Source: Blastococcus tunisiensis
GTDB taxonomy: Bacteria; Actinomycetota; Actinomycetes; Mycobacteriales; Geodermatophilaceae
Assembly: GCF_900112815.1 (NCBI RefSeq)
Contig: NZ_FOND01000005.1
Coordinates: 62,001 to 126,000, forward strand
Direction: 5' to 3'
Length of the DNA: 64,000 nucleotides
Of this stretch, positions 1 to 64,000 are shown in pieces. The position numbers and the translations under genes are program-made. The number at the start of each line of letters is the position of its first letter. Positions within the stretch are counted from its first letter, which is position 1. The notes beneath the pieces are model-generated. The model had not been told where the DNA came from. It searched no databases and saw nothing but the letters and a program-made list of their open reading frames with translations.

Positions 1-8
1 GCTGGGCG

Positions 9-317
9 ATGGCCCGGGTGAGCGGTCCGTCGATGTCGCCCACCGTGCGGCACGGGGACCGGCTGCTCGTCCGCCGCGTCCGGCACGGGGCCGGGGTCGC
101 CCCCGGGACCGTCGTCCTCGCCCGGTTCCCGTCCCGGCCGGAGCTGCTCGTGGTCAAGCGGGTGCGCCGGGCGGTCCCCGGCGGGCACTGGGTGGAGGGC
201 GACAACGCGTTCGTGGCGGACGACAGCCGGGCCTTCGGGCCGGCGACCGTGGTGGGCCGCGTCGTCGCACGGATGTGGCCTCGTCCGGGGCGCCTGCCGG
301 GTCCGCCGCCCGGCTGA
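9..317 (+). CDS. S26-family peptidase, SodX-like (possibly 5' partial)
   Basis: Predicted 102-residue serine/lysine peptidase of the signal-peptidase S26 fold. The catalytic Ser is in GPSM (Ser8), the general-base Lys in VVKRV (about Lys50), and the conserved GDN...DDSR box is near residues 64-74. The small size and absence of a visible transmembrane anchor resemble SodX, which matures nickel superoxide dismutase in actinobacteria, but the sodN gene would lie outside the window. The ATG is only 9 bases from the window edge, so the true start may be upstream. The S26 family is fairly sure; the SodX role is inference. Confidence 0.7.
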   Translation: MARVSGPSMSPTVRHGDRLLVRRVRHGAGVAPGTVVLARFPSRPELLVVKRVRRAVPGGHWVEGDNAFVADDSRAFGPATVVGRVVARMWPRPGRLPGPPPG

Positions 318-357
318 GCGGAACGCCCTGACCGAGGAGCCGGCCGAGGCCGCCGTT

Positions 358-363
358 TACCCT
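358..363 (+). promoter_or_regulatory. -10 element, likely leaderless start of malic enzyme
   Basis: TACCCT ends 8 nt before the ATG at 372, which puts a transcription start on or next to the start codon. There is no Shine-Dalgarno between them. A -35 box is not obvious. Confidence 0.45.
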
Positions 364-371
364 CGGCGCCC

Positions 372-1562
372 ATGGGTGGCAACTCCACGGGTGCGCACAC
401 GGCCGACCGCTTCGCCGACGACCCGGCCTTCGCCGTCCACGAGGGCGGCAAGCTCTCGGTGACGCCGACCCGGTCGATCGACTCCATCGCCGACCTGGCC
501 CTCACCTACACGCCCGGGGTGGCCCGCGTCTCCAGCGCCATCGCCGCGGAGCCCGAGCTCGCCCGGCGGTTCACCTGGGCGCCCCGTGTGGTCGCGGTGG
601 TCTCCGACGGCACGGCGGTGCTCGGTCTGGGGAACATCGGCCCGGTCGCCTCCCTGCCGGTCATGGAGGGGAAGGCCTGCCTGTTCAAGGACTTCGGCGG
701 GCTGGACGCCGTCCCGATCGTGCTGGGCACCACCGACGTCGACGCGATCGTCGAGACCGTGGTCGCCATGGCGCCGTCCTTCGGCGGCATCAACCTCGAG
801 GACATCAGCGCGCCGCGGTGCTTCGAGGTCGAGGCCCGGCTGCGCGAGCGGCTGACCATCCCGGTCATGCACGACGACCAGCACGGGACGGCGATCGTCG
901 TCCTGGCCGCGCTGCGCAACGCGGCCCGGGTGGTCGGCCGCCCGCTCGCGGACCTGCGGGTGGTCGTCGCCGGGGCCGGCGCGGCGGGCGTGGCGTGCAC
1001 GAAGATCCTGCTCGAGGCGGGGGTCGGTGACATCGCCGTCGCCGACTCGCAGGCCGTCCTGCACGGCGGCCGCACCGGCCTGACGCCGACCAAGCAGTGG
1101 CTGGTCGAGCAGACGAACAGCGCCGGGTACGCGGGCACGATGATCGGGGCCCTGGAGGGCGCCGACGTCTACATCGGACTGTCGGGCGGGTCGGTGCCGG
1201 AGTCTGCGATCGCCTCGATGGCACCCGGCTGCATCGTCTTCTCCCTGGCCAACCCCACGCCGGAGGTCGACCCGGAGATGGCCGCGCGGTACGCCGCCGT
1301 GGTGGCCACCGGCCGCAGCGACCTGGCCAACCAGATCAACAACGTGCTCGCCTTCCCGGGCATCTTCCGGGGCGCCATCGACGCCGGCGCCACGGCCATC
1401 ACCGAGGGGATGAAGCTGGCCGCGGCCGCGGCGATCGCCGGTGTGGTCGGCGACGAGGTCCGGGCCGACTACATCGTCCCCAGCCCGCTCGACCGCCGGG
1501 TGGCCACCGCCGTCGCCGAGGCCGTCGCGGCCCGCGCCCGGGACGAGGGCATCACCCGCTGA
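372..1562 (+). CDS. NAD(P)-dependent malic enzyme
   Basis: A 396-aa short bacterial (MaeB-type without PTA domain) malic enzyme that oxidatively decarboxylates malate to pyruvate, linking the TCA cycle to pyruvate. The N-terminal malic domain has YTPGVARV, GLGNIGP and MEGKACLFKDFGG. The metal/substrate part has INLEDI and HDDQHGTA. The C-terminal Rossmann domain has VVAGAGAAG and ends with SLANPTPEV and NQINNVLAFPG. It is a single gene with a candidate leaderless promoter and a stem-loop element directly after the stop. Confidence 0.95.
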   Translation: MGGNSTGAHTADRFADDPAFAVHEGGKLSVTPTRSIDSIADLALTYTPGVARVSSAIAAEPELARRFTWAPRVVAVVSDGTAVLGLGNIGPVASLPVMEGKACLFKDFGGLDAVPIVLGTTDVDAIVETVVAMAPSFGGINLEDISAPRCFEVEARLRERLTIPVMHDDQHGTAIVVLAALRNAARVVGRPLADLRVVVAGAGAAGVACTKILLEAGVGDIAVADSQAVLHGGRTGLTPTKQWLVEQTNSAGYAGTMIGALEGADVYIGLSGGSVPESAIASMAPGCIVFSLANPTPEVDPEMAARYAAVVATGRSDLANQINNVLAFPGIFRGAIDAGATAITEGMKLAAAAAIAGVVGDEVRADYIVPSPLDRRVATAVAEAVAARARDEGITR

Positions 1563-1564
1563 GG

Positions 1565-1627
1565 AAGGACCCCCTCCTTCCCACCCCTCGCTGGCTCGGG
1601 GCGGTGCCCTGGAGGGGCCCCGGGAAC
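1565..1627 (+). repeat. 3'-end stem-loop element, copy 1
   Basis: It starts 2 nt after the malic-enzyme stop (AAGGACCCCCTCC) and closes with GGAGGGGCCCC. Between the outer arms lies a second stem (CCACCCC with GGGGCGG). It also sits at the end of the convergent PLP decarboxylase gene, so it could act as a bidirectional terminator. It belongs to the family described in the findings. Confidence 0.7.
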
Positions 1628-1630
1628 GGA

Positions 1631-3058
1631 TCAGGGCCGGTAGACGAGGTCCAGGACCCCGGCGAGCAGGCGTTCGGCGACCGGCCGGGGCAGCGCGGCC
1701 ACCAGGGCGTGCACCGGCGCCATCCGCCCGGGCAGCCGCCCGCCGCCCACCCCGGCCAGCTCCAGCAGCCCGTCCACCTCGGCGACCGTGAGCGCCCGGG
1801 GGTCGATCGCCGCCGCGGCCGCCACCAGCCCGGGGTCGGCGACCGGCCGGGGGAGCGCCTCGGCGGCGCGGGCCGCGTCGGCGAGGTCGGCCAGCAGCGC
1901 GTCCACGCGCCCCGCGGTCGCGCCGGTGACCGTCAGGTGCAGCGTGGCGGGCAGGTCGCCCCCGTCCTGGGCGAACGGCGGCTGGGGCTGCAGCAGCCAG
2001 CCGCGGGCGGCCATCTCGTCGGCCAGGTTCAGCACGTCGACGCCGGCCGGCCCGTCCTGGGCGACCGCGACCAGGGTGCTGACCGGATCGCCGACCACCC
2101 GCAGGCCCTCGATCCGGCCGATCCCCGCGGCCAGTGCGCGCGTGGCCTCGTGCGCCTGCCGGGCCAGCTGCCGGTAACCGTCGGTGCCGAGCCAGCGGTG
2201 CACCGCCCAGGCCGCGGCCATGGGGCCGGCCGGCCGGGTGCCGGCCAGCGTCGGGTTCACCACCGGGTAGCCCGGCCAGCCGGCGGTGGCGAACCAGTGC
2301 TCCTGGCGCAGCTCCGGGTCACCGGTGAGCAGCACCGAGACCCCCTTGGGTGCGTAGCCGTACTTGTGCAGGTCGACCGAGAGCGACGTGACCCCGGGCA
2401 CGGACAGGTCGAAGGGCTCCGGGACGTCGTCCAGGAACGGCAGGACCCAGCCCCCGATGCACGCGTCGACGTGGCAGGGCACCCCGGCGGCCGCGGCCAG
2501 AGCGGCCACCTCGCCGATCGGGTCGAGGACGCCGTGCGGATAGGACGGTGCGCTGGCCACCACCAGCGCCGTCCGCTCGTCCAGCAGGCCGGCCACGGCG
2601 GAGGGGGCGGCCCGGCAGGTGACCGGGTCCACCGGGACGTCGGCGATCTCGAGGTCGAAGAGGTGGGCGGCCTTGCGGAAGGCGGCGTGCGCGGTGACCG
2701 GGAGGAGCAGCCGGGGGCGGCCGGCCCCGCCCCGCCTCCGCCACCGCTCCCGGGCGGCGAGCACCGCCAGCAGGCAGCTCTCGGTGCCGCCGCTGGTCAG
2801 CGTGCCCACGGTCGTGCCGTCGCCACCCAGGAGCGCGGCGGCGGCGCCCACCAGGTCGTTCTCGATCCGGGCGACGCTGGGGAAGGCGGTCGGGTCGAGG
2901 GCGTTGGTCCACTGGAAGGCGCCCTGCGCGGCCGCCGCGAGCTGCTCGATCTCCGCGCGGCCGGAGTCGTAGACGTAGGCCATCGTGGCGCCGCCGTGGG
3001 TGGGCAGGTCACCGGCCTGCAGCGCGGTGAGCTCGGTGAGGACGTCGTCGGGGGTCAC
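1631..3058 (-). CDS. PLP-dependent decarboxylase, sphingosine-phosphate-lyase-like
   Basis: A 475-aa fold-type I PLP enzyme of the group II decarboxylase / sphingosine-1-phosphate lyase-like class. The motif LHKYGYAPKG contains the Schiff-base Lys, HVDACIGG the cofactor-binding Asp, and TSGGTES the phosphate-binding loop. The substrate cannot be read from sequence (an amino acid or a phosphoamino alcohol). I chose the GTG at 3058 because it overlaps the stop of the upstream transporter by 4 nt (GTGA), implying translational coupling; the open frame upstream is noise. Confidence 0.8.
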   Translation of the reverse strand: MTPDDVLTELTALQAGDLPTHGGATMAYVYDSGRAEIEQLAAAAQGAFQWTNALDPTAFPSVARIENDLVGAAAALLGGDGTTVGTLTSGGTESCLLAVLAARERWRRRGGAGRPRLLLPVTAHAAFRKAAHLFDLEIADVPVDPVTCRAAPSAVAGLLDERTALVVASAPSYPHGVLDPIGEVAALAAAAGVPCHVDACIGGWVLPFLDDVPEPFDLSVPGVTSLSVDLHKYGYAPKGVSVLLTGDPELRQEHWFATAGWPGYPVVNPTLAGTRPAGPMAAAWAVHRWLGTDGYRQLARQAHEATRALAAGIGRIEGLRVVGDPVSTLVAVAQDGPAGVDVLNLADEMAARGWLLQPQPPFAQDGGDLPATLHLTVTGATAGRVDALLADLADAARAAEALPRPVADPGLVAAAAAIDPRALTVAEVDGLLELAGVGGGRLPGRMAPVHALVAALPRPVAERLLAGVLDLVYRP

Positions 3059-4398
3059 GCGCGGATCGTCTCCTGGTCGGCGGGCTCGAGCCGGTAGCGG
3101 GCCAGCACGGGCAGGCTGGCGAGCACGAACAGCGCCGGGAGGACGCTGAACCCCAGCCGGACGGCGAGGACGGCAGGGTCGGACTGGGCGACGACCACGT
3201 CGCCGGTGGACGAGACGTACCCGGCGACGGCGAGCAACAGGCCGAGCAGACCCGGCCCGATCGCCAGGCCCAGGGTCTCGGCCGCCGTCCAGACGCCGGT
3301 GAAGACACCTGCGCGGCGTTCCCCCGAGGAGCCTTCGTCCGCGGCGATCACGTCGGGGAGCATGGACAGCGGGAACATCTGCATCCCCGCGTACCCCAGG
3401 CCGACGAGGACCACCAGCGGCAGCGCGACCGCCGTGCCACCCGAGGGCACCACCACCAGCAGCGCGGCGCCCGCGACGAACAGCGCCGAGGCGGCGAGCA
3501 GCCCGGTCCGCTTGCCGAGCCGGCGGCTGACCCGCAGCCACAGCGGCATGACCAGGATGGCCGGCCCGACGAGGGCGCCGAACAGCAGCGTGCCGGCGGC
3601 CTCGTCGCCGAGCACCTGGCGGGAGTAGTAGGGGACCCCGGCCAGCATCACGCCGATGCCCAGTGCCTGGACGACGAAGCCGACCAGGAGCACGCGGAAC
3701 GGCCGCGACGCCCACGCCAGGCGCAGGGTGGCCCCGAGGCGCCCTTCGCTGCGCACCCGCGTCAGCGTCGGCGCCCGCCGGGTGCCGGCGACCGCGCCGA
3801 GCATGCCCAGCGCCAGCAGCACCGCCACGAAGACCGCCATCGCCAGGTAGCCGCTGCGGCCGTCCCCGAACGCATCGACGACGGCCGGTGCGCCCGCGCC
3901 GGCCAGCAGGATGCCGAGGGCGAGCGCGGCCACCCGCCAGGACATCAGGGTCGACCGCTCGCCGGGGTCGTCGGTGATCTCGGCGGGCTGGGCCACGTAG
4001 GGCACCTGGAAGCAGCCGTACGCCGTGGCGGCCAGCAGGAAGGTGACGGCGACCCACACCGCCGCCAGGCCCGGGGGAGCGCCGGGGCCGGCGAAGACCA
4101 GCACGAACAGCAGCGGCAGGGTGAGCCCACCGGCCAGCATCCACGGACGGCGGGGACCCCAGCGGCTCTGCGTGCGGTCCGAGCGGCTGCCGATCCACGG
4201 GTTGAGGACGACGTCCCACGCCTTGGGCAGGAACACCACGAGCCCGGCGATCCCGGCGGCCACTCCCAGCACGTCGGTCAGGTAGTAGAGGAGCAGCAGG
4301 CCGGGCACCGTGCCGAAGGCCGCCGTCCCGATGGAGCCCATGGCGTAGCCGACGTGCGTGCCCCGGGTGAGCCGGGGGCCTGGCGAGACGGCGGTCAC
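3055..4398 (-). CDS. MFS transporter, GPH (glycoside-pentoside-hexuronide) type
   Basis: A 447-aa polytopic membrane protein with about 12 hydrophobic segments. The loop between helices 2 and 3 carries SDRTQSRWGPRRPW, typical of the MelB/GPH cation-sugar symporter branch. Residues KAWDVVLNPWIG match the conserved Asp/Asn/Pro region of helix 2. The start is the GTG at 4398 (VTAVSPGP). Its stop overlaps the downstream PLP decarboxylase start, so transporter and enzyme are probably co-expressed; the cargo may be the enzyme's substrate, which is inference. Confidence 0.8.
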   Translation of the reverse strand: MTAVSPGPRLTRGTHVGYAMGSIGTAAFGTVPGLLLLYYLTDVLGVAAGIAGLVVFLPKAWDVVLNPWIGSRSDRTQSRWGPRRPWMLAGGLTLPLLFVLVFAGPGAPPGLAAVWVAVTFLLAATAYGCFQVPYVAQPAEITDDPGERSTLMSWRVAALALGILLAGAGAPAVVDAFGDGRSGYLAMAVFVAVLLALGMLGAVAGTRRAPTLTRVRSEGRLGATLRLAWASRPFRVLLVGFVVQALGIGVMLAGVPYYSRQVLGDEAAGTLLFGALVGPAILVMPLWLRVSRRLGKRTGLLAASALFVAGAALLVVVPSGGTAVALPLVVLVGLGYAGMQMFPLSMLPDVIAADEGSSGERRAGVFTGVWTAAETLGLAIGPGLLGLLLAVAGYVSSTGDVVVAQSDPAVLAVRLGFSVLPALFVLASLPVLARYRLEPADQETIRA

Positions 4399-4454
4399 AA
4401 GATCGGCACCGTACCGGCGCGCTTCGCGCCGCGTCACGTCGATCGGCCGGCGGG

Positions 4455-5117
4455 TCAGCGTCCCGGAGCGCCCAAGCTGTCGACGCCCGGGCCCGAGAGT
4501 CGATGGAGCCAGGCCGTCCGCCCGGTCAGCAGGAGGAGCAGCGCCTCCACCGGCCCCTCCACGACGGCGCCGTCGCCGGCCGTCCACCCGGTGTCGGTGG
4601 CGACCAGGCGCAGCCCGCGCAGCCGCCGGCGGGCGTGGAAGGCCGTGGACAGCGGCCACCCCATGGTCCACACCCGGGCGGCGGCCACGGTCGCCGAATC
4701 GGGCGGCATGGTCCGGACGCGCCCCAGTGGGACGGCGATGTCCTGGCCGTGCACCAGGACGTCGAGCAACGGTTCCAGGGGAGTGACGGCGGGCGCGTGC
4801 CGGCGCGAGCCCGCCATCGATCGGATCTGCTGGGTGATGTGCCGGCGTGGGAGGCTCGCGTGCCGCACCGCCGAGTCCCGGATCATCCGGTCGACGTTCC
4901 CGCGGGCCCGTGCCAGGTCCACGGCAGCCCGGCCCCATCCCGTCCGGGCGAGGGCCAGATGCGCCGCCACATCTCCGATCCGCCATCCGCTGCACAGCGA
5001 GGGACGGCCCCACTCGTCGTCGGTGAGGTCGTCGAGCAGGTCGGCCAGCTCCAACCGCTCGCGGTCGATCGCGGCCCAGACCGCGTCCTCGGTCATCAGG
5101 GGGGGTGCGTCGGCCAT
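4455..5117 (-). CDS. Maleylpyruvate isomerase-type (mycothiol/DinB) protein
   Basis: A 220-aa protein of the actinobacterial TIGR03083-like family with a DinB fold. The N-terminal segment has SLCSGWRIGDVAAHLA, the characteristic W-x-V/I-x-D-x-x-x-H-L block that carries a metal ligand His. LDVLVHGQDIAVPLG supplies the second conserved His block. Some members are mycothiol-dependent enzymes; no substrate can be assigned. It is divergent from the MarR gene with only 76 bp between starts, which share an inverted repeat. Confidence 0.75.
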   Translation of the reverse strand: MADAPPLMTEDAVWAAIDRERLELADLLDDLTDDEWGRPSLCSGWRIGDVAAHLALARTGWGRAAVDLARARGNVDRMIRDSAVRHASLPRRHITQQIRSMAGSRRHAPAVTPLEPLLDVLVHGQDIAVPLGRVRTMPPDSATVAAARVWTMGWPLSTAFHARRRLRGLRLVATDTGWTAGDGAVVEGPVEALLLLLTGRTAWLHRLSGPGVDSLGAPGR

Positions 5118-5147
5118 GGCGGGCTCCGAGGCTGAACCAGTACGATG

Positions 5148-5168
5148 CTCGAATCAAGTTAGTTCGAG
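5148..5168. promoter_or_regulatory. Inverted repeat, candidate MarR operator
   Basis: CTCGAA and TTCGAG form a perfect 6-bp inverted repeat with 9 nt between the arms, in the 76-bp divergent intergenic region. A dyad of about this size next to a marR gene is what a MarR dimer would bind; autoregulation plus control of the divergent gene is inferred. Confidence 0.5.
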
Positions 5169-5193
5169 ATGCTGACCATCGTCAAGGGGTGTC

Positions 5194-5640
5194 GTGACCG
5201 GGGGGACCGTGGACGAGCTGAACGTCGGCCTCCTGCTGTTCATCCCCTACCGGGCGATGGAGGCGCGGGTGTTCGCCGCGCTGGCGGACGAGGGGTTCGA
5301 CGATTTCACCCCCGCCCAGGCCAGGGTCATGCAGCGGATCGGCCCCGAGGGCACCCGGATGACCGAGCTGGCGGAGGCCGCCCAGGTGACCAAGCAGACG
5401 GCCAGCTTCCTCGTCGACCAGCTCGAGCGGTCCGGGTACGTCACCCGGACCCCGGACCCCTCGGACGCCCGGGCCCGGTTGGTCCGGATCGCCGATCGCG
5501 GCCGGGCGGCGCAGCCCGTCGCGGCCGCGGCGGTGGCCGAGGTCGAGTCCGAGTGGCGGGCGCATCTGGGGGTGCGGGACTGGGAGCGGTTGCGCGGCGC
5601 GCTGTCCTCCCTGCGCGAGATCACCGATCCCTACCGATGA
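5194..5640 (+). CDS. MarR-family transcriptional regulator
   Basis: A 148-aa winged-helix regulator. The recognition region is MTELAEAAQVTKQTASFLVD (about residues 68-87), followed by the wing TRTPDPSDARARLVRI with the family D-x-R-x-x-x-V signature. It starts at GTG 5194 behind AAGGGG. It probably represses itself and the divergent DinB-type gene at 4455-5117; the ligand is unknown. Confidence 0.9.
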   Translation: MTGGTVDELNVGLLLFIPYRAMEARVFAALADEGFDDFTPAQARVMQRIGPEGTRMTELAEAAQVTKQTASFLVDQLERSGYVTRTPDPSDARARLVRIADRGRAAQPVAAAAVAEVESEWRAHLGVRDWERLRGALSSLREITDPYR

Positions 5641-5650
5641 ACGGCGAACC

Positions 5651-6370
5651 TCAGCCGAGACTCAGGAGCCGCGCCACGAGCGGATCCACCGAGCCTCGGA
5701 GTTCGGTGTTGAGGAAGACGAACACCGCGATAGCGACGAGGAACACCGGGACGAGGACGGCCCGTTCGACGAAGGCACCGGTCCTCAGGTGGATCGGCGC
5801 CAGCCGGCTGCGACGGAGCAGCCAGAAGACCGGGACGGGGACGCCCTCCTTGGTGAGGAAGTCGCCGGCGATGTGCGTGAGCACCCCGACGCCCACGGCG
5901 TAGGGCAGCCACGCCGGGGCCGGGCTGTGCTCCAGCAGGAGGTAGGCCCCGCCCCAGGACAGCACGAGGTTGCCGATGACGGTGTTCTCCGCCCGGCCGG
6001 GGATCACGAAGTGCAGCGCCCGCAGGGCGAGCCCGATCGCCAGGGCCAGCAGGAGGAGGCTGGACCAGTAGGCGCCCGCGGCGAGGAAGGCCAGGAAACC
6101 GAGGACGAGCGGCCCGAGGACGGCGTCGTGGGTGCCCCAGCGGTGGCCCCGGGCCACGGTCCCGACCAGGCCGGAGGGGATGTCGGTGGCCGGACCCCAC
6201 ATCCGCGAGATGGTCGACCCCCGCTGGTCGAGGTCCGGCAGCATCGCGAAGCCGCCGGCCGCGGAGATCCACGCGACCTGGGCCACGGTGCCCTGCACGG
6301 GTGCCCACGGCAGCGTCGCGGCACCGGCGGCGAGGCCGGAGAGGGCATGCGAGTGACCGAGCACGCACAC
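5651..6370 (-). CDS. Membrane metal-dependent hydrolase family (DUF457/YdjM-like)
   Basis: About 239 aa with several transmembrane segments. The N-terminal LGHSHALSG and the later LPDLD and HRWGTHD motifs match the metal-binding His/Asp pattern of the LexA-binding, inner-membrane-associated putative hydrolase family. LTHIAGDFLTKEGVPVPVFW is another conserved block. I place the start at the GTG pair at 6370/6364 because the family begins directly with the LGHSH motif; residues upstream look like noncoding frame. Function is not known experimentally. Confidence 0.7.
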   Translation of the reverse strand: MCVLGHSHALSGLAAGAATLPWAPVQGTVAQVAWISAAGGFAMLPDLDQRGSTISRMWGPATDIPSGLVGTVARGHRWGTHDAVLGPLVLGFLAFLAAGAYWSSLLLLALAIGLALRALHFVIPGRAENTVIGNLVLSWGGAYLLLEHSPAPAWLPYAVGVGVLTHIAGDFLTKEGVPVPVFWLLRRSRLAPIHLRTGAFVERAVLVPVFLVAIAVFVFLNTELRGSVDPLVARLLSLG

Positions 6371-6428
6371 AGGGTCGCCCCCGGGTGGCCCGTGCCGAGG
6401 AAGGCGCGCGGGACAGCGGGGCCGCCGG

Positions 6429-6620
6429 CTACTCGTCCAGGTCCTCGTCCGGGTCGGCGCCGCCACGGGCCAGCCAGGTGGCCAGCCGCTCGACCGGGAC
6501 CTCGAAGTCGGGGAACTGGTCCACGAACGCCTGCATCTGGTCGGCCAGCCAGGCGAGGGTCACCTGCTCCTCGCCCCGCCGCTCCGACAGCTCCTCCAGC
6601 CCCCGGTCGGTGAAGTACAT
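6429..6620 (-). CDS. DUF6104 small conserved protein
   Basis: A 63-aa protein beginning MYFTDRGLEELSERRGEE and ending in an acidic tail. This small actinobacterial family is regularly found beside kgd, as here (kgd ends 10 nt upstream in the same orientation). It has no transmembrane segment or known catalytic motif. The context suggests a link to 2-oxoglutarate metabolism, which is inference only. Confidence 0.8.
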   Translation of the reverse strand: MYFTDRGLEELSERRGEEQVTLAWLADQMQAFVDQFPDFEVPVERLATWLARGGADPDEDLDE

Positions 6621-6629
6621 GCCGGCCCG

Positions 6630-9600
6630 TCAGTCCGCGAAGGCCTCGGCGACCAGCTGCCGCTGCTCGACCTCGTGCACCTTCGCCGACCCCACCGCGG
6701 GGCTGGCCGACGCCCGCCGGCTGACGCGGCGGAAGGTGCGGCCCTCGGGCAGGTGCTCGGGGAGGTTGACGGCCATGAACTGCCAGGCGCCCATGTTCAT
6801 CGGCTCCTCCTGCACCCACACGACGTCCGTCGCCCCGGGGTAGCGCTCGAGCTCGGCCCGGATCTGCTCGGCCGGCAGCGGGTAGAGCTGCTCGACCCGC
6901 ACGATGGCGGTGTCCGCAGTGCCGTCGCTCTCCCGCTGCGCCATGAGGTCGTAGGCCACCTTGCCGCTGCAGAGCAGCACCCGGCGCACCGCGGAGGCGT
7001 CCAGGGGCTCGCCACCGACACCGGTGTCGGGCAGCACCGAGCGGAAGTTCTGCTCGGTGAAGTCCTCGACCGCGCTGACCGCGGCCTTGGCCCGCAGCAG
7101 CGACTTCGGCGTGAAGACGACCAGCGGGCGGTGCACGTCGGAGAGCGCCTGGCGGCGGAGCAGGTGGAAGTAGTTGCTCGGGGTGCTGCAGTTGGCGACC
7201 GTCATGTTGTTCTCGGCGCACAGCTGCAGGAAGCGCTCGGGGCGGCCGCTGGAGTGGTCGGGGCCCTGCCCCTCCATGCCGTGCGGCAGCAGCATGACGA
7301 CGCCGGAGCGCTGCCCCCACTTCGCCTCGCCGGAGCTGATGAACTCGTCGATGACCATCTGGGCCCCGTCGACGAAGTCGCCGAACTGGGCCTCCCAGAG
7401 CACCAGCGCCTTCGGGTTGGCCACCGAGTAGCCGTACTCGAAGCCGACGGCGGCGTACTCGCTCAGCAGCGAGTCGTAGACGAAGAACTTCGCCTGGTCC
7501 TCGGTGAGGTTGGCCAGCGGCGTGTACTCGGCGCCGTCCTCCCGGTCGATGAGCACCGAGTGCCGCTGCACGAAGGTGCCGCGGCGCGAGTCCTGGCCGG
7601 CCAGCCGGACCGGGACGCCGTCCATGAGCAGCGAGCCGAAGGCGAGCAGCTCGCCCATGGCCCAGTCGATGCCGCCCTCGCTGGCCATCGCCGCGCGCTT
7701 CTCGAGCATCTTCTGCAGCTTCGGGTGCGGGGTGAAGTCCGGCGGGAAGGACACGTGGGCGTCGCCGACGGCCTTGAGCACCTCGCGCGTGATCGCGGTC
7801 GTGACCTGCGATTCCTGCGGGGTGCGCGGGTCCATGACCGGCTCGGGCTTGGAGGAGTCCTGGGCGTCGTGGGTCTCGGCGAAGGCCCGCTCCAGCTGGC
7901 CGCGGTAGTCCTTGAGCGCCTCCTCGGCCTCCTGGAGCGTGATGTCCCCACGGCCGACGAGCGCCTCGGTGTAGAGCTTCCGGACCGAGCGCTTGCGGTC
8001 GATGATGTCGTACATCTGCGGCTGGGTCATCGACGGGTCGTCGCCCTCGTTGTGGCCGCGCCGGCGGTAGCAGACCAGGTCGACGACGACGTCCTTCTTG
8101 AACGCCTGGCGGTACTCGACGGCCAGCCGGGCGACCCGCACGCAGGCCTCCGGGTCGTCCCCGTTCACGTGGAAGATCGGCGCGTTCACCATCCGGGCGA
8201 CGTCGGTCGAGTAGAGGCTCGAGCGGGCCGCGGTCGGGCTGGTGGTGAAGCCGACCTGGTTGTTGATGACCACGTGCACGGTGCCGCCGGTGCGGTAGCC
8301 GCGCAGCTGCGAGAGGTTCAGCGTCTCGGCGACCACGCCCTGGCCGGCGAACGCGGAGTCACCGTGCAGCAGGACCGGCAGCACGGTGAAGCCCTGCTCG
8401 CCCTTGTCGATCATGTCCTGCTTGGCCCGCACGATGCCCTCGAGCACCGGGTTGACGGTCTCCAGGTGCGAGGGGTTGCTCGCCAGCGAGACGGCGATCT
8501 CGGCGTCGGGCTGGAACGGGTTGCGGAACTTCCCGGTGGCCCCGAGGTGGTACTTCACGTCGCCGGAGCCCTGCACGGTGCCCGGGTCGATGTTGCCCTC
8601 GAACTCGCCGAAGATCTTCGCGTAGCTCTTGCCCAGCACGTTGGCCAGGACGTTGAGCCGCCCCCGGTGGGCCATCCCGATCGCGACCTCGTCGAGGCCG
8701 TGATCGGTACCGGCGATCAGCACCTCGTCGAGGATCGGGATGACCGACTCGCCGCCCTCGAGGCTGAACCGCTTCTGCCCGACGTACTTCGTCTGCAGGA
8801 ACGTCTCGAACGCCTCGGCGGCGTTCAGCCGGCCGAGGATGTGCTTCTGCTTCTCCCGCTCGGGCTGGTCGTGCTTGACCTCGATCCGCTCCTGGAGCCA
8901 CTCGCGCTCCTCGGGGTCGGTGATGTGCATGTACTCCACGCCCACGGTGCGGCAGTAGGAGTTGCGCAGCACGCCGAGGATGTCGCGCAGGGCCATCAGC
9001 CGCTCGCCGGCGAAGCCACCGACCGGGAACCTCCGGTCGAGGTCCCAGAGGGTCAGCCCGTGCTCGAGGATGTCGAGGTCGGGGTGCGTGCGGACCTTGA
9101 ACTCGAGCGGATCGGTGTCGGCCATGAGGTGGCCGTTGCGCCGGTAGGACTCGATGACCTCGATGACCCGGGCTTCCTTGTCGATCTGCCCCTCGCGCGT
9201 GATCCGCACGTCCGGCATCCAGCGCACCGGCTCGTAGGGGATCCGCAGCGAGCGGAAGACCTCGTCGTAGAAGCCGTCCTCACCCAGGAGCAGGGCGTGC
9301 AGCCGGCGCAGGAAGTCGCCCGACTCCGCGCCCTGGATGATCCGGTGGTCGTAGGTCGAGGTCAGCGTGATGATCTTCGACACGGCCATCTCGGTGAGCG
9401 CGTCGGGGTTCATCCCCTGGAACTCGGCCGGGTACTCCATGGCCCCGACGCCGATGATCGCGCCCTGGCCGGCGGTCAGCCGCGGCACCGAGTGGTTGGT
9501 CCCGATCGTGCCCGGGTTCGTCAGGCTGATGGTCGTCCCGGAGAAGTCCTCCATCGTCAGCTTGTTGGCGCGGGCCCGCCGGATGATGTCCTCGTAGGCG

Positions 9601-10415
9601 GCCCAGAAGCCGGCGAAGTCCATCTCCTCGGCGGCCTTGATCGAGGCCACGACGAGGGAGCGCGAGCCGTCGGACTTCGGCAGGTCGATGGCCAGCCCGA
9701 AGTTCACGTGCTCGGGCTGCACCAGCACCGGCTTGCCGTCGACCTCGGCGTAGGCGTTGTTCATGTTCGGGAAGTCGTCCAGCGCCCGGACCAGCGCATA
9801 ACCGATCAGGTGGGTGAAGGAGATCTTCCCGCCCCGGGAGCGGGCGAGGTGGTTGTTGATGACGATGCGGTTGTCGGCCAGCAGCTTCGCCGGCACCGCC
9901 CGCACGCTCGTGGCCGTGGGCACGGTCAGCGAGACGTTCATGTTCTTGACCACGGCGGCGGCGGCACCGCGCAGCGGCGACTGCGAGCCGGCGGCCACCG
10001 GGGGAGCGGGGACCTTCGCGGCGGGCTTGTCCGCGGGCTTGTCGGTGGCCTTGCCCGCGGTGGTGTCGGCCGGCTTCTCCGCGGGCTTGCCGGCCGGCTT
10101 CTCGGCGGCCTTCCGGGCCGGTGCGGCCGGAGCGGCCGGAGCGGCCTCGCGGGCCGGGGCCGGAGCGCTCGACCGGTCCGCCGGCCGGGCCGCCGGAGCG
10201 CCGTTCCCGGTGGCGGCCGGCTCCTCCCGGTCGGCGCCGCCGGCCGGGCCGCCGGGGCGGTAGTCGGCGAAGAACTCGTGCCAGGCCTGGTCCACGCTCG
10301 AGGGGTCGGCCAGGTACTGCTGGTACATCTCCTCGACCAGCCACTCGTTGGTGCCGAATCCCGCGACCGGGGAGGAGGACGCGGAGGAGGGCCGGGATGA
10401 ACTCACGCTTGACAC
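6630..10415 (-). CDS. kgd: Multifunctional 2-oxoglutarate decarboxylase/dehydrogenase E1-E2 (Kgd/OdhA)
   Basis: A 1261-aa actinobacterial fusion of the 2-oxoglutarate dehydrogenase complex. Segments in order: an N-terminal E1-like tail ([16 protein letters not shown], ending HEFFADY); an Ala/Pro/Lys-rich linker (about residues 65-160); a lipoyl-less E2 succinyltransferase domain with [13 protein letters not shown]; then the thiamine-pyrophosphate E1 ([29 protein letters not shown]) and transketolase C-terminal half. It produces succinyl-CoA with DlaT and Lpd; GarA/OdhI-type FHA control is known for the family. I chose GTG 10415 (another in-frame GTG at 10406), preceded by AGAAGG. Confidence 0.93.
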
Positions 10416-10530
10416 GGGGTCGAGTGCCTTCTTCGTCTGTGGGCGGCGGCGTCTGGTGCAGTCGTCTCGGCCGCGGCGTGGCCGCAGGCCCGTGGTGCGG
10501 AGCCTGTGGACACGGCTGGACCAGGTGTCG

Positions 10531-10536
10531 AGTCTA
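10531..10536 (-). promoter_or_regulatory. Candidate -10 of kgd
   Basis: On the minus strand this reads TAGACT, about 115 nt upstream of the kgd start. No convincing -35 was found, so this is tentative. Confidence 0.3.
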
Positions 10537-10571
10537 CGCCCGGTCGTCACTGCCGACCGGGTGCGACGGTC

Positions 10572-11378
10572 CTAGTCGGTGGCGCCGTGCGCGACCAGCA
10601 ACTGGACCAGGGCGTCGTCCGCGGTGGCGCGGACGGAGTCGTCCTGCCGGTGCCGCGCGGCGGAGACCCGGCTGATGTCCAGCGCGCTGGCGCCGTCGTT
10701 CGTCGTGGCGTTGACGTCGGCACCGGCGGCGAGCAGCACCCGGACGATCTCCAGGGTCTCCTCCGTGCCGCCGGACACGGCGGCGTGCAGGGGGGCCCGC
10801 CCCGTGTCGGGATCGCGGCGGTGGACGTCGGCCCCGGCGTCCAGGAGCAGCTGCACGAGCTCGAGCCGCGCCCCTCCGGCCGCCGCGTGCAGCGCCCCGC
10901 GGTCGGCGTCCGCGCCGCGCTCGAGGAGCAGCCGCGCGGTGGCGGCGGCTCCGCCGAGGGCGGCCCAGGAGAGCAGGTCCAGGCCGGAGCCCGCGTCGTC
11001 GAGCGTCGCGCCGTCGTCCAGGTGGGCGGAGAGCTCGTCGAGCCGGCCGAGGTAGGCCGCGGTCGGGGCGTCCAGGGTCGCGCCCAGCTCCAGGAGCACC
11101 GGCACCAGCGGGGGGCAGAACTCCAGGGCCACGTGCAGCGGCGTCCGGTCGTGCTCGGTCCGCGCACCGAGCTCCGCGCCGGCTGCCACGAGCAGGCGCA
11201 CGAGGTCGTGCCGGCCCGCCGCGACGGCGACGTGCAGCGGTGTCCAGCCGCCCTGCCCGTCGCGCTCCACGGTGCTGCCGAGCAGGCGCGGGGTGGACTC
11301 GATCGCGGTCCGGACGGCGTCGGTGTCGCCCTCCTCGATCAGCCGGCCCAGTCGCTGGGCGGTCATGCGAGTGGTCAC
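10572..11378 (-). CDS. Ankyrin-repeat protein
   Basis: A 268-aa soluble protein made of ankyrin repeats. Clear units are GGWTPLHVAVAAGRHDLVRLLV, split here as GGWTPLHVAVAAG plus RHDLVRLLV, then DRTPLHVALE, GALHAAAGG, RAPLHAAVSGG and GASALDISR, interspersed with GADV/GAEL loops. No catalytic domain is present, so it is likely a protein-binding scaffold with unknown partner. The start is GTG 11378 with AAGGA 5 nt upstream; ATG at 11366 is an alternative. Confidence 0.85.
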   Translation of the reverse strand: MTTRMTAQRLGRLIEEGDTDAVRTAIESTPRLLGSTVERDGQGGWTPLHVAVAAGRHDLVRLLVAAGAELGARTEHDRTPLHVALEFCPPLVPVLLELGATLDAPTAAYLGRLDELSAHLDDGATLDDAGSGLDLLSWAALGGAAATARLLLERGADADRGALHAAAGGARLELVQLLLDAGADVHRRDPDTGRAPLHAAVSGGTEETLEIVRVLLAAGADVNATTNDGASALDISRVSAARHRQDDSVRATADDALVQLLVAHGATD

Positions 11379-11409
11379 ACGTGTCCTTCGGGGTCGGGAA
11401 CGGGCGAGC

Positions 11410-11453
11410 GGCCCTCCCCGCGGCGCCGCCGGCAGCGGGCAGCGGGGAGGACC
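11410..11453 (-). terminator. Hairpin downstream of the ABC exporter genes
   Basis: GGCCCTCCCCGC and GCGGGGAGGACC form a 12-bp stem with one mismatch and a 20-nt GC-rich loop. It lies after the ABC permease stop and upstream of the ankyrin gene. There is no U-tract. The arms resemble the dispersed 3' stem-loop family, but the loop is shorter. Confidence 0.5.
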
Positions 11454-11518
11454 CCGTCCCGCCCACCCTTCCACGTGCGGGCGGGCTCCCGGGAGGGGGC
11501 GAGGGTGTGCTCCTGCCG

Positions 11519-12274
11519 CTAGACGACGTCGCGCCGCACGGCCAGCAGCGTGCCGAGGAGGGCGGCGAGGAGTCCGTATCCGAGAAGCAGGAGGGCGCCC
11601 TGCCAGGCGCCGAGCAGCTCCGGGCCCTCGAAGGTGGCGGTCAGCGCCTCCAGGCCGCCACCCGGCATCCACTTGTAGGCCCCCGAGGTCGCGGGGATCG
11701 AGCGGATGACCGGCTCGACCACGAACAGGTACACCAGCCCGCCGACGATGGCCCCGACCTGGTTGCGCAGCAGCGCCCCCAGGCCCACCCCGATGACGGC
11801 GTAGATGACCAGGGCGAGCAGCGAGCTGCCCAGCACCTCGAGGTTCTCCGCGTTCAGCGACGGCGCCGCGCCCCGGGCGCCGGCGTGGATCAGGACCGTC
11901 ACGTAGTTCACCGCGACGACGACCAGTGCGAACGCGACCGAGACCAGCGCGTAGGCCACCAGCTTGGCCACGACGACCTGCCAGCGGCGGGGCGTCGTGA
12001 GGAAGGTCGGCGTGGCGGTGCGGTGCCGGTACTCCTGGGTCATCCCGATGATGCCGAGGATGAGGAACAGGATGTTCGCGTTCGCCCCGGTCGCCAGCGC
12101 GAGCTGCTCGTAGAGCGGGGTGCCCACGTCGGGGATGCCGCTCTCGGCGTTGCCGGCGAAGGAGGTGAACAGGATAGAGAACCCGATGACCAGGACGACG
12201 GCGCCGAGCAGCAGCCCGAGCCAGACCTTGGTGGTGAACAGCTTGGTCCACTCGGCACGCACCAGGCGGATCAT
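11519..12274 (-). CDS. ABC transporter permease (ABC-2 type)
   Basis: A 251-aa membrane protein with about six transmembrane segments. It starts MIRLVRAEWTKLFTTKVW, the amphipathic entry of ABC-2 permeases, and carries MTQEYRHRTATPTFLTTPRR, the conserved cytoplasmic loop of this subfamily. Its ATG overlaps the ATPase stop by 4 nt (ATGA), so the two are translated together as an exporter. The cargo is unknown; such pairs often export drugs, lipids or antimicrobial compounds. Confidence 0.88.
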   Translation of the reverse strand: MIRLVRAEWTKLFTTKVWLGLLLGAVVLVIGFSILFTSFAGNAESGIPDVGTPLYEQLALATGANANILFLILGIIGMTQEYRHRTATPTFLTTPRRWQVVVAKLVAYALVSVAFALVVVAVNYVTVLIHAGARGAAPSLNAENLEVLGSSLLALVIYAVIGVGLGALLRNQVGAIVGGLVYLFVVEPVIRSIPATSGAYKWMPGGGLEALTATFEGPELLGAWQGALLLLGYGLLAALLGTLLAVRRDVV

Positions 12275-13272
12275 CGGGTGGCCTCCTGACCGGTGGTCGA
12301 CGGCGCGGCGAACTGCTCGGAGCCGCTGGTGAGCTGGAAGTAGATCTCCTCGAGGCCGCTGGTGCGGCTGCGCAGCTCGTGCAGCTCGATCCCGGCGGCG
12401 AACGCGGTCCGCCCCACGTCGGCGGGAGTGGAACCGTGCACGGTGAGGGTGCCGTCCTCCTGGACCGCCGCGACGCCGTCGGCGCGCAGCACGTCGGCCA
12501 GCCGGGTGATCTCGGGGCTGCGCACCAGCACCGTCCCGGCGCCGTCGGCCCCGGAGCGCAGCTGCTCCATGGACCCCTCGCGGACCAGCCGCCCGGCCCC
12601 GACGATCACCACCCGGTCGACGGTCTGCTCGACCTCCGACAGCAGGTGGCTCGAGACCAGCACGGTCCGCCCCTGGTCGTGCGCGAGGTGGCGGAGGAAG
12701 CCGCGCAGCCACTGGATGCCTTCGGGGTCCAGCCCGTTGGCCGGCTCGTCGAGGACGAGGACGCCGGGATCGCCGAGCAGGGCGGTGGCGAGGGCCAGCC
12801 GCTGCCGCATGCCGAGGGAGTAGCCCCCCGCCCGGCGGTTGCCGGCGTCGGCCAGGCCGACCTGGACCAGGACCTCGTCGGCCCGGGACAGCGGGAAGCC
12901 GGCGGCCCGGCAGTAGACCCGCAGGTGGTTGCGCCCGGAGCGCGCGGGGTGGAAGGCGGTCTCCAGCACCGCGCCCACGGTCCGCAGCGGAGTGGGGAGG
13001 GCGGTGTAGGGGGCGCCGTTGAAGGTCGCCGTCCCGGAGTCGGGCTGCATGAGGCCGAGCAGCATCCGCAGCGTGGTCGTCTTGCCGGCGCCGTTCGGCC
13101 CGAGGAAGCCGGTGACCGTCCCCGGCTCCACGGTGAAGCCGAGGTCGGACACGGCTCGCACCTGCCCGAAGGACTTGCTGAGGCCGCGCACCTCGACCCG
13201 GACAGGGTCGACCGTCGCGGTGCTTGCGATGGAAATGATGTCTCCTCGTCGTGGGGCGCGGGTCCCCGCCAT
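12271..13272 (-). CDS. ABC transporter ATP-binding protein
   Basis: A nucleotide-binding subunit with Walker A GPNGAGKTT, signature YSLGMRQRL, Walker B VLVLDEPANGLDP and a C-terminal DrrA-like extension. It pairs with the overlapping permease downstream. The ATG at 13272 has no ribosome-binding site. Homology begins only around VRVEVRGLSKSFG, and a strong GAGGAG lies at 13242-13247, just upstream of ATC/ATT codons in frame (13239-13230). The real N-terminus may therefore be shorter by 11-14 residues and use a rare start. Confidence 0.85.
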   Translation of the reverse strand: MAGTRAPRRGDIISIASTATVDPVRVEVRGLSKSFGQVRAVSDLGFTVEPGTVTGFLGPNGAGKTTTLRMLLGLMQPDSGTATFNGAPYTALPTPLRTVGAVLETAFHPARSGRNHLRVYCRAAGFPLSRADEVLVQVGLADAGNRRAGGYSLGMRQRLALATALLGDPGVLVLDEPANGLDPEGIQWLRGFLRHLAHDQGRTVLVSSHLLSEVEQTVDRVVIVGAGRLVREGSMEQLRSGADGAGTVLVRSPEITRLADVLRADGVAAVQEDGTLTVHGSTPADVGRTAFAAGIELHELRSRTSGLEEIYFQLTSGSEQFAAPSTTGQEATR

Positions 13273-13381
13273 CCAAGCGCACCAGGGGTTGCTCCCGGGA
13301 GCCCCGGCGCCTCCGGGCGCGCCGCCGGGCGTGCGCCGGCCCCGAGATCATCTCGGCGTGACCCCTGGCACAGGCCTCACA

Positions 13382-13387
13382 TAGAGT
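13382..13387 (+). promoter_or_regulatory. -10 element of the universal stress protein gene
   Basis: TAGAGT ends 7 nt before the GTG at 13395. No Shine-Dalgarno precedes this GTG, consistent with a leaderless mRNA and favouring 13395 over the GTG at 13386, which would lie inside the -10. Confidence 0.5.
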
Positions 13388-13394
13388 GCCCGCC

Positions 13395-13865
13395 GTGAGC
13401 GAGACCTCGAACGCCTACCGCACGGTCGTCGTCGGGACCGACGGGTCGGAGTCCTCCCTGCGCGCCGTCGCGCGCGCCGGTGCCCTGGCCGGCGCCTGCG
13501 GGGCCACGCTGGTCATCGCGTGCGCCTACCTGCCGACCGAGGCCGACGACCGGGAGCTCGCCCGCGCGCAGGACCTGCTGGGCGACGAGGCCTACCAGGT
13601 GGTCGGCTCCCATCCCGCCGAGGACACCGTGCGGACGGCCGCCGAGCGGGCCGGCGCCGCCGGGGCCACGAGGGTGAAGACGGTGGCCGTGCAGGGCTCG
13701 CCGGTGGAGACGCTGCTGGACGTGGTCCGCCGGGAGGACGCCGACCTGCTCGTGGTCGGCAACCGCGGGCTGGCCGGGATCAAGGGCCGCCTGCTGGGCT
13801 CGGTGCCGGCCGACGCCACCCGCCGCTCCGAGTGCGACGTGCTCGTCGTCCACACGACCGGCTGA
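13395..13865 (+). CDS. Universal stress protein (UspA family)
   Basis: A single-domain Usp of 156 aa. It opens with YRTVVVGTDGSESS (Walker-like Asp and Ser). Near the C-terminus it has the ATP-binding pattern G-x2-G-x9-G-S in GNRGLAGIKGRLLGS, so nucleotide binding is likely. I chose GTG 13395 on the basis of the -10 position; an in-frame GTG at 13386 also exists. It is followed 13 nt later by the adenylate cyclase gene, possibly in one transcript. Confidence 0.9.
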   Translation: MSETSNAYRTVVVGTDGSESSLRAVARAGALAGACGATLVIACAYLPTEADDRELARAQDLLGDEAYQVVGSHPAEDTVRTAAERAGAAGATRVKTVAVQGSPVETLLDVVRREDADLLVVGNRGLAGIKGRLLGSVPADATRRSECDVLVVHTTG

Positions 13866-13878
13866 GCCCCGGCCGCGG

Positions 13879-14985
13879 ATGGACACCCCGGGGGAGCGGC
13901 CCGGCGTGGACGCCCGGGCGGCGCTCGAGCAGCTGCTGCTCGACGGTCCGCGGCGCTACACCCGCCTGCAGGTCGCCGCGCTGGCCGGCATGGCCCCGGA
14001 GCGCACCCAGCGGCTGTGGCGGGCGCTCGGCTTCCCGGACGCCGCCGACGACGACCCGGCGTTCACCGACGCCGACGTCGCGGTCCTGGGCGTGCTGTCC
14101 ACCCTGATCGACTCCGGCTTCGTCGGTCCGGAGACCGAGGCGTCGATCGCGCGGGCCATGGGCCAGTCGCTGTCCCGCCTGGCGGACTGGCAGACCGACA
14201 TGCTCGCCGACGCCCTCTTCCGGGCCGGCGCACACGGCGACCGGCCGGACGCCACCGCGGCGGAGGCCGTCGAGGCAGCCCGGACGCTGCTGCCCAGGCT
14301 GCGCGAGGTCCAGGACTACGTGTGGCGTCGGCACCTCGCGGCGAACGCCGACCGGCTGCTGACCGTGACCGCGCCGGGTGACCGCCGGCAGCTCGCCGTG
14401 GGTTTCGCCGACCTCGTCGGCTACACCTCCCGCACGCGGGGCATGGGCGGGCGCGAGCTCGGCGTCATGGTGGAGGACTTCGAGAGCATCGCCGCCGAGG
14501 TCATCGCGCGGCACCACGGCCGCGTCGTGAAGACGGTGGGGGACGGCGTCCTGTTCACCGCGGGCAGCGCACTCGACGCCGTCGAGATCGGGCTGCAGCT
14601 CCCCGTCGCCTGGGCCGCCGACGACCGGCCACCGCTCCGGGTGGGCGCCGCCTACGGCGCGGTGCTGACCAGGCTCGGCGACGTCTACTCACCGGTCGTC
14701 AACCTCGCCAGCCGGCTGACCTCGCTGGCCCGCCCCGGGACGATGCTCGTCGACCGGGACCTGGCCGACCACGTGCGCCAGCACCCGGCCTACCGCGTCC
14801 GGCCGCTGCGCCGGGTGTCGGTCCGCGGCTACGACCACCTCCAGCCGTGGCTGGTCCGCCGCCGGCCCGCGGGGGACGCCGCGGCCACGCCGGACGGCGG
14901 CGACGAGCACACCCACGACGAGCACGGCTACGACGAGGAGGCCTTCGCCGAGGACGACGGGCGGGACGACGGCGAAACCGTGTGA
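13879..14985 (+). CDS. Adenylate/guanylate cyclase with N-terminal sensor domain
   Basis: A 368-aa class III cyclase. The C-terminal catalytic domain has FADLVGYT (first metal Asp), KTVGDGVLF (substrate Lys and second metal Asp) and SPVVNLASRL (transition-state Asn/Arg), so it is probably active and adenine-specific. The N-terminal helical domain (YTRLQVAALAGM, WRALGFPD, about residues 20-160) resembles the pH-sensing autoinhibitory domain of mycobacterial Rv1264-type cyclases. The last 35 residues are rich in His, Asp and Glu, an unusual tail that might bind metal. Confidence 0.88.
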   Translation: MDTPGERPGVDARAALEQLLLDGPRRYTRLQVAALAGMAPERTQRLWRALGFPDAADDDPAFTDADVAVLGVLSTLIDSGFVGPETEASIARAMGQSLSRLADWQTDMLADALFRAGAHGDRPDATAAEAVEAARTLLPRLREVQDYVWRRHLAANADRLLTVTAPGDRRQLAVGFADLVGYTSRTRGMGGRELGVMVEDFESIAAEVIARHHGRVVKTVGDGVLFTAGSALDAVEIGLQLPVAWAADDRPPLRVGAAYGAVLTRLGDVYSPVVNLASRLTSLARPGTMLVDRDLADHVRQHPAYRVRPLRRVSVRGYDHLQPWLVRRRPAGDAAATPDGGDEHTHDEHGYDEEAFAEDDGRDDGETV

Positions 14986-15004
14986 CCGCCACGCGGCGCT
15001 CGGC

Positions 15005-15010
15005 TATCGT
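15005..15010 (+). promoter_or_regulatory. -10 element upstream of the ABC-F leader
   Basis: TATCGT is followed 6 nt later by a GTG (15017). A weak TGTGAC at 14981-14986 is 18 nt upstream. Transcription would begin on or near the GTG of the five-codon upstream ORF. Confidence 0.45.
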
Positions 15011-15016
15011 CGGGCC

Positions 15017-15034
15017 GTGCTCTCGCTGCGGTAG
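15017..15034 (+). CDS. Possible five-codon leader ORF of the ABC-F gene
   Basis: GTG CTC TCG CTG CGG TAG could encode the peptide MLSLR. It sits directly downstream of a -10, as expected for a leaderless start, and 46 nt before the ABC-F ATG. ABC-F resistance genes are often controlled by ribosome stalling on short leader peptides; here that role is a hypothesis. Confidence 0.3.
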   Translation: MLSLR

Positions 15035-15080
15035 CCGCCGTCCTTCCCGGCCCTCTCGTACCGCCCTAGGAGCACCCGTC

Positions 15081-16718
15081 ATGAGCGCCACCCTCGTCGC
15101 GCGCGGCCTGGCCGCCGGCCACGGCGCCCGCGTGCTGTTCTCCGGCCTGGACCTGGTCGTCGCCCCCGGTGACGTCGTCGGGCTCGTCGGCGTGAACGGC
15201 GCCGGGAAGTCCACCCTCCTGCGGACCCTCGCCGGGGAGCTCCCGGCCGAGGCCGGGTCCGTCGTGGTCAGCCCGCCCACGGCCACGCTGGGCTACCTGC
15301 CCCAGGAGCACGAGCGCCGCGAGGGCGAGACCGTGCTGGCCGCGCTGGAGCGGCGGACCGGCGTGTCCGCCGCCCAGGCGGCGCTGGACACCGCGACCGA
15401 CGACCTTGCCGCGGGCCGCCCGGGCGCCGACGACGACTACGGGCACGCGCTCGAGCACTGGCTCGCACTGGGCGGGGCCGACCTGGAGGAGCGGGCCGGG
15501 GAGGTCGTCGCGCAGGTGGCGCCCGGCGTGGCCCTGGACGCGCCCACCCGGGGCCTCTCCGGTGGTCAGGCCGCCCGCGTCGGACTGGCCGCCCTGATGC
15601 TCTCCCGCTACGACGTGCTCCTGCTCGACGAGCCGACCAACGACCTCGACCTGGCCGGGCTGGACCAGCTCGAGCGGTTCGTCGCCGGGTCGCGGTCCGG
15701 CATCGTGGTCGTCAGCCACGACCGGGAGTTCCTCTCCCGCACCGTGACCCGGGTGGTCGAGCTCGACCTCGCGCAGCAGCTGGTGCGGGTCCACGACGTG
15801 GGGTACGACGCCTACCTGGTGGAGCGCGACGTCGCCCGGCGGCACGCCCGGGAGGAGTACGAGGAGTACGCCGGCACGAAGGCATCGCTGGAGGCCCGGG
15901 CGCGGATGCAGCGCAACTGGATGGCCAAGGGCGTCCGCGACTCGATCAAGAAGTCCAGGGACGGCGACAAGCACATCAAGGCGCACAACCGGGCCTCCTC
16001 GGAGAAGCAGGCGGCCAAGGCCAAGCAGACCGACCGGCGGATCGAGCGGCTCGAGGTGGTGGAGGAACCGCGCAAGGAGTGGGAGCTGCGGCTGGAGATC
16101 GCCGCCGCGCCGCGGGCCGGCGCGGTCGTGGCCACGCTGCGCGGTGCCGTCGTCCACCGGGGCGGGTTCACCCTGGGCCCGGTCGACCTGCAGGTCGACT
16201 GGGGCGACCGGGTGGCCATCACCGGCGGCAACGGCTCGGGCAAGTCCACCCTCCTGGCGGCGCTGCTCGGGCGCGTGCCGCTGGACGAGGGCGCCGGGTC
16301 CGTGGGGCCGGCGGTCCGGCTCGGCGAGATCGACCAGGCCCGCGGACGCTTCCTCGGCGAGCAGCGGCTGCTCGACGCGTTCTCCTCGGAGGTGCCCGAC
16401 TGGCCCACCGCCGAGGTGCGGACGCTGCTGGCGAAGTTCGGGCTCGTCGCCGACCACGTCGTCCGGCCGGCGGGAACGCTGTCGCCCGGCGAGCGGACCC
16501 GCGCGGCGCTGGCGCTGCTGCAGGCCCGCGGGGTGAACGTGCTCGTGCTGGACGAACCCACCAACCACCTCGACCTGCCCGCGATCGAGCAGCTCGAGGA
16601 GGCGCTGGCCGCCTACGAGGGCACCCTGCTGCTGGTGACCCACGACCGCCGCATGCTGGAGTCCGTCGCCACCACCCGCCGCCTCGAGGTCACCGAGGGG
16701 CGCGTCGCCGAGCGGTAG
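15081..16718 (+). CDS. ABC-F ATP-binding protein (soluble, ribosome-associated type)
   Basis: A 545-aa protein with two ABC domains and no membrane segment. Domain 1: Walker A GVNGAGKST, signature LSGGQAARV, Walker B LLLDEPTNDLDL. Domain 2: GGNGSGKST, LSPGERTRA, VLDEPTNHLDL. Between them (about residues 245-325) is a charged linker, rich in Lys/Arg (KKSRDGDKHIKAHNR), which in ABC-F proteins reaches the ribosomal P site. The start is ATG 15081 behind GGAG. It may be a translation factor or an antibiotic-protection protein; the sequence alone does not decide. Confidence 0.9.
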   Translation: MSATLVARGLAAGHGARVLFSGLDLVVAPGDVVGLVGVNGAGKSTLLRTLAGELPAEAGSVVVSPPTATLGYLPQEHERREGETVLAALERRTGVSAAQAALDTATDDLAAGRPGADDDYGHALEHWLALGGADLEERAGEVVAQVAPGVALDAPTRGLSGGQAARVGLAALMLSRYDVLLLDEPTNDLDLAGLDQLERFVAGSRSGIVVVSHDREFLSRTVTRVVELDLAQQLVRVHDVGYDAYLVERDVARRHAREEYEEYAGTKASLEARARMQRNWMAKGVRDSIKKSRDGDKHIKAHNRASSEKQAAKAKQTDRRIERLEVVEEPRKEWELRLEIAAAPRAGAVVATLRGAVVHRGGFTLGPVDLQVDWGDRVAITGGNGSGKSTLLAALLGRVPLDEGAGSVGPAVRLGEIDQARGRFLGEQRLLDAFSSEVPDWPTAEVRTLLAKFGLVADHVVRPAGTLSPGERTRAALALLQARGVNVLVLDEPTNHLDLPAIEQLEEALAAYEGTLLLVTHDRRMLESVATTRRLEVTEGRVAER

Positions 16719-16719
16719 C

Positions 16720-17268
16720 TCAGCCGGCGGGGGCGTCCAGCTCGTCGGCGATGCCGACGGTGTCCATGCCCGCCCACGTCTCCTGCACGTGGTGCGCGAG
16801 CACCATGAGGTCGCGCAGCCGGCCGTCGCGGTCGCGGATGTGGTCGCGCAGCAGGGCCTCGCCGCTGAAGCCCAGGTCGGTGAAGAGCGCGAGCGCGGAG
16901 CCCTGCTCCGCGACGATCTCGACGACCAGCTTCGACAGCCCCGCGGACACGGCGCCCACGAGGGCCTGGCGGGCCAGCTCGCGCCCGAGCCCCGTCCCGC
17001 GCCGGGACGGCGCGACGACCAGGCGCACCTCGCCGACGTGGTCGGACCAGCCGGGCAACCGGCGCACGGCGACGTAGCCGGTCACCTCGTTCCCACCGGC
17101 GTCGACGGACACCCACCGGCGGCCGGGGGAGTCGCCGGCCGCCCACGACCGGACCGTCGCCGGGTCGGTGACCTCCTCCTCGATGAAGGTCAGGTCGCCC
17201 TCGGGCAGCGCCGTGAAGAACCGCAGCAGCGCGTCGCAGTGCCCGGGGCCCAGTTCCACCACCGGCAT
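16720..17268 (-). CDS. GNAT-family N-acetyltransferase
   Basis: A 182-aa single GNAT domain. The acetyl-CoA pyrophosphate loop is RRGTGLG (Q/R-x-x-G-x-G/A) after the beta-strand VRLVVAPS. It is the last gene of the acyl-CoA ligase/coiled-coil/PHA-synthase operon, starting 1 bp after the synthase stop. The substrate is unknown; protein or acyl-CoA-pathway acetylation is possible. It ends 1 bp from the convergent ABC-F gene, leaving no room for a separate terminator. Confidence 0.87.
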   Translation of the reverse strand: MPVVELGPGHCDALLRFFTALPEGDLTFIEEEVTDPATVRSWAAGDSPGRRWVSVDAGGNEVTGYVAVRRLPGWSDHVGEVRLVVAPSRRGTGLGRELARQALVGAVSAGLSKLVVEIVAEQGSALALFTDLGFSGEALLRDHIRDRDGRLRDLMVLAHHVQETWAGMDTVGIADELDAPAG

Positions 17269-17269
17269 G

Positions 17270-18394
17270 TCAGGCCTCCTGTGCCGAGTCGGCGCCGTCG
17301 AGCGGGTCGCTGCGGCGCCGGACGAAGTCGATGATCGTGGGCACCGTCGTCTTCGCGGCCGTGCGGCCGACGACCAGCCCCATGTGCCCGGCGTCCAGCG
17401 GGAGCTCGTGCTTGTCCGGCGAGCCGACGAGGTCGATCAGCGGGGCCGTCGCGTCCGGCGGGACGATGTGGTCGCGGTTGGCCCGGACCGTCAGGAACGG
17501 CACCCGGATGTCGCCCAGGTGCACCGGGTCCCCGCCGACGGTGAGCCGGTCGGTGACCATGCCGTTGCGCCGGACTAGCATCTCCGCGGTCTCCCGGGCG
17601 GCCGCACCGGGGAAGGGCACGTGGTCGTCCGACCAGCCGGTCATCGCCTGGTAGGAGGCCACGTACTCGTCGTTCCAGAGCCGTTCCCACAGGGTGACGT
17701 AGCGGGTCACCTCCGCGGTCGGCGTCAGTGCCCGGAAGCCCTGGACGACGATCGACGGCGGCACGTTGCCGTCGTCGCCGATCACGGAGTCGACGTCCAT
17801 CCCGCCGACGGCGAAGACGTCGGCGAGCGGACCCATGTGCCGGAAGTCCACCGGGGTGGCCAGCACGGTCAGGCTGCGCAACGGCGCATCGGGATGGTGC
17901 GCGGCGTAGAGCAGCGTCAGGTTCCCGCCGAAGCAGTAGCCGAACAGGTTGACCTCGTCGGCGCCGGAGAGCTCGAGCACGCGGTCGATCCCGGCCGGGA
18001 TGTAGTCGTCGACGTAGTCCTCCAGCCGGTTCTCGGCGTCCCGCTCGTCGGGCTCCCCCCAGTCGAGCAGGTACACGTCGAACCCGGCCTTCAGCAGCTG
18101 CTCCACGAAGCTGTTGCCCGGTGTCAGGTCGAGGATGTAGCTGCGGCTCACCAGGCTGAACACGATCAGCAGGGGCGGTCCGTAGCGCACGCCCCCGTAG
18201 GTGTCGAGGTCGTTGCGGTAGTGCCAGAGCTGGGTCCGGCCCCGCTGCCAGACGACGTCCTTGGGGGTCTGGCCGACGCCGGGGCGGTCGACGCCGGCGA
18301 CGAGCTTGACGCCGTTACGGGCGCGCAGGGCGTTGCGCTCGACGTCGCGCCGGACGCGGTCGAGCACCGTCTGCGGGCTGGGCACCGTCGGCAT
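17270..18394 (-). CDS. phaC: Class III-like poly(3-hydroxyalkanoate) synthase PhaC
   Basis: A 374-aa alpha/beta-hydrolase-fold protein. The lipase-like box is GYCFGG with Cys as nucleophile, diagnostic of PHA synthases; ANRDHIVP holds the catalytic Asp and DAGHMGL the His. Its length matches class III PhaC (about 360 aa), which needs a partner subunit. The ATG at 18394 has a strong GGAGGA 5 nt upstream and lies inside the preceding coiled-coil gene, an 80-nt out-of-frame overlap. It probably polymerises 3-hydroxyacyl-CoA in granules. Confidence 0.85.
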   Translation of the reverse strand: MPTVPSPQTVLDRVRRDVERNALRARNGVKLVAGVDRPGVGQTPKDVVWQRGRTQLWHYRNDLDTYGGVRYGPPLLIVFSLVSRSYILDLTPGNSFVEQLLKAGFDVYLLDWGEPDERDAENRLEDYVDDYIPAGIDRVLELSGADEVNLFGYCFGGNLTLLYAAHHPDAPLRSLTVLATPVDFRHMGPLADVFAVGGMDVDSVIGDDGNVPPSIVVQGFRALTPTAEVTRYVTLWERLWNDEYVASYQAMTGWSDDHVPFPGAAARETAEMLVRRNGMVTDRLTVGGDPVHLGDIRVPFLTVRANRDHIVPPDATAPLIDLVGSPDKHELPLDAGHMGLVVGRTAAKTTVPTIIDFVRRRSDPLDGADSAQEA

Positions 18395-18734
18395 CGCTGT
18401 CCTCCGTGGTCGGGGTGGTCGTCGGGCGGGGTGAGCCGGCGCGGCCGGCGGCCCGCCGCCGCTCCTGCTCCAGCGCGATGGTCAGCCGGCGCACCTCGCG
18501 GTCCAGCGAGCCGATCTGGGCGCGCAGCCGGCTGATGTCGCTGCCGGCGGGGAGGTTGACCAGGTGCCAGGCGCGCGCCGACAACCCCTGGACCGAGCGG
18601 CCGGCGACGGTCCGCGCCCGGCGGACGACGGCCGTGGCCAGCGAGAAGTACTCGCTGCGCACCAGGTCCTCGGCGCGCGGGGCGACGGCGCGCTCGGCGG
18701 CGTCGAAGGCCTGCCGCCACAGGGGTCCGGTCAC
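18315..18734 (-). CDS. Coiled-coil protein, candidate PhaE-like partner of PhaC
   Basis: A 139-aa protein between the acyl-CoA ligase and phaC. It overlaps the ligase stop by 4 nt (GTGA) and phaC by 80 nt. It has an N-terminal helical part, a predicted coiled coil around [18 protein letters not shown], and a Pro/Arg/Ala-rich tail. PhaE subunits of class III synthases end in a coiled coil, so a PhaE-like role is attractive, but no firm homology is visible to me. Confidence 0.6.
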
Positions 18735-20230
18735 CGCCGGCCCACCTCCTGCGGAACCTCCACCGACCGGCGGAGGATCTTCCCGGTCGGGCCCTTCGGG
18801 AGGGCGTCGACCAGCCAGACGTGCCGCGGGTACTTGTACGCGGCGACGCGCGCCTTGACGAACTCGCGCAGCTCGTCGGCGTCGGCGTCGGCGCCGGGCT
18901 TCAGCGCGACGGCGGCGGCCACCTCCTCGCCGAGTTCCGGGTGGGAGATCCCGATGCAGGCGGCCTCGGCCACGGCCGGGTGCTCGTACAGCGCCTCCTC
19001 GATCTCCCGCGGGTAGACGTTGTAGCCGCCGCGGATGATCATCTCCTTCTTCCGGTCGACGATGAAGAAGTAGCCGTCCTCGTCCTTCCGCGCCAGGTCA
19101 CCGGTCCGGAACCAGCCGTTGGGGATGGACTTCGCCGTCTCCTCGGGGCGCTGCCAGTAGCCCCGCATGACGTTCTCGCCGCGGATCGCGATCTCGCCGA
19201 CCTCGCCCGCCGCGACGTCCGTGCCGTCGTCGTCGACCAGCCGCATCTGCACCCCGGCGATGGGGGTGCCGATGGAGCCGGGCTTGCGCTCGGCGTGCGG
19301 GTGGTTGAACGAGGCGACCGGCGAGGTCTCGCTGAGCCCGTAGCCCTCGAGCACGATGCAGCCGAACGTCTCCTCGAACGACCGCATGACCTCCACCGGC
19401 ATGGCGGAGCCGCCGGAGACGCACGACCGCAGGCTGGAGACGTCGCGCCCGGCGGCGCCCTCGGAGTGCAGCATCCCGGCGAACATGGTCGGCACGCCCT
19501 CGAAGATCGTCACCCGGTCCCGCTCGATGACCGACAGCGCCTTCGCGCCGTCGAAGCGCGGCACCAGCGTCAGCAGCGAGCCGCTCAGGACGGCGGTGTT
19601 GAGCCCGCAGGTGAGGCCGAAGACGTGGAACAGCGGCAGGCAGCCCATGATCACGTCGTCCGGGGTGCTCTCGGTCAGGGTCTCCGCGGTGGTCCGGCAG
19701 TTGCCCGCCAGGTTGGCGTGGGTGAGCTCCGCGCCCTTCGGCTGCCCGGTGGTGCCGGAGGTGTAGAGGATGACGGCCAGGTCGTCGCCGGACCGCTCCA
19801 CCGCGGCCGCCGGCGGGTCGGTCCCCAGCAGGGCGTCGGGGGAGACGGGGCCCACGGTCACCGCGTCGACGCCGACGGCCGCGGCCGCCTCCACGACCGG
19901 CTCGGCCGGTTCGAGCGCGACCACCAGCCGGGCGCCGGAGTCGCGCAGGTAGTACTCGACCTCGCGCGCTTTGAGCAGCGGGTTCATCGGGACGACGACG
20001 GCTCCGGCCAGCAGTGCCCCGTAGAAGACGACCGGGAAGGACAGCACGTTCGGCAGCACCAGGCCGATGCGGTCGCCGGGCGCCACCCCGCGCGCCTGCA
20101 GCGATCCGGCGACGCGCAGTGCCGCGTCGCGGAAGTCGCCGTAGCCGAGGACGGCGTCGTCCATGCGCAGCGCCGGGTGCGCCGGATCCGCGGCCGCGGT
20201 GTCGAGCAGGTTCTGGGCCAGGTTCGTCAT
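18731..20230 (-). CDS. Long-chain fatty-acid--CoA ligase (FadD-like)
   Basis: A 499-aa ANL-superfamily enzyme that activates fatty acids to acyl-CoA via acyl-AMP. The ATP-binding P-loop is [16 protein letters not shown], then GYGLSETSP (A5), [15 protein letters not shown] (A7), [16 protein letters not shown] (A8) and the catalytic Lys in [11 protein letters not shown]. It is first in a four-gene operon with a coiled-coil protein, PHA synthase and GNAT enzyme, suggesting supply of acyl-CoA for polymer synthesis. The start is ATG 20230 with GGGGAGG upstream. Confidence 0.93.
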
Positions 20231-20368
20231 TGTCGAGATGCCTCCCCGTCGAGGTCGCCGGACAGCGCCCTACCCGCCCGGGAGGTGGCCTACCCCACAT
20301 CGCGGTTACGGTCGCCGGGACGCACGGACGACCCCGGCGGACACGGCACGGTGAAGGGAACCCCGACC

Positions 20369-21139
20369 ATGGCAGAGCGCACGATCCTGGAGATGTTCCG
20401 GCTGGACGGCCGGGTGGCGATCGTGACGGGGGCGTCCTCGGGGCTGGGCGCCGTCTTCGCGCGGACGCTGGCCGAGGCGGGGGCGGACGTCGTCCTGGGT
20501 GCCCGGCGGGTCGAGCGGCTCGCGGACACCCAGCGGGCGGTGGAGGCGGCCGGCCGGCGGGCGATCGCCGTGCGCACCGACGTCTCCTCGCCCGAGGACT
20601 GCCAGGGCCTGGTCGACGCCGCGATGGCGGAGTTCGGCAGGGTGGACATCCTGGTCAACAACGCCGGTGTCGGGACGGCCGCGCCGGCGACCCGCGAGAC
20701 GCCGGAGCAGTTCCGGTCGGTCATCGACGTGAACCTCAACGGCTGCTACTGGATGGCGCAGGCGTGCGGGCGGGTCATGCAGCCCGGCAGCTCGATCGTC
20801 AACATCTCCAGCGTGCTGGGCCTGACCACCGCCGGGCTCCCGCAGGCCGCCTACGCCGCGAGCAAGGCCGGGCTGATCGGGCTGACCCGTGACCTCGCCC
20901 AGCAGTGGACCGGCCGCAAGGGCATCCGGGTGAACGCCCTGGCCCCGGGGTTCTTCACCTCCGAGATGACCGACCAGTACCCCGAGGGCTACATCGAGTC
21001 GCAGCTGGCGCGGGTGCTGGTCGGCCGCAAGGGGGAGCCGGAGGAGCTCGCGGCCGCCCTGGTCTTCCTGGTCAGCGACGCCGGCGGCTACGTCACCGGC
21101 ACGACCATCCCGGTCGAGGGCGGGATGCTGACCAGCTGA
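20369..21139 (+). CDS. SDR-family NAD(P)-dependent oxidoreductase
   Basis: A 256-aa classical short-chain dehydrogenase. It has the cofactor motif TGASSGLG, NNAG, catalytic Ser in NISSVLG, YAASK catalytic Tyr/Lys and NALAPGFF. Asp in RTDVSS follows the adenine-binding strand. It is divergent from the ligase/PHA operon across 138 bp, so it could be a 3-oxoacyl-CoA reductase feeding 3-hydroxyacyl-CoA, but that is context inference. Start ATG 20369 with GAAGGGAA upstream. Confidence 0.9.
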   Translation: MAERTILEMFRLDGRVAIVTGASSGLGAVFARTLAEAGADVVLGARRVERLADTQRAVEAAGRRAIAVRTDVSSPEDCQGLVDAAMAEFGRVDILVNNAGVGTAAPATRETPEQFRSVIDVNLNGCYWMAQACGRVMQPGSSIVNISSVLGLTTAGLPQAAYAASKAGLIGLTRDLAQQWTGRKGIRVNALAPGFFTSEMTDQYPEGYIESQLARVLVGRKGEPEELAAALVFLVSDAGGYVTGTTIPVEGGMLTS

Positions 21140-21154
21140 GGAGCCGCTCTTCTC

Positions 21155-21177
21155 CGCGGGCCGTCAGCCGGCCCGCG
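21155..21177. terminator. Hairpin between convergent genes
   Basis: CGCGGGCC and GGCCCGCG form a perfect 8-bp stem around a 7-nt loop that contains the stop codon of the convergent hydrolase. It probably terminates both genes. Confidence 0.5.
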
Positions 21178-22051
21178 CGACCAGCGCGGTGATCCGCTCG
21201 GTGATCTCCTGCCACACCTCGCGCGGCAGGTCGTGCCCCATGCCGTCGACCACGAGGAGCTCCGCGCCGGGGATCGCCGCTGCCGTCGCCCGCCCGCCGC
21301 TGACGTTCACGAGCGCGTCGTCGGCCCCGTGGATCACCAGCGTCGGCACGTCGATCGACTTCAGATCGCGGGTGCGGTCGTGGGTGGTCAGGATCGCCGC
21401 CAGCTGCCGGGCGACACCGGCCGGGTCGTACGCGCGGTCGAAGGAGAGGCCGGCGCGGTCGCGCAGCGCCGGCTCGTCGAACTCGAAACCGGGGGAGCCG
21501 ATCACCCGGTAGGTGTCGACGACCCGCTGCACCGCTCCCTCCCGGTCGATCGCCGGCGCGGCCAGGAGGACGCCCAGTGCCGCCTCGTTCGGTGCGCCCA
21601 CCGAGGGGTCGCCCGTCGTGGACATGATCGAGGTGAGGCTGCGGACGCGCTCCGGCGCCCGCAGCGCGACGAGCTGGGCGATCATCCCGCCCATCGAGGC
21701 GCCGACCACGTGCGCGGAGTCGATCCCGAGCGCGTCCAGCAGGCCCACCGTGTCGTCGGCCAGGTCGGTCAGTGCGTACGGGACGGCGGAGGTGTCGCCG
21801 CCCATGACGGTGAGGACGTCGGGGGCCCCCGCGGCGTGCAGGTGCGTGGAGAGGCCGATGTCGCGGTTGTCGAACCGGATGACGAAGTGGCCGCGGCCGG
21901 CCAGGCCGGCGCAGAACTCGTCGGGCCAGCCGATCATCTGGGTGGCCAGCCCCATGACCAGGAGGACCGGCGGGTCGCCCGCGTCCCCGAAGGTCTCGTA
22001 GGCGATCTCGACGTCGCCCGCCCGTGCCCGCTGGATGCCGCTGCTCTGCAT
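21164..22051 (-). CDS. Alpha/beta-fold hydrolase
   Basis: A 295-aa hydrolase of the epoxide-hydrolase/haloperoxidase-like group. The nucleophile elbow is GASMGG (Ser), the acid is in HGADDALV and the His in GMGHDLP. The N-terminal strand VLLVMGLATQMIGWP supplies the oxyanion region. I took ATG 22051 rather than an upstream one at 22150, because that extension runs through the tRNA terminator hairpin. Substrate unknown; no operon partner. Confidence 0.88.
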   Translation of the reverse strand: MQSSGIQRARAGDVEIAYETFGDAGDPPVLLVMGLATQMIGWPDEFCAGLAGRGHFVIRFDNRDIGLSTHLHAAGAPDVLTVMGGDTSAVPYALTDLADDTVGLLDALGIDSAHVVGASMGGMIAQLVALRAPERVRSLTSIMSTTGDPSVGAPNEAALGVLLAAPAIDREGAVQRVVDTYRVIGSPGFEFDEPALRDRAGLSFDRAYDPAGVARQLAAILTTHDRTRDLKSIDVPTLVIHGADDALVNVSGGRATAAAIPGAELLVVDGMGHDLPREVWQEITERITALVARAG

Positions 22052-22123
22052 GCGCCGGACGGTAACCCGGGCGCCGGGACGCCCGTCAGCCCCCCATCGG
22101 CAGCCGTATCCCTGCCGTGGACG

Positions 22124-22167
22124 GACGAACGCCCGGACCCGTGGTGCCATGGGTCCGGGCGTTCGTC
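22124..22167 (-). terminator. Strong hairpin downstream of tRNA-Arg
   Basis: A perfect 17-bp stem (GACGAACGCCCGGACCC paired with its complement) with a 10-nt loop lies 22 nt after the tRNA 3' end. It would end the tRNA transcript and insulate the downstream hydrolase gene. Confidence 0.75.
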
Positions 22168-22189
22168 GATGTCGTGGAACTGCAGACGT

Positions 22190-22264
22190 TGGTGCCCCCG
22201 GCAGGATTCGAACCTGCGCCCCTGCCTCCGGAGGGCAGTGCTCTATCCCCTGAGCTACGGGGGC
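22190..22264 (-). tRNA. tRNA-Arg (anticodon CCG)
   Basis: A complete cloverleaf on the minus strand: acceptor GCCCCCG/CGGGGGC, D arm GCTC...GAGC, anticodon stem CTGCC/GGCAG with loop CTCCGGA (anticodon CCG, reads CGG), T arm GCAGG-TTCGAAT-CCTGC. The discriminator is A and the CCA end is encoded. The mature body is 72 nt plus CCA. CGG is expected to be a frequent arginine codon in so GC-rich a genome. Confidence 0.95.
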
Positions 22265-22323
22265 TCGTCCGTTCGTACGGGGACGACGCTATCAGCCGCC
22301 GGCCGGCCGCCGGACGCAGGCCC

Positions 22324-22980
22324 TCAGGGCGCCGGCAGCGGGGTGCCGCCGCGGGCGGCGAGCATGTCCGTCATCGTCCCGGTCTCGGCCGACTGGGTCT
22401 GCGCCATCGTGTCGGCCAGTTGGGCGACGGTGGTGATCTCCGCGTGCTCGGCGGCGTACTGCGCCATGTCCAGGCCGCCCTGGTGGTGCCGGATCATCAG
22501 GCGGAGGAACTCCACGTCGAACGCGGTCCCGCGCAGCTCGCGCAGCGCGGCCAGCTCCTCCTCGGTCGCCATGCCGGGCATCGGGACGCCGGCCGGGGTG
22601 TCGTGCGCCGAGTGGCCCGCGTCCCCCGACATCCACGCCATGGGCTCCCCGCCGCTCTGCGGCACCCCCCACAGCGACAGCCAGCCCTGCATCCGGCCGG
22701 CCTGGTTCTGCTGCGTCTCGGCGATGTCGAAGGCGAGCTGCTCGACCTCCGGATCGGTGCTGCGCTCGTCGACGAGGTTGGCCATCTCCACCCCCTGCAG
22801 GTGGTGGCGGGACATGTCGCGGGAGAAGCCGGCGTCCACCGAGCCGGCGGACGGTTCCTCGGTGCGGCCGATGCCCAGCGCGACCGCCAGGCCGCCGCCG
22901 AGGAGCACGAGGCCGACCGCGATGACCGCCAGGAGGGTGATCCGCAGCGGGCGCTGCCGGTCGCCTGCGGGGTCGGTCAC
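22324..22980 (-). CDS. DUF305-domain exported protein
   Basis: A 218-aa protein with one N-terminal transmembrane/signal segment (ITLLAVIAVGLVLLGGGLAV) and a DUF305 domain containing FSRDMSRHHLQGVEMA and FLRLMIRHHQGGLDMA. The paired His-His and Met residues resemble the copper-binding CopM-like DUF305 group. It lies 44 bp downstream of a DUF3105 gene in the same orientation; the two families are often adjacent in actinobacteria. Extracytoplasmic metal handling is likely but not shown. Start GTG 22980. Confidence 0.85.
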   Translation of the reverse strand: MTDPAGDRQRPLRITLLAVIAVGLVLLGGGLAVALGIGRTEEPSAGSVDAGFSRDMSRHHLQGVEMANLVDERSTDPEVEQLAFDIAETQQNQAGRMQGWLSLWGVPQSGGEPMAWMSGDAGHSAHDTPAGVPMPGMATEEELAALRELRGTAFDVEFLRLMIRHHQGGLDMAQYAAEHAEITTVAQLADTMAQTQSAETGTMTDMLAARGGTPLPAP

Positions 22981-23024
22981 GTCGTCCTCCGGTGCTGGTG
23001 CGGGCCGGTCGCCGGGTGCGGTGG

Positions 23025-23810
23025 TCAGGGCGCGCCGGTCTCGGTGGGCTCGGCGTCCGTCGGCTCGGCGCCCTCGGTCGTCGGCATGTCGCTGGGGCCG
23101 ATCGGTGTGCTGGCGTCCTCGGCGGTCAGCGGGTCGGCGGCGAACGCCGGGTTCTCGCAGCTCGCGCCCGGCTCGGGGTAGGCGCCGGCCTTGGTGGTCA
23201 TCAGGTCGGCGAACTGCTCGATGCGGACGTCGTCGGCGCTGTCGACCTTCAGCTGGTGGTTCCAGGACTGCAGGCTGATCGGGGAGTCCAGGCCCGCGTA
23301 CGGGGAGAGCATCCGGTAGGACTCGCCCTCCACCTGCTCGGCGAGCGTGGCGATCTCGTCCTCGCTCAGCGCGTCGGGGTCGTAGGTGATCCACACCGCG
23401 CCGTGCTCGAGGCTGTGCACGGCGTTCTCGTGCCGGATGTCGACGTCGTAGACGGTGCCGGTGCAGTCGGCCCAGTTCCCGTCGTGCGGGCCACCGACGG
23501 GCGGCGACTGCTCGTAGGAGACGGGGGTGGTCACGTGGTCCTGACCGGCCGCGTAGTCGAAGACCTCGGCACCGTCGATCTCGTCGATCGACTCCACCTG
23601 GTTGGCGTTGGACTCGTTCACCTGGATCACGGCGTAGGTGATGACGGCGGCGGCGAACACCACGACGGCCATCGCACCGGCGATCAGGCCCCAGGGCCGC
23701 TGCGGCGCGACGACGTTGGCCGCGGGGCGGGTCCGGCCTCCCTTGGCGGTGGCACCACCCCTGCCGGCAGGCCTGCCGTTCGCGCCTGCGGGCTTGCGGT
23801 CCTTGGCCAA
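23025..23810 (-). CDS. DUF3105-domain membrane-anchored protein
   Basis: A 261-aa protein with a basic N-terminus, one transmembrane helix (LIAGAMAVVVFAAAVITYAV, about residues 42-61) and an extracytoplasmic DUF3105 domain with HENAVHSLEHGAVWITY and SPYAGL motifs. The domain has two conserved Cys (WADCTG and ASCENP) that could form a disulfide. I place the start at TTG 23810, which has GAGGAGAGG immediately upstream; there is no ATG or GTG nearby in frame. Confidence 0.82.
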   Translation of the reverse strand: MAKDRKPAGANGRPAGRGGATAKGGRTRPAANVVAPQRPWGLIAGAMAVVVFAAAVITYAVIQVNESNANQVESIDEIDGAEVFDYAAGQDHVTTPVSYEQSPPVGGPHDGNWADCTGTVYDVDIRHENAVHSLEHGAVWITYDPDALSEDEIATLAEQVEGESYRMLSPYAGLDSPISLQSWNHQLKVDSADDVRIEQFADLMTTKAGAYPEPGASCENPAFAADPLTAEDASTPIGPSDMPTTEGAEPTDAEPTETGAP

Positions 23811-23950
23811 GGCCTCTCCTCGATGCTGTGCGGGTGGATGGGGTGGCCCGGGGGGCCGGCGACCGAGTCTAGGTCGACTTCCTGGACGTCCTCTGGGAGC
23901 GCGTGGTCCGTGGGGCCAGGCGGGCCGGCGGGGCCCGGGAGGCCGGTCAG

Positions 23951-23956
23951 TACGCT
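23951..23956 (+). promoter_or_regulatory. -10 element of the argS operon
   Basis: TACGCT is followed after 6 nt by the argS GTG at 23963, with no Shine-Dalgarno, indicating a leaderless transcript for argS-lysA-hom-thrC. Confidence 0.5.
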
Positions 23957-23962
23957 CGTGCG

Positions 23963-25624
23963 GTGACACCTGAGCAGCTGCGGACCGTCGTCCGGACCGT
24001 CGTGGCCGCGGCCGTCGACCGCGGCGCGCTCGCCGTCGAGGTGCCCGACGAGGTCGTGGTCGAGCGCCCGAAGAACCGGGCGCACGGCGACTACGCGACC
24101 AACATCGCCCTCCGGCTGGCCAAGGCCGCCGGCCGGCCGCCGCGCGAGGTCGCCGGGCTGCTGGCCGCCGACCTCGCCGCGCAGCCGGGCATCGCGACCG
24201 TCGACGTCGCCGGGCCCGGGTTCCTCAACATCACCCTCGCCCAGGGCGCACTCGGTCAGATCGCCGTCCAGGCGGTGACGGCCGGTGCCGGGTACGGCCG
24301 CACCCAGGTCCTGGCCGGGCAGAAGCTGAACCTGGAGTTCGTCTCGGCCAACCCCACCGGGCCGGTCACGCTCGGCTCGACCCGCTGGGCGGCCGTCGGC
24401 GACGCGCTGGCCCGGCTGCTGGAGGCCAGCGGCGCCGAGGTCAGCCGCGAGTACTACGTCAACGACGCCGGGGCGCAGATCGAGCGCTTCGGCCGCAGCC
24501 TCCAGGCGGTGGCGGCCGGGCGCCCCGTCCCCGAGGACGGCTACCAGGGCGACTACGTCGAGACCGTCGCCCAGCAGGTTCTCGCCGAGGTCCCGGGTGT
24601 GCTGGAGCTGCCGGAGGACGACCAGGTCCCGGTGTTCGCCGCGCGCGGCGTGGCCGCCATGGTCGCCGACATCCGGAGCACGCTCGACGGTTTCGGCGTG
24701 CACTTCGACACGTTCTTCTCCGAGCGGACGCTGCACGAGTCGGGCGCCCTGGACAAGGCCGTGGCCACGCTGCGCGACCAGGGGCACGTCTTCGAGGCCG
24801 ACGGCGCCGTCTGGCTTCGGACGACGGACTTCGGTGACGACAAGGACCGGGTCCTGGTCAAGGCCGGCGGCGAGCCGACCTACTTCGCCGCCGACTGCGC
24901 CTACTACCTGGACAAGCGGGCGCGCGGTTTCGACCGGGTCGTGATCATGCTGGGCGCCGACCACTCGGGCTACGTCGGCCGCTACAAGGCGCTCGTCGCC
25001 GCGGCCGGTGACGACCCGGCGACGCACCTGGAGATCCTCATCGGCCAGCTGGTGAACCTGGTCAAGGACGGCGAACCGGTCCGGATGAGCAAGCGCAAGG
25101 GCAACTTCGTGCTGCTCACCGACCTGGTCGACGCGGTCGGCATCGACGCGGCGCGCTACGCGCTGGCCCGCGCGTCGGTGGACCAGCAGATCGACATCGA
25201 CGCCGACCTGTGGAGCCGGCGGACCAACGACAACCCGGTCTTCTACGTCCAGTACGCGCACGCCCGGATCTCCTCGGTGCTGCGCAACGCCGCCGACCTG
25301 GGCCTCGCCCTGGGCGAGGCCGCGGACGTCGACGTCACGCAGCTGGCGCACGAGCGGGAGAGCGACCTGCTCCGGGCGATCGGTGAGTTCCCGCGGGTGC
25401 TGACCGCGGCCGCCGAGCTGCGGGCACCGCACCGGGTCGCCCGGTACCTGGAGGAGCTGGCCGGCACCTACCACCGGTTCTACGACTCCTGCCGCGTCCT
25501 GCCCCGGGGCGACGAGGAGGCCACCGCGCAGACCACCGCCCGGCTGTGGCTCTGCGCCGCCACCGCGACCGTGCTGCGCAACGGCCTCGACGTGCTCGGC
25601 GTGAGCGCCCCGGAGCGGATGTGA
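23963..25624 (+). CDS. argS: Arginyl-tRNA synthetase
   Basis: A 553-aa class Ia synthetase: N-terminal Add-1 domain, Rossmann catalytic core with [11 protein letters not shown] and the KMSKS-equivalent [10 protein letters not shown], then the anticodon-binding C-terminal domain ending in LGVSAPERM. The HIGH motif that normally follows NPTGP (H-[IV]-G-[HG]) reads TLGS here (residues 136-139), lacking the first His. GTG 23963 follows a -10 box by 6 nt. Its stop overlaps lysA (GTGA). Confidence 0.95.
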
Positions 25625-27114
25625 GGGCGCACCCGGCCGGCCCGCTGCACGGCAACCTCCAGCAGCCGACCGCCGCGGGGGCGCCACCGAGCGACCTCGG
25701 CGTCCTGGACCCGCACGTCTGGCCGCGGTCGGCGGAGCGGGTCGGCGGCGAGCTGCACCTCGGCGGCCGTGCGGTCACCGACCTGGCCCGCGAGCACGGC
25801 ACCCCGCTGTTCGTCCTCGACGAGGGGGACTTCCGCGGGCGGGCGGCGGACTTCGCGGACGCGTTCGCCGACGCCGACGTGCACTACGCCTCGAAGGCGT
25901 TCCTGTGCGGCCAGGTGGCGCGGTGGATCGCCGAGGACGGTCTGCACCTGGACGCCTGCAGCGGCAACGAGCTGGCCCTGGCCCTGGCCGCCGGCTTCCC
26001 GGCCGAGCGGATCGCGCTGCACGGCAACAACAAGTCGCTGGTCGAGCTGCGGCTGGCCGTCGACTCGGGGATCGGGCACATCGTGCTCGACTCCTTCGAC
26101 GAGATCGACCGGCTGGTGCCGCTGGCCGAGGCGCGGGTCGCCGCGGGCGGACCGCCGGTCCCGGTGCTGATCCGCGCGACGGTCGGCATCGAGGCGCACA
26201 CCCACGAGTTCATCGCCACCGCGCACGAGGACCAGAAGTTCGGCTTCTCCCTGGCCACCGGGGACGCGCTCACCGCTGCGGTCCGCGTGATCCGGGAGCC
26301 GGCGCTGCAGCTCACCGGGCTGCACAGCCACATCGGCTCGCAGATCTTCGACACCGCGGGCTTCGAGGCCGCCGCGCACCGGGTCGTCGGCCTGCTCGGC
26401 CAGGTGCACCAGGCCACCGGTGAACTGCTGGCCGAGCTCAACCTCGGCGGCGGCTTCGGCATCGCCTACCTGGCCGAGGACGACCCGGTGACCCCGGCGG
26501 ACGTCGCCGTCCGGCTGCGGGCGGTCGTCGCCGCCGAGTGCGCCGCCCTCGGGCTGCCGGTGCCGCGCCTGGCCGTCGAGCCGGGCCGGGCCGTCGCCGG
26601 CCCCGGCACGGTCACGCTGTACGAGATCGGCACCATCAAGCCGGTCCGGCTGGGTGCCAGCGGCGCCCCGGGCACCCCCCTGGTGCGCAACTACGTCTCC
26701 GTCGACGGTGGCATGAGCGACAACATCCGCACCGCCCTCTACGACGCGAGCTACACCTGCGTCCTGGCCAACCGGACGTCGGAGGCGCCGCCCGCGCTCT
26801 GCCGCGTCGTGGGCAAGCACTGCGAGAGCGGCGACATCCTGGTGCGCGACCTCTGGCTGCCGTCGGACGTGCAGCCCGGCGACCTGCTGGCGGTCGCGGC
26901 CACCGGTGCCTACTGCTGGTCGATGGCCAGCAACTACAACTACCTGCTCAAGCCTCCGGTGGTCGCCGTCCGGGACGGCGTGGCCACCGAGATCGTGCGG
27001 CGTCAGACACTGTCCGACGTGTTCGCCCTCGACGCCGTCCTCGCCGACGTGCCCGCGCCCTCGCCCGCCATCGACCAGCCCGCGCCCGAGCACGCCGCGG
27101 GAGCGCGGTCGTGA
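25621..27114 (+). CDS. lysA: Diaminopimelate decarboxylase
   Basis: A 497-aa fold-type III PLP enzyme, the last step of lysine synthesis (meso-diaminopimelate to lysine). The PLP Lys is in HYASKAF; other landmarks are [28 protein letters not shown] and CESGD, the active-site Cys contributed across the dimer. GTG 25621 overlaps the argS stop by 4 nt, and its stop overlaps hom by 4 nt. The N-terminal 35 residues before LHLGGRAV are poorly conserved. Confidence 0.95.
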
Positions 27115-28427
27115 GCGCTCCGGAGACCCGGCCGCTGCGGGTCGCCCTGCTCGGCTGCGGCACCGTCGGCAGCGCCGTCCTGCGGCTGATCGACGAGCAG
27201 GCCGACGACCTCACCGCGCGGGTCGGGCGTCCGGTGGAGGTCGCCGGCATCGCCGTGCGGCGACCGGCCCACCACCCCGACGTGCCGCAGCACCTGCTCA
27301 CCACCGACGCCGAGGCCCTCGTCACCCGTGCGGACGTGGACCTCGTCGTCGAGGTGATCGGGGGCATCGAGCCGGCCCGGACGCTGATGCTGGCCGCCTT
27401 CGCGGCGGGCAAGTCGGTGGTCAGCGCCAACAAGGCGCTGCTGGCCGACGACGGGCCGGCCCTGCACGCCGCCGCCGCGGCGTCCGGCGTCGACCTCTAC
27501 TACGAGGCCGCCGTGGCCGGTGCCATCCCGCTGCTGCGCCCGCTGCGCGAGTCGCTGGCCGGCGACCAGATCCGGCGCGTGGTCGGCATCGTCAACGGCA
27601 CCACCAACTACATCCTGTCCCGGATGGCCGAGACCGGCGCCGGCTTCGCCGAGGCCCTCGCCGAGGCCACCGACCTCGGGTACGCCGAGGCCGACCCGAC
27701 CGCCGACGTCGACGGCTTCGACGCCGCGGCCAAGGCCGCGATCCTCGCCTCGCTGTCCTTCCACACCCCGGTGTCGGCCGCGGACGTCTACCGCGAGGGC
27801 ATCTCGGCGGTCTCGGCCACCGACGTCGCCCGGGCCGCCGAGATCGGCTGCACGGTGAAGCTGCTGGCCATCTGCGAGCGGGTGGTCAACGGCTCTCCCG
27901 GCCACCCGGGGGACACCGTCGCCGTCCGCGTGCACCCGGCGATGATCCCCACCACGCACCCGCTGGCGGCGGTCGGCGGGGCCTTCAACGCCGTCTTCGT
28001 CGAGGCGGAGGCGGCCGGCCAGCTGATGTTCTACGGCCAGGGCGCCGGGGGAGAGCCGACGGCCAGCGCCGTGCTGGGCGACCTCGTCGCGGTCGCGCGC
28101 AACCGGCTCGCCGGGGCGTCGGGCCAGGGGCCGACCGGGTACGCCGGCCTCGCCGTCCGGCCGATCGCCGACACCCCCACCCGCTACCACGTCAGCCTCG
28201 ACGTGGCGGACAAGCCCGGCGTCCTGGCGACCGTCGCGCAGGAGTTCGCGCGCCAGGAGGTGAGCATCGCGACCGTCCGGCAGGACGGGCACGGCGACGC
28301 CGCCACCCTGGTGATCGTCACCCACAGCGCACCGGACGCGGCGCTGTCTGCCACCATCTCCGCGCTGCGGGACATGCCCGCGGTCCGGGGGGTCACGAGC
28401 GTGCTGCGTGTGGAGGGATTGTCGTGA
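27111..28427 (+). CDS. hom: Homoserine dehydrogenase
   Basis: A 438-aa enzyme reducing aspartate semialdehyde to homoserine, a branch point for Thr, Met and Ile. It has the Rossmann motif [28 protein letters not shown], catalytic Lys region [19 protein letters not shown] and a C-terminal ACT domain ([16 protein letters not shown]) that usually mediates threonine feedback inhibition. It is coupled by GTGA overlaps to lysA and thrC. Confidence 0.96.
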
Positions 28428-29500
28428 GCGTCCCGTCGACGACCGTGTCGCCCGGCTGGCCCGGCCTGATCGAGGCCTACCGCTCACGGCTGCCGGTGAG
28501 CGCCGACACCCCGGTGGTCACCCTCCAGGAGGGCGCCACCCCGCTGCTGCCGGCCCCCGAGCTGTCCCGCCGCACCGGCTGCGAGGTGTTCCTCAAGGTC
28601 GAGGGCGCCAACCCGACCGGGTCCTTCAAGGACCGGGGCATGACGATGGCCATCACCAAGGCCGTCGAGGAGGGGGCGAAGGCGGTCATCTGCGCGTCGA
28701 CCGGCAACACCAGCGCCAGCGCCGCCGCCTACGCAGCCCGGGCCGGGCTCACCTGCGCGGTCCTCGTGCCGCAGGGCAAGATCGCCATGGGCAAGCTGGC
28801 CCAGGCGCTGGTGCACGGCGCCCAGCTGCTGCAGGTCGAGGGCAACTTCGACGACTGCCTCGCGCTGGCCAGCAAGCTCGCCATCGACTACCCGGTCAGC
28901 CTCGTCAACAGCGTCAACCAGTACCGCATCGAGGGGCAGAAGACCGCCTCCTTCGAGATCGTCGACGTCCTGGGCGACGCCCCCGACATCCACTGCCTGC
29001 CGGTCGGCAACGCCGGCAACATCACCGCCTACTGGCAGGGCTACCGCGAGTACGCGGACGACGGCATCGCCACCCGGACCCCGAGGATGTGGGGCTTCCA
29101 GGCGGCCGGCGCCGCGCCGATCGTCAGCGGCGCGGTCGTCGAGAACCCGAGCACGATCGCCACCGCCATCCGGATCGGCAACCCGGCCTCCTGGACGAAG
29201 GCGCTGGCCGCCCGCGACGAGTCCGGCGGCCGCATCGACGCCGTGACCGACCGCGCGATCCTCGCCGCCTACCGGCTGCTGGCCCGCAGCGTCGCCGTCT
29301 TCGTCGAGCCCGCGTCGGCGGCGTCGGTCGCCGGGCTGCTGCAGGTGGCCGCCGCGGGGGAGCTGGAACCGGGGCAGCGGGTGGTCTGCACGGTGACCGG
29401 CAACGGGCTCAAGGACCCGGAGTGGGCGATCTCCGGCGCGCCCGCCCCGGTGACCATCCCGGTCGACGCCGCGGCCGCGGCCGTCCAGCTCGGATTGTGA
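28424..29500 (+). CDS. thrC: Threonine synthase
   Basis: A 358-aa fold-type II PLP enzyme converting O-phosphohomoserine to threonine. The PLP Lys is in [28 protein letters not shown] is the substrate loop and [16 protein letters not shown] binds the cofactor phosphate. GTG 28424 overlaps the hom stop. A 149-bp gap with a direct repeat separates it from thrB, breaking the otherwise overlapping operon. Confidence 0.95.
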
Positions 29501-29514
29501 GCGGGCAGGGGCGT

Positions 29515-29564
29515 GAGCATCGCAGCGAGGCGGCCGGTGACAGGGAGAGAGCATCGCAGCGAGG
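29515..29564 (+). repeat. Direct repeat in the thrC-thrB gap
   Basis: GAGCATCGCAGCGAGG occurs at 29515-29530 and again at 29549-29564. Degenerate GCGAG-rich relatives follow to about 29640. No ORF or hairpin explains it. Confidence 0.7.
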
Positions 29565-29649
29565 GACGAGCGAGGCGCGGATCGACCACGGAACCGGCCT
29601 GGACATCGGAGCGAGGAGCGGAGCGTCCCGCGGCAGCGACGGCGGCGTT

Positions 29650-30594
29650 GTGACGTCGGTCCGGGTCCGCGTCCCCGCCACCAGCGCCAACCTCGGGCCC
29701 GCGTTCGACTGCGCCGGCCTGGCGCTGGGCCTGCACGACGACGTCGAGTTCACGGTCACCGGCGGTGGGCTCGAGGTGGTGGTGCGTGGTGAAGGCGCCG
29801 ACGGGCTGCCGACCGACGAGTCGCACCTGGTCGTACGTGCGTTCCGCACCGCCTGCGCCCGGCTCGGCTGGACCCCGCCGGGCCTGCGCGTCGTGGCGGA
29901 GAACGGGATCCCGCAGGGGCGGGGCATGGGCTCTTCGGCCGCCGCCGTCGTCGCGGGGGTCCTCGGCGCCTGGACGCTGTGCCCGGACGTGGCGACCGTC
30001 GACGTCGAGGCCGTCCTGCGGCTGACCACCGAGCTCGAGGGCCATCCCGACAACGTCGCCGCCTGCCTGCTCGGCGGCGCGACGCTGTCCTGGATGTCGG
30101 CCGACGGCGCACGCGCGGTCCGGCTCGAGGTGGAGCCGTCCGTGGCGCCGATCGTGCTCGTCCCCGGGGACACCCTGTCGACGCACGCCGCCCGCGGACT
30201 GCTCCCCGAGGCCGTTCCGCACGGGGACGCCGCCCACGCCGCCGGACGCGGGGCGCTGCTGGTGCACGCCCTCACGCAGGATCCCGGCCTGCTGCTCGAC
30301 GCCACCGAGGACCGGTTGCACCAGCGCCAGCGGGCCGGGGCCATGCCTGCGTCGCTGGCGCTGGTCGACCGGCTGCGCGCCGCCGGGTACGCCGCGGTGG
30401 TCTCCGGCGCCGGTCCGAGCGTCCTCGTGCTGGCCCGGCGGAACGGGGACGGCGCGGCGTCCGACCCGGCCGCCGGGTCGGACGTGCGCGGGGTGACGGC
30501 GCTCGTGCCCGCGGGTTGGCGGGTGCTGCCCCTGGCGGTGGACGTGCTCGGGGCGCGAGTGGTCGATGGGGACCTGCAGGTATCGTCTCGGTAA
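29650..30594 (+). CDS. thrB: Homoserine kinase
   Basis: A 314-aa GHMP kinase that phosphorylates homoserine, giving the threonine synthase substrate. The first motif is VPATSANLGPAFD, the ATP loop PQGRGMGSSAAAVVAG, and the third GHMP motif VSGAGPSVLVLA. The start is GTG 29650 (VTSVRVRVPATSANLG). It follows thrC after a 149-bp repetitive gap; no own promoter is obvious. Confidence 0.93.
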   Translation: MTSVRVRVPATSANLGPAFDCAGLALGLHDDVEFTVTGGGLEVVVRGEGADGLPTDESHLVVRAFRTACARLGWTPPGLRVVAENGIPQGRGMGSSAAAVVAGVLGAWTLCPDVATVDVEAVLRLTTELEGHPDNVAACLLGGATLSWMSADGARAVRLEVEPSVAPIVLVPGDTLSTHAARGLLPEAVPHGDAAHAAGRGALLVHALTQDPGLLLDATEDRLHQRQRAGAMPASLALVDRLRAAGYAAVVSGAGPSVLVLARRNGDGAASDPAAGSDVRGVTALVPAGWRVLPLAVDVLGARVVDGDLQVSSR

Positions 30595-30621
30595 CGAGGA
30601 ACACACTGGAACCCACCGGTG

Positions 30622-30650
30622 TTGTCACGTCCGTGAGCTGCATCTAGGCT
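30622..30650 (+). promoter_or_regulatory. rho promoter, -35 TTGTCA and -10 TAGGCT
   Basis: TTGTCA (30622-30627) and TAGGCT (30645-30650) are 17 nt apart, the best primary-sigma promoter in the window. The expected start leaves a leader of about 180 nt before rho, room for the autogenous attenuation known for rho genes. Confidence 0.65.
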
Positions 30651-30837
30651 CACGGCGTAGCCGCCCACTCGGGCGAGCCTCGCGCGGGGCCGAAGCAGAC
30701 GATCTCTCTTCGCCGCTGATCCGCCTCGCATCTCTCGACCCGTTCCCTTCTGCGTTCCCGCTCCCGAGCCGGACCTCCAGGGGCCGGGGCACCCCCTGCG
30801 CTGCAACGCGCAGGTCACCGCAGGGAAGGACCTGTAC

Positions 30838-32994
30838 GTGAGTGAATCCACCGACCTCGACGTGACCGGTACGCAGGACGCTGCCGGCCCGACCGAGGCA
30901 CCTGCCGCTTCTGGGACGACGGGCAGCCCCCGTCGCCGCGGCAACGGCCTGTCCGGGATGCTGCTGCCCGAGCTGCAGCGGCTCGCCGGCGAGCTGGGCA
31001 TCTCCGGCACCGGCCGGATGCGCAAGGGCGACCTCGTGGCCGCCATCTCCGCCCGCCAGGTGGGCGGCGGCGCGGACGCTCCGGCCGACAACGGCGCCGC
31101 CGCTCCCGCCGAGAGCGCCGGGACCCCCGGCACCGCCACCTCCGCGGCGCCCCTCGAGGCCCCCGTCAGCGGTGGCGCCAACGGCGGCCCGCTGACCGAC
31201 AGCACCCCGCCCGCCCGGCCGACCCGCTCGCGCCGCGGCGCGAGCCGCCCGGCCGGCTCCCCGTCGGTCGACGTCGCACCGTCCACCTCGGCGGCTCCGG
31301 GCGACGGCACGACCACCGGCGACCGGGGGCAGGCGCCGGCCGAGACGGCTGCGCCGTCCACCGACACCACACCGGCCGAGGGTGACCAGCAGACCGACGG
31401 CGAGCGCCCGCAGCGCAGCCGCGACCGCAGCCGCACCCGCGGCGACCGTGACGGTGCCAACCGGGACGGCGGCGGCAACCGCGACGGTGCCCCGCGCGAC
31501 GGCGGCAACCGGGACGGCGGCAGCAGCCGCGACAGCGGCGACCGGGGCGGCAACCGGGACGGCGGCAGCGACCGGGGCAGCAACCGCGACGGCGCCGGTA
31601 ACCGTGACGGTGGCAGCAACCGCGACGGCAACCGCGGGCCCGACCGGGGCGACCGCAACGACCGCGGCGGCCGGCCGGACAACCGCAACGACAACCGCAC
31701 CGACGGTGGCCGCGGCAACGCCAACGACGACGACGACGACGACTTCGAGGGCGGCCGCGGTCGCCGGGGCCGTCGGTACCGGGACCGGAACAAGCGCGGC
31801 GGCAACTCCGGCGGCCGCGACCGCTTCGACCAGGGTGAGCCGACCGTCAGCGAGGACGACGTGCTGCTGCCCGTCGCGGGCATCCTCGACGTCCTCGACA
31901 ACTACGCGTTCGTCCGGACCTCGGGGTACCTGACCGGCCCGAACGACGTCTACGTGTCCCTCTCGCAGGTCCGCCGCTACGGCCTGCGCCGCGGTGACGC
32001 CATCACCGGCGCCGTCCGGCAGCCCCGCGAGGGCGAGCGCAAGGACAAGTACAACGCGCTGGTCCGGCTCGACACGGTCAACGGCCTGGACCCCGAGCAG
32101 GCGAAGAGCCGGCCGGAGTTCACCAAGCTGACGCCGCTCTACCCGCAGGAGCGGCTGCGGCTGGAGACCGAGCCGCACCTGCTCACCACCCGGGTGATCG
32201 ACCTCGTCATGCCGATCGGCAAGGGGCAGCGCGCGCTGATCGTGTCGCCCCCGAAGGCCGGCAAGACGATGGTGCTGCAGTCGCTGGCCAACGCCATCAC
32301 GACGAACAACCCGGAGTGCCACCTCATGGTGGTGCTGGTCGACGAGCGGCCCGAAGAGGTCACCGACATGCAGCGCTCGGTGAAGGGCGAGGTCATCGCC
32401 TCGACCTTCGACCGGCCGCCGTCGGACCACACCACGGTCGCCGAGCTGTCCATCGAGCGGGCCAAGCGCCTGGTCGAGATGGGCCACGACGTGGTCGTCC
32501 TGCTGGACTCGATCACCCGCCTGGGCCGCGCCTACAACCTGGCGGCCCCCGCCAGCGGGCGGATCCTCTCCGGCGGCGTCGACTCCACGGCGCTGTACCC
32601 GCCGAAGCGCTTCCTGGGTGCCGCCCGGAACATCGAGAACGGCGGCTCGCTGACGATCATCGCCTCGGCGCTGGTCGAGACCGGCTCCACGATGGACACG
32701 GTCATCTTCGAGGAGTTCAAGGGCACCGGGAACGCCGAGATCAAGCTCGACCGCCGGCTGGCGGACAAGCGGGTCTTCCCGGCGGTCGACGTGAACGCGT
32801 CGGGCACCCGCAAGGAAGAGATCCTGATGAACCCCGACGAGCTGGCCATCGTCATCAAGCTGCGCCGGGTGCTGGCCGCGCTCGAGCCCCAGCAGGCGCT
32901 GGAGCTGCTCCTGGACAAGCTGAAGAAGACGCGCAACAACGTCGAGTTCCTCATGCAGATCCAGAAGACGACGCTGGGCCCGGACAAGGACTGA
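30838..32994 (+). CDS. rho: Transcription termination factor Rho with disordered insert
   Basis: A 718-aa Rho, far longer than the E. coli protein (419 aa). After the N-terminal helical domain ([23 protein letters not shown]) comes about 270 residues of low-complexity sequence dominated by N-R-D-G repeats, then the cold-shock-like RNA-binding domain ([13 protein letters not shown]) and the hexameric helicase motor with SPPKAGKT (Walker A), [10 protein letters not shown] and [16 protein letters not shown] (Walker B). Such inserts are typical of high-GC actinobacterial Rho and add RNA binding. Start GTG 30838 behind GGGAAGGA. Confidence 0.97.
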
Positions 32995-32996
32995 CG

Positions 32997-33065
32997 AAGG
33001 ACCCCCGTCCTCCCCACCCTTCGCGAGCTCAGGGTGGGCCCCTGGACGGGGGCCGTTCCAGCACC
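32997..33065 (+). repeat. 3'-end stem-loop element, copy 2
   Basis: It starts 2 nt after the rho stop (AAGGACCCCCGTCC) and closes with GGACGGGGGCCGTTCC. The inner stem pairs CCCACCCT with AGGGTGGG. It probably terminates the rho mRNA before rpmE. Confidence 0.75.
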
Positions 33066-33181
33066 TCCCGGTCGATCTGGGAGACTGGTCGGCCGAGCCC
33101 CGATGCGCGGCCGGAATACCACCCGCCCGCAGGCGTTCCACCCCACGAACACCGCAGACTTTCTCGGAAGAGGCGCCAGCC

Positions 33182-33415
33182 ATGAAGAGCGACATCCACC
33201 CGGCCTACAACGTCACCACGGTGACCTGCGGCTGCGGCAACACGTTCCAGACGCGCAGCACGTCCCCGACCGGTCAGCTGACCGTCGAGGTCTGCTCGGC
33301 GTGCCACCCCTTCTACACCGGCAAGCAGAAGATCCTGGACACCGGTGGCCGCGTCGCCCGCTTCGAGAAGCGGTTCGGCAAGCGCGCCGCTGCCGGGGCC
33401 GACGCCGGCAAGTAG
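33182..33415 (+). CDS. rpmE: 50S ribosomal protein L31, zinc-binding form
   Basis: A 77-aa ribosomal protein. Cysteines at CGC (16, 18) and CSAC (37, 40) give the zinc-binding C+ type of bL31. The family motif HPFYTGKQK is intact, and the tail is basic. ATG 33182 is preceded by AAGAGG. It lies between rho and prfA as in other actinobacteria and is followed by a long hairpin. Confidence 0.97.
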
Positions 33416-33422
33416 CTCTCCC

Positions 33423-33467
33423 GACGGCGCCCGTGCCGCCCCTTCCCGGGGCGGGACGGGCGCCGTC
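33423..33467 (+). terminator. Long hairpin after rpmE
   Basis: GACGGCGCCCGT and CCGCCCC pair with GGGGCGG and ACGGGCGCCGTC, a 19-bp stem interrupted by one G-G mismatch. There is no U-tract. It probably terminates rpmE or stabilises its mRNA. Confidence 0.75.
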
Positions 33468-33536
33468 GTCATGTCCGCACCGACCCCTGCGTGCTCCCTC
33501 GCGATGGAGCACGCGGTCCTCCCCGAGGTGATCGTC

Positions 33537-34616
33537 GTGAGCAGCAGCACCGATGCCGCGCCCGAGCGGCTGTCGGACCTGCTCGACGAGCACGCCTCCC
33601 TGGAACGCGAGCTCGCCGACCCGTCCGTGCACGCCGACCAGTCCCGTGCCCGCCGGCTGAGTCGTCGCTACGCCCAGCTCGCGCCGCTGGTCGAGACGTC
33701 GCGGGCGCTGGAGGAGGCCCGCGGCGACCTCGGTACGGCTCGCGAGCTCGCCCGCGACGACGCCTCGTTCGCCGCCGAGGCGCGCACCCTCGAGGCCCAG
33801 GTGGAGGAGCTCTCCGCCCGGCTGCGCGAGCAGCTGCTGCCGAAGGACCCCGACGACGACAAGGACGTCATCCTCGAGGTCAAGGCGGGGGAGGGCGGCG
33901 CGGAGTCGGCGCTGTTCGCCGGCGACCTGCTGCGCATGTACCTGCGCTACGCCGAGCGCCGCGGCTGGTCCACCGAGGTGCTCGACGCCGTCGAGGCCGA
34001 CCTCGGTGGCTACAAGGACGTGGCGGTGGCCATCAAGTCCCGCGGCGACGAGGGCATCTGGTCCCGGCTGAAGTTCGAGGGCGGCGTGCACCGCGTGCAG
34101 CGCGTCCCGGTCACCGAGAGCCAGGGGCGCATCCACACGTCGGCCGCCGGCGTGCTGGTGCTGCCCGAGGCGGAGGAGGTCGACGTCACCGTCGACCCGA
34201 ACGACCTGCGGATCGACGTGTTCCGGTCCTCCGGTCCCGGTGGGCAGAGCGTCAACACCACCGACTCCGCCGTGCGGATCACCCACCTGCCCAGCGGCAT
34301 CGTGGTCAGCTCGCAGAACGAGAAGAGCCAGCTGCAGAACCGCGAGTCCGCGCTGCGCGTGCTGCGCGCGCGGCTGCTGGCCGCCGCGCGGGAGGAGGCC
34401 GCGGCCACGGCCAGCGACCAGCGGCGCAGCCAGGTGCGGACCATGGACCGCAGCGAGCGGGTGCGCACCTACAACTTCCCGGAGAACCGGATCGCCGACC
34501 ACCGGGTGGGCTACAAGGCGCACAACCTCGACCAGGTGATCGACGGCGACCTCGACGCGGTCATCGACGCGCTGGTGGCCGCGCACACCGCCGAGCTGCT
34601 GGCGGCCGGCTCCTGA
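33537..34616 (+). CDS. prfA: Peptide chain release factor 1
   Basis: A 359-aa class I release factor, the usual RF1 length. The stop-codon recognition tripeptide region is [16 protein letters not shown] (PVT in place of E. coli PAT) and the peptidyl-hydrolysis motif is GPGGQSVNT with GGQ. GTG 33537 was chosen because GAGGTG lies 6 nt upstream and the family begins here. It is followed immediately by prmC, which methylates the GGQ glutamine. Confidence 0.95.
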
Positions 34617-35467
34617 ACGCCCGGTCCCTGCTCGCCGATGCGTCCCGGCGGCTGACCGAGGCCGGGGTCGCGTCGCCCCGGGTGGACGCCGAGCTGCTCC
34701 TGGCCGCCGTCCTCGACGTGCCCCGGAGCGGCCTGCTCACCCTCGACACCGTGCCGGAGGGCGCCGCCACCCGGTTCGCCGCCCTGCTCGACCAGCGGGC
34801 CGACCGCGTGCCGTTGCAGCACCTGACCGGACGGGCGCCGTTCCGGTTCCTCGAGCTGGCGGTGGGTCCCGGGGTCTTCGTCCCGCGGCCGGAGACCGAG
34901 CAGCTGACCGGCTGGGCCCTGGAACGCCTGGCCGGCCTCGACGGGCCGATCGTGGTCGACCTGGGCAGCGGCTCGGGGGCGATCGCGCTGTCCATCGCGC
35001 ACGAGCACCCCGGCGCACGGGTCACCGCCGTCGAGCGCGACCCGGGCGCCCTCGCCTGGACGCGGCACAACGCCATGGCCCGGGTGGCCGCCGGGGACAC
35101 GCCCGTGGGCGTCGTCCAGGGCGACATGACCGATCCCACCCTGCTGGCGGAGCTCGACGGGCGGGTCGCCGTCGTGGTGTCGAACCCGCCCTACGTGCCC
35201 GACGGTGCCGTGCTGCCGCGCGAGGTGGCCGACCACGACCCGCCCCTGGCCCTGTGGGGCGGGCCCGACGGGCTCGACGTCGTCCGCGGGATGCTGGCCG
35301 TCGCCGCGCGGCTGCTGCATCCCGGTGGATGGCTCGGCATCGAGCACGCCGACCAGCAGGGGGGCGCGCTGCCCGCCGTGGTGCGCGCGCACGGCGGCTT
35401 CACCGACGTCGAGGACCACCCCGACCTCGCCGGCCGCCCCCGCTTCACCACCGCCCGCCGCGCATGA
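34613..35467 (+). CDS. prmC: Release factor glutamine methyltransferase (CTG start likely)
   Basis: A 284-aa SAM-dependent enzyme that methylates the GGQ Gln of RF1/RF2. The N-terminal helical domain ([10 protein letters not shown]) is followed by [14 protein letters not shown] (SAM binding) and the catalytic NPPY motif in [11 protein letters not shown]. To include the whole conserved N-terminus, translation must begin at CTG 34613, overlapping the prfA stop as CTGA; the next in-frame GTG is deep in the helical domain. The rare start is an inference from the frame. Confidence 0.9.
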
Positions 35468-35494
35468 GCCGGTCGTGGGGAAGACTTCCGGTCC

Positions 35495-36136
35495 GTGGCT
35501 GATCTCTTCGACTGCTCCGACCCGGAGGCGCGCGCTGCCGGACTGGACGCCGCGGCGGCGGCGATCGGCCGGGGCGAGCTGGTGCTGATCCCGACCGACA
35601 CCGTCTACGGCGTCGCCGCCGATGCCTTCACCCCGGCGGCCGTGACCGGTCTGCTGGCGGCCAAGAACCGCGGCCGGACGATGCCGGTACCGGTGCTGAT
35701 CGGCGAGGCCTCCACCCTGGCCGGGCTGGTGGTGAACCTCCCGCCGACCGCCACCGAGCTGGCCCAGGCGTTCTGGCCGGGCGGGCTGACCCTCGTCCTG
35801 GAGCACGCGCCGTCGCTCGCCTGGGACCTCGGCGACGCCGAGGGGACCGTGGCCGTCCGCCTTCCCGACGACGACGTCGCCCGGGACCTGCTGCGGCGGA
35901 CCGGGCCGCTCGCGGTGTCCAGCGCCAACCGTTCCGGCCGGCCGGCCGCGACGACGGCGGCACAGGCGGTGGACCAGCTCGGCGACCACGCGGCCGTCGT
36001 CCTGGACGGCGGCGCGCGCGAGGGATCGGCCGCCAGCACCATCGTCGACTGCACCGGTCCGGTGCCGCGCGTGCTGCGGATCGGTGCGATCGACGTCGAC
36101 CGGCTGCGCGCCGTCGTCCCCGACGTCACCGACTGA
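35495..36136 (+). CDS. L-threonylcarbamoyladenylate synthase
   Basis: A 213-aa TsaC/Sua5 (YrdC-domain) enzyme producing threonylcarbamoyl-AMP for the t6A37 tRNA modification. It has the motifs PTDTVYGV, KNRGRTMPVPVLIG, WPGGLTLVLE, PLAVSSANRSG and STIVDCTG. Size fits the single-domain TsaC form. It starts at GTG 35495, 27 bp after prmC, in the conserved translation-factor cluster. Confidence 0.94.
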   Translation: MADLFDCSDPEARAAGLDAAAAAIGRGELVLIPTDTVYGVAADAFTPAAVTGLLAAKNRGRTMPVPVLIGEASTLAGLVVNLPPTATELAQAFWPGGLTLVLEHAPSLAWDLGDAEGTVAVRLPDDDVARDLLRRTGPLAVSSANRSGRPAATTAAQAVDQLGDHAAVVLDGGAREGSAASTIVDCTGPVPRVLRIGAIDVDRLRAVVPDVTD

Positions 36137-36235
36137 GCGGTGCGCACCGTCCCAGGCGATACCGTGGGGGATCGCCGCGCGCCCGGACCGGGCGCCGCGG
36201 GCAGCCACAGCGGGTACGACGGACGGGGGAGCGAG

Positions 36236-36277
36236 ATGTGCACCCCGTCCCGCCCCCGTCCGGACAGCGCCACCTGA
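36236..36277 (+). CDS. 13-residue upstream ORF before the wecA-like gene
   Basis: ATG 36236 opens a short ORF (MCTPSRPRPDSAT) that ends 4 nt before the GTG of the glycosyltransferase. The uORF has GGGGGAG just upstream, while the main gene has no Shine-Dalgarno of its own. A -10-like TACCGT is at 36160-36165. Translational coupling is inferred. Confidence 0.35.
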   Translation: MCTPSRPRPDSAT

Positions 36278-36281
36278 TCCC

Positions 36282-37529
36282 GTGCGCGAGTACGCCGTCG
36301 TCCTCCTCACCGCCGCGCTGGTCACCTTCCTGACCACCCCGGTGGTGCGGATGGTCGCCATCCGGGCGCGGATGATGGCCGCCCCGCGGGAACGGGACGT
36401 GCACGTCATCCCGACGCCCCGGGGCGGCGGTGTCGCGATGTACCTGGGGGTGGCCGCGGCGATCATGGTCGCCACGCGGCTGCCGGCGCTGCAGCGGACG
36501 TTCCAGGACTCCCAGACCATCGCGGTCCTGGTCGCCGGTGGGCTGATCTGCCTGCTCGGCGTCCTCGACGACCGCTGGGGCCTGGACGCCCTGACGAAGC
36601 TCACCGGACAGATCGCCGCCGCCGGGGTGCTGGTCCTGCTCGGCGTGCAGCTGGCCTACCTGTTCCTGCCGGTCGCCGACATCGGCACGATCTCGCTGGG
36701 GCCCGACATCGGGGTGCCCCTGACGGTCCTGCTCACCGTCGCCACCGTGAACGCGCTGAACTTCATCGACGGCCTCGACGGCCTCGCGGCCGGCGTCTCC
36801 GCGATCGCCGCCCTGGCCTTCTTCGCCTACAGCTACCACCTGGGGCTCGTCGGGTACGACGACGTCGCCAGCGCGCCGGCGCTGATCACCGCCGTGCTGG
36901 CCGGTGCCTGCCTGGGCTTCCTGCCGCACAACTTCAGCCCGGCCCGGATCTTCATGGGTGACTCCGGCTCGATGCTGGTCGGCCTGATGCTGTCGGCGGC
37001 GGCGGTCACGGCGACCGGGAACGTCGACCCCCAGTCCTTCGACTCCGCGGCGTCGCTGCTCCCGCTGGCGCTGCCGCTGCTGGTGCCGATCGCGATCCTG
37101 TTCATCCCGTTCGTCGACCTGCTGATGGCGGTCGTGCGGCGCACCCGCAAGGGCCAGTCGCCGTTCTCGCCGGACAAGATGCACCTGCACCACCGGCTGC
37201 TCTCCATCGGTCACTCGCACCGGCGGGCGGTGCTGGTCATGTACTTCTGGGCCGCCCTGCTGTCCTTCGGCGCGGTGGGCCTGTCGATCACCGGCGGGCA
37301 GGCCGAGCTGGTCGTGGCCATCGCCGTCCTCCTCGTGGTGGGCGTCGTCGTGGTCCTCGGCCCGCGCGCCCGCCGGGCCGCGCGGGAGGCGCGGGCCGCC
37401 GAGCTGGCCGCGCAACGCGAGCGCAGCCGGGCGGAGCACCCGACCGCGCGGGCGCTGCGGACGCACGCGGACGCACGGGGGTCCCGTCCGAAGTCCGGGA
37501 AGCACCCGGCCGGGCGGGTGCTCCGGTGA
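36282..37529 (+). CDS. Polyprenyl-phosphate sugar-1-phosphate transferase (MraY/WecA family)
   Basis: A 415-aa membrane enzyme with about 11 transmembrane segments. It transfers a sugar-1-phosphate, probably GlcNAc-1-P, to the lipid carrier for cell-wall polymer synthesis. Signatures are VLDDRWGLD (DD metal site), NALNFIDGLDGLAAG, FMGDSGSMLVG and HLHHRLL. The last 70 residues are charged and cytoplasmic. The equivalent gene (rfe/wecA) precedes atpI in mycobacteria. GTG 36282 follows a short uORF; the stop overlaps the next gene (GTGA). Confidence 0.9.
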   Translation: MREYAVVLLTAALVTFLTTPVVRMVAIRARMMAAPRERDVHVIPTPRGGGVAMYLGVAAAIMVATRLPALQRTFQDSQTIAVLVAGGLICLLGVLDDRWGLDALTKLTGQIAAAGVLVLLGVQLAYLFLPVADIGTISLGPDIGVPLTVLLTVATVNALNFIDGLDGLAAGVSAIAALAFFAYSYHLGLVGYDDVASAPALITAVLAGACLGFLPHNFSPARIFMGDSGSMLVGLMLSAAAVTATGNVDPQSFDSAASLLPLALPLLVPIAILFIPFVDLLMAVVRRTRKGQSPFSPDKMHLHHRLLSIGHSHRRAVLVMYFWAALLSFGAVGLSITGGQAELVVAIAVLLVVGVVVVLGPRARRAAREARAAELAAQRERSRAEHPTARALRTHADARGSRPKSGKHPAGRVLR

Positions 37530-38053
37530 GCGCGGTCCAGCCGGGAGCGCCGCGCCCCTCGGCGCCCTGGGACATCTCCTTCCTGCGGCCGGGCGTCCTG
37601 GTCACGGCCGCCGCGGCGGCCGTCGCCGCTCCGGTGGCCGGGGTCCTCGGGGGGTGGGGGAGCGCCGCCGGGGTGCTGGCCGGCGCCGTCACGGTGGCGG
37701 GGTTCTTCTGCGTGTCCGCCGTGGTGATCGCCCGGGCGGGCCGGATCGACGACGCGCTCTCCCTCCCCGCGGCGCTGGGAACCTTCCTGGTCAAGGCGCT
37801 GGTGCTGTTCGGCGTGCTGGGTGCGGTGCCCGAGGACGGCTGGCTGGACCGGCTCACCCTGGCCTGGACGGTCATCGCCGCCACCCTGCTGTGGGGGGCG
37901 GTCCAGGCCCGCTGGGTGTGGACCCGGCAGATGTACTACGTGCCCCCGCCCGCACCGCCCGCCACGGCGGAGGACGGCGCGACGCCCGAGCCCCCGGAGG
38001 GTGCGTCGGAGAGCCCTCGGCCGGACCCGGAAAAGCCCGCGTCACACGGCTGA
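37526..38053 (+). CDS. AtpI-like four-helix membrane protein
   Basis: A 175-aa protein with four hydrophobic segments (about residues 25-45, 47-70, 82-102, 110-128) and a Pro/Glu-rich cytosolic tail. Position directly before atpZ-atpB and the four-helix layout indicate an ATP synthase protein I homologue, which assists assembly of the c-ring or ion handling in other bacteria. It starts at GTG 37526 overlapping the glycosyltransferase stop by 4 nt. Confidence 0.7.
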   Translation: MSAVQPGAPRPSAPWDISFLRPGVLVTAAAAAVAAPVAGVLGGWGSAAGVLAGAVTVAGFFCVSAVVIARAGRIDDALSLPAALGTFLVKALVLFGVLGAVPEDGWLDRLTLAWTVIAATLLWGAVQARWVWTRQMYYVPPPAPPATAEDGATPEPPEGASESPRPDPEKPASHG

Positions 38054-38055
38054 GA

Positions 38056-38061
38056 TAGTGT
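38056..38061 (+). promoter_or_regulatory. -10 element of the atp operon
   Basis: TAGTGT ends 8 nt before the ATG at 38070. It overlaps the end of the atpI-like gene region and could give a leaderless atp transcript in addition to read-through. Confidence 0.4.
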
Positions 38062-38069
38062 CCCGACCG

Positions 38070-38411
38070 ATGGCCGAGGACAGCCCTGCTCGCGGGGACG
38101 CTCGACCTCGGACCACCGAACCGACCGACCGTCAGCCCAGCGGGGCCGACATCGGCTGGGGGATCACCGGGACACTGCTCTCGGGGATCATCGTGTGGGG
38201 CGGGGCCGGAGTGCTGCTCGACCGCTGGCTGGAGACCCGCGTCTTCGCCTTGGTCGGTCTCCTCCTCGGTCTGGGAGTGGCCATCTACCTGGTGGTCGTC
38301 AAGTACGGGGCCGTCGATCCGCCTGCGGGAGGTCGGCCCACCAGCACGACCCGGGGCGGGCAGCGGAGCCGGCCACCGGAGTACCGCAAGACGCAGAAGG
38401 GACGACGGTGA
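38070..38411 (+). CDS. AtpZ/AtpI-family protein
   Basis: A 113-aa protein with two transmembrane helices (WGITGTLLSGIIVWGGAGVLL and VFALVGLLLGLGVAIYLVVV, shown as two separate segments), matching AtpZ. It carries an acidic/polar N-terminus and a basic tail. Its stop overlaps atpB by 4 nt (GTGA). Together with the preceding gene, this operon has both an AtpI-like and an AtpZ-like protein. Confidence 0.85.
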   Translation: MAEDSPARGDARPRTTEPTDRQPSGADIGWGITGTLLSGIIVWGGAGVLLDRWLETRVFALVGLLLGLGVAIYLVVVKYGAVDPPAGGRPTSTTRGGQRSRPPEYRKTQKGRR

Positions 38412-39235
38412 CCTCCAGCGCCTCAGCGCTCGGCAGCGTGCTCGCGGCCGAAGGATCCGGCGGGGACGGCTTCCAGGCTCCGACCATCGCGGAGTTCTAC
38501 CCGGAGCCCATCGCGGAGTTCTCCATCCTCGGGGTGGCCTTCGAGATCACCCGCATCACGATCATCTCCTGGATCGCGACCGCGGCGATCCTCGCCCTGC
38601 TGGTCCTGGCGGTGCGCAAGCCGTCGATCGTGCCAGGGAAGATGCAGTACCTCGGGGAGAGCGGCTACTCGCTCATCCGCGACGGCATCGCCCGCGACGT
38701 GATCGGCCCCAAGGGCCTGCCGTTCGCGCCGTTCCTCGCCTCGCTGTTCTTCTTCATCCTGGCGAACAACGCGATGAGCATCGTGCCGTTCTTCCAGATC
38801 TCCCCGAACTCGAAGTTCGCCTGGCCGCTGGTCCTCGCCGTGATCGTGTGGGTCATGTACAACTGGGTCGGCATCCGCGAGCAGGGTGCGGGGCGCTACT
38901 TCAAGGACGCCGCCGTCCCCCCGGGTGTGCCGGCCGCCGCGCTGATCCTGGTGACGCCGATCGAGCTGCTGCAGGTCTTCGTGATCCGGCCGTTCACCCT
39001 CGCCGTCCGGCTCTTCGCGAACATGTTCGCCGGGCACATGCTGCTGGTCGTCTTCTCCCTCGGCACCGTCTACCTGCTCACGGTGGGCAACTTCTCGGTG
39101 ATCTTCAGCCCGTTCGCGTTCGCCATGGCGCTGGCCATGACGTTCTTCGAGGTGCTGGTGATCATCCTGCAGGCCTACGTCTTCACGGTGCTGACCGCGA
39201 CCTACCTCAACGGCGCCGTCGAGCCCGCCCACTGA
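38408..39235 (+). CDS. atpB: F0F1 ATP synthase subunit a
   Basis: A 275-aa stator subunit forming the proton half-channels. The essential Arg is in TLAVRLFANMFAGH. Other conserved parts are FFFILANNAMSIVPFF and TPIELLQVFVIRPF. GTG 38408 overlaps the atpZ stop. First structural gene of the F0 sector. Confidence 0.97.
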   Translation: MTSSASALGSVLAAEGSGGDGFQAPTIAEFYPEPIAEFSILGVAFEITRITIISWIATAAILALLVLAVRKPSIVPGKMQYLGESGYSLIRDGIARDVIGPKGLPFAPFLASLFFFILANNAMSIVPFFQISPNSKFAWPLVLAVIVWVMYNWVGIREQGAGRYFKDAAVPPGVPAAALILVTPIELLQVFVIRPFTLAVRLFANMFAGHMLLVVFSLGTVYLLTVGNFSVIFSPFAFAMALAMTFFEVLVIILQAYVFTVLTATYLNGAVEPAH

Positions 39236-39275
39236 CCGCTCCACCCCCGCCAGCCACCCGGGACGACCCGGGTGA

Positions 39276-39527
<252 letters not shown>

Positions 39528-39571
39528 TCGACCATCCGGTCCGGTCCAGCTGACTTAGGGACGTGCACAGC

Positions 39572-40150
39572 ATGAACATCCTGGCTGCGGAGAGCGCCAA
39601 CCCGCTCCTGCCCCCGGTGGGCGAGATCATCGTCGGCCTGATCACCTTCGGGATCCTGGTCTTCGTGGTGATCAAGTTCGTCGTGCCGCGCTTCGAGCAG
39701 GTCTTCCAGGCCCGCCGCGAGGCGATCGAGGGCGGCATCGAGCGGGCCGAGGCCATGCAGGCCGAGGCCAAGGCCGCGCTGGAGCAGTACAAGGCGCAGC
39801 TGGCCGAGGCCCGGAACGAGGCCGCCTCGATCCGCGACCAGGCCCGGGCCGAGGGGCAGCAGATCCTCGAGGAGCTGCGGGCGCAGGCGCAGGCCGAGTC
39901 CGAGCGCATCGTGGCCCGCGGCGAGGAGCAGCTGGCCACCGCCCGCCAGCAGGTGGTCAACGAGCTGCGTGGGCAGATCGGCACGCTCGCCGTCCAGCTG
40001 GCGGGTCAGGTGGTGGGCGAGTCGCTCGCCGACGACGCCCGGCGCAGCGGCACGGTCGACCGCTTCCTGGCCGAGCTCGACGGCATGGCGGCCGGTAGTC
40101 CGGACGGGCGTACCGGCGGGGCGACGAGCGTCTCCGGGAGCACCCGTTGA
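39572..40150 (+). CDS. atpF: F0F1 ATP synthase subunit b
   Basis: A 192-aa peripheral-stalk subunit: one N-terminal membrane helix (IIVGLITFGILVFVVIKFVV) and a long amphipathic coiled coil rich in Ala, Glu and Gln (residues 50-150). I prefer ATG 39572 to GTG 39563 because the GGGAC Shine-Dalgarno is too close to the latter. The stop shares one base with the atpH start (TGATG). Confidence 0.96.
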   Translation: MNILAAESANPLLPPVGEIIVGLITFGILVFVVIKFVVPRFEQVFQARREAIEGGIERAEAMQAEAKAALEQYKAQLAEARNEAASIRDQARAEGQQILEELRAQAQAESERIVARGEEQLATARQQVVNELRGQIGTLAVQLAGQVVGESLADDARRSGTVDRFLAELDGMAAGSPDGRTGGATSVSGSTR

Positions 40151-41025
40151 TGGAGGCCTCCAGCCGGGCGGCGCTGGTCGAGGCGCGCGAGCGCCTGGAC
40201 CAGCTGAGTCGTCCTGCCTCCGGCGTCATCGAGCGGGCCAAGGACCGGCTGACCGGTCAGCCCGCCCGGGCGGCGACCGGTCCGGAGCTGCTCGCCCTGG
40301 CCGACGAGCTCTTCGCCGTCGGCCGGCTGCTCAACGGCCAGCTCTCGCTGCGCCGGGCGCTGTCGGACCCCGCCGGCCGTCCCGAGGACCGGGCCGGTCT
40401 GGCCCAGCGGCTGTTCGGATCGAAGATCTCGGCGACGGCCCTGGACCTGGTCGAGACGGTCGCCCGCCAGCGCTGGTCGCAACCGATCGACCTGGTCGAC
40501 GCCTTCAGCGCCCTCGCGACCGAGGCGTCCCTGGACGCCGCCGACGCGCGTGGTGAGCTCGACACCGTCGAGGACGAGCTGTTCCGGTTCGGCCGCATCG
40601 TGTCCGGGGACCGGGAGCTGGGCCGCATCCTCAGCGATCGCAAGGCGCCGGCCGAGGGCAAGAGCGCGCTGTTGGACCGGTTGCTGTCCGGCCGGGTCAG
40701 CCCGGTCACCGAGCAGCTGCTCCGCAACGTGCTCACCGGCCCGCACGTCGGCACCGCGGAGAACGCCGTCGAACGCCTCTCCGAGGTGGCCAGCCGCCGC
40801 CGCGGCCAGTCCGTCGCCCGTGTCACGACCGCCGTGCCGCTCACCGACGCCCAGGAGCAGCGGCTGGCCGACGTGCTCCGCCGGATCTACGGGCGCACCG
40901 TCAATCTGCAGGTCACCGTCGACCCGGGCGTGCTCGGCGGCCTGATCGTCCAGGTGGGCGACGAGGTCATCGACGGCAGCATCGCCCACCGCCTGGAAGC
41001 CGCCGAACGGCGGCTGGCCGGCTGA
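40150..41025 (+). CDS. atpH: F0F1 ATP synthase subunit delta
   Basis: A 291-aa subunit, longer than the usual 180 aa because it has an N-terminal extension of roughly 100 residues, as in other actinobacteria. It ends with the conserved [20 protein letters not shown], which binds the b subunit. It begins at ATG 40150, overlapping the atpF stop by one base. Confidence 0.95.
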
Positions 41026-41078
41026 CGCACCCCACCGACCGACCACCCAGACACCACCCGCAGGGAAGAGGACGACCC

Positions 41079-42716
<1,638 letters not shown>

Positions 42717-42719
42717 CCG

Positions 42720-43691
42720 ATGGCCGCCTCTCTCCGCGCGCTGCGGCGCCGCATCCGCTCCACCCAGTCGACGAAGAAGATCTTCTCGGCCCAGGAGCTG
42801 ATCGCCGGTGCCCGCATCGTGCGCGCCCAGGCCCGGGTCGAGGCGTCCAAGCCGTACGCCCGGGAGATCACGCGGGTGCTGTCGGCCCTGGCGTCGTCGG
42901 CCTCGCTGGACCACCCGCTGCTGACCGAGCGGGAGAACCCCAAGCGGGCGGCGGTCCTCGTGATCACCTCCGACCGCGGGTTCGCCGGTTCGTACAACGT
43001 CAACGTGCTGCGGCGCACCGAGGAGCTGCTCGCGCTGCTGCGCCAGGAGGGCAAGGAGCCGGTCCTCTACGTCGTCGGCCGCAAGGGGGAGACCTACTAC
43101 TCCTTCCGCGACCGCGAGATGGCGGCGACGTTCACGGGCTTCTCCGAGCAGCCGGGCTACGAGGACGCGCAGGCCGTCGGCTCCGAGCTGATCGACGTCT
43201 TCACCGCCGGTGAGGACGACGAGGACGGCGACGCGGGTGCCGACGGCATCCTCGGCGTCGACGAGCTGCACATCGTCTACACCGAGTTCCGCTCGCTGCT
43301 CTCGCAGGTCCCGGTCGCCAAGCGGATGGCTCCGCTGGAGGTCGAGGAGGTCGAGGAGTTCGACTACGAGCGGGAGGACCGCGAGTCCGGGCAGACCGGT
43401 GACTCCGGCGTCCCGACGTCCTACGAGTTCGAGCCGTCCGCCGAGGGGCTCCTCGACGCGCTGCTGCCGAAGTACGTCACCACCCGCATCTACGCGGCCA
43501 TGCTCGAGGCGGCGGCGTCGGAGTCGGCCTCGCGCCGGCGCGCGATGAAGTCGGCCTCGGACAACGCCGAGGAGCTGGCGAAGAATCTGTCGAGGCAGGC
43601 CAACCAGGCCCGCCAGGCCGAGATCACCCAGGAGATCAGCGAGATCGTCGGTGGGTCCGACGCGCTGGTCTCGGCCGGTGCCGGCGACTGA
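42720..43691 (+). CDS. atpG: F0F1 ATP synthase subunit gamma
   Basis: A 323-aa central shaft. The N-terminal helix is [20 protein letters not shown] and the C-terminal helix has [17 protein letters not shown]. It is longer than the E. coli protein (287 aa) owing to acidic inserts around residues 160-180 ([13 protein letters not shown]) and 215-240; inserts here are known in actinobacterial gamma subunits and can limit ATP hydrolysis. It starts 3 nt after atpA. Confidence 0.96.
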
Positions 43692-45194
<1,503 letters not shown>

Positions 45195-45234
45195 GCGGCA
45201 GGACACCACCGCCCCGTTCGGCGGGGCCGTCGGC

Positions 45235-45264
45235 GGCCGGGCACCTCCCTCGGAGGGCCCGGCC
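45235..45264 (+). terminator. Hairpin after atpD
   Basis: GGCCGGGC-CTCC pairs with GGAG-GCCCGGCC around a small loop, 40 nt after the atpD stop. Another short stem (GCCCCG/CGGGGC) precedes it. It would separate atpD from atpC transcription. Confidence 0.65.
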
Positions 45265-45334
45265 GTTCGCCGTCCGGGACGGGCATACCTGACGCGCACC
45301 GGGGTAGCGATCTCACGACAGGGGGACCGCGGGT

Positions 45335-45363
45335 CACCCGTACGGGTGGAACGGGGCTACCCT
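45335..45363 (+). promoter_or_regulatory. Palindrome and -10 upstream of the orphan ORF
   Basis: CACCCGTACGGGTG (45335-45348) is a perfect 14-bp palindrome. Nine nt further on is TACCCT (45358-45363), and 5 nt after it the GTG of the 89-aa ORF. This looks like a promoter with an overlapping operator. Confidence 0.45.
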
Positions 45364-45368
45364 CCCTC

Positions 45369-45638
45369 GTGGCCGGCCCCGCGGATGCCGACCATTCGAC
45401 CGAAGCGCTCGAACCCCCGGGCGCCATGACGAGGACCGACGTGGACCAGGACGACGACCGACCTTCGAACCGCCAGCCCGGCACCGCCGAGCCCGGCTGG
45501 ACCTGGCCGCCCTACGGCCCGATGGAGTCGGTGGACGGCGCGCCCTTCGGCGTCGAGGAGTGGGCGCCGGCATCGACCGTGCGCCGCCCGTGGGTCCGCC
45601 TCGGCCGCTGGACCCTGCTCTACCGCCGCTCCGCCTGA
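45369..45638 (+). CDS. Hypothetical 89-aa protein between atpD and atpC
   Basis: I do not recognise this protein. It is hydrophilic and acidic in the first half (TDVDQDDDRPSN), Trp/Pro-rich in the middle (PGWTWPPYGPMESVDG) and ends RLGRWTLLYRRSA. No signal peptide or membrane helix. The GTG at 45369 is directly downstream of a -10 box; ATG 45426 is an alternative. A stem-loop element begins 2 nt after its stop, as after real genes elsewhere in the window, supporting that it is expressed. Confidence 0.55.
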   Translation: MAGPADADHSTEALEPPGAMTRTDVDQDDDRPSNRQPGTAEPGWTWPPYGPMESVDGAPFGVEEWAPASTVRRPWVRLGRWTLLYRRSA

Positions 45639-45640
45639 AT

Positions 45641-45710
45641 AAGGACCCTCCTGCCCCCCACTCCTCGCTGACGCTCGGAGCGGGCCCCTGCAGGAGGGCC
45701 GTTCCAGCAC
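45641..45710 (+). repeat. 3'-end stem-loop element, copy 3
   Basis: AAGGACCCTCCTGC begins 2 nt after the orphan ORF stop, and GCAGGAGGGCCGTTCC closes it. The inner part CCACTCCTCGC...GCGGGCCCC forms the second stem. Confidence 0.75.
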
Positions 45711-45842
45711 GTTCCGGGCTCGGGGTGGTGCCCTGGACGGGGCCACTGCCCCCACTCCTCGCTGACGCTCGGAGCGGGCCCCTGCAGGAGGGCCGTTCCA
45801 GCACGTTCCGGGCTCGGGGTGGTGCCCTGGACGGGGCCACTG
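45655..45842 (+). repeat. Perfect 94-bp tandem duplication (two units)
   Basis: Units 45655-45748 and 45749-45842 are identical as far as I can read base by base. Each contains the inner and right part of the stem-loop element followed by GGTGGTGCCCTGGACGGGGCC. Perfect identity points to recent duplication. Confidence 0.9.
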
Positions 45843-45989
45843 CGCCGGTTCCGGCTGGCCCCCTGCGGGCGGGCTGGGGGCGACACGCCGCTACAGTGGG
45901 GGGCGACCCGTCGCCGTGTCCCGTGGGCCGGCGAACCCCGAACCGCACCGCACCGGCTCCCGGCCGGTGGTGGATCCCCGAGGAGTGTC

Positions 45990-46379
45990 GTGGCGACCCT
46001 GCAGGTCGAGTTGGTGGCCGTCGAGCGGAAGATCTGGTCCGGCGAGGCGACGATGGTCATCGCCCGCACGACCGAGGGCGAACTGGGCATCCTGCCCGGC
46101 CACGCGCCGCTGCTGGGTGAGCTCGCCGGCGGCGGTGTGGTCACCATCCGCACCGACTCCGGTGAGGACGTCGTCGTCGCGGCGCACGGCGGGTTCCTGT
46201 CGGTGACCGAGCGTGGGGTGTCCATCCTCGCCGAGACGGCGGAGATCGCCGGTGAGATCGACGTCGAGCGGGCCCGCGAGGCGCTGCGTCGCGCCGAGGG
46301 GGACGGGGACGACCCGGAGGCGGTCGACGCAGCCCGCCGCGCCCAGTCGCGTCTCCGGGCGGCCGGCCAGAGCGCCTGA
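45990..46379 (+). CDS. atpC: F0F1 ATP synthase subunit epsilon
   Basis: A 129-aa subunit that couples F1 to the c-ring and can inhibit ATP hydrolysis. The beta-sandwich has [15 protein letters not shown] and [13 protein letters not shown]; the C-terminal helices ([15 protein letters not shown]) are shortish. GTG 45990 has GAGGAG 5 nt upstream. It lies 795 bp from atpD, unlike the compact arrangement usual in the order. Confidence 0.96.
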
Positions 46380-46419
46380 TCCACCCCGATCGACACGCCG
46401 CCCTGAGCCCGGCCGCGCC

Positions 46420-46821
46420 GTGACCACGGTCCTGCTGGTCCTGCTCGGGGTGCTCGTCGTCGTGCTGGCGGTCGCCTTCCTGCTGCGCCGCCGCTTCCTG
46501 CTGTCCGGTCTCGGAGCCGTCACCATGTGGCTGCGCCGGGCGGGATCGCCCCGCTGGTCGGTGGGCGTGGCCTGGTACGGCGGCGACATGCTCCTCTGGT
46601 ACCGCGGTCTCTCCCTCGCCGTCCGGCCGCACGAGCGGCTGCACCGCGCCGGCCTGGACGTGGCGTCCCGCCGTCGCGCGGGGCGCGAGGACCTCGCCCT
46701 GCCCTCGGACGTCGTCGTCCTGACCCTCGCCACCCCGGAGGGGCCCCGGGAGCTCGCCATGGACAGCTCGACGGTGACCGGGTTCCTGTCCTGGATGGAG
46801 TCTGCCCCGCCCCGCAGCTGA
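46420..46821 (+). CDS. DUF2550 membrane-anchored protein
   Basis: A 133-aa protein with an N-terminal transmembrane helix (VLLVLLGVLVVVLAVAFLL), a basic junction RRR, and a cytosolic DUF2550 domain (W-x-x-G-x-x-W-Y-x-x-x-x-L-x-W type residues in SVGVAWYGGDMLLWYRGLS). The family sits directly after atpC across actinobacteria (Rv1312 in M. tuberculosis). Function is unknown; GTG start 46420. Confidence 0.85.
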   Translation: MTTVLLVLLGVLVVVLAVAFLLRRRFLLSGLGAVTMWLRRAGSPRWSVGVAWYGGDMLLWYRGLSLAVRPHERLHRAGLDVASRRRAGREDLALPSDVVVLTLATPEGPRELAMDSSTVTGFLSWMESAPPRS

Positions 46822-46833
46822 TGACGGGGTCGG

Positions 46834-47436
46834 CTACCCCCGCGCCTCCCGCTGGGCGTGGGCACCGCTGTGCGCCCCCGGTTCCCAGAGGATGTCGCCG
46901 TCGGGGTTGGCGACCCGGGACAGGATGAACAGCAGGTCCGACAGCCGGTTGAGGTAGCGGGCGGTCTCGGCGTTCGTGCGCTCGGCGTCGACCTCGAGCA
47001 GGGCCCACACGCTGCGCTCGGCCCGGCGTGCCACCACCCGGGCCTGGTGGAGCAGCGCGGCCGCGGGCGTGCCGCCCGGGAGGATGAAGCTGTTCAGCTT
47101 CGGCAGGGCCTCGTTGTACTCGTCGCAGGCGGCCTCGAGCCGCTCGGTGTAGGCGGCGGTCACCCGCAGCGGCGGGTACTCCGGGTCCGGCGTGATCGGC
47201 GTGCAGAGGTCCGCGCCGATGTCGAACAGGTCGTTCTGGATGCTGCGCAGCAGCTCGGCCACCGCGGGCTCCGGGGCACCCAGTGCGAGCGCCGTTCCGA
47301 TCACGCTGTTGGTCTCGTCCACGTCGGCGTAGGCGATCAGCCGGGGGTCGGTCTTGGCCACCCGGCTCATGTCGCCGAGGTGGGTCTGGCCGGCGTCGCC
47401 GGTCTTCGTGTAGATGCGGGTCAGCCGGACGGTCAT
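46834..47436 (-). CDS. Cob(I)yrinic acid a,c-diamide adenosyltransferase, PduO type
   Basis: A 200-aa ATP:cob(I)alamin adenosyltransferase making coenzyme B12. The N-terminal ATP loop is RIYTKTGDAGQTHLGD; the conserved helices include DETNSVIG, IQNDLFDIGADL, FILPGG and RRAERSVW, with RYLNRLSDLLF near the C-terminus. It can supply cofactor for the MeaA mutase encoded 2 kb away. It is convergent with the DUF2550 gene. Confidence 0.94.
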   Translation of the reverse strand: MTVRLTRIYTKTGDAGQTHLGDMSRVAKTDPRLIAYADVDETNSVIGTALALGAPEPAVAELLRSIQNDLFDIGADLCTPITPDPEYPPLRVTAAYTERLEAACDEYNEALPKLNSFILPGGTPAAALLHQARVVARRAERSVWALLEVDAERTNAETARYLNRLSDLLFILSRVANPDGDILWEPGAHSGAHAQREARG

Positions 47437-47457
47437 GCCCGCAGCCTAGGAGGAGAC

Positions 47458-47526
47458 GGAACCCCCCTGCCCCCCGCTCCTCGCCGGCGCTCGGAGCCGG
47501 CCCCCGCAGGAGGGCCGTGCCAGCAC
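47458..47526 (+). repeat. Stem-loop element, copy 4 (orphan position)
   Basis: Very close to copy 3: CTGCCCCCCGCTCCTCGC...GCAGGAGGGCCGTGCCAGCAC. Unlike most copies it lies between two divergent gene starts (adenosyltransferase and murA), with no gene ending next to it, so it cannot simply be a terminator. Confidence 0.7.
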
Positions 47527-47562
47527 GTCGCCGAGCCGGCGGCGGAGGCATGCGGCGGGCCA

Positions 47563-47568
47563 TAGGGT
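47563..47568 (+). promoter_or_regulatory. -10 element of murA
   Basis: TAGGGT ends 6 nt before the murA GTG at 47575, with no Shine-Dalgarno; probably a leaderless transcript. Confidence 0.5.
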
Positions 47569-47574
47569 GGCTGC

Positions 47575-48855
47575 GTGGAGTGCTTCGAGGTGACCGGTGG
47601 CGCCGCGCTGACCGGGCGCGTGCGGGTGACCGGCGCCAAGAACAGCGCGCTCAAGCTCATGGCGGCCGCCCTGCTGGCGCCCGGGCGCACCACGATCGAC
47701 GAGGTCCCCGACATCCTCGACGTCGCGATCATGAGCGAGGTGCTGCGCCGGCTGGGGTGCGGCGTCGACTACCAGCGCACCCCCGGTGGTGGCGGCGGGG
47801 GGCGGGTGCTCATCGACGTCCCCGAGCAGCCCTCCACCGAGACCGACTACGACCTGGTGCGCAAGATGCGGGCCTCGATCAGCGTCCTGGGGCCGCTGGT
47901 GGCCCGCTGCGGGAGCGCCCGCGTCGCGCTGCCCGGCGGCGACGCCATCGGCTCGCGCGGGCTCGACATGCACATCGCCGGCCTGGAGCGGCTGGGCGCC
48001 ACGATCGTCAGCGAGCACGGCTTCCTGGTGGCCACCGCCCCACGGCTGTCCGGGACGTCGATCTGGCTGGACTTCCCGTCGGTGGGGGCCACCGAGAACC
48101 TCGTCATGGCGGCGGTACTCGCCGAGGGGACCACGGTCATCGACAACGCCGCGCGGGAGCCGGAGATCGTCGACCTCTGCACGATGCTGTGCGCGATGGG
48201 CGCCCGGATCGACGGTCCGGGTACCTCCACCATCACCGTCGAGGGGGTCGAGGCGCTCGCCCCGGTGAGCTACGCGACCGTGCCCGACCGCATCGTGGCG
48301 GGCACCTGGGCGATCGGCGCGGTGATGACCCGCGGCGACGTGGTCATCGAGCGGGCCGTGGCAGGCCATCTCGCGGTGGCGCTGGACAAGCTCGCCGACG
48401 CCGGGGCGACCGTCGAGGCGCTGCCCGACGGCATCCACGTCGCGATGACCGAGCGCCCCCGCTGCGTCGACATCGTGACGCTGCCCTTCCCCGGCTTCCC
48501 GACCGACCTGCAGCCGATGGCGGTCGCTCTCGCCGCGGTCTCCACCGGGACGGCGCTGATCACCGAGAACGTCTTCGAGGGCCGGTTCATGTTCGTCAAC
48601 GAGCTGGTGCGGCTGGGCGCCGCCGTGCGGATCGACGGCCACCACGCGGTCGTCCGCGGGCGGGAGCGGCTCTCCAGCGCGCCGGTCGTGGCGACCGACA
48701 TCCGGGCCGGTGCCGGCCTGATCCTCGCCGGCCTGGTCTCCGACGGTGTCACCGAGGTGCAGGAGGTGCACCACGTCGACCGCGGCTACCCCGACTTCGT
48801 GCAGCAGCTGCAGGGGCTCGGAGCCCAGGTGCGGCGCACGCAGCGCGACGGCTGA
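47575..48855 (+). CDS. murA: UDP-N-acetylglucosamine 1-carboxyvinyltransferase
   Basis: A 426-aa EPSP-synthase-fold enzyme catalysing the first committed step of peptidoglycan synthesis. It begins with the substrate Lys-Asn in [15 protein letters not shown]. The catalytic loop reads [15 protein letters not shown]: the Cys that fosfomycin alkylates in E. coli (Cys115) is replaced by Asp123, as in M. tuberculosis MurA. Activity should be kept and fosfomycin resistance is expected. Start GTG 47575 behind a -10. Confidence 0.95.
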
Positions 48856-48876
48856 GCTGCCCTCTGCCCTAGCCGC

Positions 48877-49221
48877 TCAGCCGTCCACCGCCCGGCCACC
48901 CGGGAAGACGGCGGCCAGCGACCGGGCGCGGGCGGCGTCCTCCGGGAAGACGAGCACGTCGGCGCGGTGCGGTGCCGGGAAGCGGACGGTCGAGCGGATC
49001 CCGGCGTCGGAGAGCACCGCCCGCAGCGCCAGTGCCGACTCCCGGCGGGAGAGCGTGGCGACCAGGGTGAGCAGCCCCTCCCCGGCCGGTGGCTCCGGCG
49101 TCCCGCGCCCGTACCCCGTGCCGAACGCCCAGCGCAGGAAGAGCACGAGCAGGGCCAGGGCGAGGAACGCGATCGCCGGCCCCACCAGGAAGTGCAGACT
49201 GCTCCCGGCTCCGATCGGCAC
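48877..49221 (-). CDS. Membrane-anchored DUF2007-like protein
   Basis: A 114-aa protein with one N-terminal transmembrane helix (GPAIAFLALALLVLFLRWAF) and a small alpha/beta domain, LTLVATLSRRESALALRAVLSDAGI...DVLVFPEDAARARSL, similar to the putative signal-transducing DUF2007 fold. It is convergent with murA. The assignment rests on pattern only; function unknown. Confidence 0.6.
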   Translation of the reverse strand: MPIGAGSSLHFLVGPAIAFLALALLVLFLRWAFGTGYGRGTPEPPAGEGLLTLVATLSRRESALALRAVLSDAGIRSTVRFPAPHRADVLVFPEDAARARSLAAVFPGGRAVDG

Positions 49222-49236
49222 GGTCGACCTCCCTCC

Positions 49237-49295
49237 GGCCCTCGTGCTGGAGCCCGATCCGAGCGGAGCGAGGGCTGGGGGGCACGAGGGTCCTT
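49237..49295 (-). repeat. Stem-loop element, copy 5 (orphan position)
   Basis: On the minus strand: AAGGACCCTCGTGC-CCCCCAGCC...GGGCTCCA-GCACGAGGGCC. It lies upstream of two divergent starts (DUF2007-like and meaA) rather than after a stop. Confidence 0.7.
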
Positions 49296-49339
49296 CCGCC
49301 GATCGAGTGTGCCACCCGTCACGGTCCCCGGCCGGGGCT

Positions 49340-49355
49340 GCTACCGGCGGGTAAC
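49340..49355. promoter_or_regulatory. Palindromic operator upstream of meaA
   Basis: GCTACCGGCGGGTAAC matches the ccrA site GTTACCGGCGGGTAAC at 15 of 16 positions. It lies 5 nt before the -10 TAGACT, a good place for a repressor. Confidence 0.6.
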
Positions 49356-49360
49356 CGCCC

Positions 49361-49366
49361 TAGACT
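49361..49366 (+). promoter_or_regulatory. -10 element of meaA
   Basis: TAGACT ends 8 nt before the meaA ATG at 49375; likely leaderless. The operator-like palindrome occupies the -35 to -10 spacer. Confidence 0.5.
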
Positions 49367-49374
49367 CCGCCGGT

Positions 49375-51390
49375 ATGCCGTTCCCTTCAACGCCGAAGGA
49401 GCGCGACCGCCCCTGGGTCATGCGCACCTACGCCGGACACTCCTCGCCGGCCGAGTCCAACGCCCTGTACCGCCGCAATCTGGCGAAGGGGCAGACCGGC
49501 CTGTCGGTCGCCTTCGACCTGCCGACGCAGACCGGCTACGACCCGGACGACGAGCTCGCGGTCGGTGAGGTCGGCAAGGTCGGCGTGCCGGTCACCCACA
49601 TCGGCGACATGCGCGCCCTCTTCGACGGCATCCCGCTCGACGAGATGAACACGTCGATGACGATCAACGCCACGGCGATGTGGCTGCTCGCGCTCTACCA
49701 GGCGGTGGCCGAGGAGCACGGCCACGACGTCAGCAAGCTCGCCGGGACGACGCAGAACGACATCATCAAGGAGTACCTGTCGCGGGGGACGTACGTCTTC
49801 CCGCCGGCCCCGTCGATGCGGCTGATCACGGACATGGTCGCCTACACGGTGACGACGATGCCGAAGTGGAACCCGATCAACATCTGCAGCTACCACCTGC
49901 AGGAGGCCGGGGCGACACCGGAGCAGGAGATCGCCTACGCGATCGGCACCGCCATCGCCGTCCTCGACTCGGTGCGTGACTCGGGGCAGGTCCCGCAGGA
50001 GAAGTTCGGCGAGGTCGTCGCCCGGATCTCCTTCTTCGTCAACGCGGGCGTCCGCTTCGTCGAGGAGATGTGCAAGATGCGCGCCTTCACCCAGCTCTGG
50101 GACGAGCTGACGGAGGAACGCTACGGCGTGCAGGACCCCAAGCACCGCCGCTTCCGCTACGGCGTGCAGGTCAACTCGCTGGGGCTGACCGAGGCGCAGC
50201 CGGAGAACAACGTCCAGCGGATCGTGCTGGAGATGCTCGCCGTCACGCTGTCCCGCGACTCCCGCGCCCGCGCGGTGCAGTTGCCGGCCTGGAACGAGGC
50301 GCTCGGCCTGCCCCGGCCGTGGGACCAGCAGTGGTCGCTGCGGCTCCAGCAGGTGCTGGCCTACGAGACCGACCTGCTCGAGTACGAGGACCTGTTCACC
50401 GGCTCGGTCGTCGTCGAGAAGAAGGTCGCCGAGCTGGTCGAGGGCGCCAAGGCGGAGATGGCCCGCGTCGAGGAGCTGGGCGGCGCCGTCGCGGCGGTCG
50501 AGTCCGGCTACATGAAGAGCGCGATGGTCGGCTCGCTGGCCGAGCGCCGGCGCCGGATCGAGAGCGGCGAGGACGTCGTCGTCGGCGTGAACAGGTTCGA
50601 GACCACCGAGCCCAACCCGCTCACCGCCGACCTCGACACGGCCATCATGACGGTCGACCCGGCCGTGGAGGCCTCCGCCCAGGAGGCGGTGCAGAAGTGG
50701 CGCGCCGAGCGCGACCAGGCCGCCGCCGACGCGGCGCTCGACGCCCTGCGTGCGGCGGCTGCCTCCGAGGTGAACCTGATGGCCGCCACCCTCGACTGCG
50801 CCCGCGCGGGCGTGACGACGGGGGAGTGGGCCGGGGTGCTGCGCGAGGTGTTCGGCGAGTACCGGGCGCCGACCGGGGTCGCGGCCGCGACCGGTGGTGG
50901 CGAGGCCGACGACACCCTGCGCGAGATCCGGGAGCGGGTCCGTGCCACGGGCGAGGAGCTCGGCGGGCGGCTGCGGTTCCTGGTCGGCAAGCCGGGCCTG
51001 GACGGGCACTCCAACGGTGCCGAGCAGATCGCCGTCCGGGCCCGCGACGCCGGCTTCGAGGTCGTCTACCAGGGCATCCGGCTCACCCCGGCGCAGATCG
51101 TGTCCGCGGCGGTCGAGGAGGACGTGCACGTGGTCGGCCTGTCGGTGCTCTCCGGATCCCATCTCCAGGTCGTCCCCAGCGTGCTGCAGGGCCTCAAGGA
51201 CGCCGGGCTCGACGACGTCCCGGTGGTCGTCGGCGGGATCATCCCCGACAGCGACGCCCGGCGGCTGCGCGAGCAGGGCGTCGCTCGCGTCTTCACGCCC
51301 AAGGACTTCGGGCTCACCGAGATCATGGGCGCCGTCGTCGACGTCATCCGAGATGCGAACGGCCTGCAGAAGGTGCCGGCTCCGGCCTGA
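49375..51390 (+). CDS. meaA: Protein MeaA, ethylmalonyl-CoA mutase type
   Basis: A 671-aa adenosylcobalamin-dependent acyl-CoA mutase of the single-chain MeaA type. The N-terminal TIM barrel has FDLPTQTGYDPD, NTSMTINATAMWLL and AGTTQNDIIKEY. The C-terminal B12 domain (about residues 535-665) carries DGHSNGAEQIA (D-x-H-x-x-G ligand His) and GLSVLSGSH. It likely converts ethylmalonyl-CoA to methylsuccinyl-CoA, following Ccr. The ATG 49375 is just downstream of a -10 and operator-like palindrome. Confidence 0.92.
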   Translation: MPFPSTPKERDRPWVMRTYAGHSSPAESNALYRRNLAKGQTGLSVAFDLPTQTGYDPDDELAVGEVGKVGVPVTHIGDMRALFDGIPLDEMNTSMTINATAMWLLALYQAVAEEHGHDVSKLAGTTQNDIIKEYLSRGTYVFPPAPSMRLITDMVAYTVTTMPKWNPINICSYHLQEAGATPEQEIAYAIGTAIAVLDSVRDSGQVPQEKFGEVVARISFFVNAGVRFVEEMCKMRAFTQLWDELTEERYGVQDPKHRRFRYGVQVNSLGLTEAQPENNVQRIVLEMLAVTLSRDSRARAVQLPAWNEALGLPRPWDQQWSLRLQQVLAYETDLLEYEDLFTGSVVVEKKVAELVEGAKAEMARVEELGGAVAAVESGYMKSAMVGSLAERRRRIESGEDVVVGVNRFETTEPNPLTADLDTAIMTVDPAVEASAQEAVQKWRAERDQAAADAALDALRAAAASEVNLMAATLDCARAGVTTGEWAGVLREVFGEYRAPTGVAAATGGGEADDTLREIRERVRATGEELGGRLRFLVGKPGLDGHSNGAEQIAVRARDAGFEVVYQGIRLTPAQIVSAAVEEDVHVVGLSVLSGSHLQVVPSVLQGLKDAGLDDVPVVVGGIIPDSDARRLREQGVARVFTPKDFGLTEIMGAVVDVIRDANGLQKVPAPA

Positions 51391-51396
51391 GGCGGC

Positions 51397-51402
51397 TAGC
51401 GT
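51397..51402 (+). promoter_or_regulatory. -10 element of the enoyl-CoA hydratase gene
   Basis: TAGCGT sits 6 nt before the ATG at 51409, giving a possible leaderless transcript separate from meaA read-through. Confidence 0.45.
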
Positions 51403-51408
51403 CGGGGC

Positions 51409-52191
51409 ATGGCTGACGGTGCACCCAGGGTCGAACGCGACGGCATGGACGGCGAGGGCGTCGTCCGCATCACCATGGTGCGGGCGGCCCGCCGCAACGC
51501 GCTGTCCCGGGAGCACCTGACCCAGCTGCTGGACGCCGTCACGGAGGTCGGCGACAGCGACGCCACCGGCATCGTGCTGGCAGCCGAGGGTCCGGTGTTC
51601 AGCGCCGGGCACGACTTCGCCGACGTGGCCGGGAAGCCGGTGGCCGAGGTGCGCAGCCTGCTGCGGCTGTGCACCGAGCTGATGCAGACCATCCAGGACG
51701 TGCCGCAGGTCGTCGTGGCGCGGGTGCACGCACTGGCGACGGCCGCCGGGTGCCAGCTGGTCGCCTCCTGCGATCTCGCCGTCGCCGCGGAATCGGCCGG
51801 CTTCGCCGCCCCCGGCGGGAAGGGCGGCTGGTTCTGCCACACCCCGATGGTGGCCATCGCCCGGAACGTCGGGCGCAAGCGGGCCATGGAGCTGGCGCTG
51901 ACCGGGGACGTCATCGATGCCCGCACCGCGCTGGACTGGGGACTGGTCAACCGGGTGGTGCCCGACGCCGAACTGGACGCGGAGGTCGCCGACCTCATGT
52001 CCCGGGCCACCCGCGGTTCCCGGGCGAGCAAGGCCTGGGGGAAGCAGACGATGTACGCCCAGCTGGATCGTCCCGAGCGGGACGCGTACGCCACGGCGGT
52101 CGAGGTGATGGCCGCGGCGAGCCAGCTCGACGGCGCGCGCGAAGGGATGAGCGCGTTCCTGGAGAAGCGCCGGCCCGTCTGGACCGATTGA
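51409..52191 (+). CDS. Enoyl-CoA hydratase/isomerase family protein
   Basis: A 260-aa crotonase-fold protein. The oxyanion-hole segment is FSAGHDFADVAG and the second loop is ATAAGCQLVASCDLAVAAESAGF. At the usual catalytic Glu positions it has GKGGWFCHTP, like echA variants annotated as ECHDC3-type hydratases, so its reaction is less certain than its fold. It follows meaA by 18 bp and may supply crotonyl-CoA chemistry to the pathway. Confidence 0.88.
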   Translation: MADGAPRVERDGMDGEGVVRITMVRAARRNALSREHLTQLLDAVTEVGDSDATGIVLAAEGPVFSAGHDFADVAGKPVAEVRSLLRLCTELMQTIQDVPQVVVARVHALATAAGCQLVASCDLAVAAESAGFAAPGGKGGWFCHTPMVAIARNVGRKRAMELALTGDVIDARTALDWGLVNRVVPDAELDAEVADLMSRATRGSRASKAWGKQTMYAQLDRPERDAYATAVEVMAAASQLDGAREGMSAFLEKRRPVWTD

Positions 52192-52247
52192 GGACCCCCG
52201 TTCCCCCCACCGCTCACAGGCTCGCGGCGGGACCCTGAACGGGGGCC
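52191..52247 (+). repeat. 3'-end stem-loop element, copy 6
   Basis: It begins within the hydratase stop codon region (AGGACCCCCGTTC) and closes with GAACGGGGGCC. The inner stem pairs CCACCGC with GCGGCGG. Remaining bases to 52428 hold no ORF I can support. Confidence 0.7.
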
Positions 52248-52428
52248 TGGGTGACTCCGCGCACATGGGGGATGACTGCTGCCCCTCGCGGCATTGACCC
52301 TGCCGTGCAGAACCTGTGGGGCCTCACGCAGCGGCGTGCCCTGGACCTCGGACGGCGGACGACCACCGGCTGTTGACGCCGGCCGCGCCCGTCCTCCTCC
52401 GTCCGTTCCCCGAAAGGCCCTCCGTCCC

Positions 52429-53781
52429 GTGCTCTCCCGTCTCCGCCGCGTGCCGTTCGCGGCACAGGTCCTCTTCGCCCTCGTCGTCGGCGTCGCCCTC
52501 GGCTTCGTCGCCCGCGAGATGGGCACCGTCGCCGACGGCTCGCCCAACTGGCTCACCAGCACGCTGCAGACGATCGGCGGCACGTTCGTCACGCTGCTGA
52601 AGGCGCTGGTGCCGCCGCTGATCGTCACCGCCGTGATCGTCAGCATCGCCAACCTCAAGCAGGTCTCGAACGCCGCCCGCCTCGCGGGTCAGACCCTCCT
52701 GTGGTTCGCGATCACCGCGCTGATCGCCGTCGCGATCGGCATCGGCCTCGGCCTGCTCACCGAGCCCGGCCGCAACAGCTCGGTCGACGCCGCCGCGCAG
52801 ACCGAGCCCGGCACCACGGGCTCGTGGTTCGGCTTCCTCGAGGGGCTGGTGCCGCAGAACATCCTCGGCCTGCAGGGCTCGGCCGAGGGCGCGCTCTCCT
52901 TCGACGTGCTGCAGCTGATCGTCATCGCGGTGGCCATCGGCATCGCCGCCCTGAAGGTCGGCGATGCGGCGGAGCCGTTCCTCGGGTTCGTCCGCTCGGC
53001 GCTGGCGATCGTCCAGAAGGTGCTGTGGTGGGTCATCCTGCTCGCGCCGCTGGGCACCGTCGGCCTGATCGGCAACGCGGTCGCCAGCTACGGCTGGGAG
53101 TCGCTGGGTTCGCTCGGGGTCTTCGCCGGTGCGGTGTACGCCGGGCTCGCCCTCGTGCTGTTCGTCGTCTACCCGGTGCTCCTGCGCCTGCACGGGCTCT
53201 CGCCGCTGCGGTACTTCGCGGGCGCCTGGCCGGCGATCCAGCTGGCCTTCGTGTCCCGGTCCTCCATCGGCACGCTCCCGGTCACCGAGCGGGTCACCGA
53301 GCAGAACCTGGGCGTCCCGCGGTCCTACGCCTCCTTCGCGGTCCCGCTCGGTGCGACGACCAAGATGGACGGCTGCGCGGCGATCTACCCGGCGCTGGCG
53401 GCGATCTTCGTGGCGCAGTTCTTCGGCGTCGACCTGGCGCTCACCGACTACCTGCTGATCGTCCTGGTCTCGGTCATCGGCTCGGCGGCCACCGCCGGGA
53501 CGACGGGTGCGGTGGTCATGCTGACCCTGACGCTGTCGACGCTGGGCCTCCCGCTGGCCGGCGTCGGCCTGCTGCTGGCCGTCGACCCCATCCTCGACAT
53601 GGGCCGCACCGCGGTGAACGTGGCCGGCCAGGCCCTCGTGCCGACCATCGTGGCCAAGCGGGAGGGGATCCTGGACGTCGACCGGTACCGGTCCACGTCC
53701 ACCATCGACCCGCTGGCCCCGGTCGAGGAGCGCGACGGCGTCGACACCGACCTGCGGCGCCCCGAGCCCGCGACGGTCTGA
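52429..53781 (+). CDS. Dicarboxylate/amino acid:cation symporter (DAACS)
   Basis: A 450-aa membrane carrier of the glutamate/C4-dicarboxylate family with eight helices and two hairpins. The substrate/Na+ motifs are [11 protein letters not shown] (serine-rich HP1), [10 protein letters not shown] and [13 protein letters not shown]. The start is GTG 52429 ([13 protein letters not shown]) with AAAGG 11 nt upstream. It may import succinate, malate or aspartate. It stands alone, convergent with the lipoprotein gene. Confidence 0.93.
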
Positions 53782-53796
53782 GCGGACCGAACGACG

Positions 53797-53830
53797 ACGG
53801 CCCGGTCCTCCCTGCGGAGGTCCGGGCCGT
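53797..53830. terminator. Bidirectional hairpin between symporter and lipoprotein genes
   Basis: ACGGCCCGGTCCTCC pairs with GGAGGTCCGGGCCGT, a 15-bp stem with one mismatch and a 4-nt loop, between two convergent stops. Confidence 0.75.
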
Positions 53831-53833
53831 TCG

Positions 53834-54718
53834 TCACTCGAGGAGGTCGGCGCAGCCGGTCTCGTCGGGCAGCAGCGGCCGGAAGGACACCGACCAGCGC
53901 ATGCCGTCGCTGGTGACCCACGGGGTGGCCGCGTTGCCCTCGCGGGCGGCCGCGAGCAGGGCCTGCGCCTCGGCGCCCGTGGCGGTCACGCAGCTGACGT
54001 CGCCGAGGCCGCCGACCGGCTCGCCCGGCAGCTCGGGGCCGGGCCAGGGCAGCTCCGGCTGCGTCAGGCCGTCCTCCGGATCCACCCAGGGAGACACGAC
54101 GGCGGCGACCGCCTCGGGCTCGTAGGGCTCCGACGCCCTGCCGGGGTCGGTCACCGAGGCCAGGAACTCGCTGAGCTCCGCGCGGGCCGCGGCCTGCTCC
54201 GCGGTGATCCCGGCGCCGGCCGCATCGGCGGCTCCGGGCAGGCCGGCCGACATCCCGAGGGCGTAGATCTCGCGCACGTGGGTGTCGGTGGCGGTGACGA
54301 GCGTGAACCGGGTCGAGGGGGCGTCGGCGACCGGCGGACTGCCCAGGTCGCCGTCCTCGCCGACGCCGGCGGCCAGCGCCCGGTCGACGAGGTCCTGGAC
54401 CTGCGCCGGACCGATCTCGGCCACCTGGACGTTGGGCAGGGCGGGGCCCGGGTAGATCGCCGGCACCGGGCCCTCGGTGATCACCCGGCCGTCGGCGTAC
54501 ACGCTGACCAGCGGCAGCCGCGCGGCCAGCATCGACGGCGTCACGTACCCGCCGGTGTGCTCGACCCGGAGCACCAGGCCCTCGGTCGCCGCGACGTCGG
54601 ACGACGGGGCCGCGGTGGACGACGGTGCCGCCGAGGGGCTCCCGACGCCGGGGCTCTCGGCGCACGCCGACAGGGCCAGGACCAGGGCCAGGGCCGCGGC
54701 GGGCCTCGTCGCTCGCAT
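53834..54718 (-). CDS. Putative lipoprotein
   Basis: A 294-aa secreted lipoprotein. The signal peptide [19 protein letters not shown] ends in a lipobox (LSAC, Cys19), followed by a Ser/Ala/Pro linker ([16 protein letters not shown]) and a soluble domain with [26 protein letters not shown] and two cysteines that may bond. No known enzymatic motif. I chose ATG 54718, which has GGAG 9 nt upstream; ATG 54727 is too close to it. Confidence 0.85.
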
Positions 54719-54771
54719 GATCGTCATCTCCTGACGACGACGGGGCGGCGGCGAGGGTTCCCGCGCCCGGT

Positions 54772-54777
54772 AGCGTC
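54772..54777 (+). promoter_or_regulatory. -10 element of nucS
   Basis: TAGCGT ends 7 nt before the nucS GTG at 54785; leaderless start probable. Confidence 0.5.
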
Positions 54778-54784
54778 GGCGCCC

Positions 54785-55456
54785 GTGCGTCTGGTCATCG
54801 CCCGCTGCTCCGTCGATTACATCGGGCGGCTCACCGCCCACCTGCCCATGGCGACCCGCCTGCTGCTGGTGAAGGCCGACGGCTCGGTCTCGATCCACGC
54901 CGACGACCGCGCCTACAAGCCGCTGAACTGGATGACGCCGCCGTGCCGGCTCGAGGACGAGCTGGCCGACGGGTCGGGCACGTGGACGGTGACGAACAAG
55001 GCCGGCGAGCAGCTGATCATCACGATCGAGGCCGTGGAGCACGACCACTCCCACGATCTCGGCGTCGACCCGGGCCTGCAGAAGGACGGCGTCGAGGCCG
55101 AGCTGCAGCGCCTGCTCGCCCTCCACGTGGAGACCTTCGGGGCCGGCTGGTCGCTGGTGCGCCGCGAGTACCCGACGGCGATCGGACCGGTCGACCTGCT
55201 GTGCCGCGATGCCTCGGGCACCACTGTCGCCGTGGAGATCAAGCGGCGCGGCGAGATCGACGGTGTCGAGCAGCTGACCCGCTACCTGGAGCTGCTCAAC
55301 CGCGACCCGCTCCTCGCGCCGGTCAAGGGCGTGTTCGCCGCGCAGGAGATCAAGCCGCAGGCGCGGGTGCTCGCCGCCGATCGCGGCATCGACTGCCTGA
55401 CCGTCGACTACGCCGTCCTCAAGGGCACCGACGACCCCACCCAGCGGCTGTTCTGA
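54785..55456 (+). CDS. nucS: Endonuclease NucS (EndoMS), mismatch-specific
   Basis: A 223-aa mismatch endonuclease that replaces MutSL in actinobacteria. The N-terminal DNA-binding domain begins [20 protein letters not shown]; the RecB-like C-terminal nuclease domain has GPVDLLCRD (metal Asp) and [17 protein letters not shown] (catalytic E-x-K and Gln). The C-terminus PTQRLF is consistent with the sliding-clamp-binding tail known for the family. It lies next to the MeaA/Ccr block as Rv1321 lies near the epimerase gene in M. tuberculosis. Confidence 0.95.
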
Positions 55457-55516
55457 GTGCAGACCCCGTCCGCCCGCGAGCCGGGGGGGACCAGCCGCTC
55501 GGCCGGGCCGGGCGAA

Positions 55517-55532
55517 GTTACCGGGCGGTAGC
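55517..55532. promoter_or_regulatory. Palindromic operator upstream of the 3-hydroxyacyl-CoA dehydrogenase gene
   Basis: GTTACCGGGCGGTAGC shares the GTTACC/GGTA-C arms and 4-nt centre with the sites before meaA and ccrA. It is 70 bp before the dehydrogenase start. Confidence 0.5.
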
Positions 55533-55602
55533 CCGGCGCGGCGGCGGCGGCCGGGGAGTGAGAGACTGCCCGCGATCACCGGTGGTGGGAGGAGATGAGC
55601 TC

Positions 55603-57384
55603 GTGGCCAGGGAACTGAACGAGGTCGGCGTCGTGGGGCTGGGCACCATGGGTGCCGGCATCGCCGAGGTGCTCGCACGGGCGGGCCTGTCGGTCACCGC
55701 CGTCGAGATCAGCGAGGACGCGGTCGCCCGTGGGCGCGGGCACGTCGAGCAGTCCACCGACCGCGCCGTGGCCCGCGGCAAGCTCGACCCCGCCGACCGG
55801 GACAGCATCTTCGAGCGCATCCGGTTCAGCGACTCGCTGGAGGACCTCGCGCAGGCCGAGCTGGTCATCGAGGCCATCCCCGAGCGCATGGAGCTCAAGG
55901 CCGACGTCTTCGCGAAGCTGGACAAGATCTGCCCGCCGGACACCATCCTGGCGACCAACACCTCCAGCCTCTCGGTCACCGAGCTGTCGGTCGTGACCGG
56001 CCGGCCGAGCAAGGTCATCGGGATGCACTTCTTCAACCCGGCGCCGGTCATGAAGCTGGTCGAGGTCGTGCAGACGGTCGTCACCGAGCCGTCGGTGGTG
56101 GAGGACGTCGAGGCGCTGGCCGAGCGGCTGGGCAAGGTCGACGTCACGATCGGCGACCGCGCCGGCTTCATCGCCAACGCGCTGCTGTTCGGCTACCTCA
56201 ACCACGCCGTCTCCATGTTCGAGAACCGCTACGCCAGCCGCGAGGACATCGACGCCGCCATGCGGCTGGGCTGCGGTCTGCCGATGGGCCCGCTGTCGCT
56301 GATGGACCTCATCGGCATCGACACCGCCTACGAGATCCTCGACACGATGTACAAGCAGTCGCGCAACCGGCTGCACGCCCCCAGCCCGATCATCAAGCAG
56401 ATGATGACCGCGGGGCTGCTGGGCCGGAAGGTCGGGCGCGGCTTCTACACCTACGCCGAGCCCGGCTCCGCCCAGGTCGTCGACGACGCGCGGACCCCGG
56501 CCGCCGGCGGCGCCGCGGAGGGCGCCCGCGACGTCCGGACGGTCGGCGTCGTGGGGTCCGGCACGATGGCCACCGGCATCATCGAGGTCGTCGCCAAGGG
56601 CGGCTACGACGTGCGCTTCGTCGCCCGCTCGCCCGAGAAGGTGGAGGGTGTCACGACGGCGCTCACCAAGTCGCTCGACAAGCAGGTGGTCCGCGGCCGG
56701 CTCGAGGAGGCGGCGAAGGACGAGATCCTGGCCCGCGTCAGCGGCACGACGTCGCTCGACGAGCTCGCCGACCGCGACCTGATCATCGAGGCCGTCGTGG
56801 AGTCGCTCCCGGTCAAGGAGGCGCTGTTCGCCAACCTCGGGGAGATCGCCAAGCCCGGCGCCGTGCTGGCCACCACCACCTCCAGCCTGCCGGTCATCGA
56901 GTGCGCCAAGGCCAGCGGCCGCCCCGCCGACGTCGTCGGCATGCACTTCTTCAACCCCGCACAGGTCATGAAGCTGGTCGAGGTGGTCAGCACCATCTCC
57001 ACCGCGCCCGACGTGGCCGCCACGGCACACGCGGTGAGCGCCCAGCTGGGGAAGCACGCGGTGTCCTGCACCGACCGGGCCGGCTTCATCGTCAACGCGC
57101 TGCTCTTCCCGTACCTGAACGACGCGGTGAAGATGCTCGAGGCGCACTACGCGACCGCGGACGACATCGACGCCGCGATGAAGGTCGGCTGCGGGTACCC
57201 GATGGGCCCGTTCGAGCTTCTGGACGTCGTGGGCCTCGACGTCTCGCTGGCGATCGAGAAGGAGCTCTACACCGAGTTCCGCGAGCCCGGCTTCGCCCCG
57301 GCACCGCTGCTCGAGCACCTGGTCACCGCCGGCTACCTGGGCCGCAAGTCCGGTCGCGGGTTCCGGGACTACGCCGGCCGCTGA
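55603..57384 (+). CDS. Tandem 3-hydroxyacyl-CoA dehydrogenase (3-hydroxybutyryl-CoA type)
   Basis: A 593-aa protein made of two complete 3-hydroxyacyl-CoA dehydrogenase units. Unit 1 (1-290): GLGTMGAG, EAIPE, NTSSLSV, GMHFFNP with the catalytic His, RAGFIANALL. Unit 2 (about 308-593): GSGTMATG, EAVVE, TTSSLPV, GMHFFNP, RAGFIVNALL. Both keep His and Asn, so both could be active. It interconverts acetoacetyl- and 3-hydroxybutyryl-CoA. Start GTG 55603 with GGAGGAG 8 nt upstream. Confidence 0.93.
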   Translation: MARELNEVGVVGLGTMGAGIAEVLARAGLSVTAVEISEDAVARGRGHVEQSTDRAVARGKLDPADRDSIFERIRFSDSLEDLAQAELVIEAIPERMELKADVFAKLDKICPPDTILATNTSSLSVTELSVVTGRPSKVIGMHFFNPAPVMKLVEVVQTVVTEPSVVEDVEALAERLGKVDVTIGDRAGFIANALLFGYLNHAVSMFENRYASREDIDAAMRLGCGLPMGPLSLMDLIGIDTAYEILDTMYKQSRNRLHAPSPIIKQMMTAGLLGRKVGRGFYTYAEPGSAQVVDDARTPAAGGAAEGARDVRTVGVVGSGTMATGIIEVVAKGGYDVRFVARSPEKVEGVTTALTKSLDKQVVRGRLEEAAKDEILARVSGTTSLDELADRDLIIEAVVESLPVKEALFANLGEIAKPGAVLATTTSSLPVIECAKASGRPADVVGMHFFNPAQVMKLVEVVSTISTAPDVAATAHAVSAQLGKHAVSCTDRAGFIVNALLFPYLNDAVKMLEAHYATADDIDAAMKVGCGYPMGPFELLDVVGLDVSLAIEKELYTEFREPGFAPAPLLEHLVTAGYLGRKSGRGFRDYAGR

Positions 57385-57387
57385 CCG

Positions 57388-57693
57388 GTGCCCCGTCGTC
57401 GGCCCCGGGCCGGGTCGAGGCCGTCGGGCCGTGAGCCGGCTCGCCGCGTCGATGCCGTCGAGGAGGCCGCGGACGGTGACTGGGTGGTCCGGCCGGTCAC
57501 CGGCGCCACCACGGGCAAGAGCTACCGGTGCCCCGGCTGCGACCAGGAGATCCGGGTCGGGACGCCGCACGTGGTGACGTGGGCGGCGTACCCGCGGGAC
57601 TCCGACCTCGACCCGTGGGACACCGAGTCGGCCGCCGACCTGCGCCGGCACTGGCACACCGCCTGCTGGCGGGCCCGCGACCGCCGTCGCTGA
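57388..57693 (+). CDS. Small zinc-ribbon-like protein
   Basis: A 101-aa basic protein. A Cys pair (YRCPGC) and a His/Cys pair (HWHTAC) 43 residues on look like a zinc site. Similar actinobacterial proteins are often labelled ATP/GTP-binding, without clear basis. The first 30 residues are Arg/Pro-rich and may not be real; the start GTG 57388 is 3 nt after the dehydrogenase stop. Function unknown. Confidence 0.7.
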   Translation: MPRRRPRAGSRPSGREPARRVDAVEEAADGDWVVRPVTGATTGKSYRCPGCDQEIRVGTPHVVTWAAYPRDSDLDPWDTESAADLRRHWHTACWRARDRRR

Positions 57694-57696
57694 CCG

Positions 57697-57747
57697 AGGA
57701 CCTCCTGCCGCCGCTCGCTCGCGGCGGGCCGTGCAGGAGGCCGTTCC
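57697..57747 (+). repeat. 3'-end stem-loop element, copy 7
   Basis: GAGGACCTCCTGC and GCAGGAGGCCGTTCC pair around an inner CCGCCGC/GCGGCGG stem. It lies between the convergent zinc-ribbon and sortase genes. Confidence 0.7.
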
Positions 57748-57753
57748 GTCCCG

Positions 57754-59115
57754 TCACCTGGCGAAGACGACGACGTTGTCGGTGTAGCTGCCGCGCGCGC
57801 GGTCGAAGGCGCCGCCGCAGGTGATCAGCCGCAGCTCGGCGCCCGGCGTCGGTGCGTAGACGTCGGTGGTGGGGAACGCGGCCTTGTCCGCGTGGACCAC
57901 TCGCGTGACGGTGAACCGGACGGTGCTGCCGTCGGCCCGTGCCACCTCGACCTCCGCCCCCGGCTCGACGTCCGCGAGCCCGGCGAAGGCGCCCGGTGCG
58001 CCGGCCCAGTCGACGTGTGCGGTGATCACCCCGGGCCCGGGCGCACCCGGTAGCGGCCCGTCGGCGTACCAGCCTGCGAGGGCGGCGTCCGCGGGCGGGA
58101 GCAGGGCACCGGAGCCGTCCAGGCCGGTCCCGACCAGTGCGACGTCGATGCCGAGCGAGGGCACGGTGAGTCGGGTCGGCGCCGCCGGATCCGCGGGCGC
58201 GTCGGCCGGCGGGACCGGCCGCCCGGCCGGTGCGGCGGTGGCCGGTGCGGGCACGCCCGCGCCCAGCGCCACGAGCGCGATGGTCGTGAGCAGCACCCGT
58301 CCCCGCCGGCCGGCCAGGCCCAGCGCGGCCCCGGCCAGCGGCAGCAGCACCGAGACCGTGGGCAGGGGGCCGGAGCCGGCCTCGACCGGACCGGTGGGCA
58401 CGACGGCCGGCCCGGCGGCGTCCACGACCGGCCGGACGACCAGGCCGCCGGCGGGATCGTCGAGCACCAGCAGCGTGACGACCGATCCGGCGGCGAACTC
58501 GACGGGCACCGCCGTCCGTGCGTCGCCGACCACGAGCGATGCGGGACCGGACGGCACCACCCGCGCCTGGCCACCGGCCCCGAACGGCAGCGCCGTGGCC
58601 AGCGACGGCCCGCCGCGGACGGCCACGTCCAGCGTCCCCGCCTCCGCGGCCGCGGCGACGACCCGCACCCGCGCCGACCCGGCCGGGGGAGCGGAGAGGT
58701 CGTCGGTCAGCGTGTGCAGGGCGAGGTCGGCGAACCGGCCGTCCAGGGTCACGGTCCGGGCGGCACCCGCCGGCAGCTCGACGCGCGTGGAGAGGACCGG
58801 CGCGGTGCCGGTGTCGGCACCGGCCGGCCGCAAGCTCACGGCGTAGCTGCCCGGAGCGAGATCGGCGAACCGGCTCAGCTCGCCGTACCCCAGCCCCGCG
58901 GCGAGGTCGGGGCCCGGATCGGTCACCGTCCCCCGGTCACCGGGCGGGAGCGGAGCGACGGCGACGTCGACGGCGGGCGTGTCGGGGGAGAGGTGGGCGA
59001 CCCGGAGCCTGCCCGTCTCGTCGGCGATCGCGGTCGGTACCCCGAGAGAGCAGAGGACCGCCACCAGCAGGACGACGAGCAGCCCCCGCCGGCGCCGGGA
59101 GTGGTGCTCCGTCAG
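57754..59115 (-). CDS. DUF4397-class F sortase protein (CTG start likely)
   Basis: A 453-aa exported protein. The N-terminus has a basic stretch (HHSRRRRG) and hydrophobic signal (LLVVLLVAVLCSLGV). DUF4397-type sequence follows (RLRVAHLSPDTPAVDVAV; RVRVVAAAAEAGTLDV), a transmembrane stretch near 270-295, then a class F sortase domain with HVDWAG (His), ITCGGAF (nucleophile Cys) and RARGSYTDN (Arg). Only a CTG at 59115, overlapping the upstream stop as CTGA, gives a complete signal peptide. Confidence 0.85.
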   Translation of the reverse strand: MTEHHSRRRRGLLVVLLVAVLCSLGVPTAIADETGRLRVAHLSPDTPAVDVAVAPLPPGDRGTVTDPGPDLAAGLGYGELSRFADLAPGSYAVSLRPAGADTGTAPVLSTRVELPAGAARTVTLDGRFADLALHTLTDDLSAPPAGSARVRVVAAAAEAGTLDVAVRGGPSLATALPFGAGGQARVVPSGPASLVVGDARTAVPVEFAAGSVVTLLVLDDPAGGLVVRPVVDAAGPAVVPTGPVEAGSGPLPTVSVLLPLAGAALGLAGRRGRVLLTTIALVALGAGVPAPATAAPAGRPVPPADAPADPAAPTRLTVPSLGIDVALVGTGLDGSGALLPPADAALAGWYADGPLPGAPGPGVITAHVDWAGAPGAFAGLADVEPGAEVEVARADGSTVRFTVTRVVHADKAAFPTTDVYAPTPGAELRLITCGGAFDRARGSYTDNVVVFAR

Positions 59116-60479
59116 GAACGTCCCTGCCCGACCGGCTGGTCGATGGCCTGGGTCGGCGGGCCCTGGACCGGTGCCGGGCCGGCTCCGGGCCGCGGGGGCA
59201 TCGGAAGCTGGCGGGTCGCCGGTTCGGGCCGGGCGGCCGGGCGGGCGCCCGTGTCGTCGTCGTCGCGGGACGCCGCCGGTTCCGCCGGTGCCGCCGCCGG
59301 TGCCGTGGTGGTGGAGTGCGGGGTGGGGGACGGACGGCGCTCGGTCTCCCGGGCGGGGTCGGTCTGCGGTGCGGTGCTCCGGCTCGCCGTCGCCGTGGTC
59401 GACGACGCGGCGGCGGGAGCGTCCGCCGGGGCGTGCCGGGGACCGGACTGCTGCGGCTGGTTCGGCTGCGGGGACGCGGACTGCGCCCTCTGCGGCGCGG
59501 CCTGCTGCGGGGCCGTGGACTGCTGCGGCGTCGACTGCTGGGGCGCGGACTGCTGGGGCGCGGACTGCTGGGGCGCGGACTGCTGCGGCGCGGACTGCTG
59601 CGGCGCGGACTGCTGGGCGGCGGGCCGCTGCGGCGTCGACTGCTGGGCGGCGGGCCGCTGCGGCGTCGACTGCTGGGGCCGGTCGCCCAGGTCCGGCAGG
59701 CTGCTGAGCAGCTGGCGGGCCTGGAGCAGCCGGCCGGTGAGCTCGTCGCGCACGTCGCGGATCGCCTCGGCCCGGGCCTCGGCCTCGGCGACGAGCTGGG
59801 CGGCGTGCTGCTCCGCGGCGGCGATGCGCTGGCGCGCGGCCTGGGTGGAGACGCGCTCGCGCTCGTCCTCCGCTGCGGCGGCCTCGGCGCGGCGGGCGCG
59901 CTGGGCGATGTCGAAGTCCTCCTCGACCTTGGCGCGGCGGGCCTGCGACTCGGCGTCGAGACGGGCCACCCGCTCCTGTGCCTTGGCGACCAGCTCGTCG
60001 GCGCGCTGCTGGGCCTTCTGCGCGATCTGCTCGGCGTTCTGCCGGGCCTCGGCCAGCATCCGCTCGACCTCGGCCTGCCCGGCGGCGTGCCGCTCGAGCA
60101 GGGCGCGCTCCTCGGCGGCGGTCTGCTCGCGGACGGCCTGGGCGTCCAGCTCGGCCGCGTGCCGGATCTCCCCGGCCTCCTCCTCGGCGAGCTGCAGCAT
60201 GTGCTGGATGCGCTCGCTGATGTTCTCGAACGTCGGCGCCGACGCCGTCGCTGCCTTCCGGCGCAGCGACTCGATCTCGGCGTGCAGGGCCGAGAGCTGG
60301 CTCGCGAGGTCGGCCGACCGGCCCGCGGCGGCGTCCCGGTCGGCGAAGGCGACCCGCAGGTCCGCCTCGAGCCGCTCGATCGCCTCGGCCACCTGGTTGC
60401 GGTCGTAACCCCGCAGCTGTACGTCGAACGAGTGCTGGGCCTCGTGGTTCGGCAGCTGTTCGCGGCGGGGATCGTTCAT
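59112..60479 (-). CDS. DivIVA/FilP-like coiled-coil protein with QQSAP repeats
   Basis: A 455-aa cytoplasmic protein. The N-terminus FDVQLRGYDRNQVAEAIERL is the DivIVA-like membrane/assembly motif seen in polarity proteins of the Scy/FilP type. A long Ala/Glu/Arg/Gln coiled coil follows (about 40-235), then tandem APQQS and TPQRPAAQQS repeats (about 245-300), and a Pro/Ser/Thr-rich tail. It probably forms filaments or scaffolds at poles or septa. Start ATG 60479 with GAGG upstream. Its stop overlaps the sortase start. Confidence 0.8.
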   Translation of the reverse strand: MNDPRREQLPNHEAQHSFDVQLRGYDRNQVAEAIERLEADLRVAFADRDAAAGRSADLASQLSALHAEIESLRRKAATASAPTFENISERIQHMLQLAEEEAGEIRHAAELDAQAVREQTAAEERALLERHAAGQAEVERMLAEARQNAEQIAQKAQQRADELVAKAQERVARLDAESQARRAKVEEDFDIAQRARRAEAAAAEDERERVSTQAARQRIAAAEQHAAQLVAEAEARAEAIRDVRDELTGRLLQARQLLSSLPDLGDRPQQSTPQRPAAQQSTPQRPAAQQSAPQQSAPQQSAPQQSAPQQSAPQQSTPQQSTAPQQAAPQRAQSASPQPNQPQQSGPRHAPADAPAAASSTTATASRSTAPQTDPARETERRPSPTPHSTTTAPAAAPAEPAASRDDDDTGARPAARPEPATRQLPMPPRPGAGPAPVQGPPTQAIDQPVGQGRS

Positions 60480-60616
60480 GGGGTCCATCCTCGCAGAAGG
60501 TCCGAGGCTCGTCAGCGTGTCGGACGCACATCCGGTACCAGTGGGACAACTGAGCCGCAACCGGGAGCCCGGCTGGATCAGCAGCCCGGGCCCCCGGCGC
60601 CGGGCCCCCTGCGCCA

Positions 60617-60674
60617 GGCCCCCTCGCAGGGGCCCGGCGCGAGCCTGCGAGTGCTGGGGGGCGAGGGGGTCCTT
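60617..60674 (-). repeat. 3'-end stem-loop element, copy 8
   Basis: On the minus strand AAGGACCCCCTCGC starts 2 nt after the ccrA stop, and GCGAGGGGGCC closes the outer stem. The inner part (CCCCAGCACTCGC...GGGCCCCT) matches other copies. A second GC hairpin abuts it at 60583-60615. Confidence 0.7.
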
Positions 60675-60676
60675 GT

Positions 60677-62008
60677 TCAGACCCCGCGGAAGCGGTTGAT
60701 CGCCTCGAGGTGCTGCGCGCGCTTCTCGGCGTTCCGCACTCCGAGCCCCTCCTCCGGGGCCAGGGTGAGCACGCCGACCTTCCCCTGGTGGGCGTTGCGG
60801 TGGACGTCGAGGGCGGCCTGGCCGACCTCGGCCATCGGGTAGACCTTCGACAGGGTGGGGTGGATGAGGCCCTTGTCGATGAGCCGGTTGGCCTCCCACG
60901 CCTCCTTGTAGTTGGCGAAGTGCGAGCTGACGATCCGCTTCAGGTTCATCCAGAGGTAGCGGTTGTCGTAGGAGTGCATGTAGCCGGTGGTCGAGGCGCA
61001 GGTGACGATCGTGCCGCCCTTCTTGGCGACGTAGACGCTCGCCCCGAAGGTCTCGCGGCCGGGGTGCTCGAAGACGATGTCGACGTCCTCGCCGCCGGTC
61101 AGCTCCCGGATCTTCTTGCCCAGGCGCTGCCATTCCTTCGGGTCCTGGGTGTTCTCGTCCTTCCAGAACGCGTACTGCTCGGCGGAGCGGTCGATGACCA
61201 GCTCGGCCCCCATCTTGCGGACGATCTCGGCCTTCTCCGGGCTGCTGACGACGCACACCGGGATGGCGCCGCCGTTGAGCGCCATCTGGGTGGCGTAGGA
61301 GCCGAGCCCGCCCGAGGCGCCCCAGATCAAGACCGTGTCGCCCTGCTTCATGTTCGCGCCGTGGTGGCTGACCAGCTGCCGGTAGGCGGTGGAGTTCACC
61401 AGTCCCGGCGCCGCGGCCTCCTCCCAGGAGAGGTGGCCGGGCTTGGGCATCAGCTGGTTGCTCTTGACCAGGGCCAGCTCGGCCAGGCCGCCGAAGTTGG
61501 TCTCGAAGCCCCAGATCCGCTGCTGCGGGTCCATCATCGTGTCGTCGTGGCCGGCCGGGTCCTCCAGCTCCACCGAGAGGCAGTGCGCGACGACCTCGTC
61601 GCCGGCCTTCCACTTGTTCACGCCCGGGCCCACCCGGAGCACGACGCCGGCGAGGTCGGAGCCGACCACGTGGTAGGGCAGGTCGTGCTTCTTGGTCAGC
61701 TCGGACACCCGGCCGTAGCGCTCCAGGAACCCGAAGGTGGAGACCGGCTCGAAGATCGACGTCCAGACGGTGTTGTAGTTCACCGACGACGCCATGACGG
61801 CGACGATCGCCTCGCCGGGGCCGAGCTCGGGGGTGGCCACCTCCTCGACGTGCAGCGACTTGCGCGGGTCCTTCTCCCTGGTTGCGAGGCCCTCGAACAT
61901 GTCCTGCTCGTCCTTGCGGACGACGACGGCGCGGTAGGACTCGGGCACGGCCAGCCCTCCCACGGCGTCCAGCTCGTCGCTGAGGATGGCGTCCCTGATC
62001 TCGTTCAC
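60677..62008 (-). CDS. ccrA: Crotonyl-CoA carboxylase/reductase
   Basis: A 443-aa MDR-superfamily enzyme that reductively carboxylates crotonyl-CoA to (2S)-ethylmalonyl-CoA with NADPH and CO2. It has VTSIF-like VWTSIFEPVSTFGFLERYG, the NADPH motif WGASGGLGSYATQMA, VFEHPGRETFGASVY and the conserved STTGYMHSYDNRYLWMNLK, here given as STTGYMHSYDNRY. CO2-binding residues Asn and His around VNYNTVW and HPGRETF are kept. It is preceded by a palindromic operator. It feeds MeaA. Confidence 0.95.
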   Translation of the reverse strand: MNEIRDAILSDELDAVGGLAVPESYRAVVVRKDEQDMFEGLATREKDPRKSLHVEEVATPELGPGEAIVAVMASSVNYNTVWTSIFEPVSTFGFLERYGRVSELTKKHDLPYHVVGSDLAGVVLRVGPGVNKWKAGDEVVAHCLSVELEDPAGHDDTMMDPQQRIWGFETNFGGLAELALVKSNQLMPKPGHLSWEEAAAPGLVNSTAYRQLVSHHGANMKQGDTVLIWGASGGLGSYATQMALNGGAIPVCVVSSPEKAEIVRKMGAELVIDRSAEQYAFWKDENTQDPKEWQRLGKKIRELTGGEDVDIVFEHPGRETFGASVYVAKKGGTIVTCASTTGYMHSYDNRYLWMNLKRIVSSHFANYKEAWEANRLIDKGLIHPTLSKVYPMAEVGQAALDVHRNAHQGKVGVLTLAPEEGLGVRNAEKRAQHLEAINRFRGV

Positions 62009-62056
62009 GCGTTCTCCCGGGTCTTCGTCGGCTCGGAGCAGTGCGGGTGGGGCGAT

Positions 62057-62072
62057 GTTACCGGCGGGTAAC
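62057..62072. promoter_or_regulatory. Palindromic operator upstream of ccrA
   Basis: GTTACCGGCGGGTAAC: perfect GTTACC/GGTAAC arms with GGCG centre, 49 nt upstream of the ccrA start. It is the best of three matching sites in the window. Confidence 0.65.
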
Positions 62073-62089
62073 CGTGCGGTCGAGCCCGG

Positions 62090-62548
62090 TCAGTGAGCGG
62101 GGCCGGCCGCGGGCTGGACGAGCTCGACCAGGACGCCGCCGGCGTCCTTCGGGTGGACGAAGTTGACGCGGCTGCCCGCGGTGCCGCGCCGCGGCTCGTC
62201 GTAGAGCAGCCGCAGCCCGCGCTCGCGCAGCGTCGCGCTCACCGCCTCGACGTCGTCGACCCGGAAGGCCAGCTGCTGCAGTCCGGGGCCGGAGCGGCCG
62301 ATGAACTTCGCGATGGTCGACTCGGGGGTCAGCGGCGCGAGCAGCTGGATCCGGGTGTCCCCGTCGCCGACGGCGAGCATCGCCTCGCGGACGCCCTGCT
62401 CCTCGTTGGTCTCCTCGTGCACCGAGTGCACGCCGAACGCCTGCGCGTAGAAGGCGATCGCCTCGTCCAGGTCGGGGACGGCGATGCCCACGTGGTCGAT
62501 CGTGGTGAACAGGCCGTCGGGGAGGCCCGTCTGCGTCTCGTTGGTCAC
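62090..62548 (-). CDS. mce: Methylmalonyl-CoA/ethylmalonyl-CoA epimerase
   Basis: A 152-aa glyoxalase-fold enzyme (VOC superfamily). Metal-ligand motifs are TIDHVGIAV (His), HSVHEE, LQQLAFRVDD and VLVELVQP (Glu). It interconverts (R)- and (S)-forms of methylmalonyl- and ethylmalonyl-CoA, needed between Ccr and the mutase. It begins at GTG 62548. It is divergent from the thiolase, matching the epimerase/fadA4 pair of mycobacteria. Confidence 0.92.
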   Translation of the reverse strand: MTNETQTGLPDGLFTTIDHVGIAVPDLDEAIAFYAQAFGVHSVHEETNEEQGVREAMLAVGDGDTRIQLLAPLTPESTIAKFIGRSGPGLQQLAFRVDDVEAVSATLRERGLRLLYDEPRRGTAGSRVNFVHPKDAGGVLVELVQPAAGPAH

Positions 62549-62564
62549 GCGGGCATCCTGCCGT

Positions 62565-62593
62565 GCAGACGTCTCAGACGTCACATCGATGTG
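62565..62593. promoter_or_regulatory. Palindrome cluster between mce and thiolase
   Basis: AGACGTCT (62567-62574), AGACGTC (62576-62582) and CACATCGATGTG (62582-62593, a perfect 12-bp palindrome) lie back to back in the divergent region. Confidence 0.45.
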
Positions 62594-62744
62594 GCAGGCT
62601 TCACGGCCGGGTGACGAGAGCCGCCCGCTCGTCGCACCGCTGGAACTGCGCAGTCCTATCCTGAGGGCAGTCCGACCCGCTCCCTCGCGGGTTCTGTCCT
62701 GTTGACACGGTCGCCCGCGTCGGCGGCCCGGCACTGGAGGCCCC

Positions 62745-63935
62745 ATGTCCCGCTCCGTCATCGTCAGCGGCGCCCGCACGCCGATGGGCCGCCTGCTCGG
62801 CTCGCTCAAGGACTTCTCCGCAGCCGACCTCGGCGGCATCGCCATCAAGGCGGCGCTCGAGCGGGCCGGCATCTCCGGCGAGCAGGTCGACTACGTGATC
62901 ATGGGCCAGGTCATCCAGGCCGGCGCCGGCCAGAACCCGGCCCGCCCGGCCGCGGTCGCCGGCGGCATCCCGATGTCGGTGCCGTCGTTCACGCTGAACA
63001 AGGTCTGCCTGTCCGGCCTCGACGCCATCGCCTTGGCCGACCAGCTCATCCGCGCCGGGGAGTTCGACGTCGTGGTCGCCGGCGGCATGGAGTCGATGAC
63101 CCAGGCGCCGCACCTGCTGGCCAACTCCCGCACCGGCACGAAGTACGGCGACACGACGCTCGTCGACTCCATGGCGCACGACGGCCTGTCCGACACCTTC
63201 GACCAGGTGGCGATGGGCGTGCTCACCGAGCAGGCCAACTCCCGCTACGACCTGACCCGCGAGGAGCAGGACCAGTTCGCCGCGGAGAGCCACCAGAAGG
63301 CCGCCCGCGCGGCGAAGAACGGCATCTTCGACGAGGAGATCACCCCGGTCCTCATCCCGCAGCGCAAGGGCGACCCGATCGAGTTCCGCGAGGACGAGGG
63401 CATCCGCCCCGACACGACGGCCGAGAGCCTGTCGAAGCTCAAGCCGGCCTTCGGCAAGGACGGGACGATCACCGCGGGCACCGCCTCGCAGATCTCCGAC
63501 GGCGCCTGCGCGGTCGTGGTCATGAGCGCGGAGAAGGCCGCCGAGCTGGGCTGCACCGTGCTCGCCGAGATCGGCGCGCACGGCGTCGTCGCCGGCCCGG
63601 ACGCGACCCTGCAGAGCCAGCCGTCGCGGGCCATCGAGAAGGCCTGCGCACGCGAGGGCATCGACCCGAAGGACCTCGACCTGGTCGAGCTCAACGAGGC
63701 GTTCGCCGCCGTGGGGATCGTCTCCACCCACGAACTCGGCATCGACCCCGAGAAGGTCAACCCCAACGGCGGGGCGATCGCGCTGGGCCACCCGGTCGGC
63801 ATGAGCGGCGCCCGCATCGTGCTGGACCTGGCGCTCGAGCTGCGCCGCCGTGGCGGTGGCGTTGGTGCCGCGGCCCTGTGCGGTGGCGGCGGGCAGGGTG
63901 ACGCCCTGGTCCTCCACGTGCCCGCCAAGAGTTGA
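62745..63935 (+). CDS. Acetyl-CoA C-acetyltransferase (thiolase)
   Basis: A 396-aa biosynthetic-type thiolase condensing two acetyl-CoA to acetoacetyl-CoA, or the reverse. The acyl-accepting Cys is in [11 protein letters not shown], followed by [32 protein letters not shown] (catalytic His) and [10 protein letters not shown] (second Cys). GGAGG lies 5 nt before ATG 62745. A candidate -10, TATCCT, is at 62657-62662. It opens the acetyl-CoA to ethylmalonyl-CoA sequence. Confidence 0.95.
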
Positions 63936-64000
63936 GCGAGCGTGCGAGCTCGACCGGAGACGGAGCAGCTCAGCGCACGTGGCTGACGAGCGCCAGCGAG

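What the first reader, a model, noticed from the sequence alone, without database searches (positions are those of the whole stretch)
49340..62072. Three matching palindromes mark an ethylmalonyl-CoA-type regulon
GTTACCGGCGGGTAAC lies before ccrA (62057), a 15/16 match before meaA (49340) and a weaker one before the tandem 3-hydroxyacyl-CoA dehydrogenase (55517). The genes are not one operon, yet belong to one pathway, and I saw no further full copies elsewhere in the window. Size and symmetry suit a TetR-type repressor. No regulator gene is near, so it acts from elsewhere.
Basis: partly seen in the sequence, partly recalled or inferred. Interest (0 to 1): 0.7.

Follow-up and report, generated by a model that had tools for sequence, protein, structure and literature searches.

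The report
FasR-type operators of fat-burning genes
Three matching DNA palindromes in this soil-actinobacterium window belong to a conserved switch found on the promoters of many of its fatty-acid-burning genes, and the evidence points to a relative of a regulator known in mycobacteria for controlling the opposite process, fat synthesis.

Summary
In detail: GTTACC-N4-GGTAAC palindromes lie before ccrA (62057, exact), meaA (49340) and a tandem 3-hydroxyacyl-CoA dehydrogenase (55517), the last two with 11 of 12 half-site letters. All three recur in relatives. Exact copies occur in 86 of 96 family genomes, against 1 of 96 for a reversed control. The regulon is wider than the ethylmalonyl-CoA pathway: 13 of 19 relaxed sites in the own genome precede fatty-acid or acyl-CoA genes, including beta-oxidation, ETF and acetyl-CoA synthetase. 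The likely reader is the TetR-family orthologue of mycobacterial FasR, encoded on another contig. Its own promoter carries the motif in 52 of 80 named loci (half-degenerate in this family), the published FasR operator at mycobacterial fas has nearly the same half-sites, and the DNA-reading helix is identical. The family has FasR (95 of 96) but no detected type-I fatty acid synthase (0 of 96). At ccrA and fadA the palindrome overlies a -10 box, so repression relieved by long-chain acyl-CoA is inferred; no binding was tested. FasR would then work like E. coli FadR. My searches of the held library showed no such link, but key papers were not held.

The parts
62057..62072 (.). Palindromic operator GTTACCGGCGGGTAAC before ccrA
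   Evidence: exact match; 48 nt before the start codon; exact sites 34-84 nt before ccrA at 21 loci of relatives
62055..62060 (-). -10-like TAACAT of ccrA overlapping the operator
   Evidence: sequence; TAAC-N-T at 21 of 21 exact ccrA sites of relatives
62078..62083 (-). -35-like TCGACC of ccrA, 17-nt spacer to TAACAT
   Evidence: read by eye from the sequence; inference
60677..62008 (-). ccrA, crotonyl-CoA carboxylase/reductase
   Evidence: NCBIfam TIGR01751 604.8 bits, cut-off 378.55
49340..49355 (.). Operator GCTACCGGCGGGTAAC before meaA
   Evidence: 1 mismatch; conserved at -19 in 15 of 19 relatives
49361..49366 (+). -10-like TAGACT of meaA just downstream of the operator
   Evidence: read by eye from the sequence; inference
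49375..51390 (+). meaA-like acyl-CoA mutase (B12-dependent)
51409..52191 (+). enoyl-CoA hydratase family gene 18 nt behind meaA, probably co-transcribed
   Evidence: best NCBIfam enoyl-CoA hydratase model 283.9 bits, below its cut-off of 313; co-transcription is inference
55517..55532 (.). Operator GTTACCGGGCGGTAGC before the tandem HADH
   Evidence: 1 mismatch; conserved at -65 to -70 in 13 of 19 relatives
55603..57384 (+). tandem 3-hydroxyacyl-CoA dehydrogenase
   Evidence: two 3HCDH_N and two 3HCDH stretches

Best explanation
The palindromes are operators of a fatty-acid degradation and acyl-CoA assimilation regulon, read by the TetR-family protein FasR (own genome contig C28:517866-518492, minus strand). 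Free FasR dimers bind GTTACC-N4-GGTAAC over the -10/-35 region of ccrA, fadA, etfBA and others, and keep RNA polymerase off. When long-chain acyl-CoAs build up they bind FasR, it leaves the DNA, and beta-oxidation, ETF, acetyl-CoA synthetase and the crotonyl-CoA/ethylmalonyl-CoA enzymes are made. FasR probably controls its own gene too. Shown here: motif, conservation, target genes, overlap with -10-like boxes, FasR conservation, motif at fasR, and related half-sites in the published fas operator. Inferred: that FasR binds here, that it represses, and the ligand logic (release by acyl-CoA is published for M. tuberculosis FasR).
For: Exact motif in 15 of 16 genus genomes (control 0), 86 of 96 family genomes (control 1), 41 of 148 class genomes (control 5). 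Targets; etfD upstream regions keep at least 9 of 12 letters in 21 of the 23 loci where the start was located (30 loci in all). Regulator: G105, a 2.7-Mb relative with a ccrA site, has 6 TetR_N matches, 5 over Pfam's cut-off. Comparing all its TetRs with all 48 of the own genome and all 13 of G145, only two groups are close (57% or more identity) in all three. One is FasR: full-length match to PDB 6o6p E=1.5e-59, IADRAGVSKPVLYQHF identical, NCBIfam FasR the best model. The palindrome lies upstream of fasR in 52 of 80 named loci, 0.0014 expected per region. The published FasR co-crystal oligo (PMC7382501) recurs in 6 of 6 presumed Mycobacterium genomes; its flanks complete AGTAAC in 6 of 6 and GTTACC in 5 of 6 (GTTACT in one); the next gene is FAS-I in the 3 of 6 that were tested. 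FasR in 95 of 96 family genomes; FAS-I domain PF08354 in 0 of 96, C. glutamicum positive. TAACNT overlaps the operator at 21 of 21 ccrA and 20 of 20 fadA exact sites.
Against: No binding or expression data for this organism. Published FasR is an activator of fas-acpS, so the sign here is inferred from site position only. In Geodermatophilaceae the fasR site is half-degenerate (usually NNNACC-N4-GGTAAC) and fails the strict test (1 of 15 such loci). The own FasR scores below NCBIfam's curated cut-off (258 of 330 bits). The fas operator is not a simple 16-bp palindrome; its outer half-sites lie further apart. meaA and HADH sites do not run into a TAACNT box. 5 of 19 own relaxed sites precede no evident acyl-CoA gene and a sixth is doubtful; the looser one-mismatch 14-mer scan gave 16 sites against 5 for the control, 6 of them without evident link. 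Of 29 class loci 13 were not matched to an acyl-CoA reference gene. 10 of 96 family genomes lack an exact site though FasR is nearly universal, and family f18 (6-10 Mb genomes) has one in 1 of 12, so the regulon is not shown there. The narrowing by G105 assumes a TetR reader. FdmR, another mycobacterial repressor of fatty-acid catabolism, could not be compared.
Confidence: 0.72

Rival explanations
1. The regulon is real but is read by another acyl-CoA-responsive TetR protein (for example an FdmR-type or AccR/PccD-type repressor), and fasR is merely one of its targets.
For: FdmR (Rv0238) is described as a long-chain acyl-CoA-responsive repressor of fatty-acid degradation genes in mycobacteria (passage in PMC12403877). 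AccR's site GTTAA-N6-TTAAC (review PMC10933834) has the same 16-bp geometry. The own genome has 48 TetR_N matches. A further G105 TetR (L195) has a 50% identical own homologue (L091), though none as close in G145.
Against: The published FasR operator at fas carries nearly the same half-sites. Apart from FasR only one TetR (own L076, beside an ispE-like gene) is close in G105, G145 and the own genome, and its upstream regions have no better than 8 of 12 letters. AccR's half-site differs (GTTAA, not GTTAC).
Confidence: 0.17
2. The element is a conserved promoter sequence (extended -10 TAACNT and its spacer) rather than an operator.
For: TAACNT overlaps all 41 exact ccrA and fadA sites, with a -35-like box 17 nt upstream in most by eye.
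Against: Sigma-factor promoters are not palindromic; the upstream half GTTACC lies in the spacer; meaA and HADH sites, the own, L153 and L154 fadE5 sites and the L169 and L171 thiolase sites keep the palindrome without a TAACNT box there; tandem palindromes 23-25 bp apart occur at fadE5-like genes and etfD.
Confidence: 0.04
3. A pathway-specific ethylmalonyl-CoA regulon.
For: ccrA, meaA and HADH all carry the site.
Against: Sites also precede fadA, other acyl-CoA dehydrogenase genes, a fadD-like gene, etfB, an etfD-like gene and acetate-CoA ligase, and etfB, etfD, fadE5-like and thiolase genes outside the family.
Confidence: 0.03

Closest known systems
FasR (Rv3208) of Mycobacterium tuberculosis
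   Same: TetR family; helix region identical over IADRAGVSKPVLYQHF; operator half-sites GTTACC/AGTAAC at fas of presumed Mycobacterium genomes; ligand class long-chain acyl-CoA (published, passage)
   Different: Described as activator of fas-acpS; this family has no detected FAS-I (0 of 96) and ccrA and fadA sites overlie core promoters of degradation genes
FadR of Escherichia coli (recalled)
   Same: Would work alike: represses beta-oxidation, released by long-chain acyl-CoA, linked to synthesis genes in some lineages
   Different: FadR is a GntR-family protein with an unrelated operator; not homologous
FdmR (Rv0238) of Mycobacterium
   Same: Acyl-CoA-responsive repressor of fatty-acid degradation genes (passage in PMC12403877)
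   Different: Its sequence and operator could not be read here; no evidence that it reads this site
AccR / PccD / BkaR family of actinomycetes
   Same: TetR repressors of acyl-CoA genes; AccR site GTTAA-N6-TTAAC has the same 16-bp geometry
   Different: Half-site GTTAA, not GTTAC; listed AccR targets are accD1A1-hmgL-fadE4, echA8, echA9 and fadE2, not ccrA or etfBA

Membership tests
FasR (TetR family) | sequence orthology to FasR | tested here: met
   full-length match to 6o6p E=1.5e-59; NCBIfam FasR is the best model, 258 bits but below the cut-off of 330
FasR (TetR family) | conserved DNA-reading helix | tested here: met
   IADRAGVSKPVLYQHF identical in the alignment
FasR (TetR family) | regulates a FAS-I (fas-acpS) operon | tested here: not met
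   PF08354 in 0 of 96 family genomes; C. glutamicum control positive. So it is filed as an orthologue of FasR by sequence, not as a regulator of FAS-I
FasR (TetR family) | operator half-sites shared with mycobacterial fas | tested here: met
   AGTAAC in 6 of 6 and GTTACC in 5 of 6 operator loci, FAS-I as next gene in 3 of 3 tested; best 14-mer identity between one fas operator and 30 fasR promoters 11-13 in 22 of 30, against 7 of 320 for shuffled promoters
FasR (TetR family) | binding lost with acyl-CoA of C16 or longer | not testable with these tools
   published for M. tuberculosis FasR (PMC7382501, passage)
TetR repressor regulon | palindrome overlapping core promoters | tested here: met
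   TAACNT overlap at 41 of 41 exact ccrA and fadA sites; not at the one HADH and the one meaA exact site
TetR repressor regulon | operator in front of the regulator's own gene | tested here: met
   52 of 80 named fasR loci; half-degenerate in Geodermatophilaceae (1 of 15 by the strict pattern), at least 9 of 12 letters at -27/-28 in 22 of 30
AccR | GTTAA-N6-TTAAC operator | tested here: not met
   consensus here is GTTAC-N6-GTAAC (review passage)
FdmR | FdmR operator and orthologue | not tested
   paper not held; its sequence was not at hand

The most novel reading that the evidence does not exclude
FasR is the actinobacterial counterpart of E. coli FadR: an acyl-CoA-released TetR regulator whose old role is to repress beta-oxidation, ETF and acyl-CoA assimilation by sitting on their -10 boxes, and which in FAS-I-bearing mycobacteria activates fatty-acid synthesis while probably still controlling etfBA and etfD there.
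Probability: 0.5. Interest if true: 0.75.

Novelty: new variant of a known kind. Interest (0 to 1): 0.62.

Why it matters
In the papers I saw, FasR is the activator of the mycobacterial type-I fatty acid synthase and nothing else. If the same protein represses fat degradation in other actinomycetes, it is a single acyl-CoA switch between making and burning fat. It would explain why FasR persists where FAS-I was not found, predict etfBA and etfD as further FasR targets in mycobacteria, and give an engineering handle on ccrA, which supplies ethylmalonyl-CoA for polyketides (recalled).

Tried and rejected
A conserved TetR beside an ispE-like gene (own L076; no motif upstream). Looking for a TetR gene with a perfect autoregulatory site in the own genome by simple scoring: none of 48 loci stood out; the fasR site was missed there because half of it is degenerate, and was found only by comparing relatives. 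A PadR-like gene beside etfD (L045, and 3 of 30 etfD loci) was considered as the regulator and not pursued: 27 of 30 etfD loci show no such peptide, yet 18 of 30 keep at least 10 of 12 motif letters.

Led nowhere: literature searches for the motif as text (0 papers) and for a FasR-beta-oxidation link. These cover only the held open-licence library; the AccR, FdmR and 2013 FasR papers were not held.

Limits of counts: relatives were chosen for an exact ccrA site. The 48 exact-site loci are all 26 non-own genus sites plus 22 of the further family sites (one per genome); the other 3 of 48 are a contig end and two unclear loci. Class loci are 29, one per genome, of 41 genomes with a match (own included). 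fasR promoters are 30 of 95 FasR-bearing genomes. Of 589 relatives the best 80 were kept; half of them are Streptomyces, so the 52 of 80 are not independent. In one search only part of the TetR loci of G002 and G203 were fetched, all of those of G105 and G145. PF08354 is one domain of FAS-I, used as its marker. The labels FadE5, EtfD, MeaA, fadA and ispE are recalled; family matches are. My notebook gives 7 TetR matches for G105; one search shows 6.
Full report
Observation. The window holds 4 matches to GTTACC-N4-GGTAAC at up to 2 mismatches against 0.38 expected; none of 100 shuffles reached 4. The exact copy is at 62057; the copies at 49340 and 55517 each miss one of 12 half-site letters. 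The window is G000:C21:62001-126000 of a 5.04-Mb assembly. The nearest named FasR is that of Blastococcus haudaquaticus (94% identity), and the 15 closest loci are all labelled Geodermatophilaceae genera or family.

More than chance. At up to 1 mismatch the own genome has 8 sites and the reversed control 0. Five of the 8 precede ccrA, fadA, meaA, HADH and etfB; the others precede an aldehyde dehydrogenase, a glnA-like gene and a Dabb-domain/glycosyltransferase-like pair (glnA and glycosyltransferase labels recalled). Exact sites occur in 15 of 16 genus genomes (control 0), 86 of 96 family genomes (control 1) and 41 of 148 class genomes (control 5). Of 48 exact sites in relatives with fetched flanks, 45 lie before ccrA (21), fadA (20), HADH, etfD, an aldehyde dehydrogenase or meaA (one each). 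In 19 relatives fetched around an exact ccrA site, the meaA site sits exactly 19 nt before the start codon in 15 of 19 and the HADH site 65-70 nt before the start in 13 of 19. Half-site columns are 80-100% identical among the rows that keep a site; HADH flanks are diverged, meaA flanks near the site are not. Four relatives (L337, L342, L344, L345) lack both sites and have a diverged HADH (about 74% identity); two more (L347, L348) lack only the HADH site.

The regulon. A relaxed pattern YTACYNNNNRGTAR gives 19 sites in the own genome against 7 for the control. Thirteen of 19 precede fatty-acid or acyl-CoA genes: acyl-CoA dehydrogenases (C9; C28; a FadE5-like one on C15 with two tandem sites), meaA, HADH, ccrA, etfB, acetate-CoA ligase, two thiolases, a fatty-acid-CoA ligase and an EtfD-like Fe-S protein. 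Several of these score below NCBIfam's equivalog cut-offs (the dehydrogenases, etfB, the fatty-acid ligase); the thiolases, ccrA and acetate-CoA ligase are above one. EtfD-like has no NCBIfam match, only Pfam Fe-S domains. One site precedes an alpha/beta hydrolase. Five have no evident link: C8, C18, inside an AmiS/UreI gene on C19, before a periplasmic binding protein on C26, and at an ABC-transporter gene on C28. The 14-mer scan at one mismatch gave 16 sites against 5 for the control. Among 29 class loci with an exact site, 16 match a reference gene of this metabolism: fadE5-like (L153, L154, L160, L161), ccrA (L163), etfB (L164, L167, L168, L170, L172, L175, L176), etfD (L174, L179) and a thiolase (L169, L171). 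Thirteen do not; one of these, L158, has a weak dehydrogenase match. Etf-D upstream regions in the family keep at least 9 of 12 letters in 21 of the 23 loci where the start was located, of 30 loci.

The regulator. The own genome has 48 TetR_N matches and none shows a clear autoregulatory site by simple scoring. G105, a 2.7-Mb relative with a ccrA site, has 6 TetR_N matches, 5 over the cut-off. When these were compared with all 48 of the own genome and all 13 of G145, two groups were close in all three. One lies beside an ispE-like gene in the own genome and has no motif upstream. The other is FasR: full-length match to PDB 6o6p, E=1.5e-59, with the helix region IADRAGVSKPVLYQHF identical, and NCBIfam's FasR model as best hit, though below its curated cut-off. 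FasR is in 95 of 96 family genomes.

Three lines tie FasR to the motif. First, fasR promoters: TAC[CT]-N4-[AG]GTA lies upstream in 52 of 80 named fasR loci, against 0.0014 expected per region from the same loci. This includes 38 of 40 Streptomyces and 5 of 5 Saccharopolyspora, but only 1 of 15 Geodermatophilaceae. In the latter the site is half-degenerate yet recurs at -27/-28 (22 of 30 promoters with at least 9 of 12 letters). Second, the published FasR co-crystal oligonucleotide (Methods passage of PMC7382501; section 10 read) recurs with up to 3 mismatches in 6 of 6 g12 genomes, taken as Mycobacterium, and in 0 of 2 other genomes of that family. Its flanks complete AGTAAC in 6 of 6 and GTTACC in 5 of 6, GTTACT in one. 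In the 3 loci tested the next gene is FAS-I (FAS_AT_central). Third, one fas operator and the Geodermatophilaceae fasR promoters share 14-mers at 11-13 identities in 22 of 30 cases, against 7 of 320 shuffled promoters.

How it probably works. At ccrA and fadA the gene-proximal half-site runs into TAAC-N-T, a -10 box, in 21 of 21 and 20 of 20 exact sites. The TA comes with the motif, so the independent feature is the T. By eye, a TTGGCC/TCGACC-like -35 lies 17 nt upstream in most. At meaA the palindrome lies just upstream of TAGACT. Such placement predicts repression by occlusion. M. tuberculosis FasR leaves DNA when acyl-CoA of C16 or longer binds (introduction passage of PMC7382501). So fatty acids would open beta-oxidation, ETF and the acetyl-CoA/crotonyl-CoA assimilation genes. 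In Mycobacterium FasR is a published activator of fas. In the presumed Mycobacterium genomes the exact palindrome also precedes etfB (2 genomes) and etfD (1 genome, with a second palindrome 25 bp on); 4 of 6 g12 genomes have any exact site. A mixed role there is possible.

A FasR without its known target. FAS-I, marked by PF08354, is found in 0 of 96 family genomes while C. glutamicum is positive. FasR is nevertheless kept in 95 of 96. The family has lost or never had the known target, and the degradation regulon is a natural reason to keep the protein (inference).

Literature. Papers seen as passages: PMC7382501 (also section 10), PMC5541348, PMC10933834, PMC11596240, PMC12481512, PMC10501769, PMC12403877, PMC12845086 and PMC8593149. 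Searches gave, in their listings and the passages I opened, no FasR link to beta-oxidation; one search found no paper with this motif as text. Most listed papers were not opened. The AccR, FdmR and 2013 FasR papers were not held, so the claim of novelty is limited.

Verdict. The binding step and its sign remain to be tested.

Noticed in passing
L215-L244, fasR upstream regions: Besides the site at -27/-28, many fasR promoters in the family keep a second half-site (about TCGACGGTAAY) just before the start of the divergent gene (seen by eye).
   Followed up: no
L337, L342, L344, L345: Four relatives lack both the meaA and the HADH site and carry a diverged HADH (about 74% identity) but keep the ccrA site, as if the two sites were lost together.
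   Followed up: partly
L026, L029, L037 and others: The fadA palindrome often lies between fadA and a divergent gene resembling a sugar-binding protein (label recalled), about 150 nt from its start, so both might be controlled.
   Followed up: no
L359:1124-1162, L160, L161, L174: Tandem palindromes 23-25 bp apart at fadE5-like genes and at etfD recall the neighbouring FasR dimers on one DNA fragment reported for the FasR-DNA crystal.
   Followed up: partly
L045, L122, L126, L129: A PadR-like regulator gene lies near etfD in four genomes; in L045 the palindrome is between the two, 76 nt from the PadR-like frame.
   Followed up: partly
window 54278-55456: An ORF directly upstream of the HADH site looks like the mismatch-repair nuclease NucS; label recalled, not tested.
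   Followed up: no
window 17683-17698: A fourth, two-mismatch match to the palindrome; not looked into.
   Followed up: no
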